Of a stretch of 40,047 nt of DNA, positions 1-40,047 are shown piece by piece. The stretch is taken from NCBI GenBank assembly GCA_027019175.1, contig JALUXB010000060.1, forward strand, positions 1 to 40,047. Direction: 5' to 3'. Under the pieces are notes generated by a model. That model did no database searches. It was not told where the DNA came from and saw only the letters and a program-made list of their open reading frames with translations. This stretch comes from Sulfurovum sp. GTDB taxonomy: Bacteria > Campylobacterota > Campylobacteria > Campylobacterales > Sulfurovaceae. The translations under genes were made by a program, and so were the position numbers. How positions within the stretch are numbered: position 1 is the stretch's first letter; each line of letters opens with the position of its first letter.

Positions 1-988
1 TGAACGACTTTGTATTAAAAGGCATCACCTTTTCCTTCATTTGTACCGAAGCATCAAACCTATGGGCTACTTCCACGGTAAAATCATCACAACTGTCACA
101 ATGGTTCGGTTGCTTTACGATTTTCCACTGAGAGTCTAATGCACCTAAAATTTTTATAAAAAACTCAGAATCTCTAAAAATTCTCTGTTCTGAATTGGCA
201 TTTCGCAAATATGATCTCACAAATTCATGTCCACTTATTTCTTCAACACCATAACACTTTTCGTTCCAATCTAAATGCCCAGGTATTATCATCATAACCT
301 TATCGCAAGAAAGGGTGGTATATCTACTTTTTGCCTCAAGATGATCCGCAGGTACAGCTACTCCAACATTTCTAAAGTAGTTTCTCTGCCATGGTTTAAA
401 GGTTTTTACCATATCGTTTGCCCAAAGGTTCCCTTGAGAATGCGATATAAGCAGGACTCTATGTCCTTTGTCAAAACTAAGTTCCTGATAGTCAGCCGCC
501 ATCTCTTGAACATTGGAAAGATGCGTTATTGTTGCCAAATAGACATAGGCTTTTAGTTTTTCTTTGAACTCTTCAGGATATCCGTTATCAATAATAAACC
601 ATTCCAGCATTTTAAACAGTGAGTGATTATCAACTTGACCTGCTTCCTTCATCTGAACATATGTCTCTACCAAATCAAAAAACTGCTTGAATTTTTCATC
701 ATGATCAGGGTCATTTCGGTACATTCCGTGCCAGTTATATGCTATTTTGAATGCATATTTTTTACCTAAAGGGTTGTTGTCATACATAATATCTTCTTTT
801 CTGATTATACCTTTTTCCAAAAGCTTATCTCGTACTGTATTTTTTCCATCCTTTGCCTGTTTGTAGGTATTCCATACACCATTTCCGAAGTAAATATCGG
901 TAATACACTCACTGTAGTCATTGGCTGCATGCAGTGCTGTATAAAAAAGAACCATGCCTGTAAAAACAATTTTCAGTATATTTTTCAT
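1..988 (-). CDS. Secreted alpha/beta-hydrolase-like protein, 3' end cut by the window edge
   Basis: The frame starts at an ATG at 988 and stays open to base 2, giving at least 329 residues with no stop, so the C-terminus is missing. The N-terminus is a signal peptide (MKNILKIVFTGMVLFYTALHA), which predicts export. Around residue 184 the stretch LLISHSQGNLW looks like the nucleophile elbow of a lipase or esterase; the first Gly of the usual GxSxG is Ser here, as in some divergent hydrolases. A CxxC (NHCDSCDD) lies near the cut end. It begins 4 bp after the stop of the gene at 993-1916, so the two are probably co-transcribed. Substrate and role are unknown, and hydrolase activity is inferred only from the elbow motif. 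Confidence 0.75.
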   Translation of the reverse strand, partial: MKNILKIVFTGMVLFYTALHAANDYSECITDIYFGNGVWNTYKQAKDGKNTVRDKLLEKGIIRKEDIMYDNNPLGKKYAFKIAYNWHGMYRNDPDHDEKFKQFFDLVETYVQMKEAGQVDNHSLFKMLEWFIIDNGYPEEFKEKLKAYVYLATITHLSNVQEMAADYQELSFDKGHRVLLISHSQGNLWANDMVKTFKPWQRNYFRNVGVAVPADHLEAKSRYTTLSCDKVMMIIPGHLDWNEKCYGVEEISGHEFVRSYLRNANSEQRIFRDSEFFIKILGALDSQWKIVKQPNHCDSCDDFTVEVAHRFDASVQMKEKVMPFNTKSF

Positions 989-992
989 CACG

Positions 993-1916
993 CTACTCCT
1001 TCAATCCAGCTAAGTCAAAATCACATGGCTTTTCAAAGTAAGGGTCATCAAACACATGTCCGCTCATATTTCCGTTAAACCTGTAGTATGCCTTGATACG
1101 CTCTTTGGTGTTAAAGGCTTTATTGACATATTCATCATTAAAAATATCATTATCAATTCTATAATTTAAGGATTCTCCCAGTTTCTCATATGTTCTATAT
1201 CCACATTCTAATGCTTTATCTATCAACAAGTACTTCTTGTCTTCATAGGCGGTTTGTGGACTTTGGATAATCTGCTGAACCACCCGCCCCCACTGCAATC
1301 CTATTTCTGTTTTATGTTTAGGATAGTCAGAGTTGGCATACTTTTGAATGACCCACCGCTCCACATCATCCCTGATCCCGTTATGGTTGAAGTCAATCCC
1401 AAGCAGTGTTTCGTTATTTTTATCTTCATCGGGTTCGGGCGGGAGTTTGAAGCCGTTGATCACTTCGGGAACGTAGAAACGGTAGACAATGGGTTTGATG
1501 CGCATCCCCATACCGGGTTTCATTTTCATCAGATGTCTTATGGAGACCTCATAGAACCCTACTTCAAGCGGTTGATCAGGTGTAAAACGCAGGGTGTTTT
1601 CATTTTGGTCGTAGGTGACGGAGCCTTGGATGGTTTTGTTTTTGCTTCTTGAGATGCCGAATCCGAACATTCCCCATTTTTTCTTTTTTCCTGTTAAACG
1701 CTTCAGTATCACACTGTGCATTGTGCTTATGGGATTGAGCGCTTCGTTAAAGACCGCTTTTATGGTCGTGTTGGCATCGGCTTCCGGTGAAGCGGGTGCG
1801 GGTGTGAGTGATGTGATGATACTCTGATCTGTCCCTTCTGACTTGGTAACATCGATCGTTGCTGCAAAGAGCATACCCGCAACTAAAAACAGCAGTAAAC
1901 CTGTAAATTTTTTCAT
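993..1916 (-). CDS. Secreted protein with Ig-like domain and Ca-binding-type loop
   Basis: I chose the ATG at 1916 (307 residues) over an in-frame ATG at 1958. A strong Shine-Dalgarno, AGGAGGAAGAG, directly precedes it, and translation from there opens with a clean signal peptide (MKKFTGLLLFLVAGMLFA). Residues about 35-150 resemble the SbsA-type bacterial Ig-like fold (an N-terminal PAPASPEADANTTIKAVFNEAL stretch and a C-terminal FYEVSIRHL...YRFYVPE strand pattern). Residues 175-184 (DFNHNGIRDD) look like an EF-hand/dockerin-type calcium loop. It is the first gene of a two-gene operon with the hydrolase-like gene downstream. A nine-G tract lies about 52 bp upstream of the start. Function unknown; an extracellular or periplasmic place is inferred. 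Confidence 0.75.
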   Translation of the reverse strand: MKKFTGLLLFLVAGMLFAATIDVTKSEGTDQSIITSLTPAPASPEADANTTIKAVFNEALNPISTMHSVILKRLTGKKKKWGMFGFGISRSKNKTIQGSVTYDQNENTLRFTPDQPLEVGFYEVSIRHLMKMKPGMGMRIKPIVYRFYVPEVINGFKLPPEPDEDKNNETLLGIDFNHNGIRDDVERWVIQKYANSDYPKHKTEIGLQWGRVVQQIIQSPQTAYEDKKYLLIDKALECGYRTYEKLGESLNYRIDNDIFNDEYVNKAFNTKERIKAYYRFNGNMSGHVFDDPYFEKPCDFDLAGLKE

Positions 1917-1948
1917 CTCTTCCTCCTCATGTTTAAAAAATACTTTTA

Positions 1949-1976
1949 AGTATAGCATAGTTCAAACGGGGGGGGG
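1949..1976 (-). promoter_or_regulatory. Candidate promoter with a G9/C9 homopolymer tract
   Basis: On the minus strand a -10-like TATACT (1949-1954) lies 33 bp before the ATG at 1916. Upstream of it, after 13 bp, is a run of nine C (nine G on the + strand, 1968-1976), where a -35 element and its spacer would fall. Homopolymeric G/C tracts of this length often drive phase variation in Campylobacterota. A change in tract length here would alter promoter spacing rather than reading frame. Confidence 0.5.
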
Positions 1977-2046
1977 AATTGATCTGGGTCAAGAGTAAAA
2001 CAAAAGAAGGATACTACAAAAAGCAGAGGAAAGGTTAAAAGCTACT

Positions 2047-2823
2047 TCAAATCCCCAACTCTTTCTGCCTGTTGTCAAGATAGTGATTGACACCTTCGAC
2101 AATCCCTTCGGCAATACGTTCCTGATATTTCGGGTCAAATAGTCTTTCCCGCTCTTTGCTGTTGGTAATGTAGCCTACCTCTACTAATATCGATGGTCGG
2201 CTTGCACCTACCAATACATAAAACGGTGCTGCTTTTGCACCGCCGTTTTTGACATCGGGGTATCTGCTGTGCAGGCGTCTCATAATATTGTTCTGTACAT
2301 CAATAGCAAGTTTGTGTGACTCAACCACTTTGGGTCCTGCCAGTACCGAATCGACAATCACATCTCTGCTCAGTGTATCTGTCCCTTTCAGCACCGCTTC
2401 ATTCTCACGTTGTGCGATACGCTGAGAACGTCCGTCACGTGTCTTTTGGAGATAGTAGGTTTCTACTCCTTCTACTTGTTCAAAACGGCTTTTGTCGGCA
2501 ATGGCATTGGCATGAATGGAGATGAAAACATCTGCATCTTTCTGATCTGCGATGTGTGTGCGTTCCCCCAGTTTCAAAAATCTATCGGTTCCACGTGTCA
2601 TATAGACACGGTAACCTTCGCTTCGAAACTCATTTTGCAGCTTTTTGACAATCTGCAATACCAGGTCTTTTTCCTGTCTACCCCCGCATTGTGCACCGCA
2701 GTCATGACCGCCATGCCCCGCATCGATCACCACCAGCCTGTTGGAACGGTCAGGCCCCATACATCCGTTCAGGCTCAACAAGAAAGCTGCAAGAAGTGCC
2801 CAAAGTGCAATATTTCGTTTCAT
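2047..2823 (-). CDS. Lipoprotein N-acetylmuramoyl-L-alanine amidase without AMIN domain
   Basis: This 258-residue protein is a zinc amidase of the Amidase_3 family, which cuts the bond between N-acetylmuramic acid and L-alanine in peptidoglycan. Zinc ligands H37 (DAGHGG), E51 and H104 (SIHAN) and the catalytic glutamate E215 (VEVGYIT) are all present. A lipobox, LSLNGC, puts the lipidated Cys at residue 21; the next residue is Met, not Asp, so outer-membrane sorting is likely. The catalytic domain starts almost at once, so there is no AMIN targeting domain. It lies 12 bp downstream of a full-length paralog (2836-4062) with very similar sequence, including ASRPSILVEVGYI. This suggests tandem duplication followed by loss of the N-terminal domain and gain of a lipid anchor. 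Confidence 0.92.
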   Translation of the reverse strand: MKRNIALWALLAAFLLSLNGCMGPDRSNRLVVIDAGHGGHDCGAQCGGRQEKDLVLQIVKKLQNEFRSEGYRVYMTRGTDRFLKLGERTHIADQKDADVFISIHANAIADKSRFEQVEGVETYYLQKTRDGRSQRIAQRENEAVLKGTDTLSRDVIVDSVLAGPKVVESHKLAIDVQNNIMRRLHSRYPDVKNGGAKAAPFYVLVGASRPSILVEVGYITNSKERERLFDPKYQERIAEGIVEGVNHYLDNRQKELGI

Positions 2824-2835
2824 ATATTTCCTTTA

Positions 2836-4062
2836 TTAAAGTTCGATCTCGCGCTCTCTGTTGTTCAGGTAACTCTGTATCCCATCGGCGATCCCTTTGG
2901 CAATTTGATCCTGATATTTCGGGTTGAAAAGCCGCTTTCGTTCGGTCGGATTTGAAATATATCCTACTTCTACCAAAATAGAAGGGCGGCTTGCGCCTAC
3001 CAGTACCCAGAAAGGCGCATGACGCACACCTCCATCTACCACACCGCGATAGTGGGCGCGAAGGTTGGACAGGATGTGACGCTGCACATCAATAGCCAGT
3101 TTGTTCGACTCAATGATCTTGGGGCCGTTAAGCACCGAATCGATAATGACCTTTTTGCTCAGTGAAGTTCCCGCACCTTTAAGTACTGCCCGGTTTTCCC
3201 GGGCTGCTATACGCTGTGATTTTGCATCGCGTGTTTTCTGCAGGTAAAACGTTTCCACCCCCTGTGCCTTGTAACGTTTCCGTTTCGGTACGGAGTTGGC
3301 ATGAATGGAAACAAAGATTCGCGCATTTTTCCTGTCTGCAATTCGCGTACGCTGTGGCAGCTTCAGGAACTTGTCTGTCCGCCGGGTCATGTAGACACGG
3401 TACCCTTTGCGTTTAAGGTGTTTTTCGACACGCTTGGCAATCTGCAGGACAAGAGTCTTCTCCATCTTGCCCCCACCAATCGCACCACTGTCGTGTCCCC
3501 CGTGACCGGCATCGATAACAATGAGTTCACCTTTGCCGTGCCGATAGACATTTTTGGGTGTATCGATGACATAGGCATTGCTTTTTGCTACCGGCTTCTT
3601 ATGCGTCTTTTGAAGATGTTTGCTCTTAGTGACTACCACCTTTGTTTTAGCCCGTTTTGGCTTATGTGTCACACGTTTGCCAACCTTGAAAGGCGGTAGA
3701 GGAATGTGATAAGAGTTATAGGCAAAGAGTGGACGATAAGGGGTACACCCGTAACCGCGTTCCGTCTCAAGCACGACACGAACCGTTTTGGATTTGTACT
3801 GTGAAATACGGATAGAACGGCAGTGGGAACTCTTCAGCCCTCTGCTGACACGGCTGCTTTTCAGCCTTGCATTCGGGATGTCAAAAATTTCACGGTAGGG
3901 GTGGTTGAGGGTAAAGTGACGAATATCGCCCTTGTTGTAGCCTCTGTCAAACTTCAGGCGAAGTTCATTGTTCTTGATCTCCGCTTTTTGTAAAATGGCA
4001 ACTGATGCAAAGAGAATTGTCGTACTGCATAGCCACAGCAACAGTAAAACAAGACGTTTCAA
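2836..4062 (-). CDS. amiC: N-acetylmuramoyl-L-alanine amidase, AmiA/AmiC type
   Basis: This 408-residue periplasmic amidase would separate daughter-cell peptidoglycan. The signal peptide is MKRLVLLLLWLCSTTILFA. Residues about 22-120 form an AMIN-like beta domain, followed by a Lys-rich linker (about 128-160) and the Amidase_3 domain from about 180. Zinc ligands H187, E201 and H254 and catalytic E365 are intact. The only sensible start is TTG at 4062, 1 bp after the stop of the upstream monooxygenase gene and behind a purine-rich GGAGAAGAG. Campylobacter jejuni keeps an amidase gene at this place in the same cluster. The gene for its likely activator, the degenerate LytM protein at 9572-10942, and ftsEX lie in the same gene run. 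Confidence 0.92.
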   Translation of the reverse strand: MKRLVLLLLWLCSTTILFASVAILQKAEIKNNELRLKFDRGYNKGDIRHFTLNHPYREIFDIPNARLKSSRVSRGLKSSHCRSIRISQYKSKTVRVVLETERGYGCTPYRPLFAYNSYHIPLPPFKVGKRVTHKPKRAKTKVVVTKSKHLQKTHKKPVAKSNAYVIDTPKNVYRHGKGELIVIDAGHGGHDSGAIGGGKMEKTLVLQIAKRVEKHLKRKGYRVYMTRRTDKFLKLPQRTRIADRKNARIFVSIHANSVPKRKRYKAQGVETFYLQKTRDAKSQRIAARENRAVLKGAGTSLSKKVIIDSVLNGPKIIESNKLAIDVQRHILSNLRAHYRGVVDGGVRHAPFWVLVGASRPSILVEVGYISNPTERKRLFNPKYQDQIAKGIADGIQSYLNNREREIEL

Positions 4063-4063
4063 C

Positions 4064-5173
4064 TTATTTCTCTTCTCCGTACATCAGTTTGTCCATCAGC
4101 TCCTTGACAGTGATGATTTCATTGAGGCGGTAGCCGTTGGCTCCCGTAAAGAAAAGACCTGTTTCCGCAATACCGTCATAGGCATCGCTCAGACGGTCGG
4201 CAATACAATAGCCGACAACCTTCGCCTCTTCCCCACGGTTACATGGTGCCACACAGTTGGAAATACATGCGACTTTGGGTGCGGTTCCCTCTTCAATGCG
4301 CTTGTGCAGTTCACTCTTGACACCGCGCGCCGGATAGCCTACAGGAGATTTGAAGAGTTTAATGTCTTCTTCTTTGGCATCGATGATCTTCTGTTTCATC
4401 ACATCGCTTGCATCACACTCGACTGTGCCGATAAAGCGTGTACCAAGCTGTACGCCGCTTGCACCCAGTTCCATCATGCGTACTATATCATCGTGATCCC
4501 ACACACCGCCTGCGGCAATCACAGGGATTTCTCCCCAATTCTTCGCCTCTTCCACTACCGGCGGCAATATCTTTTCAAGCTGATTTTCCGGCAAAAAGCA
4601 CTCTTCATACTTGAATCCCTGATGTCCGCCGCTGAGTGGACCTTCGACAATGACAGCATCGGGCAGTCTATTGTGCTGTTTTTTCCAGCGTCTGCACAGA
4701 ATTCTCAACGCTTTAGCAGTAGAGACAATGGGCACCAGTGCCACATCCGGATAGTTTTTGGTCGCTTCTGGCATCGTAAGCGGAAGTCCCGCACCGGTAA
4801 TGATAATATTGGCTCCGGCTTTACAGGCATCTTCAACCACACGGTTGTAATCATTTTGTGCATAGAGGACATTTGCCGCCAGAGGTTTGTCGCCACAAAT
4901 TTTTCTGGCATTGTCAAAGATCTGTTTGAGTGCTTTGTAGGAATAAAAGTTGATCGCATCGAGAGGACGATGCTCTTTACCTACCATCTCTTTGTCGTCA
5001 AGATAGCTTCGGTCTTTGTAAACCCCGGTTCCTACCGCAGAAATAACACCCAGCCCTCCTTCTTTGGAAACCGTTCCTGCCAATTGATCCCAGGAGATAC
5101 CTACACCCATACCCCCCTGAATAATCGGTTTCTCAATCGTATATTTTCCAATTTTTAATGGTTTGAATGTCAT
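4064..5173 (-). CDS. Nitronate monooxygenase / 2-nitropropane dioxygenase family flavoprotein
   Basis: This 369-residue protein has the FMN-binding TIM-barrel pattern of the NMO/FabK family: an N-terminal KPIIQGGMGVGISWDQLAG, a central EGPLSGGHQGF, and the phosphate-binding AAGGVWDHDDIVRMMELGA with GVQLGTRFIGT. Members oxidise alkyl nitronates such as propionate 3-nitronate with FMN, and relatives serve as enoyl-ACP reductase (FabK). Motifs alone do not settle the substrate. A Cys-containing segment near residue 300 (ISNCVAPCNRG) is notable. The start ATG overlaps the tyrS stop (ATGA), so translational coupling is likely, and the stop lies 1 bp before the amidase start. It is cytosolic and sits in the housekeeping run. 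Confidence 0.85.
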   Translation of the reverse strand: MTFKPLKIGKYTIEKPIIQGGMGVGISWDQLAGTVSKEGGLGVISAVGTGVYKDRSYLDDKEMVGKEHRPLDAINFYSYKALKQIFDNARKICGDKPLAANVLYAQNDYNRVVEDACKAGANIIITGAGLPLTMPEATKNYPDVALVPIVSTAKALRILCRRWKKQHNRLPDAVIVEGPLSGGHQGFKYEECFLPENQLEKILPPVVEEAKNWGEIPVIAAGGVWDHDDIVRMMELGASGVQLGTRFIGTVECDASDVMKQKIIDAKEEDIKLFKSPVGYPARGVKSELHKRIEEGTAPKVACISNCVAPCNRGEEAKVVGYCIADRLSDAYDGIAETGLFFTGANGYRLNEIITVKELMDKLMYGEEK

Positions 5174-6375
5174 GCTCCCACCTTTACTTTTGCAAATTTA
5201 CGTTTCCCCACCTGCAATATATACTCTCCTTTTTCAAGGTTCGTTTTCTCATCGGTTACTTTTTCCTGATCGATACGCACAGCACCCTGCTTGATGTCAC
5301 GGCGCGCCTGTGAAGTCGAAGGCTCAATCCCCGCATCTACCAGTGCTTTGCATATCCATATACCCTCTTCAACGGTAACTTCCGGCATATCATCCGGCAG
5401 TTTGTTCGCCTTGAATACATTGTCAAACGCTGCTTTGGCCGCTTTTGCAGCTTCCTCATCGTAAAAACGTGTCACCAGCTCCATTGCCAGGTTCTCTTTA
5501 GCCGTTTTTGGGTGCAGTGTACCCGCTTCTACATCAGCTTTCATCTGTGCAATTTCTTCAAGCGGTTTTTCACTCAACAGCTCATAGTAGCGCCACATCA
5601 GTTCATCCGATATAGAGAGTGTTTTCGCATAAATATCTTTGGGCGCTTCGGTAATACCAATGTAGTTATTGAGCGACTTGCTCATCTTCTGCACACCGTC
5701 GAGCCCCTCAAGGATAGGCATCATCAGTACTGCCTGCTCTTTGCCGACATTATACGTACGCTGAAGCTGACGCCCCATCAAGAGGTTGAACTTCTGATCC
5801 GTCCCTCCAATTTCAATATCAGACTTCAACTCAACAGAGTCGTAGCCTTGCAGCAGCGGATAGATGAATTCAGAGATGGAAATACTCTGCCCGGCCTTAT
5901 AACGCTTCTCAAAGTCATCACGCTCAAGCATTCTTGCAACATTGAATGTCGTTGTCAATGCCACCATGCCTGCTGCACCAAGCGCCTCAAGCCATGAAGA
6001 GTTGAATACCACATCTGTTTTATTTTCATCAAGAATGTTAAATACCTGATCCTGGTAGGTTTGGGCATTGGCAAGAATGGTCTCTCTGTCGAGCACTTTT
6101 CGCGTTTCACTTTTACCTGTCGGGTCACCGATGGTTGCAGTGAAATCACCAATGAGAAGCTGCACTCTTCCTCCATGGTTCTGAAATGCACGCAGCTTCT
6201 GCAGCAGTACAGTATGGCCAAGGTGCAAGTCTGCACCGGTAGGGTCGAAACCCGCTTTGACAGTATAGGTTTCACCCGTTTCATAAAAACGCTTCACCAG
6301 TGTTTCGATACGCTCCATATCAATAATTTCGGCAGTGCCCCTGCGGATCTCTTCCAACGCTTGATTGACTGACAT
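5170..6375 (-). CDS. tyrS: Tyrosyl-tRNA synthetase
   Basis: This 401-residue class I aminoacyl-tRNA synthetase charges tRNA-Tyr with tyrosine. The HIGH-type signature is HLGH at residues 51-54 in GADLHLGHTVLLQK. The KMSKS loop is intact at 230-234 in GVQKMSKSLNNY. A C-terminal S4-like RNA-binding domain (about 335-401) contains SQARRDIKQGAVRI. Length fits the long TyrRS type seen in many Campylobacterota. It begins with ATG 17 bp after the spoT stop and overlaps the following monooxygenase gene by 4 bp. Confidence 0.97.
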   Translation of the reverse strand: MSVNQALEEIRRGTAEIIDMERIETLVKRFYETGETYTVKAGFDPTGADLHLGHTVLLQKLRAFQNHGGRVQLLIGDFTATIGDPTGKSETRKVLDRETILANAQTYQDQVFNILDENKTDVVFNSSWLEALGAAGMVALTTTFNVARMLERDDFEKRYKAGQSISISEFIYPLLQGYDSVELKSDIEIGGTDQKFNLLMGRQLQRTYNVGKEQAVLMMPILEGLDGVQKMSKSLNNYIGITEAPKDIYAKTLSISDELMWRYYELLSEKPLEEIAQMKADVEAGTLHPKTAKENLAMELVTRFYDEEAAKAAKAAFDNVFKANKLPDDMPEVTVEEGIWICKALVDAGIEPSTSQARRDIKQGAVRIDQEKVTDEKTNLEKGEYILQVGKRKFAKVKVGA

Positions 6376-6392
6376 TTTCTTCTCTTTCCTTC

Positions 6393-8546
6393 TTACTTGT
6401 TATATGCGTCATCCAGACTGATCATCTCGATCAGCTTGAATTTTTGTGCAATCTTCTCTTCGAGTACCTGTTTTCGGCTCTCTGAACTCTCCACCTCTAT
6501 CTGGCAATATTCCGCACTTTCGGAACTGTGAATACCCAACTCGATACTAATAACATTCATATCAAGTGCCGAGAGCTCAGCCAGCAGTTTTGCCAATATC
6601 CCCTTTTGGTTCTGCAGACTGATAATGAGCCGGTAGCGCGAAAGTTTGGTGCTTCGCCACTGGACAAAAAGCATCGGCTCCCCATGCACGATTTTGGCAT
6701 AGGCTTTCTTGCACAATTTATGGTGTATAATAGCCTTACTGTCCTTATAAAACGCTACAATCTGGTCCCCGACTTTCGGGTGACAGCAATAATCGAACTC
6801 CACCCCGTCCAGCGGCTTGTTGGTAAAGAAGCGGAAATGGTCGATTTCCTTTGCCTGCGGTTTTTTGTAACCCTTTTTAAGCAGCTCCCAGAAGCGTACC
6901 TCTTTTGCCCCCATATAGGTGGCCAGTTTATGAATCACCTCTTTAAAAAAATCAAGCTGGGTCGGCAGTTTATAGATTGTTTCACCCAGTCCCAATGCTT
7001 CTATGCGCTGCATAATCCCCTCTTTGCTCTGGTTAAACAAAGTGGCAAGAATGTTGTAGGCAGAAAAGGTATCGGTCTCTTTCAGGCGTGCACGGCACTG
7101 GCTGCGAATTCCCTCTTTGGCCTTGGAAGTTTTGACGGCATCCTGCCAGGAACAGTGAAGATGCGGTTTCTCATCTTTGAGAATGCGCACAATGTCACCA
7201 TTTTTCAGTACCGTAAGCAGCGAGGCTTTCTGTTTGTTAACCAGCGCGCCCACCGCGTGAGAACCTACTTCAGAGTGAATAGCGTAGGCGAAGTCAAGCG
7301 CTACAGAACCTTTTGGCAGTGTATAGTAGTCTCCTTTGGGAGAAAAAACAGTAATATCTTCGGAAAAAAGATCACTCTTGGCAAGCTCATAGAACTCCTC
7401 GACCGATTCATTCTGGTAGGAGAGACTCTCAAGCCACTGCAGGTTGACACTGTCACTGCCCTCTTTGTATTTCCAGTGTGCAGCAACCCCATACTCGGCA
7501 AGCCGGTGCATATCGCGTGTACGTATCTGTGCTTCAACAATCCCCTCTTCATTGAAGAGTGTTGTATGGATCGTTTTGTAGCCGTTCTCTTTGGGCACGG
7601 CAATATAATCTTTAAAGCGGGAGATAAGCGGAGTGAAATTCAAATGCATCAGTCCCAGCACGTTGTAACACTCCAGCGGCTGATTGACAATGATACGTAT
7701 GGCCAACAGGTCAAGTACCTCTTCAATACTTACCCCTTTACGGTGCATTTTGAGATAGATCGAATAATAGTGTTTTACACGTCCAATAATCTCAAATGTA
7801 CTGCTTTCAAAACCGTTCTGCTCCATGATTTTACGCACTTTCTGAATAAATGCGTTGAGTTTGAACTGCAGGTTCTGGGCATGGGCTTTCATGTAGGCAT
7901 CTATTTTGGCATAATCTTCAGGGTAAATATAGTAAAAACTAAGGTCTTCCAGGTGATTTTTCAAACGTGAAATACCAAGACGGTGCGCGATCGGTGCATA
8001 CACTACCAGCGTCTCTTCGGCGATGCGCTTCTGCTTGTGCGGCGGCAGGGCATCGAGAGTAAGCATATTGTGCAGACGGTCACAGAGCTTGATGACCAGT
8101 ACACGAATATCTTTGATGGAAGCAATCAGCATTTTTCTAAAAGTCAAAGCCGAAGAGATGAGGCGATCGTCCGATCCTGACGGGACGAGCTCTTCGTCAC
8201 GTATCTCGACGATTTTGGTCAATCCTTCGACCATATGCGCAACATCATCACCAAATCCTTCACGAATATCCTCAAGATCAAAGGTAGTATCTTCCACCAC
8301 ATCATGCAGCAGTGCAGCCTGTACCATGGTTTCATCGCCTGAAATGGTTGCAGTGATGGCCGCTACCAGAATGGGGTGCACGATGTAGGGCTCCCCGCTT
8401 TTGCGGAACTGTCCGTCGTGTGCCGTCAGGGCTAAATCAAGTGCTTTGGTAGTCTGTTCAGAAGGGTCGGGAAGCTTTTCCCAAAGAAGAGATGTGGCCT
8501 CCTCTATCGAATGGATCGCTTTGACGCGTTCAAGGAAGGCATCCAA
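6393..8546 (-). CDS. spoT: Bifunctional (p)ppGpp synthetase/hydrolase (RSH family)
   Basis: This 717-residue RSH enzyme makes and degrades the alarmone (p)ppGpp. The N-terminal HD hydrolase domain has the intact HDVVED motif (from H81). The synthetase domain contains RFKDYIAVPKENGYKTIHT; RxKD is the version seen in bifunctional enzymes. A TGS domain (about 385-450, FSPKGDYYTLPKGSVALDFAYAIH) and a C-terminal ACT domain (about 640-715, RLIISLQNQKGILAKLLAELS) follow. It should be the sole long RSH, as usual in this phylum. No upstream ATG fits, so the start is TTG at 8546, 6 bp after the rpoZ stop. A small hairpin spans the rpoZ stop and reaches the start codon. Confidence 0.96.
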   Translation of the reverse strand: MDAFLERVKAIHSIEEATSLLWEKLPDPSEQTTKALDLALTAHDGQFRKSGEPYIVHPILVAAITATISGDETMVQAALLHDVVEDTTFDLEDIREGFGDDVAHMVEGLTKIVEIRDEELVPSGSDDRLISSALTFRKMLIASIKDIRVLVIKLCDRLHNMLTLDALPPHKQKRIAEETLVVYAPIAHRLGISRLKNHLEDLSFYYIYPEDYAKIDAYMKAHAQNLQFKLNAFIQKVRKIMEQNGFESSTFEIIGRVKHYYSIYLKMHRKGVSIEEVLDLLAIRIIVNQPLECYNVLGLMHLNFTPLISRFKDYIAVPKENGYKTIHTTLFNEEGIVEAQIRTRDMHRLAEYGVAAHWKYKEGSDSVNLQWLESLSYQNESVEEFYELAKSDLFSEDITVFSPKGDYYTLPKGSVALDFAYAIHSEVGSHAVGALVNKQKASLLTVLKNGDIVRILKDEKPHLHCSWQDAVKTSKAKEGIRSQCRARLKETDTFSAYNILATLFNQSKEGIMQRIEALGLGETIYKLPTQLDFFKEVIHKLATYMGAKEVRFWELLKKGYKKPQAKEIDHFRFFTNKPLDGVEFDYCCHPKVGDQIVAFYKDSKAIIHHKLCKKAYAKIVHGEPMLFVQWRSTKLSRYRLIISLQNQKGILAKLLAELSALDMNVISIELGIHSSESAEYCQIEVESSESRKQVLEEKIAQKFKLIEMISLDDAYNK

Positions 8547-8560
8547 GGGAGATTATCCCT
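8546..8560 (-). promoter_or_regulatory. Hairpin at the rpoZ stop / spoT TTG start
   Basis: On the minus strand AGGGA-TAATC-TCCCT forms a 5-bp stem with a 5-base loop. It contains the rpoZ stop codon TAA in the loop, covers the only GA-rich ribosome-binding sequence, and ends on the first base of the spoT TTG codon. This could couple spoT translation to ribosomes finishing rpoZ. The stem is short and the role is inferred. Confidence 0.35.
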
Positions 8561-8762
8561 CGAGGTTGACGTTGAGTTTGCCTTCTGCAATTTCAAGCAG
8601 GGCAATGTCAGTGTGTTTTGTCGTTTTCGGGTCTGCGTCTACCAGCGGTGTAGCACCATTGGCAATCTCTTCGGCACGTTTACCTACCGCTTTCGCCAGC
8701 AGATATTTGTCGAAATCAACTCTCTCAAGTGCTTTTGCAGTCAGTTGTTCTGTTCTAATCAT
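8553..8762 (-). CDS. rpoZ: RNA polymerase omega subunit
   Basis: This 69-residue protein is of the omega family, which assists folding and assembly of RNA polymerase beta' and in many bacteria forms part of a ppGpp site. The conserved core is present: RTEQLTAKALERVDFDKYLLAKAVGKRAEEI, then a helix-rich tail that includes DIALLEIAEG. The ATG at 8762 follows a good ribosome-binding site (AAGGATATAAG). It sits between pyrH and spoT, the same order as in Campylobacter jejuni, and joins alarmone target and alarmone synthesis in one transcript. Confidence 0.93.
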   Translation of the reverse strand: MIRTEQLTAKALERVDFDKYLLAKAVGKRAEEIANGATPLVDADPKTTKHTDIALLEIAEGKLNVNLEG

Positions 8763-8808
8763 CTTATATCCTTATATTTCAGTTTTTTTCACAATTTGTA
8801 ACGATGTT

Positions 8809-9543
<735 letters not shown>

Positions 9544-9571
9544 TTATACCCAATTGCGGGTTAGATGGGGG

Positions 9572-10942
9572 TTAAAGGCGAATCAGCTTGAGCGGGTTAA
9601 TATGCTTGGAGTTTTTTGTCGCCTGAAAGACCAGCTTGCTTTTAACCCGCCCTATGACATAGCCGCGCTTGACCTTTTTGCCCACTCTGATCGTCGGGGC
9701 GATCTTGGAGAGTCCCGCATAGACCGTGTGCATTTTTCCGCTGTGCGCAACCACGACAACCTTGCCGAGCATACTCGACTTGCCCGCAAAGACCACTTTG
9801 CCGTTGAGGACATTCTTGACATTGGCATTGGGTTTCGGTGCCTGCAGTGTGATCGATTCGTTGAAGATCTTGATCTTGTAGATCGGGTCGACATAGGTTC
9901 CGAACTTCTTGATGAGGCGCGCACCGGCAATGGGTGAGATGGTCTTGCCGCCGCGGTATTTGTAAACCGCCTCTTTCTGGTAGGAAGAGTTGATGTTGCG
10001 TACCTTTTGGCTCTCTTTGGCAATACGTTTTTTCTCCGCAGCGGCCTCTTTTGCTGCCAGTCTCGCCTTTTTACGTGCCTCTTCGGTCTTGGCACGCTTC
10101 AGCGCCTCTTTTGCTTTACGCTCCTGCTCTTTGGCACGGGCTTTGGCGAGTCTCAGTTTACGTTTACGCTCTTTTTCTCTAAGCAGTGCCGCCTTACGTG
10201 CCGCCGCACGCTTTCGTGCCTCTTCGACCTCCTGCTTATGCAGAATGTTCAGCTTTGCCAGTGTAGCACGCAGGGCGTTTTGCCTGTCGACAATCTTCTG
10301 AAGCTGTGCGGTATATTTCTCTTCATCAGATGCCAGCCGCTTGAGCAGTTTTTCCTTGGCCTTCTTCTGTTTCGCATAGGCTTCGCGCTTTTTGATAATA
10401 CGTGCAAGCTGGTTTTTCGTATGGTTGCGGCGGTATTTGGTATCGGCCTTTCTCTTTTTGAGTGTAGCAATGTCGTGCTTGAGTCTGGCCAGCATTTTTG
10501 TATTGATCTTCTTGTAAGCCTTGTAGACCTCCTGGTCGATAATCGCCTTTTTGGTCGGTTCATGCGCTTTCTGCATCGCGAAGTTGACAGAAAACCGCTC
10601 CGAGAGCAGCGAGATGAAGGCCTTTCGCTTCTGTTCAAGCTCCCTGCTGGTCTTGGCAAGTTCGCTCTCTGACGCTTTAAGCGCCTTTTTCAGACGTGTG
10701 TATGCTGCCTCTGTCTCGTTCTGATCGCGTCTGAGCGCATCGATCTTCTTGTCCAGAACGGCGATCTCTTTTTCAGTCTTTTTGATATCTTTGGCGATCT
10801 TGTCCAGCTTGCGGCTTGCCTGTTTCTTCTCTTTTTCAGCCTTGCTCAAATGGCTCTTGGAGGTTTTAATCTTTTTAATCGTTGCTGTCTCTGCATAGAG
10901 AAACGTAGCCATTAAAAGAAGCAGCAGCGTGAAGCGTTTCAC
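9572..10942 (-). CDS. EnvC-like murein hydrolase activator with degenerate LytM domain
   Basis: This 456-residue exported protein has a signal peptide (MKRFTLLLLLMATFLYA), a very long Lys/Ala/Glu-rich coiled coil (about 25-330), and a C-terminal LytM/M23-like domain (about 340-456). The domain keeps the fold pattern (GKVVFAG...GKVVVVAHSGKMHTVYAGLS...INPLKLI). The zinc site has decayed: the HxH-type position in YAHLS reads YAGLS, and the usual LHFEIR reads LVFQATK. Such domains do not cut peptidoglycan but activate amidases, as EnvC does in E. coli. It starts at GTG overlapping the ftsX stop (GTGA), matching the FtsEX-EnvC partnership. Two amidases lie downstream in the same gene run. Confidence 0.88.
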   Translation of the reverse strand: MKRFTLLLLLMATFLYAETATIKKIKTSKSHLSKAEKEKKQASRKLDKIAKDIKKTEKEIAVLDKKIDALRRDQNETEAAYTRLKKALKASESELAKTSRELEQKRKAFISLLSERFSVNFAMQKAHEPTKKAIIDQEVYKAYKKINTKMLARLKHDIATLKKRKADTKYRRNHTKNQLARIIKKREAYAKQKKAKEKLLKRLASDEEKYTAQLQKIVDRQNALRATLAKLNILHKQEVEEARKRAAARKAALLREKERKRKLRLAKARAKEQERKAKEALKRAKTEEARKKARLAAKEAAAEKKRIAKESQKVRNINSSYQKEAVYKYRGGKTISPIAGARLIKKFGTYVDPIYKIKIFNESITLQAPKPNANVKNVLNGKVVFAGKSSMLGKVVVVAHSGKMHTVYAGLSKIAPTIRVGKKVKRGYVIGRVKSKLVFQATKNSKHINPLKLIRL

Positions 10943-11754
10943 TCCTGTACCCCTTTGCTGCTAAACACCACCGTATAGACTGCTACAATCACCAGCAGCA
11001 GTGCAACTCCCAGTAAAATGGCCATATCGGTCATTTTAAAGAGGTCATCCTGCTTCTGCATCATCAGGTCGATACCGCTTTGTGCCGCCCAGACAAACTT
11101 GACATAGAGGAACACCGCACTTGTCAGCAGTGTCGCAATAAATGCATCGAAAATGGCTACTTTGAAAAGTACCCCCGCACGCAGCATCAGCGGCGCACCG
11201 AAAATCTCCATCACCTGCATCCGTTCACGATGTGCATACTTCCATATTTCCATCTGCTTGATGATAAGAAAAAGGCTTACGATACCCATAAATCCGATAA
11301 AAACTTTAAGCAAGAACTTGATGAATGCAAAGAGCCGATAGGCAGAAGAGTAACTGCTTCCAAAGGTCTCGACACGCTTAATATTGCTGTCTTTTTCAAG
11401 ATCTTTTTTAATCTTCTCAAGTGCTGCGGTGCCAAGATAGCTGTCAAGCCCTACATTGTAAAAATACGGCAGTGCGGCAAGTATCTCTTTTTTGCTCTGC
11501 TTGCTGACTCCCTGCGCTACTTCCGAGACAATCTGTTCACGCTTGATCGCTTCAAGTGTGGCAATGTGGGGATTAAGCTGTCTAAGCTTTTGCAGTGTAA
11601 CCGGCTTTTTAGCTACTACCAGCATGGTATAGCCCTCTTTGAGCCCCTTTTCATAACTGTCTGTCGTACGGTCAAACACAAGGTAAAACTCGATACCGAG
11701 CAGAATGGCCATCAGCGGCAGAATAAACATCAAATGATTTTTAATGAACTTCAT
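10939..11754 (-). CDS. ftsX: Cell-division ABC transporter permease FtsX
   Basis: FtsX is the membrane partner of FtsE. The complex does not transport a known substrate but passes ATP-driven conformational change to periplasmic amidase activators. The start chosen is ATG at 11754 (271 residues, [20 protein letters not shown]), which has AAGGG at good spacing. A TTG 18 bp upstream opens the same frame but has no ribosome-binding site. One transmembrane helix is at the N-terminus, a periplasmic domain of about 110 residues follows (rich in Lys/Glu), and three further helices lie in the C-terminal half (FIKFLLKVFIGFMGIVSLFL, then two more). It overlaps ftsE by 14 bp and the EnvC-like gene by 4 bp. 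Confidence 0.92.
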   Translation of the reverse strand: MKFIKNHLMFILPLMAILLGIEFYLVFDRTTDSYEKGLKEGYTMLVVAKKPVTLQKLRQLNPHIATLEAIKREQIVSEVAQGVSKQSKKEILAALPYFYNVGLDSYLGTAALEKIKKDLEKDSNIKRVETFGSSYSSAYRLFAFIKFLLKVFIGFMGIVSLFLIIKQMEIWKYAHRERMQVMEIFGAPLMLRAGVLFKVAIFDAFIATLLTSAVFLYVKFVWAAQSGIDLMMQKQDDLFKMTDMAILLGVALLLVIVAVYTVVFSSKGVQE

Positions 11755-12415
11755 AGACACCCTTGCTTTCAATGATGAAGTGACGGTACGGCAGCGAGAA
11801 GATCGTAGGGATCTTGTGCGTTACGACAAGCACCGTCGTCTCCAGCTGCTGGCAGGCGTTTTCCATCAGGTCCCAAATGACGTTGGAGGAGTAGTCATCG
11901 AGGTTACCGGTAGGCTCGTCGGCAAGGATCACCACCGGATTCTTCGCCAACGCACGCGCCACCCCTACACGCTGCTGCTCCCCGCCGCTAAGTTCAAGCG
12001 GGTACTTGTCAGCATGTTCGGAGAGCTTGACGTGTTTGAGTAGCCTATGTGCCTGTGTCTCCTGCACATCGAGCGAATAACCTGCAATCATCAGCGGCAA
12101 TACCACGTTTTTGGCAACTGTCCACTCATTGATAAGTTTGTAGTCCTGAAAAATGATGCCCATATGGGTACGCAGCTCCTGCAGCTGGCGTGAACTGATA
12201 CTCGCAAGATCCCTGCCCCCTACAACAAGATTACCCTCTTTGGGTTTAAGTTGGCCATAGAGAGATTTGAGCAGGGTTGACTTTCCCGAACCGCTGGGAC
12301 CGGTAATGAAGACAAAATCACCCTTTTTGATGTTGAAGCTGGCATTTTTAATAATCTCTTTTCTGCCGTTGTCATATGCCAACGTCAGATTCTTTGCACT
12401 AATTACGTTCGACAT
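11741..12415 (-). CDS. ftsE: Cell-division ATP-binding protein FtsE
   Basis: This 224-residue ABC ATPase partners FtsX at the septum. Walker A is GPSGSGKST near residues 39-47, the signature is [15 protein letters not shown], and Walker B is [16 protein letters not shown] at 12415 is preferred, although a GTG directly before it (12418) has slightly better spacing to GGAG; both lie within the end of trmB, so coupling is likely. The gene belongs to trmB-ftsE-ftsX-envC, which has the same order in Campylobacter jejuni. Confidence 0.95.
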
Positions 12416-13580
12416 CACTGAGTAACTCCGTTAGTTTTTGGTGGGCTTTGTAATTGACACTGGTCTTTACCGGAGGCGAAGCAAAGTATCGGCATCCCTT
12501 CTCATTAAGAAAAATGTACTTATGTTCAGGTCTGTCGAAGCTGCCGAACGAACACTTCACCAGCAGCTGGTTGTCATCTGTTTTATAGAGCCGTTCAATG
12601 TGTACAAAATAGTCTTTTTCTACTACTGCCTTTTGCGGCAAACTCTGTTCCAGGCCATTTTTATATTTTACAATATTAAAGTTAAATTCACCCAAAGCTT
12701 CTCTTGCAGGCGACTCCTCTTTACAGGTAACATAGACATCATAGATATCCTTCTCCATACGCAGCCAGCGTGCTTCGTATTTGCTCGTTACCTCCAGTGC
12801 TTCGTTCTTGCGTACTTCTACTTCTATTTTGGGTACGCCAAAGAAGGTTTCAAGCGCATACCAGAAGTAGTTGTCACTGTCGGTGCGAAGCTCCAGTCTG
12901 CCGCCCTTTTTAAGTACACGCAGCGATTCGTCAAGGAACATTGGGCTGATGACACGGCGGTGGGGTTTCTTGTCCCAGGGAACGGGAAAATGGACAAATA
13001 TCTTCTCAAGCAGGTTGGAAGGAAGCATCTCCAGAAAGAGCCTTGCATCGTAATTGACCACCCAGATATTCTCAAGTTCCTGCAGCTCTATCTGTTTGAG
13101 CACCTGTTGTGCCGAGGGGGTATGTATCTCAAGTCCTATAAAAAGCGTGTCAGGGTGCTTTTTCGCCTGATAGAGCAGGTGTCTTCCCGAACCAAATCCC
13201 ACTTCAACACAGACTTTCTCCTTGGGAAAAGAAACATCATAAAAATCTTCAATTTTCTTTTCATAAGCAGAGGCATAACGTACCTCTTTGTGCTGGGCAA
13301 TGTTGGAAGAGAGTATCTCCAGTTCCAGTTCCTCAGCCACCCTTGCAAGCGCCTCTTTGAGCAGATTGACCTTTAACGGGCGGGTAACTTTGTCATACTT
13401 GATGAGTACCTCATCGTCGTAGTACTTCACCTGTAACAGAAACTCCTCATTGTCAAGTACAATACCCCAGAGTTCATCACCACGGTTAAGTGCTTTCGCA
13501 CGGAAAGTAAGCAGTTCACTCTTGGGGATAGCTTTGTCGACTATAGAGTGTTCAAACGGTTTGACTTTGATATGGGGCAT
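12399..13580 (-). CDS. trmB: tRNA (guanine-N7-)-methyltransferase, long form
   Basis: This 393-residue protein would methylate G46 of tRNAs at N7 using S-adenosylmethionine. The core methyltransferase sits in the middle: the SAM-binding VCVEVGFGSGRHLLYQAKK, followed by IGLEIHTPSAQQ, HFPVPWDKKPHRRVISPMF and RLELRTDSDNYF. About 120 extra N-terminal and 100 extra C-terminal residues make it much longer than the E. coli enzyme (about 240). This long form is typical of Campylobacterota. The ATG has AGGATACC directly upstream. The 3' end overlaps ftsE by 17 bp. Confidence 0.93.
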   Translation of the reverse strand: MPHIKVKPFEHSIVDKAIPKSELLTFRAKALNRGDELWGIVLDNEEFLLQVKYYDDEVLIKYDKVTRPLKVNLLKEALARVAEELELEILSSNIAQHKEVRYASAYEKKIEDFYDVSFPKEKVCVEVGFGSGRHLLYQAKKHPDTLFIGLEIHTPSAQQVLKQIELQELENIWVVNYDARLFLEMLPSNLLEKIFVHFPVPWDKKPHRRVISPMFLDESLRVLKKGGRLELRTDSDNYFWYALETFFGVPKIEVEVRKNEALEVTSKYEARWLRMEKDIYDVYVTCKEESPAREALGEFNFNIVKYKNGLEQSLPQKAVVEKDYFVHIERLYKTDDNQLLVKCSFGSFDRPEHKYIFLNEKGCRYFASPPVKTSVNYKAHQKLTELLSDVERN

Positions 13581-13634
13581 GGTATCCTACTTGTAATAAT
13601 GTGGAGATTGTATCCAAACACTATATGTGAATTA

Positions 13635-14600
13635 TCACACCTTCACTGCAAAACGTGTTTTTAGCCTGGAAGGATCGAGGGCATCTTCAATGCTCTCAGA
13701 CGTAAAATACTTTGTCAGATAGTGTCGCATGTCTTCAAACATAGGTGCGACAAATTCCATCTTTTCCCCTGTTTCGGGGTGGATCAGATAGAGCAGGTAG
13801 GCGTGCAGATAAACTCTTGGGATTTTATCTCTTTTGCTCTTAAACCCGTATAAATCATCGCCAAGAATATGTCGCCCAAGTGTGTTTAAATGCACCCGTA
13901 TCTGATGGGTACGACCGGTAAAGAGCTTTGCGGCGATCAGCTCCGTATCGTGTGGAGAAGTTGCCAGCTTTGCAAAGGCGGTCTTTGCCGCTTTGCCATG
14001 CGGCACCACATCCATCTTGAGCCGGTTGTTCGGGTTGCGTCCTATGGGCTTGTCGACGATGCTATCTTCTTTGAGCGGATGGTCTATGAGTGCGAGATAG
14101 TAGCGCCCCATGCTCTTGTCCTGCAACTGTGCACTGAGCTTCTCATGCGCCTCATTGGTCTTGGCAACCACCAACGCCCCGGTAGTCTCTTTGTCAATGC
14201 GGTGGACAATGCCGTGGCGCTCCTCCCCGCTGATGGTTGAGAGCGAGATGCCCTTTTGCACCAGCCAGTCCACCAGCGTCGCCTCCTTGACCGAAGGTGC
14301 CGGATGCACTACCAAACCGCTGGGCTTGTTGACCACCATCAGGTGTTCATCTTCGTACAGCACCTCTACATCAAAGTCCACTTCCACAGGCTCTCTCTTC
14401 TGTGCCTCTTTGAACGCATAGACGACCTCATCACCCTCTGAGACTTTGAAACTTGGTTTGACAACAACCTTGCCATTGACCGACACCAACCCGTCTTTGA
14501 TGAGCTTTTCGACCTGATTACGACTGACTTCGAGGGTTTTGGATAAGATTTTGTCGAGGCGACCATTTCCTTCTGACTGAAAACTATCTGTTTTACTCAA
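13635..14600 (-). CDS. RluD-type 23S rRNA pseudouridine synthase
   Basis: This 321-residue protein has an N-terminal S4 domain (about 12-75, GRLDKILSKTLEVSRNQVEKLI) and a RluA/RluD catalytic domain. The catalytic aspartate is D136 in HRIDKETTGALVVAKT. The segments HGIVHRIDKET, LFTGRTHQIRVHL and ILGDDLYG are all typical. It isomerises uridines in large-subunit rRNA; which sites cannot be told from sequence. The only upstream start is TTG at 14600, with AAAGG at fair spacing, overlapping the HepT stop by 8 bp. It is therefore translationally tied to the defence genes upstream. In Campylobacter jejuni a fibronectin-type gene lies between trmB and this gene; here the gap is only 54 bp. Confidence 0.92.
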   Translation of the reverse strand: MSKTDSFQSEGNGRLDKILSKTLEVSRNQVEKLIKDGLVSVNGKVVVKPSFKVSEGDEVVYAFKEAQKREPVEVDFDVEVLYEDEHLMVVNKPSGLVVHPAPSVKEATLVDWLVQKGISLSTISGEERHGIVHRIDKETTGALVVAKTNEAHEKLSAQLQDKSMGRYYLALIDHPLKEDSIVDKPIGRNPNNRLKMDVVPHGKAAKTAFAKLATSPHDTELIAAKLFTGRTHQIRVHLNTLGRHILGDDLYGFKSKRDKIPRVYLHAYLLYLIHPETGEKMEFVAPMFEDMRHYLTKYFTSESIEDALDPSRLKTRFAVKV

Positions 14601-14946
14601 AGGATGCCTTTAGCTTTTCAAGTTTTTTTGCCAGTTCTGGAAGGTTATCCTCGATAATTTCGGCAATCAAATCCAAATCAACCCCCTCATAGTCATGTGC
14701 AATAAAATTACGTACACTATAAGCACCTTTTGCATCTACTTTCAAATCATACTGTTCAAGAACCTCATCCTCAATCTTATCGATCGTCTCTCCAACCTGC
14801 ATAAGTGAAAGCATAATTGCCGCTCTTGCTTCGGCTTCATCTGCCAAAGCATTTTGAATGCCCCCATGTCGTTGCAAAACAGTATCAATATTTGACAACA
14901 TTTTTTGGATATATTCTACCTTTGCTTCAACTGCATCATCAGACAT
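14593..14946 (-). CDS. hepT: HepT-like HEPN toxin (type VII toxin-antitoxin)
   Basis: This 117-residue all-helical protein (former DUF86) is of the HEPN toxin class. The RX4HXY active-site motif is intact at R79, H84 and Y86 (SVRNFIAHDYEG). In characterised pairs this toxin is silenced when the partner MntA adds AMP to the tyrosine of the motif; unmodified HepT acts as an RNase. The start ATG lies inside the last codons of mntA (8 bp overlap), so toxin follows antitoxin in a coupled order. Its own stop overlaps the pseudouridine synthase start. Function is inferred from family and motif. Confidence 0.88.
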   Translation of the reverse strand: MSDDAVEAKVEYIQKMLSNIDTVLQRHGGIQNALADEAEARAAIMLSLMQVGETIDKIEDEVLEQYDLKVDAKGAYSVRNFIAHDYEGVDLDLIAEIIEDNLPELAKKLEKLKASFE

Positions 14947-15256
14947 TCAATAGATCCTTTTCTACATATTTTTTACTCACACTGTTCAAACCTTTTTTTG
15001 CAACAAAATCCACTTCTGCATTTAACTGTTGTGCGATATATTTTTTCAATTCTTCCAACCGTGAAAACGCTCCAAAACCGCCAAACCGTTTGGCAAACGC
15101 CTTTGGATCGTCAATGTCATACAAAATATCTACATCACTCTGCAGCGTCTGTTCATTGCGGGCATAACTGCCGAAAATCCCAAGCAGGGTAATCCCCTCC
15201 TCTTTCAATACAGGTTTTAACAGTTGCAGTTTTTCAATAAGTTCTTGCTGAGTCAT
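14939..15256 (-). CDS. mntA: MntA-like antitoxin nucleotidyltransferase
   Basis: This 105-residue minimal nucleotidyltransferase has the GSX10DXD motif exactly: G29, S30, then D41 and D43 (GIFGSYARNEQTLQSDVDIL). Such proteins transfer AMP from ATP to the HepT tyrosine and neutralise it. A third acidic residue, likely D58 or E96-region acid (VDFVAK), would complete the site. The ATG shares one base with the mcrB stop (TAATG), a strong coupling arrangement. The pair may serve as an abortive back-up for the restriction genes upstream; this is inferred from the linkage. Confidence 0.88.
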   Translation of the reverse strand: MTQQELIEKLQLLKPVLKEEGITLLGIFGSYARNEQTLQSDVDILYDIDDPKAFAKRFGGFGAFSRLEELKKYIAQQLNAEVDFVAKKGLNSVSKKYVEKDLLNV

Positions 15257-16764
15257 TATTGTTCATCCGTCTCATTCATACTATTCGTATTATAACGAAT
15301 ATCCAAATATTTTTCTGCTTCTGCATACCCATCTCTATCTCCATAAAAATATTCTTCTATCAATGGTTTGATCTTGTAGCCCAATACAAAGTTCAAATCA
15401 TCTTCATTTTTAATCTTCATAAAGTAACTGTGTCCTATCTGATGATCCTCATCCAACCTCTCTTTCAAAAACTCGTTCAATTTTTCAAAAATCGCCTTTG
15501 CTTTCGAGTATTTAATCAAGTCAGATTTCGGCTCCATTTTCAAAAATGTAAATCGTCGCCTCAACGCTATATCGATAAGGGCAATCGATTTATCAGTACT
15601 GTTCATGGTACCGATGATGTAGAGGTTGCTTGGTACACTAAAAGGTTCTTTGGAGTAAGGGAGTGTTACCTCAAGCCTGTCTCTTTTGTCTTCTTCTATG
15701 AGAGTAATGAGTTCTCCGAAGATTTTGGAGATATTGCCGCGGTTGATTTCATCGATGATGAGATAATAATGTTCATCAGGGTTATCACTTGCATTTCTAC
15801 AAATTTGTTTGAATATTCCTTGTTGTATTGTTATCTGCCCTTCTTTGTTAGGGCGAAACCCTTCAATAAAATCTTCATAGCCAAAACTTTGATGAAAGGT
15901 AACAAATGCTGTTCTCTCTTTTAGTTCATCGGTGAACTGTTTATCAGAGATTGTATTATTTTGAATCTCTAAAAATATCTCATTATCAGATTTTCCCTCT
16001 TCTATCAGTCGGATAAATTTTGCGATATTGTGTGTTTTACCTACTCCCGGGACACCGTAAAGTATGATATTCTTTATTGATTCATGACTATTATTTGATT
16101 CTATTTCCCCTTCATACCGAATTTCATTTTGATTCACAATGTTCTCATTTAAAATTCTTTCAATCAAAACAGGTTCATACGAACTATACAAATATTGACC
16201 ATTCTCAAAAAGAACTTTAGAGAGTTGATTGGCACTAATAACCATTGGCGATGCCTGCTCAGTAAAGGCACGTACAACAATTGATCCGGAAGTATTCTTG
16301 TTAACTTTAAAAAGTTTTTGTTGTGTTTGTGTATAAAATTCTGCATAGTTACCACTATTTTGCAAAGGCAAAGTAGCTACAAATTGTTTATATTTACTTC
16401 TAAATTCTTTTTCCTCAGGTTTTAGAGTCTCTTGAATAGTGTATTGTAATTGATTTTGTATTTTTGTTAAGAGGTTTCGAAAAATATCTCCTCCCCATTG
16501 ATTACTCAAATATATTTTCTTCTTGTTTACTTCAAATGGTTCATCAAAATATCTTCTCCTACGATCCTCATTAAAATGTTGATACTCTTCTTCTGTAACA
16601 AACATAGAAATGTTAAAATCTGACTTTTCTGAAAAAACTTTTTTTAATTCTTCTAATGAGGTATTGTTTTTCTCTAAAAAATATTTGACAACTTCATAAA
16701 TCAATGCTTTCTTTGTTAAATTTGTTTTCCCATTAAAATTATATCTTGTTCTATCTACCGCCAT
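15256..16764 (-). CDS. mcrB: McrB-type GTP-dependent restriction motor
   Basis: This 502-residue AAA+ protein carries GTPase signatures of McrB: Walker A GVPGVGKT (237-244), VTFHQSFGYEDFIEGFRP (287-304), Walker B YYLIIDEINRG (332-342), the guanine-type MNSTDKS (386-392) and the arginine finger RRRF (401-404). The first about 210 residues are unlike E. coli McrB and should form the DNA-recognition part; I do not recognise the fold. With McrC it would translocate along and cut modified or foreign DNA. The ATG at 16764 overlaps the mcrC stop by 14 bp. The sequence is visibly AT-richer than the flanking housekeeping genes, in line with acquisition by transfer. Confidence 0.92.
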   Translation of the reverse strand: MAVDRTRYNFNGKTNLTKKALIYEVVKYFLEKNNTSLEELKKVFSEKSDFNISMFVTEEEYQHFNEDRRRRYFDEPFEVNKKKIYLSNQWGGDIFRNLLTKIQNQLQYTIQETLKPEEKEFRSKYKQFVATLPLQNSGNYAEFYTQTQQKLFKVNKNTSGSIVVRAFTEQASPMVISANQLSKVLFENGQYLYSSYEPVLIERILNENIVNQNEIRYEGEIESNNSHESIKNIILYGVPGVGKTHNIAKFIRLIEEGKSDNEIFLEIQNNTISDKQFTDELKERTAFVTFHQSFGYEDFIEGFRPNKEGQITIQQGIFKQICRNASDNPDEHYYLIIDEINRGNISKIFGELITLIEEDKRDRLEVTLPYSKEPFSVPSNLYIIGTMNSTDKSIALIDIALRRRFTFLKMEPKSDLIKYSKAKAIFEKLNEFLKERLDEDHQIGHSYFMKIKNEDDLNFVLGYKIKPLIEEYFYGDRDGYAEAEKYLDIRYNTNSMNETDEQ

Positions 16765-17893
16765 AAATAACCTCCACTATTCTATTTCTCATCTCGTCAC
16801 CAAACCCTTCATACCCGCCATTATACCCCAAATCCAAACTCCGCATCTTCAAATATATCTCATCATCCCCTCTACCCAATACCAAATCCTCTTTTACATC
16901 CACATGATGTTTCGGGTAGAGCAAAAGCACATTTGTCTGTTTGAAGTTAGTACCATAGGCAAACATCTGATATTTGTCATGGGTGGCAAGCTCGTCACGA
17001 CTACTTACACTTTTGTATTTGGTGTCGATGATGAGGCTATCGGTCACAATATCAGGCTTGAGTTGCAGACTGCCGAAGTTCTTTTGATGCTGCACTTTTG
17101 TAGTGGTGTCAATCTCTTTAAACAACCTTGCCACAAACTTCTCAAACACCTCTGCCATATCAAATAAAAAAGCAAAACTTCTCTTACCACTTTTCCCGGT
17201 AAGTGGCACAAGATGATCCATGATCATCCTTGCGATCTCATAGCTCTTTTCATATCGGCTATTCATCCTGTCAAACTGCAAATGCAGACGCTTCAGATCG
17301 ACATTGAAAAAACTCACCTCATCCAGCATCGCTTCACACCGATGCAGGTTCGGATAGTTGCTTACCTTTTGAAAGGTTCGCAGTGCGTAGAGAAAGAAAC
17401 GATTTAACGTATTGTCCATACTGAACTCGTCAAACTCACAGTAGAGATTTTGATGGTAAAAATTGGCGAAGTTCTTCTCTATAAGGTATTTCCCACGCAG
17501 CACACGCAGATTCTCCTGCAACGTGATATACTGCTTAAAGACACCCCGCTTGAGTTCATCCAGCAACCCATCCGAAAACATACGGATAAAGACTTCAAAA
17601 AGCCGCTCTTCTGCACTCTCTCCCTGCTGCAAATCCTCATTTTTAAGCTGCACATCATACGCATAAAGAAGCATATAGATAAAGGTATTGAGGTTTGTTT
17701 CATCGGCATTATCAGCATCGATAATTTTGGGAATAATGAAATAACTCTCTCCATCCACAGACAAAAAACCACAGTTATTTTTGGGCTTGACACCATTGAA
17801 ACTGTTTTCAAAGTAAGGATGTAAGGATTTGTTATCACTAATATGAGGTACAAGCTCGGAAGGGATATGTTCATTTTCATACAAAAATTTCAT
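16751..17893 (-). CDS. mcrC: McrC-type nuclease subunit of an McrBC system
   Basis: ATG at 17893 was chosen (380 residues) because GGGAGG lies just upstream; an upstream in-frame start at 17998 would add 35 residues of repeat-derived sequence. The C-terminal part holds the PD-(D/E)xK nuclease site: P280-D281, then D290 and K292 in LKPDIVTDSLIIDTKYK. The N-terminal part (about 70-200) is the McrB-contact region typical of the family, with LQENLRVLRGKYLIEKN. It is the first gene of the mcrC-mcrB-mntA-hepT unit. Unusually, nuclease precedes motor; in E. coli mcrB comes first. Confidence 0.9.
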   Translation of the reverse strand: MKFLYENEHIPSELVPHISDNKSLHPYFENSFNGVKPKNNCGFLSVDGESYFIIPKIIDADNADETNLNTFIYMLLYAYDVQLKNEDLQQGESAEERLFEVFIRMFSDGLLDELKRGVFKQYITLQENLRVLRGKYLIEKNFANFYHQNLYCEFDEFSMDNTLNRFFLYALRTFQKVSNYPNLHRCEAMLDEVSFFNVDLKRLHLQFDRMNSRYEKSYEIARMIMDHLVPLTGKSGKRSFAFLFDMAEVFEKFVARLFKEIDTTTKVQHQKNFGSLQLKPDIVTDSLIIDTKYKSVSSRDELATHDKYQMFAYGTNFKQTNVLLLYPKHHVDVKEDLVLGRGDDEIYLKMRSLDLGYNGGYEGFGDEMRNRIVEVIYGGR

Positions 17894-17972
17894 ATCATGC
17901 CCTCCCTTTAGTTCATGACATAAATTATAACCAATTTTTACAAATCTGGAACAATCAAATGCTATTAAGTAT

Positions 17973-18075
17973 ATCGCGTAGGGTGCGTAATCACGCACCT
18001 TTTAACGTATATTCCGATAATAAACATTGTTTTTATAAACGGTTGGAAGGTGCGAAATATCGCACCCTACGCGAT
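17973..18075. repeat. REPIN-like inverted pair of palindromic repeats (mcrC side of ttcA)
   Basis: Two palindromic units face each other. The left has GGTGCGT-AATC-ACGCACC (about 17982-17999), the right has GGTGCG-AAATAT-CGCACC (18049-18066). The outer 15 bases are exact inverted copies: ATCGCGTAGGGTGCG at 17973-17987 and its reverse complement at 18061-18075. Two REP units in inverted orientation define a REPIN, usually moved by a RAYT transposase acting in trans. No RAYT gene is in this window. Confidence 0.7.
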
Positions 18076-18113
18076 GCTACTGACCTTTTTTCAAATAACT
18101 ACAGCCCATGAAG

Positions 18114-18131
18114 GGTGCGTAGCTACACACC
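18114..18131. repeat. Single palindromic repeat of the same GGTGCG family
   Basis: GGTGCGTAG-CTACACACC is palindromic with one mismatch, and it continues the GGTGCG family seen at 17973-18075 and 18973-19044. It is 29 bp beyond the ttcA stop, so it may lie in the ttcA 3' UTR. It lacks a T-run, so it is not a clear terminator. Confidence 0.55.
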
Positions 18132-18159
18132 TTACGACGCATAAGCTTCTTTATGTATG

Positions 18160-18957
18160 CTAAATATCATCCCTGTCCCACCGCTTGGGATCAAGAAAGG
18201 TGTCGTCATGGATATGTTTGAAGGAGGCTTTGAGCATTTTGAAGAGTTCTCTGTTCTCTTTTTCCATGCCTGCGAGCCACTCTTTGGTTGAGGCTCTGGC
18301 ATGGGGCATCTTAACGTTTTTGAGCATGGCGGGGCAGGCTTCGTCTCCAATGACCTGCAGGTTGTTCTGTGTCGCAAAATCTCTCAGTTGGCGTTCACGT
18401 ACCTGAATGAGCGGGCGGATCAGGTGGAAGCCTTTGCCGGTTTTGTAGATGGGTGCGAGGGTACGCAGTGAACCGTTGTAGAACATATTCATAAAAAAGC
18501 TCTCGACCATATCGTCGAAATGGTGTCCAAGGGCTACTTTGGTAAAGCCTCCCTCCTGTGCGAACGAGTAGAGTGCGCCGCGCCGCATGCGTGAGAAGTA
18601 GGAGCAGAAAGAGGAATTTTCACGGATGGTGTCGTTGGAGATTGCGTAGATGTTGGTGTCATACACCGTGTGTTTGATACCGTACTCTTTGCAGTGCGCC
18701 ACAAGGTAGTCGTAATGTTCATCGGGCATCCCGTACTTGACCGTACATGCTTCAAACTCAAAGTTGAACGGGGCGTGTTTCTGGATGTGTTTGAGTGCAT
18801 GCACCAGTGCAAGTGAATCTTTTCCGCCGCTGAGTCCTACCAGTACTTTGTCGCCTTCACCGATGAGCCTGAAATCGACATTGGTCTTACCGATAACTTT
18901 AAGGAGTTTGCGGCTCATAGGAATGGATTTGCTCTGGTCTATTTTTCTTTTTTCCAA
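18160..18957 (-). CDS. ttcA: TtcA-like tRNA 2-thiocytidine PP-loop protein
   Basis: This 265-residue protein has the PP-loop SGGKDS (in LVGLSGGKDSLALVHAL) and ALGHHFDDMVESFFMNMFYNG, hallmarks of TtcA, which thiolates C32 of some tRNAs with ATP and an iron-sulfur cluster. In E. coli TtcA, the cluster is held by CxxC plus a distal Cys. Here the segment reads FCSYFSRMRRG, where E. coli has TCSLCSRLRRG, so the second Cys is Phe. The distal Cys seems kept in GDEACPAM. Chemistry may therefore differ. The start is probably TTG at 18957 after GAGAGAA; the next in-frame ATG (18918) has no ribosome-binding site. The gene is flanked on both sides by REPIN-like repeats. Confidence 0.82.
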   Translation of the reverse strand: MEKRKIDQSKSIPMSRKLLKVIGKTNVDFRLIGEGDKVLVGLSGGKDSLALVHALKHIQKHAPFNFEFEACTVKYGMPDEHYDYLVAHCKEYGIKHTVYDTNIYAISNDTIRENSSFCSYFSRMRRGALYSFAQEGGFTKVALGHHFDDMVESFFMNMFYNGSLRTLAPIYKTGKGFHLIRPLIQVRERQLRDFATQNNLQVIGDEACPAMLKNVKMPHARASTKEWLAGMEKENRELFKMLKASFKHIHDDTFLDPKRWDRDDI

Positions 18958-18972
18958 GATTCTCTCTTTTTT

Positions 18973-19044
18973 GGTGCGTGGATATGCACCCTACAAACAT
19001 GTGTATTTAATTATCAAAACCCGTAGGGTGCGTATTCACGCACC
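18973..19044. repeat. REPIN-like inverted pair of palindromic repeats (mqnB side of ttcA)
   Basis: GGTGCGTGGATATGCACCCTAC (18973-18994, imperfect palindrome) faces its near copy in reverse orientation at 19023-19044 (GTAGGGTGCG, TATTCACGCACC). The two arms match at 20 of 22 positions. The spacer of 28 bp is AT-rich. It lies between the mqnB stop and the ttcA start, so it could affect the shared transcript. Confidence 0.7.
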
Positions 19045-19054
19045 GTTAATGGTA

Positions 19055-19750
19055 TCAATCTTCTTGAATATGCTCAACCATCGAAAGAATGAAGTCCGCT
19101 GAGATCTTCGCCGAACTCTCAAGAAATTCATCGAAATTGAAACTCGCATCCATATCTGCCGCATCGGAGATAGCACGCAGAATGAAAAATGGCGTATTGA
19201 GCGCGTTACAGACCACCGCTACTGCAGCACCCTCCATCTCAAGCGCATGTGCATCGAATGTTTTGCCAATCCAGGTCTTTCGCTCCACATCGGCAATGAA
19301 CTGGTCACCCGTGGCGATGACACCCTCTTTGAGTGTCAATCCCTTTTTGGCTGCCACCGCTTTGGCAATGCTTCGAAGCTTCGGGTCGGTGGGGATACAG
19401 ACTTCTCCCTCAGGAACAAAGCCGTAAGGGTGACCGAATGCGGTAATATCAAGGTCATGTTGACAGAGTCCGTCGGCAATGACAAGATCACCGATTTTCA
19501 GATCATCCGAAATCGCCCCGGCCACACCGGAAAAGAGCAGCATATCACAGCCAAACTTCTCAAGCAGAATCGTCGCAGTCAGTGTCGCAAACACCTTTCC
19601 GATCTTTGAATAGGCTACGACAACCTCCTGGCCTTTGTAGCTGCCTTCGTAGTATTTGTTGGCCGCATAGACGGTCATGGAGACATTGTCGAGTTTGTCT
19701 ACAAGCGGCTCGATCTCTTCGGGCATCGCGCCCATAATAGCAATTTTCAT
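19055..19750 (-). CDS. mqnB: MTA/SAH (and aminofutalosine) nucleosidase
   Basis: This 231-residue nucleosidase cleaves 5'-methylthioadenosine and S-adenosylhomocysteine. In Campylobacterota the same enzyme is known to hydrolyse 6-amino-6-deoxyfutalosine in menaquinone synthesis, so both mtnN and mqnB names apply. E12 lies in MGAMPEEIEP, and the ribose-binding EMEGAAVAVV and catalytic-Asp ISDAADMD are intact. ATG at 19750 is taken as the start; a GTG one codon upstream directly follows the fabD stop. It is probably co-transcribed with fabD. Confidence 0.93.
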   Translation of the reverse strand: MKIAIMGAMPEEIEPLVDKLDNVSMTVYAANKYYEGSYKGQEVVVAYSKIGKVFATLTATILLEKFGCDMLLFSGVAGAISDDLKIGDLVIADGLCQHDLDITAFGHPYGFVPEGEVCIPTDPKLRSIAKAVAAKKGLTLKEGVIATGDQFIADVERKTWIGKTFDAHALEMEGAAVAVVCNALNTPFFILRAISDAADMDASFNFDEFLESSAKISADFILSMVEHIQED

Positions 19751-19753
19751 CAC

Positions 19754-20695
19754 TTATCCAAGTTTACTGATCTCTTCAATGGCATTTGCCAAAGACTGCA
19801 TGTCCGAGACCACAAAATGCGGCTTCTTCGTCGCTTTACGGTTAAGCCCTTTGAGTACGCCGCCGTGACCAAATTCTACATAACAATCAACTTCATCGTC
19901 AAATTTGGCGATGGACTGCTTGTAGAGTACCGGAGAGACAAGCTGTTTTGGCAGCAGCTCGAGCGCTTCAGCTTTAGTGCTGTATTTTTCAGCTGTAACG
20001 TTTGAAACCACCGGTGCGGTAAACTCGTCACGCAGCACCTCTTCGAGCTTTGCTTCAAGCGGTGCCGTAGCGGACTCAAGCAGCGGACAGTGAGAAGCTA
20101 CAGACATATTCAGCAGCATCGCACGTCTTGCCTTGTTCTCTTTCAGAATCGGCTCGAGCTCCTGCAGGTCACTTTTGATACCCGCAATGACGATCTGTCC
20201 CTGTGCATTGTAGTTGACCGGCCAGACTTTCTTGCCCTGCTCTCTCTGCTCAGCACAGAGTTTTTCGACTGTTTCGTCATCCAGCCCCAGAGAAACCAGC
20301 ATACCGACATCCTGTCCTTCACACGCTTCAGCCATCAGCTTTCCGCGCAGGTTGACCAGTTCGACCGCGTCGATGGCATCGAGTGCACCAACGGCAGTAA
20401 GTGCTGAAAATTCTCCGAGTGAATGTCCCAGAGCATAGACCGGCTTGATAGGCATTTCATTTTCAAAAAGCCTGTGGGCAATCGCCGAGACCAGCAGAAT
20501 CGCCGGCTGCGTGAACTCTGTCTTTTCAAGTTTATCATTCTCCGTAAAGAGAAGCTCCTTGAAGTCGATACCTGTCCGCTCACTTGCCGCTTCGATCATC
20601 TCTTTCGCTACGTCGGAATTGTTGAAAAAATCCTCTCCCATACCAACAGCCTGAGAGCCCTGTCCTGGGAATAAAAATGCACATTTTACTGACAT
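19754..20695 (-). CDS. fabD: Malonyl-CoA-ACP transacylase
   Basis: This 313-residue enzyme moves malonyl groups from CoA to acyl carrier protein, feeding fatty-acid synthesis. The oxyanion GQGSQ is at 11-15, and the nucleophile elbow GHSLGEFSAL has Ser92. The catalytic His lies in VASHCPLLE. The ATG has AAAGGAC at good spacing. It heads a short unit with mqnB, and an extended -10 (TGGTAAAAT) lies upstream. Confidence 0.95.
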   Translation of the reverse strand: MSVKCAFLFPGQGSQAVGMGEDFFNNSDVAKEMIEAASERTGIDFKELLFTENDKLEKTEFTQPAILLVSAIAHRLFENEMPIKPVYALGHSLGEFSALTAVGALDAIDAVELVNLRGKLMAEACEGQDVGMLVSLGLDDETVEKLCAEQREQGKKVWPVNYNAQGQIVIAGIKSDLQELEPILKENKARRAMLLNMSVASHCPLLESATAPLEAKLEEVLRDEFTAPVVSNVTAEKYSTKAEALELLPKQLVSPVLYKQSIAKFDDEVDCYVEFGHGGVLKGLNRKATKKPHFVVSDMQSLANAIEEISKLG

Positions 20696-20723
20696 AGATG
20701 TCCTTTATTCGTTGATGTGCCGT

Positions 20724-20733
20724 ATTTTACCAT
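20724..20733 (-). promoter_or_regulatory. Candidate fabD promoter, extended -10
   Basis: On the minus strand TGG-TAAAAT lies about 29 bp before the fabD ATG, in the 56-bp gap after the stop of the 20752-21570 gene. The -35 region is not clear, which is common in Campylobacterota. Confidence 0.4.
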
Positions 20734-20751
20734 TTTTTCATTGAGGCACAG

Positions 20752-21570
20752 TTACGGATTGTGCTTGCTTTTCCAAAAAACATCTATCAGCAGAGTGTAG
20801 ACATCTTCCTGGGTTGCCGGCTTTGGTAAACAAAACACAACCTTCTCTTCAGCGTTATCCGACCTATTACACTTACCATAGTATGCGATATTTGTTTTGG
20901 ACGATTCCGCTATCTGTTCTATTTTCTGTACGGTTTTCTCATCTGTTACCGTACGGTCCATGAGTACAAGATCATAATCTTCTATATCATATTTTTGCCG
21001 GTTGAGGCGTTTCATCGAAAGACTGATATCCATTGGGAAGTACCGGAACATCTTTGTCAGTGCCATAGCATCATGATTTTCTTCCAATACAAGCAGGATC
21101 TTTTTATTGAGCATTAAAGAAGAGGGAAGCCGGTAGTGACGCCGTTCACCGAGTTCCGCAGTAGAAAGAGGCACATAAATTTCAAGATTTCCTTCTCTTT
21201 CATTACAAACCATCTCTGCATCCAAAGATTCAAGCTCTCGTGCAAAACGCTCTTTAAGCAAATCATACATCTCTTTTTTCTGAAATGGAACATTAAGAAT
21301 TTTAAAGGCTACTTTTTCTTTGTAAAGAAAATCTTCAGGAGCATCAAGCTCTACCATTAAGTTAGTCATACAATCATGCCTGATACATTCATACAGTGTG
21401 CCATAAAAGAGCTGCATCAATGCTTCTTCATCACCCTTAAGTTCACTTGGTAGCGTTTTGGAAAACAGAAAAGAGACTCTCGGCCATCCATCTTCTTTAC
21501 AACATTCACTTAAAGCGTCATACAAACCCCGAACCATATGATTGATATTGAAAACCATCTCTTTTCCCAC
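20752..21570 (-). CDS. Pseudo-histidine-kinase/receiver protein, short paralog
   Basis: I do not recognise a named family. Residues about 28-140 follow the layout of a histidine-kinase ATPase domain ([35 protein letters not shown]), but the N-box Asn and the DxGxG loop are absent, so ATP binding is doubtful. Residues 157-270 look like a receiver domain: D205 in LVLMDRT is a possible phospho-acceptor, K250 in CLPKP is the switch Lys, and the acidic pair appears as E163-E164. There is no dimerisation helix with a His. It is clearly paralogous to the gene at 22415-23749 (shared LGxRRxYRLP linker). A GTG start at 21570 follows GGAG; an ATG at 21558 is the alternative. A signalling adaptor role is inferred only. 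Confidence 0.75.
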
Positions 21571-21698
21571 ACCCTCTCCTTTTGGTTTTTAGTATTATAT
21601 ATTATAAAATTTATATTTTGTTATATTGTATTGATTTTTATACGATTTTCTACAGAGAATACACAGAGATACGTTATATTAAAAAAAAGGAGCATATT

Positions 21699-21869
21699 AT
21701 GGCACAAAAATATATCTGTACTGTTTGCGGTTACATTTACGATCCCGAAGTGGGGGATCCTGACGGAGGCATTGCACCGGGAACACCCTTTGAGGCAATT
21801 CCCGATGACTGGGTCTGTCCGGAATGCGGGGTCGCCAAAGAAGAGTTCGAACCCTATGAAGAGAGCTGA
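21699..21869 (+). CDS. Rubredoxin
   Basis: This 56-residue protein has the two CxxC-type iron knuckles: CTVCGY and CPECGV. One iron is held by four Cys and moves single electrons, often to oxygen- or peroxide-reducing enzymes. The conserved core [28 protein letters not shown] is present. The ATG at 21699 follows AAAGGAG at ideal spacing; longer in-frame openings upstream are AT-rich and unlike protein. It is the only plus-strand gene in this stretch, divergent from the pseudo-kinase gene and convergent with the Mrr-like gene, overlapping that by 16 bp. Confidence 0.95.
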
Positions 21870-22348
21870 CGCATACGTGCTACAAGTTTATTACCATTGA
21901 TGAGTACTATGGTTTTGTCCTCGACAAAGCGGTAGCACTCTTTTGTAAATTCACTTGTTGTCACGATAAATACCCTGTCTGCATCATACTCATACATTAG
22001 ACCGTACATTTCACGAACCACTTTAATGGTTACCCGTGCATCTTCATACTTTTTACACTGTACAATCGCTACGCTCCGCCGTTTTTTCATCCACAGATCC
22101 ACCCCGCCGTCAGCACCTTTCTTTTCATTTTCACGTACGTTCCACCCTTCTTCTTCAAACACAATTCGGCACAAATGTTCAAACTCGCTCCAACTCAACT
22201 TTTTAAGGCGCTTGAGAGAAGCATGACGTTTCAGGTAACGTCGTGATGCCGAGAGTGCAAAAAAGTGCCAGAGCTTCCATAAAAAGAGCAACGAAAAAAG
22301 CAGTAAAATAGCAAAAGAGTAGAGTTGGACATCGGTATAGTGCTGCAT
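21854..22348 (-). CDS. Membrane-anchored Mrr-type restriction endonuclease-like protein
   Basis: This 164-residue protein has a transmembrane helix at about 9-30 ([18 protein letters not shown]), a basic stretch, then an Mrr_cat domain. The nuclease core is visible: [19 protein letters not shown] with D84, and QCK (97-99) in AIVQCKKY, the Q-x-K version of PD-(D/E)xK typical of Mrr. The closing part ([12 protein letters not shown]) is also typical. Single-domain membrane-anchored Mrr proteins are widespread and poorly studied; some relatives cut methylated DNA. There is no partner methyltransferase nearby. Its 3' end overlaps rubredoxin from the opposite strand. Confidence 0.85.
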
Positions 22349-22414
22349 AAAGTAGAGTATAGCCTATCCAGGACATTTGGACTCAAAAAGTGTCAAAATG
22401 CCCTATTTTTGGAT

Positions 22415-23749
22415 TTAACGGTGTTTCAGATAGTTTTTAATTTCACGCATAAGCTTTTCAAGCTCAACATGATATTTACGGCTGTAGACATCAAGCATAT
22501 CGAGATTGTCATACACAAACATCAGACTGATCTTCTCGGCAAGGTTCGCGACACGTTCTGCACCAATGACACTTGCACGTTTTTCCAGGTCGATCGCAAA
22601 TTCCTTGATTTGCCATACAGCTCTGCTTTTTGCAATATCACGAAGATAAATGTCTGACTTGTTGAATTTTTCCCAAAATCCTTTGAGTTCATCACTGTAA
22701 TTCAAACCCAGTTTTTTGGTATTTTCCATACCTGCCGTGACATTGAGAACCAAAAGATCATCCTCGTCAACTTTTTTCTCCTCGTCTTTGAGTACATGAT
22801 GATTCTGCACAGGAGCCATCTGCTCTTTGATCTTCTCCATCTCCATGTATGCTTCTTCACTTTTTTTGAAAGCATCCATAATATAGCGTTCCATATTGAT
22901 GAACGGCTTACCGGCCTTTTGACGGATCTTACGCTCTTTAACGTCTTCTTCGAAGAGCGCAATAATCAACTCAAATACACTCTCCTGCATAACCGGTTTG
23001 ACCAGATAGGCAGAGACATAGGGTGCAGTGAGCAACTCCACATCGTTGGCATCTTGTAAAATGACAAATTTGAGAGGATATTTTTCCTGTACCTTCTGTA
23101 CCAAAGAAGTGATCCCCTCGGTCAACAGGGACTTGTCAAGTACAAAAATGTCATAATGGGCAAGGTTACTGCCATGTTTTTTATATTCGTCTGCACCAAC
23201 GTCCACTTCATAGAGGAAATAACTGAACATCTTTTTAAGACTTTCTGCTACCACGCGGCTTTTGCAGATAAGCAATACTTTCTTACCCAGCATACTGATA
23301 TCCGGAAGTCGGTAATAGCGTCTATTTCCAAGATCGTTGAGTTTAAAAGGAATAGAAACTGCAATAGTCTGGGTTTCTTCATCGTAAAAAGCTTTTCCGT
23401 CCAGGCGCTCCAGTACCGGTTTCAGTCTTGCTTCAAAAAAACTGCGGGCCTTCTGTGCATTGATACCGGTATCTTCTACAGAAAAGGTAATAGACTCTTC
23501 ATAAAGAAAATCTTTGGGGGCACGCAGTTTAAGGACAACTTCACGGTTATGCGTATTTTGAAAAATAAACACCAACAGCTGGCTCAACATATGGGTAACA
23601 GACTCGACATCACCCCGCAACTCTTTTGGAATTGTTGCATCAAGGTCGAATACCAGCTCAATCTCTTCTTCTTCCCTCACATTCTCAAGGGCAGAGTAGA
23701 TGGTCATCAGTACCATACTGATATCAAAGAATTTTTCTATCTTTTTCAT
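22415..23749 (-). CDS. Pseudo-histidine-kinase/receiver/HPt protein, long paralog
   Basis: This 444-residue protein joins three decayed phosphorelay modules. Residues about 28-140 look like a kinase ATPase domain (IPKELRGDVESVTHMLSQLL; VEDTGINAQKA), but the N-box Asn is missing and only DTG of the G1 box remains. Residues 156-270 resemble a receiver with D205 (IFVLDKS) and K251 (YLVKPV), but the acidic pair is gone (ICKSR). A linker of about 65 residues follows. Residues about 337-444 resemble an HPt helical bundle (FAIDLEKRASVIGAERVANL) in which the phospho-accepting His position reads Ile386. It may bind partners rather than signal by phosphate. It shares the LGxRRxYRLP junction with the short paralog at 20752-21570. 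Confidence 0.8.
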   Translation of the reverse strand: MKKIEKFFDISMVLMTIYSALENVREEEEIELVFDLDATIPKELRGDVESVTHMLSQLLVFIFQNTHNREVVLKLRAPKDFLYEESITFSVEDTGINAQKARSFFEARLKPVLERLDGKAFYDEETQTIAVSIPFKLNDLGNRRYYRLPDISMLGKKVLLICKSRVVAESLKKMFSYFLYEVDVGADEYKKHGSNLAHYDIFVLDKSLLTEGITSLVQKVQEKYPLKFVILQDANDVELLTAPYVSAYLVKPVMQESVFELIIALFEEDVKERKIRQKAGKPFINMERYIMDAFKKSEEAYMEMEKIKEQMAPVQNHHVLKDEEKKVDEDDLLVLNVTAGMENTKKLGLNYSDELKGFWEKFNKSDIYLRDIAKSRAVWQIKEFAIDLEKRASVIGAERVANLAEKISLMFVYDNLDMLDVYSRKYHVELEKLMREIKNYLKHR

Positions 23750-23849
23750 GTCTCCCCTTTACTGATGAAAGCATAGTAACACAAAATTAATAATAGTAAC
23801 GTTTAGGTGAAATTAAGGAAAGAGAAAAGAAGAATAAAGGTTAGTATAT

Positions 23850-23873
23850 GGCATCTCCGAGCACAGAGATGCC
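23850..23873 (-). terminator. Hairpin after slyD, possible terminator
   Basis: GGCATCTC-N8-GAGATGCC forms a perfect 8-bp stem 7 bp past the slyD stop. The following minus-strand sequence (ATATACTAACCTTTATTC) has only a weak T-run, so termination could be partial. Confidence 0.5.
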
Positions 23874-23880
23874 GGTAGAT

Positions 23881-24387
23881 TTAGTGTCCGCAGCCGCAAG
23901 AACCGTCGTCACAATGTGCACCGCCAACCTGACCGGTTGCCGCTTCTTCATCGGTTGCATCTCTTTCAGAGAGTACTTTGACAGAGAACATCAAGTCTTT
24001 TCCTGCAAGCGGGTGGTTGAAGTCGATAGTGACTTCTTTGTCGTTGAATGACTTGACAGTAACCTGTACAGTCTGTCCGTCTTCACCCTGACCGTAGAGT
24101 GTCATACCTTCTTTGAGGTCTACACCTTCGAACTGCTCGATAGGAAGTGTCTGTACCGCTTCCGGGTTCACTTCGCCGTATGCATCTTCCGCTTTGACAA
24201 GAATGTCTGCGCTTTCGCCCTCATTCATACCTTCAAGTGCTTTTTCAAGACCTGGGATGATCTGACCTTTTCCTGTTACGAACTCAAGCGGCTGTGCCCC
24301 TTTGTTACTGTCTACAATCTCGTTGCTTCCTGCTTCTTTGACTTCGTATTCAATACCTACTACACTGTTTTCAGCTTTAACTGCCAT
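23881..24387 (-). CDS. slyD: SlyD-type FKBP peptidyl-prolyl isomerase
   Basis: This 168-residue isomerase and chaperone helps fold proteins and handles nickel for metalloenzymes. The FKBP halves are split by the inserted IF domain, as usual in SlyD: an N-terminal GIEYEVKEAGSNEI, GKGQIIPGLEKALEGMNEGE, the IF segment from about 65 to 130, and IDFNHPLAGKDLMFSVKVL. The C-terminus is a short metal-binding tail with GGAHCDDGSCGCGH, rich in Cys and His. The ATG at 24387 has AGGAAC upstream. It is divergent from hrpB. Confidence 0.94.
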   Translation of the reverse strand: MAVKAENSVVGIEYEVKEAGSNEIVDSNKGAQPLEFVTGKGQIIPGLEKALEGMNEGESADILVKAEDAYGEVNPEAVQTLPIEQFEGVDLKEGMTLYGQGEDGQTVQVTVKSFNDKEVTIDFNHPLAGKDLMFSVKVLSERDATDEEAATGQVGGAHCDDGSCGCGH

Positions 24388-24480
24388 GAAATGTTCCTAA
24401 TGTTAAATTTGGTGCTATTCTATCTAAGCAAACTTTACCAATGCTTAACATGTATCTGTTTTTTCTGAGTTTGCATTGGC

Positions 24481-24486
24481 TATAAT
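24481..24486 (+). promoter_or_regulatory. hrpB -10 box adjoining the start codon
   Basis: A perfect TATAAT sits only 6 bp before the ATG at 24493. A transcript from it should begin at or next to the A of ATG, and no Shine-Dalgarno is present (GCCCCC precedes ATG). This suggests a leaderless mRNA. Confidence 0.5.
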
Positions 24487-24492
24487 GCCCCC

Positions 24493-26979
24493 ATGAAATC
24501 CCTGCCCATCCACCATGTTCTTCCTGAAGTCAAAACAGCGCTGCAGACGCAAAACCGTGTAATCCTTCAGGCACCTCCGGGTGCGGGAAAGACCACGGCT
24601 CTGCCGCTTGCACTGCTCGATGCACCATGGCTTGAAGGGAAAAAGATCATAATGCTCGAACCCCGCCGTCTGGCAGTCCGTGCCAGTGCCGCACGCATGG
24701 CACATATGCTGGGAGAAAAGATTGGGGAGCGCATCGGATATCAGGTACGTATGGACTCTGTACAGAATAAAAAAACCCGTATACTGATTGTTACCGAAGG
24801 GATACTCACACGCAAACTTCAACATGATCCGGCTCTCGAAGATATCGGACTGATCATATTTGACGAATTTCACGAACGCTCCCTCCATGCTGACCTGGCG
24901 CTGGCACTCTCACTTGAATCACAGACACACCTTCGTGAAGATATGAGAATACTTATCATGTCAGCCACACTCAATACCGATATGCTTGCCAGGATGCTCG
25001 ATGCGCCCGTTATTAAAAGTGAAGGAAGGTGCTACCCTGTCACACGCCACTACCTTGAAGCCGGACAGACACAGCCCTCACGCAGAGAACTGCCTGCATA
25101 CATTGCAGCGTTCATAGAAAATGTGATGCATGAGGAGGAAGGCAATATTCTCGTGTTTCTTCCCGGTGTCAGAGAGATCAAACATCTTGAAAATATATTA
25201 CACAAATCGCACCATTCAAACCTTTGTGTCAGCGCGCTTTACGGGACACTCGACAAAAAAAGACAAACTGAAGCAATCGAACCGCCACCTGAAGGTATGC
25301 GTAAAATCGTACTTGCAACCAACATTGCCCAGACATCTCTGACCATCGAGGGTATCAGTATTGTTATCGACTCCGGTTTGCAAAATGTCTCCCAATTCAA
25401 CCCCTTCACCGGTATGGACAGCCTGAAAACCATCTTCATTTCAGAAGATGCAGCGACACAAAGGGCAGGTCGTGCAGGTCGTTTGCAGGCAGGGAAAGCC
25501 TTCCATCTATGGCACCGTACACGGATACTTGCCAAACATGACACTCCGGAAATACTTCAGGCAGACTTGACACAATTGGTACTCGAACTTACCCTCTGGG
25601 GCACGGACAATATCAGCGCGATGACCTGGATGGACACACCGCCGGCTCAGGCCATTGCCCATGCGAAAAGACTGCTTGTGCAACTGGGTGCAACAGACAC
25701 CTCCGGAAAAATCACACCCCATGGCCGAAAGATGGGCTGCTTTGGACTGCACCCAAGGCTCTCGCATATGATGATTCAGGCACAACAGGCAGGACTCGCT
25801 TATGAAGCCTCTCTTCTGGCAACCGTACTGACAGAAAAAGATATTTTTCCTGCTGCCTACCCAAGTAGCGACATTACCGAACGCATCAGCCTTCTGCACC
25901 GCGTTGCCAATGGCGGCGATGCTGAAAACACTGATATTAGTATAGGACAGTGCCGCCATCTCATTGCCAGTGCGAAACATCTCGAACCCAGTTCCAAAAA
26001 GCGTCTCGATACAACTCATATGGGTCTTCTGCTCGCTTATGCCTATCCGGAGCGTATTGCTATGCAGCGCCGTGAAAACCAGACGGCCTATCTTCTGAGT
26101 AATGGGAAGGAAGCCAAAATATCACCAAACGATCCTCTTGCCCAGTCGCAGTTTCTCGCTGTCGGAAAACTTGATGCAAAGTCAACCAACGCATATATCC
26201 ATACCGCGGCACCTCTGACACAGGAACAGATAGAGACCCACCTCAAAAACAGTATTATCACCACAAAAAAACTACAATGGAACGATACACAGCTTCGTGT
26301 CGAAGTGCGCCAGGTACGCTCTATTGGGAGCATCACCCTTTCGGAAAAACCTCTCTCCGTTTCTAATGAGCCTAAGGCTATGGACATACTGTTCGAAGCA
26401 GTCAGACATTTGGGGCTTAATGTGCTTCAGTGGAGTAAAGAGGCACGTCTTTTGCAACGTAGGGTTAATTTTCTGCATTTTCACGGAGAGGCAGTACCGG
26501 ATCTTTCCGACCAGTGGCTGCTTGCACATATACAGACCTGGCTGGCTCCCTATGCAGAAGGTATGACATCTATCCGTGAGCTTCAAGGCATCGATCTTCA
26601 TACTGTGCTCTTGAGGCAACTCGATTATGGGCAAATACAACTGCTTGAAAAGCTTGCGCCTCCCAAGTACCGTGTTGCGTCAGGTTCCCAGATCGCCATA
26701 GACTACACCAATCCTCGGCAGCCCATACTGGCTGTACGTCTGCAGGAGATGTTCGGCACTACAGATACCCCTGCTCTGCTCAACGGGAAAGTCAATATGA
26801 TGCTGCACCTGCTCTCTCCGGCACATCGCCCCATACAGGTCACACAGGATCTTAGAAGTTTTTGGGAAAATACCTATAGTGAGGTCAAAAAAGAGCTCAG
26901 AGGCAAATACAAAAAACATTACTGGCCCGATAATCCATTCACGGCAACGGCAACCAGCAAAACAAAAAAAAGGATGTAA
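24493..26979 (+). CDS. hrpB: ATP-dependent helicase HrpB
   Basis: This 828-residue DExH helicase of the HrpA/HrpB (DEAH) group has Walker A APPGAGKTT (27-35), DEFH (124-127), SAT (157-159) and motif VI QRAGRAGR (323-330), and then the long C-terminal domain of HrpB (LLSNGKEAKI, GSITLSEKPLS, PAHRPIQVTQDLRSFWENTYSEVKKELRGKYKKHYWP is cited in pieces only: PAHRPIQVTQDL and RGKYKKHYWP). The role in most bacteria is not settled; it is taken as an RNA helicase or remodeller. It starts at ATG 24493 just after a -10 box, and ends 4 bp before the DksA-like gene, which it probably shares a transcript with. Confidence 0.94.
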   Translation: MKSLPIHHVLPEVKTALQTQNRVILQAPPGAGKTTALPLALLDAPWLEGKKIIMLEPRRLAVRASAARMAHMLGEKIGERIGYQVRMDSVQNKKTRILIVTEGILTRKLQHDPALEDIGLIIFDEFHERSLHADLALALSLESQTHLREDMRILIMSATLNTDMLARMLDAPVIKSEGRCYPVTRHYLEAGQTQPSRRELPAYIAAFIENVMHEEEGNILVFLPGVREIKHLENILHKSHHSNLCVSALYGTLDKKRQTEAIEPPPEGMRKIVLATNIAQTSLTIEGISIVIDSGLQNVSQFNPFTGMDSLKTIFISEDAATQRAGRAGRLQAGKAFHLWHRTRILAKHDTPEILQADLTQLVLELTLWGTDNISAMTWMDTPPAQAIAHAKRLLVQLGATDTSGKITPHGRKMGCFGLHPRLSHMMIQAQQAGLAYEASLLATVLTEKDIFPAAYPSSDITERISLLHRVANGGDAENTDISIGQCRHLIASAKHLEPSSKKRLDTTHMGLLLAYAYPERIAMQRRENQTAYLLSNGKEAKISPNDPLAQSQFLAVGKLDAKSTNAYIHTAAPLTQEQIETHLKNSIITTKKLQWNDTQLRVEVRQVRSIGSITLSEKPLSVSNEPKAMDILFEAVRHLGLNVLQWSKEARLLQRRVNFLHFHGEAVPDLSDQWLLAHIQTWLAPYAEGMTSIRELQGIDLHTVLLRQLDYGQIQLLEKLAPPKYRVASGSQIAIDYTNPRQPILAVRLQEMFGTTDTPALLNGKVNMMLHLLSPAHRPIQVTQDLRSFWENTYSEVKKELRGKYKKHYWPDNPFTATATSKTKKRM

Positions 26980-26983
26980 TGCA

Positions 26984-27328
26984 ATGACAACAGAAGAGAA
27001 GCAACACTTCAAAACTATTATTGAGGAAGAGATAGAAAAGCTGAGTGATGAGGTACTGGCTATCCAAAAGGCTCTCTACCCCAAAAAAGGTGAAGGCCCC
27101 TCCGACAAGGTCGCCCATCTGAACTTTAAGCTCGATCAGAGTATTCATATCCAGCGTTACGAAGAGGCAAACAAACGCCTCAACCGTCTCAAACACGCTT
27201 ACCTGAAGATCGATTCACCCCAGTACGGCATCTGCAAAGAGTGTGAAGAGCCCATTCCCATGGAGAGGCTCAGGCTGATGCCGGAGTCAATGTACTGTGT
27301 CGCCTGCATGGAGGAGTTGGGACTCTAA
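26984..27328 (+). CDS. dksA: Small DksA/TraR-family zinc-finger protein
   Basis: This 114-residue protein has a coiled coil (about 1-75) and a four-Cys zinc finger with C84, C87, C105 and C108 (CKECEEPIPM and CVAC). DksA binds the secondary channel of RNA polymerase and works with ppGpp; this protein is shorter than the E. coli one (151). At the coiled-coil tip, the usual DxxDxA seems incomplete (GPSDKVAH keeps only one Asp). Start ATG at 26984 follows AAAAGGATG at usable spacing. It lies 4 bp behind hrpB and overlaps proA by 4 bp tail to tail. Regulator role is inferred from family. Confidence 0.88.
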   Translation: MTTEEKQHFKTIIEEEIEKLSDEVLAIQKALYPKKGEGPSDKVAHLNFKLDQSIHIQRYEEANKRLNRLKHAYLKIDSPQYGICKECEEPIPMERLRLMPESMYCVACMEELGL

Positions 27329-28560
27329 GAACGTGTTTCGCCGTGACCATAGATCTTGTATTTATAGGTGGTAAGCTCACTGACACCCATCGGCCCTCTG
27401 GCATGCAGCTTGTTGGTACTGATGCCCACTTCCGCACCAAAACCAAACTCCCCGCCGTCGGTGAACTGTGTTGAGGCATTGAGGTAAACACAGGCAGCAT
27501 CAACTTCATTAAGGAAAGTCTCTGCAGTGGTGTAGTTCTCCGTAATGATTGCCTCAGAGTGCTGCGAGCCGTAGATTTCAATATGCGCAATGGCTGCTTC
27601 AACCCCGTCAACAACACGAATGGTCAAAATATTTTCAAGATACTCGGTTGCATAATCCGTTTCAGTTGCCGCATGGGCCTCGATAATTTCCCGTGTTCGC
27701 TCACACCCGCGTATCTCTGTTCCCTGTGCATCGTAGGCAGCTTTAATCTGCGGCAGGAATTCTTCTGCAATAGCACTGTCAACCAGCAGTGTTTCCAGCG
27801 CTCCACAAATGCCCGTACGGCGGCACTTGGCATTGACAGCAATGTTCAGTGCTTTGTCAAAGTCTGCATCCTCATCCACGTAGGTATGGCAAAGCCCTTT
27901 GTCATGTTTAACCACAGGTACGGTCGCATTCTCGCTTACATACCGGATGAGTGCCTCCCCGCCGCGCGGAACAATAAGGTCGACATACTTGTCCTGTTTG
28001 ATGAGCTTCGCCACCCCTTCACGGCTGCTGTCAGGCAACAGCGCAATAGCCGCTTTTGGCAATCCGTTTGCTTCAAGCACATTTTGCAGTACATTTGCAA
28101 TGGCACGGTTGGAGTGTTCAGCCTCCTTGCCGCCTTTTAAAATAGCGACATTGCCGCTTTTAAAACAAAGTGCCCCTACATCAGCGGTCACATTCGGGCG
28201 TGATTCATAAATAACGCCTACCACACCGATAGGCACAGTCACTTTCTCTATCTTAAACCCTGCATCGGCATACCAGCCGTCAAGCACCCGGCCAACAGGC
28301 TCTTTGAGTGCGGCGATCTCCTCTATGGCTTTTGCGATTCCCTCAACCCGGTTTTCATCCAGGAAGAGTCTGTCTTTGAGTGCCGAAGTCAGATTATTTG
28401 CTTCGGCGTTACGCATATCGACCGCATTGGCTTCAAGAATGGTACCGCACTCCTCGCGAAGTCTCTCTGCCATGGCTTTGAGAATACGGTTCTTTTCACT
28501 CCCGCTCAATGTTGAAAGTACCCTGCTCGATGCTTTGGCTTCCTGTAAAAACGTTTCCAT
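27325..28560 (-). CDS. proA: Gamma-glutamyl phosphate reductase
   Basis: This 411-residue NADPH-dependent enzyme makes glutamate-5-semialdehyde in proline synthesis. The start taken is ATG at 28560 behind AGGAG; an in-frame upstream opening (28635) would add an unrelated 25 residues. The aldehyde-dehydrogenase fold shows VIYESRPNVTADVGALCFKS, GGKEAEHSNRAI, the catalytic-Cys segment RRTGICGALETLL and GEFGFGAEVGIST near the C-terminus. It is divergent from proC, the last step of the same pathway, across a 91-bp shared promoter region. The proB kinase is not in the window. Confidence 0.95.
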   Translation of the reverse strand: METFLQEAKASSRVLSTLSGSEKNRILKAMAERLREECGTILEANAVDMRNAEANNLTSALKDRLFLDENRVEGIAKAIEEIAALKEPVGRVLDGWYADAGFKIEKVTVPIGVVGVIYESRPNVTADVGALCFKSGNVAILKGGKEAEHSNRAIANVLQNVLEANGLPKAAIALLPDSSREGVAKLIKQDKYVDLIVPRGGEALIRYVSENATVPVVKHDKGLCHTYVDEDADFDKALNIAVNAKCRRTGICGALETLLVDSAIAEEFLPQIKAAYDAQGTEIRGCERTREIIEAHAATETDYATEYLENILTIRVVDGVEAAIAHIEIYGSQHSEAIITENYTTAETFLNEVDAACVYLNASTQFTDGGEFGFGAEVGISTNKLHARGPMGVSELTTYKYKIYGHGETRS

Positions 28561-28589
28561 GGGCTCTCCTGCCTTTTTAAAGTTGTCTG

Positions 28590-28622
28590 ATTTTAACAAA
28601 TAAAACCTAATAATGGTATAAT
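28590..28622. promoter_or_regulatory. Overlapping divergent promoters of proA and proC
   Basis: For proC, TATAAT (28617-28622) has TG one base upstream and a -35-like TTAACA (28593-28598) at 18 bp. For proA, the minus strand reads TGT-TAAAAT (-10 at 28590-28595), about 30 bp before its ATG. The proA -10 falls on the proC -35, so the two polymerases would compete. Confidence 0.5.
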
Positions 28623-28651
28623 CTTTCCAATTCATTCAAAAGTGAGGGAAC

Positions 28652-29416
28652 ATGCAGACCATTACATTCATCGGAAACGGAAATATGGCACGCAGCATCG
28701 CTGAAGGCCTCAAGGGAAAATACAACATTGAAGTGGTCGGCCGCAGCATGGAAAAACTTGAAGCGTTCGAACAGACCCTTGGAAAATCCTGTGACAAACA
28801 CCTCATCGACGAATTTGACATGACAGACAAAACTGTCATTCTCTGTGTCAAACCGGGTAATCTCGAGAGTATTTCAAAACAGCTCAAAGGCAAGGCGAAA
28901 CTGCTTCTCTCCGTACTTGCAGGGGTTCCCGTGGAAAAACTCAAAAAGAAGTTGAAAGCCAAAGCGGTTGTTCGTGCCATGCCAAACCTTGCCGCATCGG
29001 TAGGTGCTTCTATGACCACCCTTACAGGCGATGCCGACCATCGTGAAGAAGCCGAAGTACTTATGCGCGGTGCAGGCAGCGTACTCTGGCTTGAGAGTGA
29101 AAAAGAGCTTGATATCGCTACGGCACTGGCAGGGTCAGGCCCTGCCTATCTTGCCCTCATTGCTGAAGCACTTGCGGACGGTGCAGTGCAGCAGGGACTC
29201 AAACGCAACGATGCCATGGCTGTCATGCGCGGTCTCTTCGCAGGGTTTGGGAAGCTGGTACAGACTGAACATCCCGCATTGCTTAAAGAGAGTGTGATGT
29301 CTCCGGGAGGAACAACCGCTGCGGGAATTGCCACTCTTGAAAAAGAGAAGGTACGTGCAGCATGTATGGAAACAATCGCTTCAGCCTACCAGAAGGCACT
29401 TGAACTCTCTAAGTAA
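28652..29416 (+). CDS. proC: Pyrroline-5-carboxylate reductase
   Basis: This 254-residue enzyme reduces pyrroline-5-carboxylate to proline with NAD(P)H. The Rossmann start is TFIGNGNMARSIAEG. The C-terminal dimer and substrate region has ALAGSGPAYLALIAEALADG and ESVMSPGGTTAAGIATLEK. The length is slightly short for the family (about 265-270). The ATG follows GTGAGGG. It ends 2 bp from the end of the convergent L,D-transpeptidase gene. Confidence 0.95.
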   Translation: MQTITFIGNGNMARSIAEGLKGKYNIEVVGRSMEKLEAFEQTLGKSCDKHLIDEFDMTDKTVILCVKPGNLESISKQLKGKAKLLLSVLAGVPVEKLKKKLKAKAVVRAMPNLAASVGASMTTLTGDADHREEAEVLMRGAGSVLWLESEKELDIATALAGSGPAYLALIAEALADGAVQQGLKRNDAMAVMRGLFAGFGKLVQTEHPALLKESVMSPGGTTAAGIATLEKEKVRAACMETIASAYQKALELSK

Positions 29417-29418
29417 CA

Positions 29419-30018
29419 CTATCTCTTAGGTAGATAGATACGGCGCAGATCAGGACGTGCAAACGGCATATAGCTGTGCCGGGTAATGACAATCGGCATA
29501 CCCCGGTGTGACCAGCGGTAAATAACAGGCACATCTTTGGGGTCAATATGAATGCATCCATGTGACATCCAGTCAACACTTCCTTTATGCAGGGCATGCC
29601 CCCATTTGGTAAATTTCATCATAAAATCCATATTGTTTACCCCGTTGTCTTCAGGATAGAGTGTCGACATATGATGGCGCTTTTTCTGAATAATATGGAA
29701 AACACCTGACGGACTCCGAAACTGCGGTGCTCCGGAAGTAACCGGCCCACTCCACCATACCGTGCCGTCACGGTCCACTGCATAAAAACGGCCGTCACTG
29801 CCCGGCTCTCTGACAGAAACCAGAATAAAATCCCTTCCTGTCAGGTCAACAATACGGCTCTTTCCGCTTTTCAGGTTCACCACTTCAAATACTGTTTTCT
29901 CAATGGGTACCAGTTCATGTGTGAGCGGTACCATCGGCGCATTCGGGTCATACTCTATATCTGCCAGCAACGTCAGCGGCAGCAGCAGCCAGAGTGGGAA
30001 CCTCCAAAATATACGCAT
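29419..30018 (-). CDS. L,D-transpeptidase (YkuD fold)
   Basis: This 199-residue exported protein has a signal peptide (MRIFWRFPLWLLLPLTLLA) and a YkuD domain. The catalytic segment is WMSHGCIHI; Cys, His and Gly are present, but the residue after the Cys-Ile is His, where Arg is usual. Other family marks are FILVSVREPG, VTSGAPQFRSPSGVFHI and HALHKG. Such enzymes form 3-3 cross-links or tie lipoproteins to peptidoglycan; a few act in shape control. Its ATG shares a base with the cpoB stop (TGATG), so it forms the tail of the tolB-pal-cpoB unit. Confidence 0.85.
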   Translation of the reverse strand: MRIFWRFPLWLLLPLTLLADIEYDPNAPMVPLTHELVPIEKTVFEVVNLKSGKSRIVDLTGRDFILVSVREPGSDGRFYAVDRDGTVWWSGPVTSGAPQFRSPSGVFHIIQKKRHHMSTLYPEDNGVNNMDFMMKFTKWGHALHKGSVDWMSHGCIHIDPKDVPVIYRWSHRGMPIVITRHSYMPFARPDLRRIYLPKR

Positions 30019-30770
30019 CAGAGAACCTTCAATCTCTTTTTGGCAATAGACGCCGCTTTAGTATCAGGATAACTATCGATCACATTTTGAAAGAAGACCT
30101 TTGCCTCTTCTTTTTGCCCCGTTTTCTCCAGAGAGATCGCCGTATGCAGGATCAGCACATCCATATAGCTTGCCTGATCGTAAAGACTTGCACTCTTTTT
30201 ATAGTAAAAGAGGGCATCGTCATACCTTTTTGTATAGTAGGAGATTTCACCAAGATAGTAATTGGAAGCAGCCGGTTTGTAGCCCTTTTTTGCAGTGATG
30301 GCAAAACGTTTCTGCGCTTCGTCATAGCGTTTTTTGACAAAGAGACGTACCCCTTCGCTGTAGAGCTTCGAAGGTGCTGTTTGACTTAAAGAAGGCTGCT
30401 TTGCCGAAGCTGTGGAACCCGTTTTCACTGTTTCAGGCATCTTCGAACCCAATATTCTTTTTAACTCAGCCTTGCTGACATAGGTACTGTTGATCTTGTC
30501 GATCATCGTACCAAGTTCTTTGATCAATGCAACTGTTTCATTATTATCTGAGGAAGACGCAGGATGCCGTTGCACCTCTTTGAGCTGTGCAATCTGTGCA
30601 TTGAGCCCCTCTATCAGTGACGTAAGTCCGTCAATGCGCTCATTCTGTTCCATCACGATCTGCTGCAGACGCATCAGGGTGTGACGGTTCTGCATTGCCA
30701 GGTCACTGCTTGCCCCAAGCGGCATCAGTGCACTTGCAGTAAGCAGCATGGCTACCATCGGCTTACGCAT
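30018..30770 (-). CDS. cpoB: Tol-Pal system protein CpoB (YbgF) with TPRs
   Basis: This 250-residue periplasmic protein has a signal peptide (MRKPMVAMLLTASALMPLGA), a coiled coil (about 27-65, IVMEQNERIDGLTSLIEGL) that would trimerise, a Ser/Thr-rich linker, then tetratricopeptide repeats (about 138-250, LYSEGVRLFVKKRYDEAQKR, SNYYLGEISYYTKRYDDALF, AKVFFQNVIDSYPDTKAASI). CpoB ties Tol-Pal constriction to peptidoglycan synthesis in E. coli. The start follows the pal stop directly (TAAATG) and the stop is shared with the L,D-transpeptidase start. Confidence 0.9.
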   Translation of the reverse strand: MRKPMVAMLLTASALMPLGASSDLAMQNRHTLMRLQQIVMEQNERIDGLTSLIEGLNAQIAQLKEVQRHPASSSDNNETVALIKELGTMIDKINSTYVSKAELKRILGSKMPETVKTGSTASAKQPSLSQTAPSKLYSEGVRLFVKKRYDEAQKRFAITAKKGYKPAASNYYLGEISYYTKRYDDALFYYKKSASLYDQASYMDVLILHTAISLEKTGQKEEAKVFFQNVIDSYPDTKAASIAKKRLKVL

Positions 30771-31265
30771 TTACTTCACCAGACGAAGGTCTACCCTTCG
30801 GTTCTGTGCATAGCATGCATCTGTCTGTGCCGTACAGGCAGGATTGCTCTCACCATAGCTGACAAGTACCATACGTGAGGCCTGAATCCCCTGCATCACC
30901 AGTGAATCTTTAACCGCTTTGGCACGTTTGAGACCCAGCGCATAGTTGTACTCATCAGTACCAAACTCATCACAGTTTCCTTCAACTTTTATCTTTCCGC
31001 CTACACGCTGCGCATTGGCTGCATCTTTGGAAATGGCTCCCTCCTGGTTGCCTGGGACGGTGTAGTCATCAAAGTTGAAATAGACCGACTGAAAACCGTC
31101 GCTGCTGCTGTTGTAGGTACCGTTGTTGCCGTAGCGCCCCTCGTCAATACTGACCGTATCCGCATCAGAAATGTTGCTGCCGCCAATGCCGCCCGGAGCA
31201 GGCTGTCCGCAGCCGCTGAGCATCAACAGTGCCAGTGTGGAAAGTGTCAAAATCGTTTTGTTCAT
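30771..31265 (-). CDS. pal: Peptidoglycan-associated lipoprotein Pal
   Basis: This 164-residue lipoprotein of the outer membrane binds peptidoglycan and TolB. The lipobox is LMLSGC (Cys19). A Gly/Asn/Ser-rich stretch follows, then an OmpA-like domain (about 60-164) with VYFNFDDYTVP, the ligand segment GNCDEFGTDEYNYALGLKRA and QNRRVDLRLVK. Two further Cys (NPACTAQTDACYAQNRR) could form a disulfide. The ATG follows AAAAGGAT at good spacing. Confidence 0.95.
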   Translation of the reverse strand: MNKTILTLSTLALLMLSGCGQPAPGGIGGSNISDADTVSIDEGRYGNNGTYNSSSDGFQSVYFNFDDYTVPGNQEGAISKDAANAQRVGGKIKVEGNCDEFGTDEYNYALGLKRAKAVKDSLVMQGIQASRMVLVSYGESNPACTAQTDACYAQNRRVDLRLVK

Positions 31266-31277
31266 TGTGTTATCCTT

Positions 31278-32516
31278 TTACCAGTCAATTGCTTGAATTC
31301 TATTCCCGTTCACAGGGAAGAGCTGACTCTGTTTTGAATAGAGGTTGATGTACCCTGCCGAAGTACGGCCGCCAAGCTGCTTGAGATACAGTACGACCGA
31401 ACCATCGGAAGAGAAGGTCGGAAACTGATTACTGCCTGTCGTTGTCAATGGCCGTGAGGCAGGATCGTCGGTTGATGTCAAATAGATGTTGAATGTGTTG
31501 TTGCCGAATGCACTGCTGCTCTCACGGCTTGCGTAAACAACTTTATTGTTGAAAGCATCACAGGCATTGTTGTTATGCCCGCGGTACACCACCTGAGAAA
31601 CGGCCGAACCGTGAATAGGCTTTTTGAAAATGTTGGCGTACCCCAGACGGTTGGAGACAAACACAACACTGTTTTCACTCTCTGCATACTTTCCACCCAC
31701 ATCGATACCGTTGAAACGTGTCACGCGCGTCTTTTCACCTGTTGCCAGGTTTAGTTCATATATATCAGGCTGCCCGTTTGGTGCCATCGTCAAAAGCACT
31801 TTTTTGCCGTCTTTGCTGACATCGGAACAAACCATCATCCCTTCCGAAGAAGCCACCCTGCTTTTGGCACCACTGTAGATATTCAGACGGTACAGCGTAG
31901 GTACCACACCGTTAAAAGAAGTATAGTAAAAGCTGCGCTGATGACTGTCAGCCCATTTAGGAAAGAGATTCAAACCGCCTCTGATAATCGTTTTCTGATA
32001 GGTAAAGGTGTAGTCTGCAAGTGCAATCTCACTGTGTTTGGGTGTCGTATAGCGTGCAAAAACCACATAACGGTTGATCCAGTCAATGGAGGGGTACTTG
32101 AGTACAGCATTGATGTCATAGACCGCTTTGTGAATGAGAAAAGGCATTTTTGCAGAAGAGCCGATGGCGTAACTCTTTTTAAAGAGCATCGTACCGTTTG
32201 CCGTTTTGAAGAGTTTGACAGAGAGTTTCGTTCCTTGTGCCCTGGACATTGAAAATTTCAGCAGATATTCTCTGGACTTCAGCGCCGGATCTATCACCGT
32301 TGTCGTAAAATCTCCCTGACGGTGCATATCGTCTGCCAGGAAATGCCCCGAGATCTTCAAGTCGGAAAGGAAAATCTTAAATGCGCGTTCGTTTGGAAGC
32401 GGAGAGTCGTCTTCTACCGCAATTTTAGTACGCTGTTCAACGTCTTTTTCAATGGTCAGCGTCGCATCGACGGCAAAGAGATTAAGGGTCAGCAGAAACA
32501 GTAAGAGAAAACGCAA
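31278..32516 (-). CDS. tolB: Tol-Pal translocation protein TolB
   Basis: This protein forms a beta-propeller in the periplasm and links TolA to Pal during division. TTG at 32516 is preferred (412 residues, signal peptide MRFLLLFLLTLNLFA) because AAAGGA lies 6 bp upstream; a GTG at 32540 has no ribosome-binding site. The N-terminal domain contains LPNERAFKIFLSDLKISGHF. The propeller blades carry repeated FSSDGSVVLY, SKDGKKVLLTMAPNG and SNRLGYANIF motifs. It ends 12 bp before pal. In relatives it follows tolA directly; here about 3.9 kb of other genes intervene. Confidence 0.93.
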   Translation of the reverse strand: MRFLLLFLLTLNLFAVDATLTIEKDVEQRTKIAVEDDSPLPNERAFKIFLSDLKISGHFLADDMHRQGDFTTTVIDPALKSREYLLKFSMSRAQGTKLSVKLFKTANGTMLFKKSYAIGSSAKMPFLIHKAVYDINAVLKYPSIDWINRYVVFARYTTPKHSEIALADYTFTYQKTIIRGGLNLFPKWADSHQRSFYYTSFNGVVPTLYRLNIYSGAKSRVASSEGMMVCSDVSKDGKKVLLTMAPNGQPDIYELNLATGEKTRVTRFNGIDVGGKYAESENSVVFVSNRLGYANIFKKPIHGSAVSQVVYRGHNNNACDAFNNKVVYASRESSSAFGNNTFNIYLTSTDDPASRPLTTTGSNQFPTFSSDGSVVLYLKQLGGRTSAGYINLYSKQSQLFPVNGNRIQAIDW

Positions 32517-32540
32517 CAACAATCCTTTCTTAAGCAACAC

Positions 32541-32700
32541 AAGAGGCTGCTTTTATAAAACTTTGTACATTGTATCAGCATGGCATTAACACACTATTAA
32601 TTCATACGATCGAATGCCGTAATCATACCATACAATTGTGGTAAAATTGTAACAAAACGTTTAACCCAAATAGGGGATTTGGGTATTAAAGGAGTCAATC
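32541..32700. promoter_or_regulatory. Divergent tolB/MEMO gap with a 5'-UTR hairpin
   Basis: This 160-bp gap serves tolB (minus) and the MEMO gene (plus). A perfect hairpin, ACCCAAAT-AGGGG-ATTTGGGT (32664-32684), lies 3 bp before the AAAGGAG ribosome-binding site of the MEMO gene. No clear promoter pair could be fixed. The hairpin could act in translation control or be an upstream terminator without a T-run. Confidence 0.35.
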
Positions 32701-33504
32701 ATGGAAACATTTCGTAAAATGGCGGTGGCAGGTACTTTCTATCCGGCTTCTTGCCAAAAGCTCAAAGCGATGTTTCGGACCTTCAACCAAAAGTTCGATA
32801 CACTTGAAATTTCACCCAAAACCAGAAAAATCATACCAAGAGCTGTCATCGTTCCCCATGCAGGCTATATTTTCAGCGGGTACACTGCCAACTTCGCCTA
32901 CCGTTTTCTATCATCCGGCAAAGCCAGACGATTCATCGTCATAGGCCCAAGCCACCATGTCTATTTCAAAGGAATATCAGGCAGTTTTTTTGAACACTAC
33001 CAAACCCCCTGCGGTAACCTTGACATCGACACCCCCTACCTTTTCGCTCTGGCAAAACGCTTCAACATCGGCTTCATACCACAGGCACACGCCAAAGAGC
33101 ACTCCACCGAAGTACAGATGCCCTTTTTACAACACTACTTCCCCAACCGCAAGGTCATCGAACTCATTTACGGCGATGTTCCCGCGAAAAGCCTGATGAA
33201 CATCATCACAGCCCTGCTCCAGGACAAAGACAACGCTCTCATCATCAGCTCCGACCTCAGCCACTTCCATCCCCTCAAAGAGGCTGAAGCCATCGACAGA
33301 AACTGTCTGCTGGGTGTTCAAAACCTCGACTACAACAGATTGCAAAAGTGTGAAGCATGCGGAGAGACCGGCATAAAAGCCATGGTACTTGCCGCCAAAA
33401 CCCTCAAACTCCACAGTAAGCTGCTTGACTACCGAACCAGTGCCGCCGAAACCGGTGACACACATTCTGTAGTGGGGTATATGTCGGCGATGTTTTATGT
33501 GTAA
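32701..33504 (+). CDS. MEMO-family protein (AmmeMemoRadiSam B type)
   Basis: This 267-residue protein keeps the metal-site segments of the MEMO fold: VPHAGYIFSGYTAN (H53), VIGPSHHVYF (H85/H86), EHSTEVQMPFL, and ISSDLSHFHP. MEMO proteins share the dioxygenase LigB fold; eukaryotic members bind copper or iron, and bacterial ones usually occur with AMMECR1 and a radical SAM protein. Neither partner is next to this gene. The true reaction is unknown. ATG follows AAAGGAG. It stands alone in its orientation, convergent with the lipoprotein gene at 33528-34703. Confidence 0.9.
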   Translation: METFRKMAVAGTFYPASCQKLKAMFRTFNQKFDTLEISPKTRKIIPRAVIVPHAGYIFSGYTANFAYRFLSSGKARRFIVIGPSHHVYFKGISGSFFEHYQTPCGNLDIDTPYLFALAKRFNIGFIPQAHAKEHSTEVQMPFLQHYFPNRKVIELIYGDVPAKSLMNIITALLQDKDNALIISSDLSHFHPLKEAEAIDRNCLLGVQNLDYNRLQKCEACGETGIKAMVLAAKTLKLHSKLLDYRTSAAETGDTHSVVGYMSAMFYV

Positions 33505-33527
33505 TTAGTATATTAATCTCACATTAT

Positions 33528-34703
33528 TTACTCTGTTGCTAATTTACCAACATACGTATTAATATGAACTTTATCATCTTTCATATAAGCAACTACAACA
33601 TTTCTACATGGCGAATCTATCGCAACACTTATATCGGTTGTATTGTCATCAACCTTCACTTCTGCATCAAAATTTTCGCCAATATTTTGACTTACCGCAA
33701 AATAAGATGATGTTGTACCGTTCGCATCCGTTTTTTGATATCCGTCCACAACATTACCAATATTGTCGGCTGCCAATGAACGTCCCATATCTACTTGATT
33801 ATCCCCAAATACCAACGCTTCAGATGTATTAGCATCTAAGTCGATACGATATGCATCTGTATTAATACCACTTACAAAAAGGTATGCCCCGTTCTCATAA
33901 CCAGAAAAAGCTGTTGTAGAATAAAAAATAGCTCCCCCCGGTACTCTTTCCGAACTCAAAGTGTCACCATGATTTGTACTCACATAGTATCTTATTGTAG
34001 GATCATCCGTCTGTACATAAACCTTATGCGTAGTTCTGTCAACTCTCACATCAGCAAAAGCTCTACCATTCTGACTTATATTTACTTCCGAAAATGTTGA
34101 GCCATGATCATGGCTCACATATAATGTTGTTCCACCTGTCGTAACAATATAAATATGTTCTTCATCTGATGCGATGTGAAGTGTGTCATTTCCAAAAAAG
34201 CCTCCCGTTGGTGTAGAACCTACTACTTTTGGATTTTCAAAGGTTACACCTTTATCATGACTTGTACTTATATTAATTATAGAATTTGCATTATCTACCC
34301 AAGCCAAATACACTGTGTGATCATTTGAAACATTAATAGATACTTCATAATCATCAGATGTTATCTGTATAGGATTTGAAAAAGTTTCTCCACCGTCAAC
34401 ACTTCGAATGACATTAATCCCGTTTTGACCATGATAAGCAATATAGATCACTCCATCTGAATCTATCGCAATATTACGAGAGGTGCTTGAGTGTGAGATA
34501 TTACCTATCTCACCTATAAATAATGTATCATTTGTCACACATACAGGTTTCGCTGATTTTACATTTGTCCTTGTATTTCCAGAGTTTAAGTCTCCCGAAA
34601 ATGTATACTCTGTTGATTCACCGGAGCCGGAGCCGGTACATCCTGATATCATCAATGTGACGGCCAATGCACTCAGCCCAAATATAAATTTTTTATTTAA
34701 CAT
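33528..34703 (-). CDS. Asp-box (BNR) repeat surface lipoprotein
   Basis: This 391-residue lipoprotein has the lipobox LMISGC (Cys22) followed by a Ser/Gly-rich tether. At least five Asp-box motifs of sialidase type occur: SVDGGETF, SHDKGVTF, SHDHGSTF, STNHGDTL, SQNIGENF, so a six-bladed-type propeller is likely. Sialidase catalytic residues (the arginine triad) are not evident, so binding rather than cleavage is probable. It sits 11 bp behind the beta-barrel gene with GGAGGAG before its ATG. The gene is AT-richer than its neighbours. Export to the cell surface is inferred; no substrate is assigned. Confidence 0.82.
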   Translation of the reverse strand: MLNKKFIFGLSALAVTLMISGCTGSGSGESTEYTFSGDLNSGNTRTNVKSAKPVCVTNDTLFIGEIGNISHSSTSRNIAIDSDGVIYIAYHGQNGINVIRSVDGGETFSNPIQITSDDYEVSINVSNDHTVYLAWVDNANSIINISTSHDKGVTFENPKVVGSTPTGGFFGNDTLHIASDEEHIYIVTTGGTTLYVSHDHGSTFSEVNISQNGRAFADVRVDRTTHKVYVQTDDPTIRYYVSTNHGDTLSSERVPGGAIFYSTTAFSGYENGAYLFVSGINTDAYRIDLDANTSEALVFGDNQVDMGRSLAADNIGNVVDGYQKTDANGTTSSYFAVSQNIGENFDAEVKVDDNTTDISVAIDSPCRNVVVAYMKDDKVHINTYVGKLATE

Positions 34704-34714
34704 CTTTTCTCCTC

Positions 34715-35320
34715 CTAAAATCTGTACTGGACACCGAAAGTCCAGGCATTCACTTCTACATTGGCCTGTTTGGCAACATAGTCAAACCCTTTGTCATCAT
34801 AGAGCCAAAGATACTCTCCGTAAAAATTCCAGTGTTCCGTAACAGCATAACTGCCACCCAGCCCCCACTGAAAGCCCTCTTCAACAGCATTACCGCCAAG
34901 CAGGTCATTCAAGCGTACCTGTCCAAAACCTAACAGACCATACAGGCTGAAATCACCCATAGTATATTGGGGCTTGAAGTAGACACCCCAATGTGATACT
35001 TTTCCGTCATAGATTTGCACAGGATTTACTATATTTCCCTGATCATACGTTGTGTTGAAGCCAAGCGCATAACGCCCCTCGACAGCAAAATAGGAAGAAA
35101 CCTGATATCCAAGTGACAGTTCTACCATCGTTGCATCGATCTCCTCCCTGCTGAAATCATTTTTTACACTAAGCTGTCCCATACCAAGACCGCCATAAAA
35201 TACACCTGTCTCTTCTGCAACTGCCGGTGTTGTTTCCACAGGTACTATATCTCCTCCTGCATACGCCGAGGCAACAGCCAACGTCCCAAATGCCAATACG
35301 GCCACTACTACTTTACTCAC
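34715..35320 (-). CDS. Outer-membrane beta-barrel protein (OmpA/OmpW-like)
   Basis: This 201-residue protein has a signal peptide (SKVVVAVLAFGTLAVASAYA) and amphipathic strands in alternating pattern, ending with the terminal aromatic pattern AWTFGVQYRF that the outer-membrane assembly machinery recognises. Strands such as GVFYGGLGMGQLSV, MVELSLGYQVSSYFAVEGRY and WGVYFKPQYTM fit a small eight-stranded barrel. The GTG at 35320 was chosen since AAGGAGGAG lies 5 bp upstream; an ATG 39 bp earlier lacks one. It is the first gene of a two-gene unit with the Asp-box lipoprotein and lies behind a candidate GEMM-I riboswitch. Confidence 0.85.
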   Translation of the reverse strand: MSKVVVAVLAFGTLAVASAYAGGDIVPVETTPAVAEETGVFYGGLGMGQLSVKNDFSREEIDATMVELSLGYQVSSYFAVEGRYALGFNTTYDQGNIVNPVQIYDGKVSHWGVYFKPQYTMGDFSLYGLLGFGQVRLNDLLGGNAVEEGFQWGLGGSYAVTEHWNFYGEYLWLYDDKGFDYVAKQANVEVNAWTFGVQYRF

Positions 35321-35370
35321 AATACTCCTCCTTAAAATGTCTATTACGTAACAATGCAATTATTTTGTAT

Positions 35371-35456
35371 GATGTTCTGAGCAGCCTGGCGATCTTCGGA
35401 GAGAAGACCCATAACTTTCCGTCCTGTCCTCACAGACAGTTTGGCTTTGTGCAGAA
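35371..35456 (-). ncRNA. Candidate GEMM-I (cyclic-di-nucleotide) riboswitch
   Basis: Reading the minus strand, the leader has GCACAAAGCCAAAC, then a 6-bp hairpin (CTGTCT/GGACAG) with a GNRA tetraloop GTGA, then GGACGGAAAG, then a second hairpin GGTCTTC-TCTCC-GAAGATC, then GCCAGGCTGC. The order and motifs match my memory of the c-di-GMP-I aptamer (GCACAGGGCAAACC, GNRA hairpin, GGACGCAAAGC, variable hairpin, GCCGGGTTGCC type). A closing helix TTCTG/CAGAA is possible. The 3' end lies 50 bp before the GTG start of the beta-barrel gene. The G that contacts ligand in the class looks like A, seen in cGAMP-type members. No covariance model was run. Confidence 0.6.
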
Positions 35457-35472
35457 ATGTTTAAACATTTAT

Positions 35473-35478
35473 ATTTTA
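35473..35478 (-). promoter_or_regulatory. -10 box for the riboswitch leader
   Basis: TAAAAT (35473-35478, minus strand), preceded by TG, would set the transcript start near 35466, just before the aptamer. A perfect 16-bp palindrome AAATGTTTAAACATTT (35455-35470) overlaps the start site. It could be a regulator site. The remainder of the 35479-35600 stretch is AT-rich with nothing else I can name. Confidence 0.4.
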
Positions 35479-35623
35479 CAGCATGAAACTTTATATTTAA
35501 CCAAACTGTCTTATACAATGAGAATAATTGAATAACTTTGATTTTTTTTAAAAAATATCCTGTTTTTTTGCATTTGAGACCGGTTATTTAACCAATCTTA
35601 CACTATCTTCAATCTATTTCATC

Positions 35624-35629
35624 TATAAT
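35624..35629 (+). promoter_or_regulatory. Candidate carbonic anhydrase promoter, -10 box
   Basis: TATAAT lies 37 bp before the ATG at 35667. A -35 is not evident (TTACAC at 20 bp is the nearest). The ribosome-binding site AAGGAAG lies 7 bp before the ATG. Confidence 0.45.
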
Positions 35630-35666
35630 TATTAGGTATAACACAATCCATCACAAGGAAGAACCC

Positions 35667-36395
35667 ATGAAAAAAATCACTTTGGCACTTACAGCAGCAT
35701 CACTGCTGGCAACGTTTGCAACAGCACATGAACACGAAGGCAAAAAACACTGGGACTACAGTCAGAACGGACCGACACACTGGGGCGAATTCAGCAAAAC
35801 ATGCGCAAGAGGTCATGCGCAGTCACCCATCAATATCGTACCGGGAAAAACTGTCAGCCTCAAACCTACTTATAAGCTGCATCTTAATGAAGATGTCCAT
35901 ACAATGGCGAAAGTCATCGACAATGGTCACTCCATCAAAGTTACACCGAAAGTCGGCGGTACTGTCGAACTCAACGGCGAAAAATTCAGACTCCTGCAGT
36001 TCCACTTTCACGGGAAAAGTGAACATACCGTCAACGGAAAACGCTATGACATGGTTGCACACTTTGTACACCAAAACCCTAAAACAAAGCAGCTGGCTGT
36101 CATTGCTGTTTTCTTCAAAGAAGGAAAGAAAAACCCTGTGCTTGACAAGATCATTAACAATGTAGGCAAAGAGATCAAGATCGATCCGCAAAGCCTGCTG
36201 CCAAAAGATACGCAGCACTACTACCACTACATCGGTTCTCTGACAACACCACCATGTTCCGAGAATGTACAGTGGTACCTGCTCAAGCAGCCTGTCGAAG
36301 CTTCCAAAGCACAAATTGAAGCGTTTAGAAAATACTATGTCGACAACGAAAGACCGGTTCAGGAACTCTACGACAGAACCATCGAAGCAGAGTAA
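35667..36395 (+). CDS. Periplasmic alpha-carbonic anhydrase
   Basis: This 242-residue enzyme interconverts CO2 and bicarbonate in the periplasm. The signal peptide is MKKITLALTAASLLATFATA. Zinc ligands are H113 and H115 in LLQFHFHGKSEH and H132 in MVAHFVHQN. The gate Glu119 and the Thr in SLTTPPCSE are present. C46 and C197 should form the family's disulfide. The typical N-terminal HWDYSQNGPTHWGE and AQSPINI are there. The protein fits CO2 supply or pH control in an autotroph. A clear terminator follows the gene. It is transcribed alone. Confidence 0.96.
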   Translation: MKKITLALTAASLLATFATAHEHEGKKHWDYSQNGPTHWGEFSKTCARGHAQSPINIVPGKTVSLKPTYKLHLNEDVHTMAKVIDNGHSIKVTPKVGGTVELNGEKFRLLQFHFHGKSEHTVNGKRYDMVAHFVHQNPKTKQLAVIAVFFKEGKKNPVLDKIINNVGKEIKIDPQSLLPKDTQHYYHYIGSLTTPPCSENVQWYLLKQPVEASKAQIEAFRKYYVDNERPVQELYDRTIEAE

Positions 36396-36405
36396 TCATC
36401 TTTTT

Positions 36406-36438
36406 AGGCTTCCGCAACTGCGGGAGCCTCTCTTTTCT
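36406..36438 (+). terminator. Rho-independent terminator of the carbonic anhydrase gene
   Basis: AGGCTTCCGC-AACT-GCGGGAGCCT forms a 10-bp stem with one G-T pair (36406-36429), followed by the T-rich CTCTTTTCTC. It lies 10 bp after the stop. On the minus strand the sequence after it is A-rich, so it should not stop tolA transcription. Confidence 0.75.
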
Positions 36439-36461
36439 CACTACGTCACACTCAGAGACAA

Positions 36462-37256
36462 TTAATCTTTTGCTATAAACTCAGCTTCAAAAAGATAGGT
36501 GCGTGATCCTCTGTGCGGGCCAAAACCAAACTCCTGAAGTTGTTCAAGAAATTCTGTCAATGCCTGATTAAATGCCGGATTTTGTGAACGTCTCTTGATC
36601 TCAAATTCAAAGTGTCCGGTCGGATCGATTTTTAAGTGTACTTTCACCTTCTCTCCAGCAAAATCACTTTGTGCTGGCCACGCTTCAAGCATCTCCTGTA
36701 CTTTCGCGAGATAACTGTCCTCAACACCACTGTCATAGGATTTTTGCTTCTTGAGTGAATGTTTAATTCTCTCTGAAGCTGACATCGGTACATCTTTCAT
36801 CTCAAAAAGCTGCTTTTTGGGTTTACGCTTGATCGGTTTGTCGGTAACTTTGATAACTGGTCTCTTTTTGGGTGTTTTGATGGAAGCAAAAAGATCTTTT
36901 GTTTTTCGGCGCTTCAGCTTGGTTGCATTGATATCTTTTCGTTTGATACGCTTTTTAACCAGTCTCTCTTTGATCACTTTTTTATGACTCTGCACTTTTT
37001 TTGCCGGTTTCATGTGCACTTTTTTCGGCTTGCTTACCTGCTTTTTTCTACTCTCTTTCTTTTTATGCTTTTTGGGAAGCGCCTTCTTTCGAGGTGCGCT
37101 TAGCCCTACCTGTATACGATGTTCATCTTTCTTGACATAATGCTTTTTTGTTTCCGAATCATGATAATTAAAGTATAGCAGCAGCAAAGAAACCACAAAG
37201 AGATAGATACCTACAGCAACCACTCCCCAGATAAGCCTCAAGTTTTTCTCTTTCAT
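36462..37256 (-). CDS. tolA: TolA/TonB-like envelope-spanning protein
   Basis: This 264-residue protein has one N-terminal transmembrane helix (about 9-30, IWGVVAVGIYLFVVSLLLLYF), a long Lys/Arg-rich linker (about 40-165) that would span the periplasm, and a C-terminal TonB-like domain (about 183-264) with VKVHLKIDPTGHFEFEIKRRS and AFNQALTEFLEQL. With TolQ and TolR it would energise outer-membrane constriction. It overlaps tolR by 4 bp (ATGA). Relatives in Campylobacterota have tolB next; here it ends 67 bp from the carbonic anhydrase stop. Confidence 0.88.
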   Translation of the reverse strand: MKEKNLRLIWGVVAVGIYLFVVSLLLLYFNYHDSETKKHYVKKDEHRIQVGLSAPRKKALPKKHKKKESRKKQVSKPKKVHMKPAKKVQSHKKVIKERLVKKRIKRKDINATKLKRRKTKDLFASIKTPKKRPVIKVTDKPIKRKPKKQLFEMKDVPMSASERIKHSLKKQKSYDSGVEDSYLAKVQEMLEAWPAQSDFAGEKVKVHLKIDPTGHFEFEIKRRSQNPAFNQALTEFLEQLQEFGFGPHRGSRTYLFEAEFIAKD

Positions 37257-37639
37257 AGGGTAATAAGAGAAACCTTCTGAAACCCGGCTGCCTTGACAGT
37301 CTTGAGCAGATACATTACATCTTTGTATTGGAGTCGCTCGTCAGCACGAATATAGACTTCACTGTTTTTGTCAAGCTTGGAAGACTGGTTGACAAAATCA
37401 TCCGCAAAGGTTGCCAAAGTATATGTCTCTTTATTGAGATATATTTTCCGGTTCTTATCCATACGAATCGTCAATGTTTTAGGTTTGACTACCTTCACTG
37501 TCTTGGAGCCTTCCGGCAGATCGATTTGCTCCTGATATGTGATGGTAGGGGCGGTGATCATCAAAATAGCCATAAGCACCAACATCACATCGACCAGCGG
37601 TGTAATATTCAAATCCGGATTGTCATCCCAGGAAAACAC
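37253..37639 (-). CDS. tolR: TolR/ExbD-type proton-channel subunit
   Basis: This 128-residue inner-membrane protein has a short cytosolic start, one transmembrane helix at about 12-32 with the protonatable Asp17 (ITPLVDVMLVLMAILMI), and a periplasmic domain (about 35-128). It forms the proton-driven motor with TolQ. It starts 1 bp after the tolQ stop. ExbD naming is equally usual, but context with Tol-Pal genes favours TolR. Confidence 0.92.
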   Translation of the reverse strand: MFSWDDNPDLNITPLVDVMLVLMAILMITAPTITYQEQIDLPEGSKTVKVVKPKTLTIRMDKNRKIYLNKETYTLATFADDFVNQSSKLDKNSEVYIRADERLQYKDVMYLLKTVKAAGFQKVSLITL

Positions 37640-37640
37640 A

Positions 37641-38213
37641 CTACGCCTCGGTTTGGGAAAGAATGACTTCCGACTGTGAGTTCAGCAAAGAAGAGAGTTC
37701 GTACGCCTTTCGCTTCAAAATCAAATGGAAGGTGTAAGCAAAGATTGCTACAGCGATACCTGCCGCTGTAGCGATCAGTGCTTCCGAAATGGCCGGTGCA
37801 ACAACATTCAGTGATGCCGAAGACTGACCGCCGAGTTCGGAAAATGTTTCAAGAATCCCGATGACCGTACCAAATAGACCAATGAACGGAGAAGTTGATG
37901 CAATAATGGAAAGCCATGTCAAACCTTTGGTAGAAACACGGATAGCATCGGAAACTGCTGCTTCCAAAATTGCTTTGTTCGGTTTGTTCACGCGTGCCAG
38001 ATAAGTAAAAATAAGTGAATTGGTAGCCACTGATTTTGACTGACCTGTATAGAGTGACTTGAGAGAGCGTGCCTCTGCAGCGATACGTGATTTTAAAAGA
38101 AAGTAACGATCAAGAAAAATCCAAAACGTTGCAATAAAATAGAGTGAAAGCACAAGCAGCACGAAGATCGTGATCGCACTGCTGCCTGTGAAGTAGTGAA
38201 GAAGTGTGCCCAA
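37641..38213 (-). CDS. tolQ: TolQ/ExbB-type proton-channel subunit
   Basis: This 190-residue protein has three transmembrane helices: about 13-35 (ITIFVLLVLSLYFIATFWIFL), about 95-120 (LTWLSIIASTSPFIGLFGTV) and about 142-168 (AISEALIATAAGIAVAIFAY). The GLFGTVIGI and ALIATAAGIAVAI segments are family hallmarks. It forms the pentamer around TolR. It lies 1 bp after the atpC stop, an arrangement I know from Campylobacter. Confidence 0.94.
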   Translation of the reverse strand: MGTLLHYFTGSSAITIFVLLVLSLYFIATFWIFLDRYFLLKSRIAAEARSLKSLYTGQSKSVATNSLIFTYLARVNKPNKAILEAAVSDAIRVSTKGLTWLSIIASTSPFIGLFGTVIGILETFSELGGQSSASLNVVAPAISEALIATAAGIAVAIFAYTFHLILKRKAYELSSLLNSQSEVILSQTEA

Positions 38214-38214
38214 A

Positions 38215-38601
38215 TTAGAGAGATTTCCCTATATTTTCGACTTTGCTTACCGCTGCAGCAATCACTGTACTCGAAGATTCCGCTTTTTTAAGCAGTTCTT
38301 TGGCTTCGCTGAGTGCCTGAGCCAAGTCTGTATCTTCACCGGAAAGCGCTACGGCACCATCCACGATACAGGTAGTCTTCTCTTCGTCTACTTTGACATA
38401 GCCGGAGTTGATCGCCACAGCCACTTTCGATCCGTCAGCCTTGACAATCTCGATCACACCTGCCTGGAGCAGAGAGACAAGTGTCGCATGCTTTGGAAGC
38501 ACGCCGAACTCACCCTCAGAACCGGGAAGCGTGACCTGTCGGACTTCGTCATCAAAGATCACACCGTTGGGTGTGACGATTTCAAGCTTCATTAGTTCCA
38601 T
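38215..38601 (-). CDS. atpC: ATP synthase epsilon subunit
   Basis: This 128-residue protein is the F1 epsilon subunit: an N-terminal beta-sandwich (LEIVTPNGVIFDDEVRQVTL, GSEGEFGVLPKHA) and a C-terminal helical pair (about 88-128). It connects the central stalk to the c-ring. ATG at 38601 has AAAGGAT at good spacing; an ATG three codons in is less well placed. It follows atpD by 29 bp. Confidence 0.95.
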   Translation of the reverse strand: MELMKLEIVTPNGVIFDDEVRQVTLPGSEGEFGVLPKHATLVSLLQAGVIEIVKADGSKVAVAINSGYVKVDEEKTTCIVDGAVALSGEDTDLAQALSEAKELLKKAESSSTVIAAAVSKVENIGKSL

Positions 38602-38630
38602 AAATATCCTTTATCAGACAAGAACTAAGC

Positions 38631-40046
<1,416 letters not shown>

Positions 40047-40047
40047 T

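Follow-up and report, generated by a model that had tools for sequence, protein, structure and literature searches.

On balance, we favour the reading that a Sulfurovum promoter with a nine-base homopolymer is a slippage-tunable class II promoter of the FNR/DNR family, in which the tract is a variable spacer, and that it drives a polymorphic pair of secreted proteins. The window analysed here is the whole 40,047-nucleotide stretch of contig JALUXB010000060.1 (assembly GCA_027019175.1), and unlabelled coordinates are its positions. A run of nine G occupies 1968–1976 of the plus strand (C9 on the coding strand), as an earlier sequence-only reading had claimed, and exactly 13 bases separate it from AGTATA at 1949–1954, the minus-strand TATACT which that reading had placed at this distance. 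The hexamer belongs to an extended -10 element, TGCTATACT (1949–1957, minus strand), which is identical or has one change (TGTTATACT) in orthologous promoters; taking it as -12 to -7 would put the transcript start at 1942 on the minus strand. From the tract to the ATG (1914–1916) there are 51 bases, close to the 52 given before, and the start was rightly called well supported: it is followed by a signal-like N terminus (MKKFTGLLLFL), preceded by the ribosome binding site region GAGGAGGAAGAG (1917–1928, minus strand; conserved in orthologues), and identical in orthologues. The proposed downstream operon is also real, with gene 1 at 993–1916 and gene 2 running from 988 until it leaves the contig at base 1.

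Beside the tract, and absent from the sequence-only reading, lies a CRP/FNR-type palindrome, TTGAC-CCAG-ATCAA (1979–1992, minus strand), a putative activator box that matches the TTGAY-N4-RTCAA pattern of FNR/DNR-type class II promoters. Its centre is 31.5 bp from the first -10 base, at about -43.5, and C9 is a mononucleotide repeat placed between this box and the extended -10. Across five species the half-sites of the box, kept in orthologues, are constant while the four central bases vary (CCAG, CAAG, CCAG, CTAA and CCAA). No -35-like hexamer, the element of a porA-type sigma-70 -35/-10 spacer switch, is present 15–19 bp upstream of the window's -10, where the bases run from CCCCCC to ATTCCC; therefore, the distance that depends on tract length is the one from box to -10. 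The earlier claim that tract length sets promoter spacing thus stands, but with a different spacing, since a usable -35 hexamer is absent. As read from the sequence, the tract would set activator-to-core spacing, not -35/-10 spacing. In addition, the extended -10 could drive some expression without an activator.

The length of the run is in itself unremarkable, because the 2.20-Mb genome (87 contigs) contains three runs of at least nine G/C where 3.5 are expected per 2.2 Mb under a first-order Markov model with the window's composition (0.064 in the window), and its rarity was rejected as evidence. Position and conservation, unlike length, are remarkable. Relatives of gene 1 occur in 33 of 78 genomes of the genus, and upstream bases were compared for the nine that match over nearly the full length. 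One promoter, TTGAC-N4-ATCAA, TT, C8–10 and GTTTGAACTATG(C/T)TATACTT, is common to the window's own genome and to four other species (G042, G024, G061 and G052), so that the tract does lie inside a promoter, as proposed earlier, and is conserved there between species. Its length is 9 in the own genome, 9 in G042, 10 in G024, 9 in G061 and 8 in G052, a difference in repeat number between close relatives that holds at the species level only, these being consensus lengths from MAG assemblies with one genome per species. The 82 bp before the start are 88–94% identical in pairwise comparison among the five species, and fourfold degenerate sites of gene 1 in the same species are 53–73% identical. 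The promoter travels with gene 1, since the DNA further upstream is unrelated in several of the five.

More distant orthologues extend this picture. G074 has this layout too, although its box is weaker and its tract interrupted (CCCTCCCCC), and a paralogous second copy in G042 has T8C6 where the tract would be. C tracts in different flanks, 9 bp before the -10, were found in G034 (C9; locus L258, 42–47% identity) and G007 (C8; L262, 39–43% identity), and in a Campylobacteraceae MAG (L259, 57%) the 19-bp spacer from TTGACA to TATACT contains C9 and would be 17 bp with C7. Of the nine upstream regions compared, that of G021 has no tract; among the loci of the GTDB scan described next, L260 (an Arcobacter MAG, 39%) and L261 have none. 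Across 11 orthologous loci, namely the window and ten from a scan of GTDB contigs that are mostly from Sulfurovum MAGs, an uninterrupted C8–C10 lies just upstream in eight, an interrupted one in one and none in two; these loci share descent, and the eight are not a tally of independent events. C tracts are thus present in at least three promoter layouts of the orthologues, and no run of at least eight was found beside the other family members that were retrieved. In L258 and L262 the C tract is preceded by an inverted repeat, AGATATA-N16-TATATCT, possibly a different operator before the same kind of tract.

The box of the window belongs to a larger set. The pattern TTGAY-N4-RTCAA has 18 sites in the own genome compared with 2 for the reversed pattern, an enrichment of about nine-fold, and 29 compared with 3 in the relative G024. 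Spacing in this set was examined in these two genomes only, with tract promoters excluded, by counting -10-like hexamers (at least five of six matches, with A2 and T6) at each index, defined as the position of the first hexamer base numbered from the base after the box centre. Among 90 oriented flanks of 45 boxes, 23 such hexamers lie at index 29 and 6 at index 30, whereas shuffled flanks gave a mean of 1.2 at index 29 and never more than 9 at a single position across 1000 shuffles. Index 29 is class II geometry, at about -41.5, like that of FNR as described in passages of PMC7713065. The genes adjoining the boxes include those for a cytochrome d1-like protein, a cytochrome c, a NirDL-like siroheme decarboxylase and a siroheme synthase-like protein, as well as the anaerobic ribonucleotide reductase NrdD, a ribonucleotide reductase small chain and a Rieske protein; a Pfam match was obtained for seven of ten box-adjacent proteins, the ten being a non-random sample picked by eye. 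The box loci of the own genome (G000) and G024, L216–L252, have the appearance of an FNR/DNR-like regulon with class II spacing.

A candidate regulator is encoded in the same genome. CRP-type helix-turn-helix domains were detected in eight of nine genomes tried, with six in the own genome, of which four exceed the family cut-off. One CRP/FNR-family protein of 233 residues, encoded beside heme-d1/siroheme genes (G000:C44, L224) in a stretch that also contains two boxes, has the recognition helix ETFSR, of the E-x-x-S-R type that reads TTGAT. In a phmmer search its residues 9–206 match DNR (3dkw) with an E-value of 7.3e-10, the best of those PDB matches that extend into its DNA-binding part. We infer from these sequences that the ETFSR protein may bind the box at 1979–1992. 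According to a review, no FNR orthologue was known in Campylobacterota (PMC6682613); the box set and the ETFSR protein point to an FNR/DNR-like regulon, which is not in strict contradiction with that statement.

Measured in the same way, the index of the tract promoters is 31 with 9 C (own genome, G042 and G061), 30 with 8 C (G052) and 32 with 10 C (G024), 31 in G074 and 34 in the second copy of G042. The window's box at index 31 is therefore not at the preferred class II index of 29, which was seen in no tract promoter and which 7 C would give. The layouts of the window and of L259 are both two bases long at C9, an agreement that is suggestive and no more. In addition, G074 is at index 31 despite its interrupted tract, a hint that this distance could be functional as it is.

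One may argue that the poly-C is a conserved static spacer, acting as a stiff element or a weak -35 substitute, with 8–10 C equivalent and lengths that drift neutrally. We consider this unlikely, although the total length is kept in G074 despite the interruption, exactly 9 C are found in three of the five species and an extended -10 reduces the need for a -35. Against it stand the single-base length changes between species whose flanks are 88–94% identical, the preferred distance to the -10 held by the other boxes of the set, and the recurrence of pure C tracts in other orthologous layouts, where an interrupted spacer would suffice. Alternatively, the box might be a repressor site, such that an FNR-family protein at about -43.5 blocks the extended -10 promoter to a degree tuned by the length of the tract. 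None of the sampled species has the box in the preferred register, and a passage of PMC3656149 reports that the CRP homologue of Treponema pallidum raises tprJ and lowers tprG transcription; nevertheless, the box lies near the class II position relative to the -10, like those of the respiratory gene promoters, and this alternative seems quite improbable. A switch of the classical -35/-10 spacer type, known from porA and fetA and independent of the palindrome, is very improbable, since the C9 between TTGACA and TATACT in L259 would fit it but the window has no -35-like hexamer at the right distance and the palindrome is conserved and part of a regulon-sized set of boxes.

We therefore return to the reading of an activator box whose distance to the core is set by the tract. 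An FNR/DNR-like regulator, probably the 233-residue ETFSR protein, would bind the palindrome at 1979–1992 and contact RNA polymerase at the extended -10, as in class II activation. Slipped-strand gain or loss of one C would move the box by 1 bp, such that 7 C would bring it into the preferred register (about -41.5), while 8 C would leave it one base off, 9 C two and 10 C three. In cells with 7–8 C, anaerobic or denitrifying conditions would then induce the operon strongly, whereas cells with 9 C or more would show weak or basal expression. The result would be a mixed population in which slippage switches the fast-diversifying secreted proteins and respiration gates them. A single-base gain or loss in C9 would thus probably tune or switch the operon, and we infer that tract length alters its output, on at 7–8 C and low at 9–10 C, and that length change would be reversible within a population. 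Because the other boxes give the in-register distance, they predict beforehand which length is on (7, perhaps 8), and metagenome reads that already exist would show the tract length directly. The C-terminal domain of MutL was found in none of eight genomes (controls were detected in 11 of 14), which is consistent with poor repair of slippage, but MutS_I domains were found in seven of eight, such that mismatch recognition may be partly present; an explanation by freedom from mismatch repair is thus half supported and was not adopted.

The proposed targets are two secreted-type proteins. Gene 1 (993–1916, minus strand) encodes 307 residues with a CopC/Big_5-like Ig domain (PF13205, E 2e-7), and its structure model (mean pLDDT 68.8) has a CopC/PcoC-like Ig fold (Foldseek against 1ix2, E 1.8e-5). 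A conserved D-x-N-x-N-G-x-R-D-D motif is followed, from about residue 190, by a polymorphic C terminus that in the alignment differs sharply between species and is common to relatives that are not nearest to each other. Gene 2 (1–988, minus strand), incomplete at the contig end, encodes a secreted-type protein with an SHSQGN motif. A Pfam search with it returned no family above the cut-off and its structure model is poor (mean pLDDT 45.9); to judge by the SHSQG motif, it may be alpha/beta-hydrolase-like. It diverges faster than gene 1 (for example, 35% compared with 66% in G061) and is modular in makeup. Judged by their sequences, genes 1 and 2 fit a polymorphic secreted pair. Positions 1–127 of the window recur as an exact 127-mer within gene-2-type genes on two G024 contigs, although these genes are otherwise different, and are a shared C-terminal module of such genes; the assembly probably broke at the contig end because of this sharing. 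Elsewhere, at least seven adjacent copies of the gene 1 C-terminal domain, in small ORF-sized units, were seen at locus L071 (G029:C1:1365000-1380000). Upstream of the promoter and in the same direction lies a gene for an N-acetylmuramoyl-L-alanine amidase (2047–2823, minus strand; PF01520, E 9.5e-49), and no terminator-like site was found on the minus strand at 1917–2046; the amidase gene is a possible source of read-through into the operon.

A genus-wide family of C-tract promoters was rejected, with a box-plus-C6 match in 20 of 175 genomes of the family and C8 or longer only in the five orthologous promoters, and 35 other tracts of C8 or longer in six genomes, many of them intergenic, include none with this box and core. 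The core TTTGAACTATGNTATACTT, searched with two mismatches in 398 genomes of the order, gave scattered, chance-like matches, while the reversed control scored in many genomes. No alleles were found in viral contigs. A RepG-like RNA pairing with the tract was considered but discarded, since the transcript is inferred to start downstream of the tract.

Several further features were observed on the way. Another C9, at G000:C87:58067-58075 (L137), precedes a lipoprotein-like ORF that begins MKTWQYITTSIVTSIALTGCGGG by about 70 bp. In three Sulfurovum species (L103 1478–1531, minus strand; L147 1474–1528, minus strand; L139 1483–1521, plus strand), a hairpin, AAGAGGTG...CCCCCCCC...CACCTCT, has C8 in its loop, with TATAAT shortly ahead of it in L103 and L147; an Rfam search with these hairpins gave no match, and they are possibly small RNAs or leaders with a C-rich loop able to pair with G tracts. 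The window also contains a c-di-GMP-I riboswitch (RF01051, 49.8 bits; 35377–35455, minus strand), just downstream of which an ORF of 214 residues (34715–35359) looks by eye like an outer-membrane-type beta-barrel.

Homopolymer-switched promoters are known mostly from animal and human pathogens, in which they are interpreted as a means of immune evasion. If the reading proposed here is true, a conserved homopolymer promoter of environmental vent bacteria that is linked to a respiratory regulator and drives a polymorphic pair of secreted proteins would show the same device serving non-pathogens. More tentatively, free-living vent Sulfurovum might couple slippage and an anaerobic/denitrification regulon in series, with the tract as a ruler of one base per step that in the sampled genomes is 1–3 bp out of register with an FNR/DNR-type activator, so that only contraction variants with 7–8 C become fully respiration-inducible; this would be bet-hedging through a secreted pair with C termini reassorted among species, giving a non-pathogen diversity of a contact or antigen-like kind. 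In the open-licence literature we found no paper on phase variation in Sulfurovum and, among the papers listed for phase variation in epsilonproteobacteria, vents and symbionts, none on vents.

Known systems share features with this promoter, and the following comparisons rest on passages of the papers cited. In porA, fetA and opc of Neisseria meningitidis, a homopolymer likewise lies between or at core elements of surface-protein genes (PMC2791445), but there it changes -35 to -10 spacing, whereas here a recognisable -35 is lacking and it is the activator box that would move. In nadA of the same species, a repeat alters the spacing between the sites of the regulator NadR and the promoter (PMC2791445), but the repeat is the tetranucleotide TAAA, the regulator a repressor and its position distal. 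Class II promoters of FNR have the box near -41.5, overlapping the -35 region (PMC7713065), with a fixed spacer, whereas here the spacer is a homopolymer and the box is 1–3 bp too far. Closer still is Bordetella pertussis, where poly-C tracts lie in the fim2 and fim3 promoters, one C moves a promoter-proximal activator relative to RNA polymerase, the product is on the surface, and at the BvgA-activated fim3 promoter a one-base change stops transcription (PMC10172299). The activator there is the response regulator BvgA~P and not a CRP/FNR protein, bacteria and genes differ, and variation is demonstrated there and inferred here. In T. pallidum, the poly-G promoters of tpr genes act with the CRP homologue TP0262 (PMC7864442, PMC3656149), and thus also combine a promoter homopolymer with a CRP-family regulator; this regulator is of another branch, the passages of these two papers mention no respiratory regulon, and the length effect at tprL was established by reporters, compared with sequence only here. 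By analogy, the Sulfurovum tract may work like the fim and tpr promoters, and new here would be an FNR/DNR-type class II promoter with such a tract in an environmental campylobacterotan.
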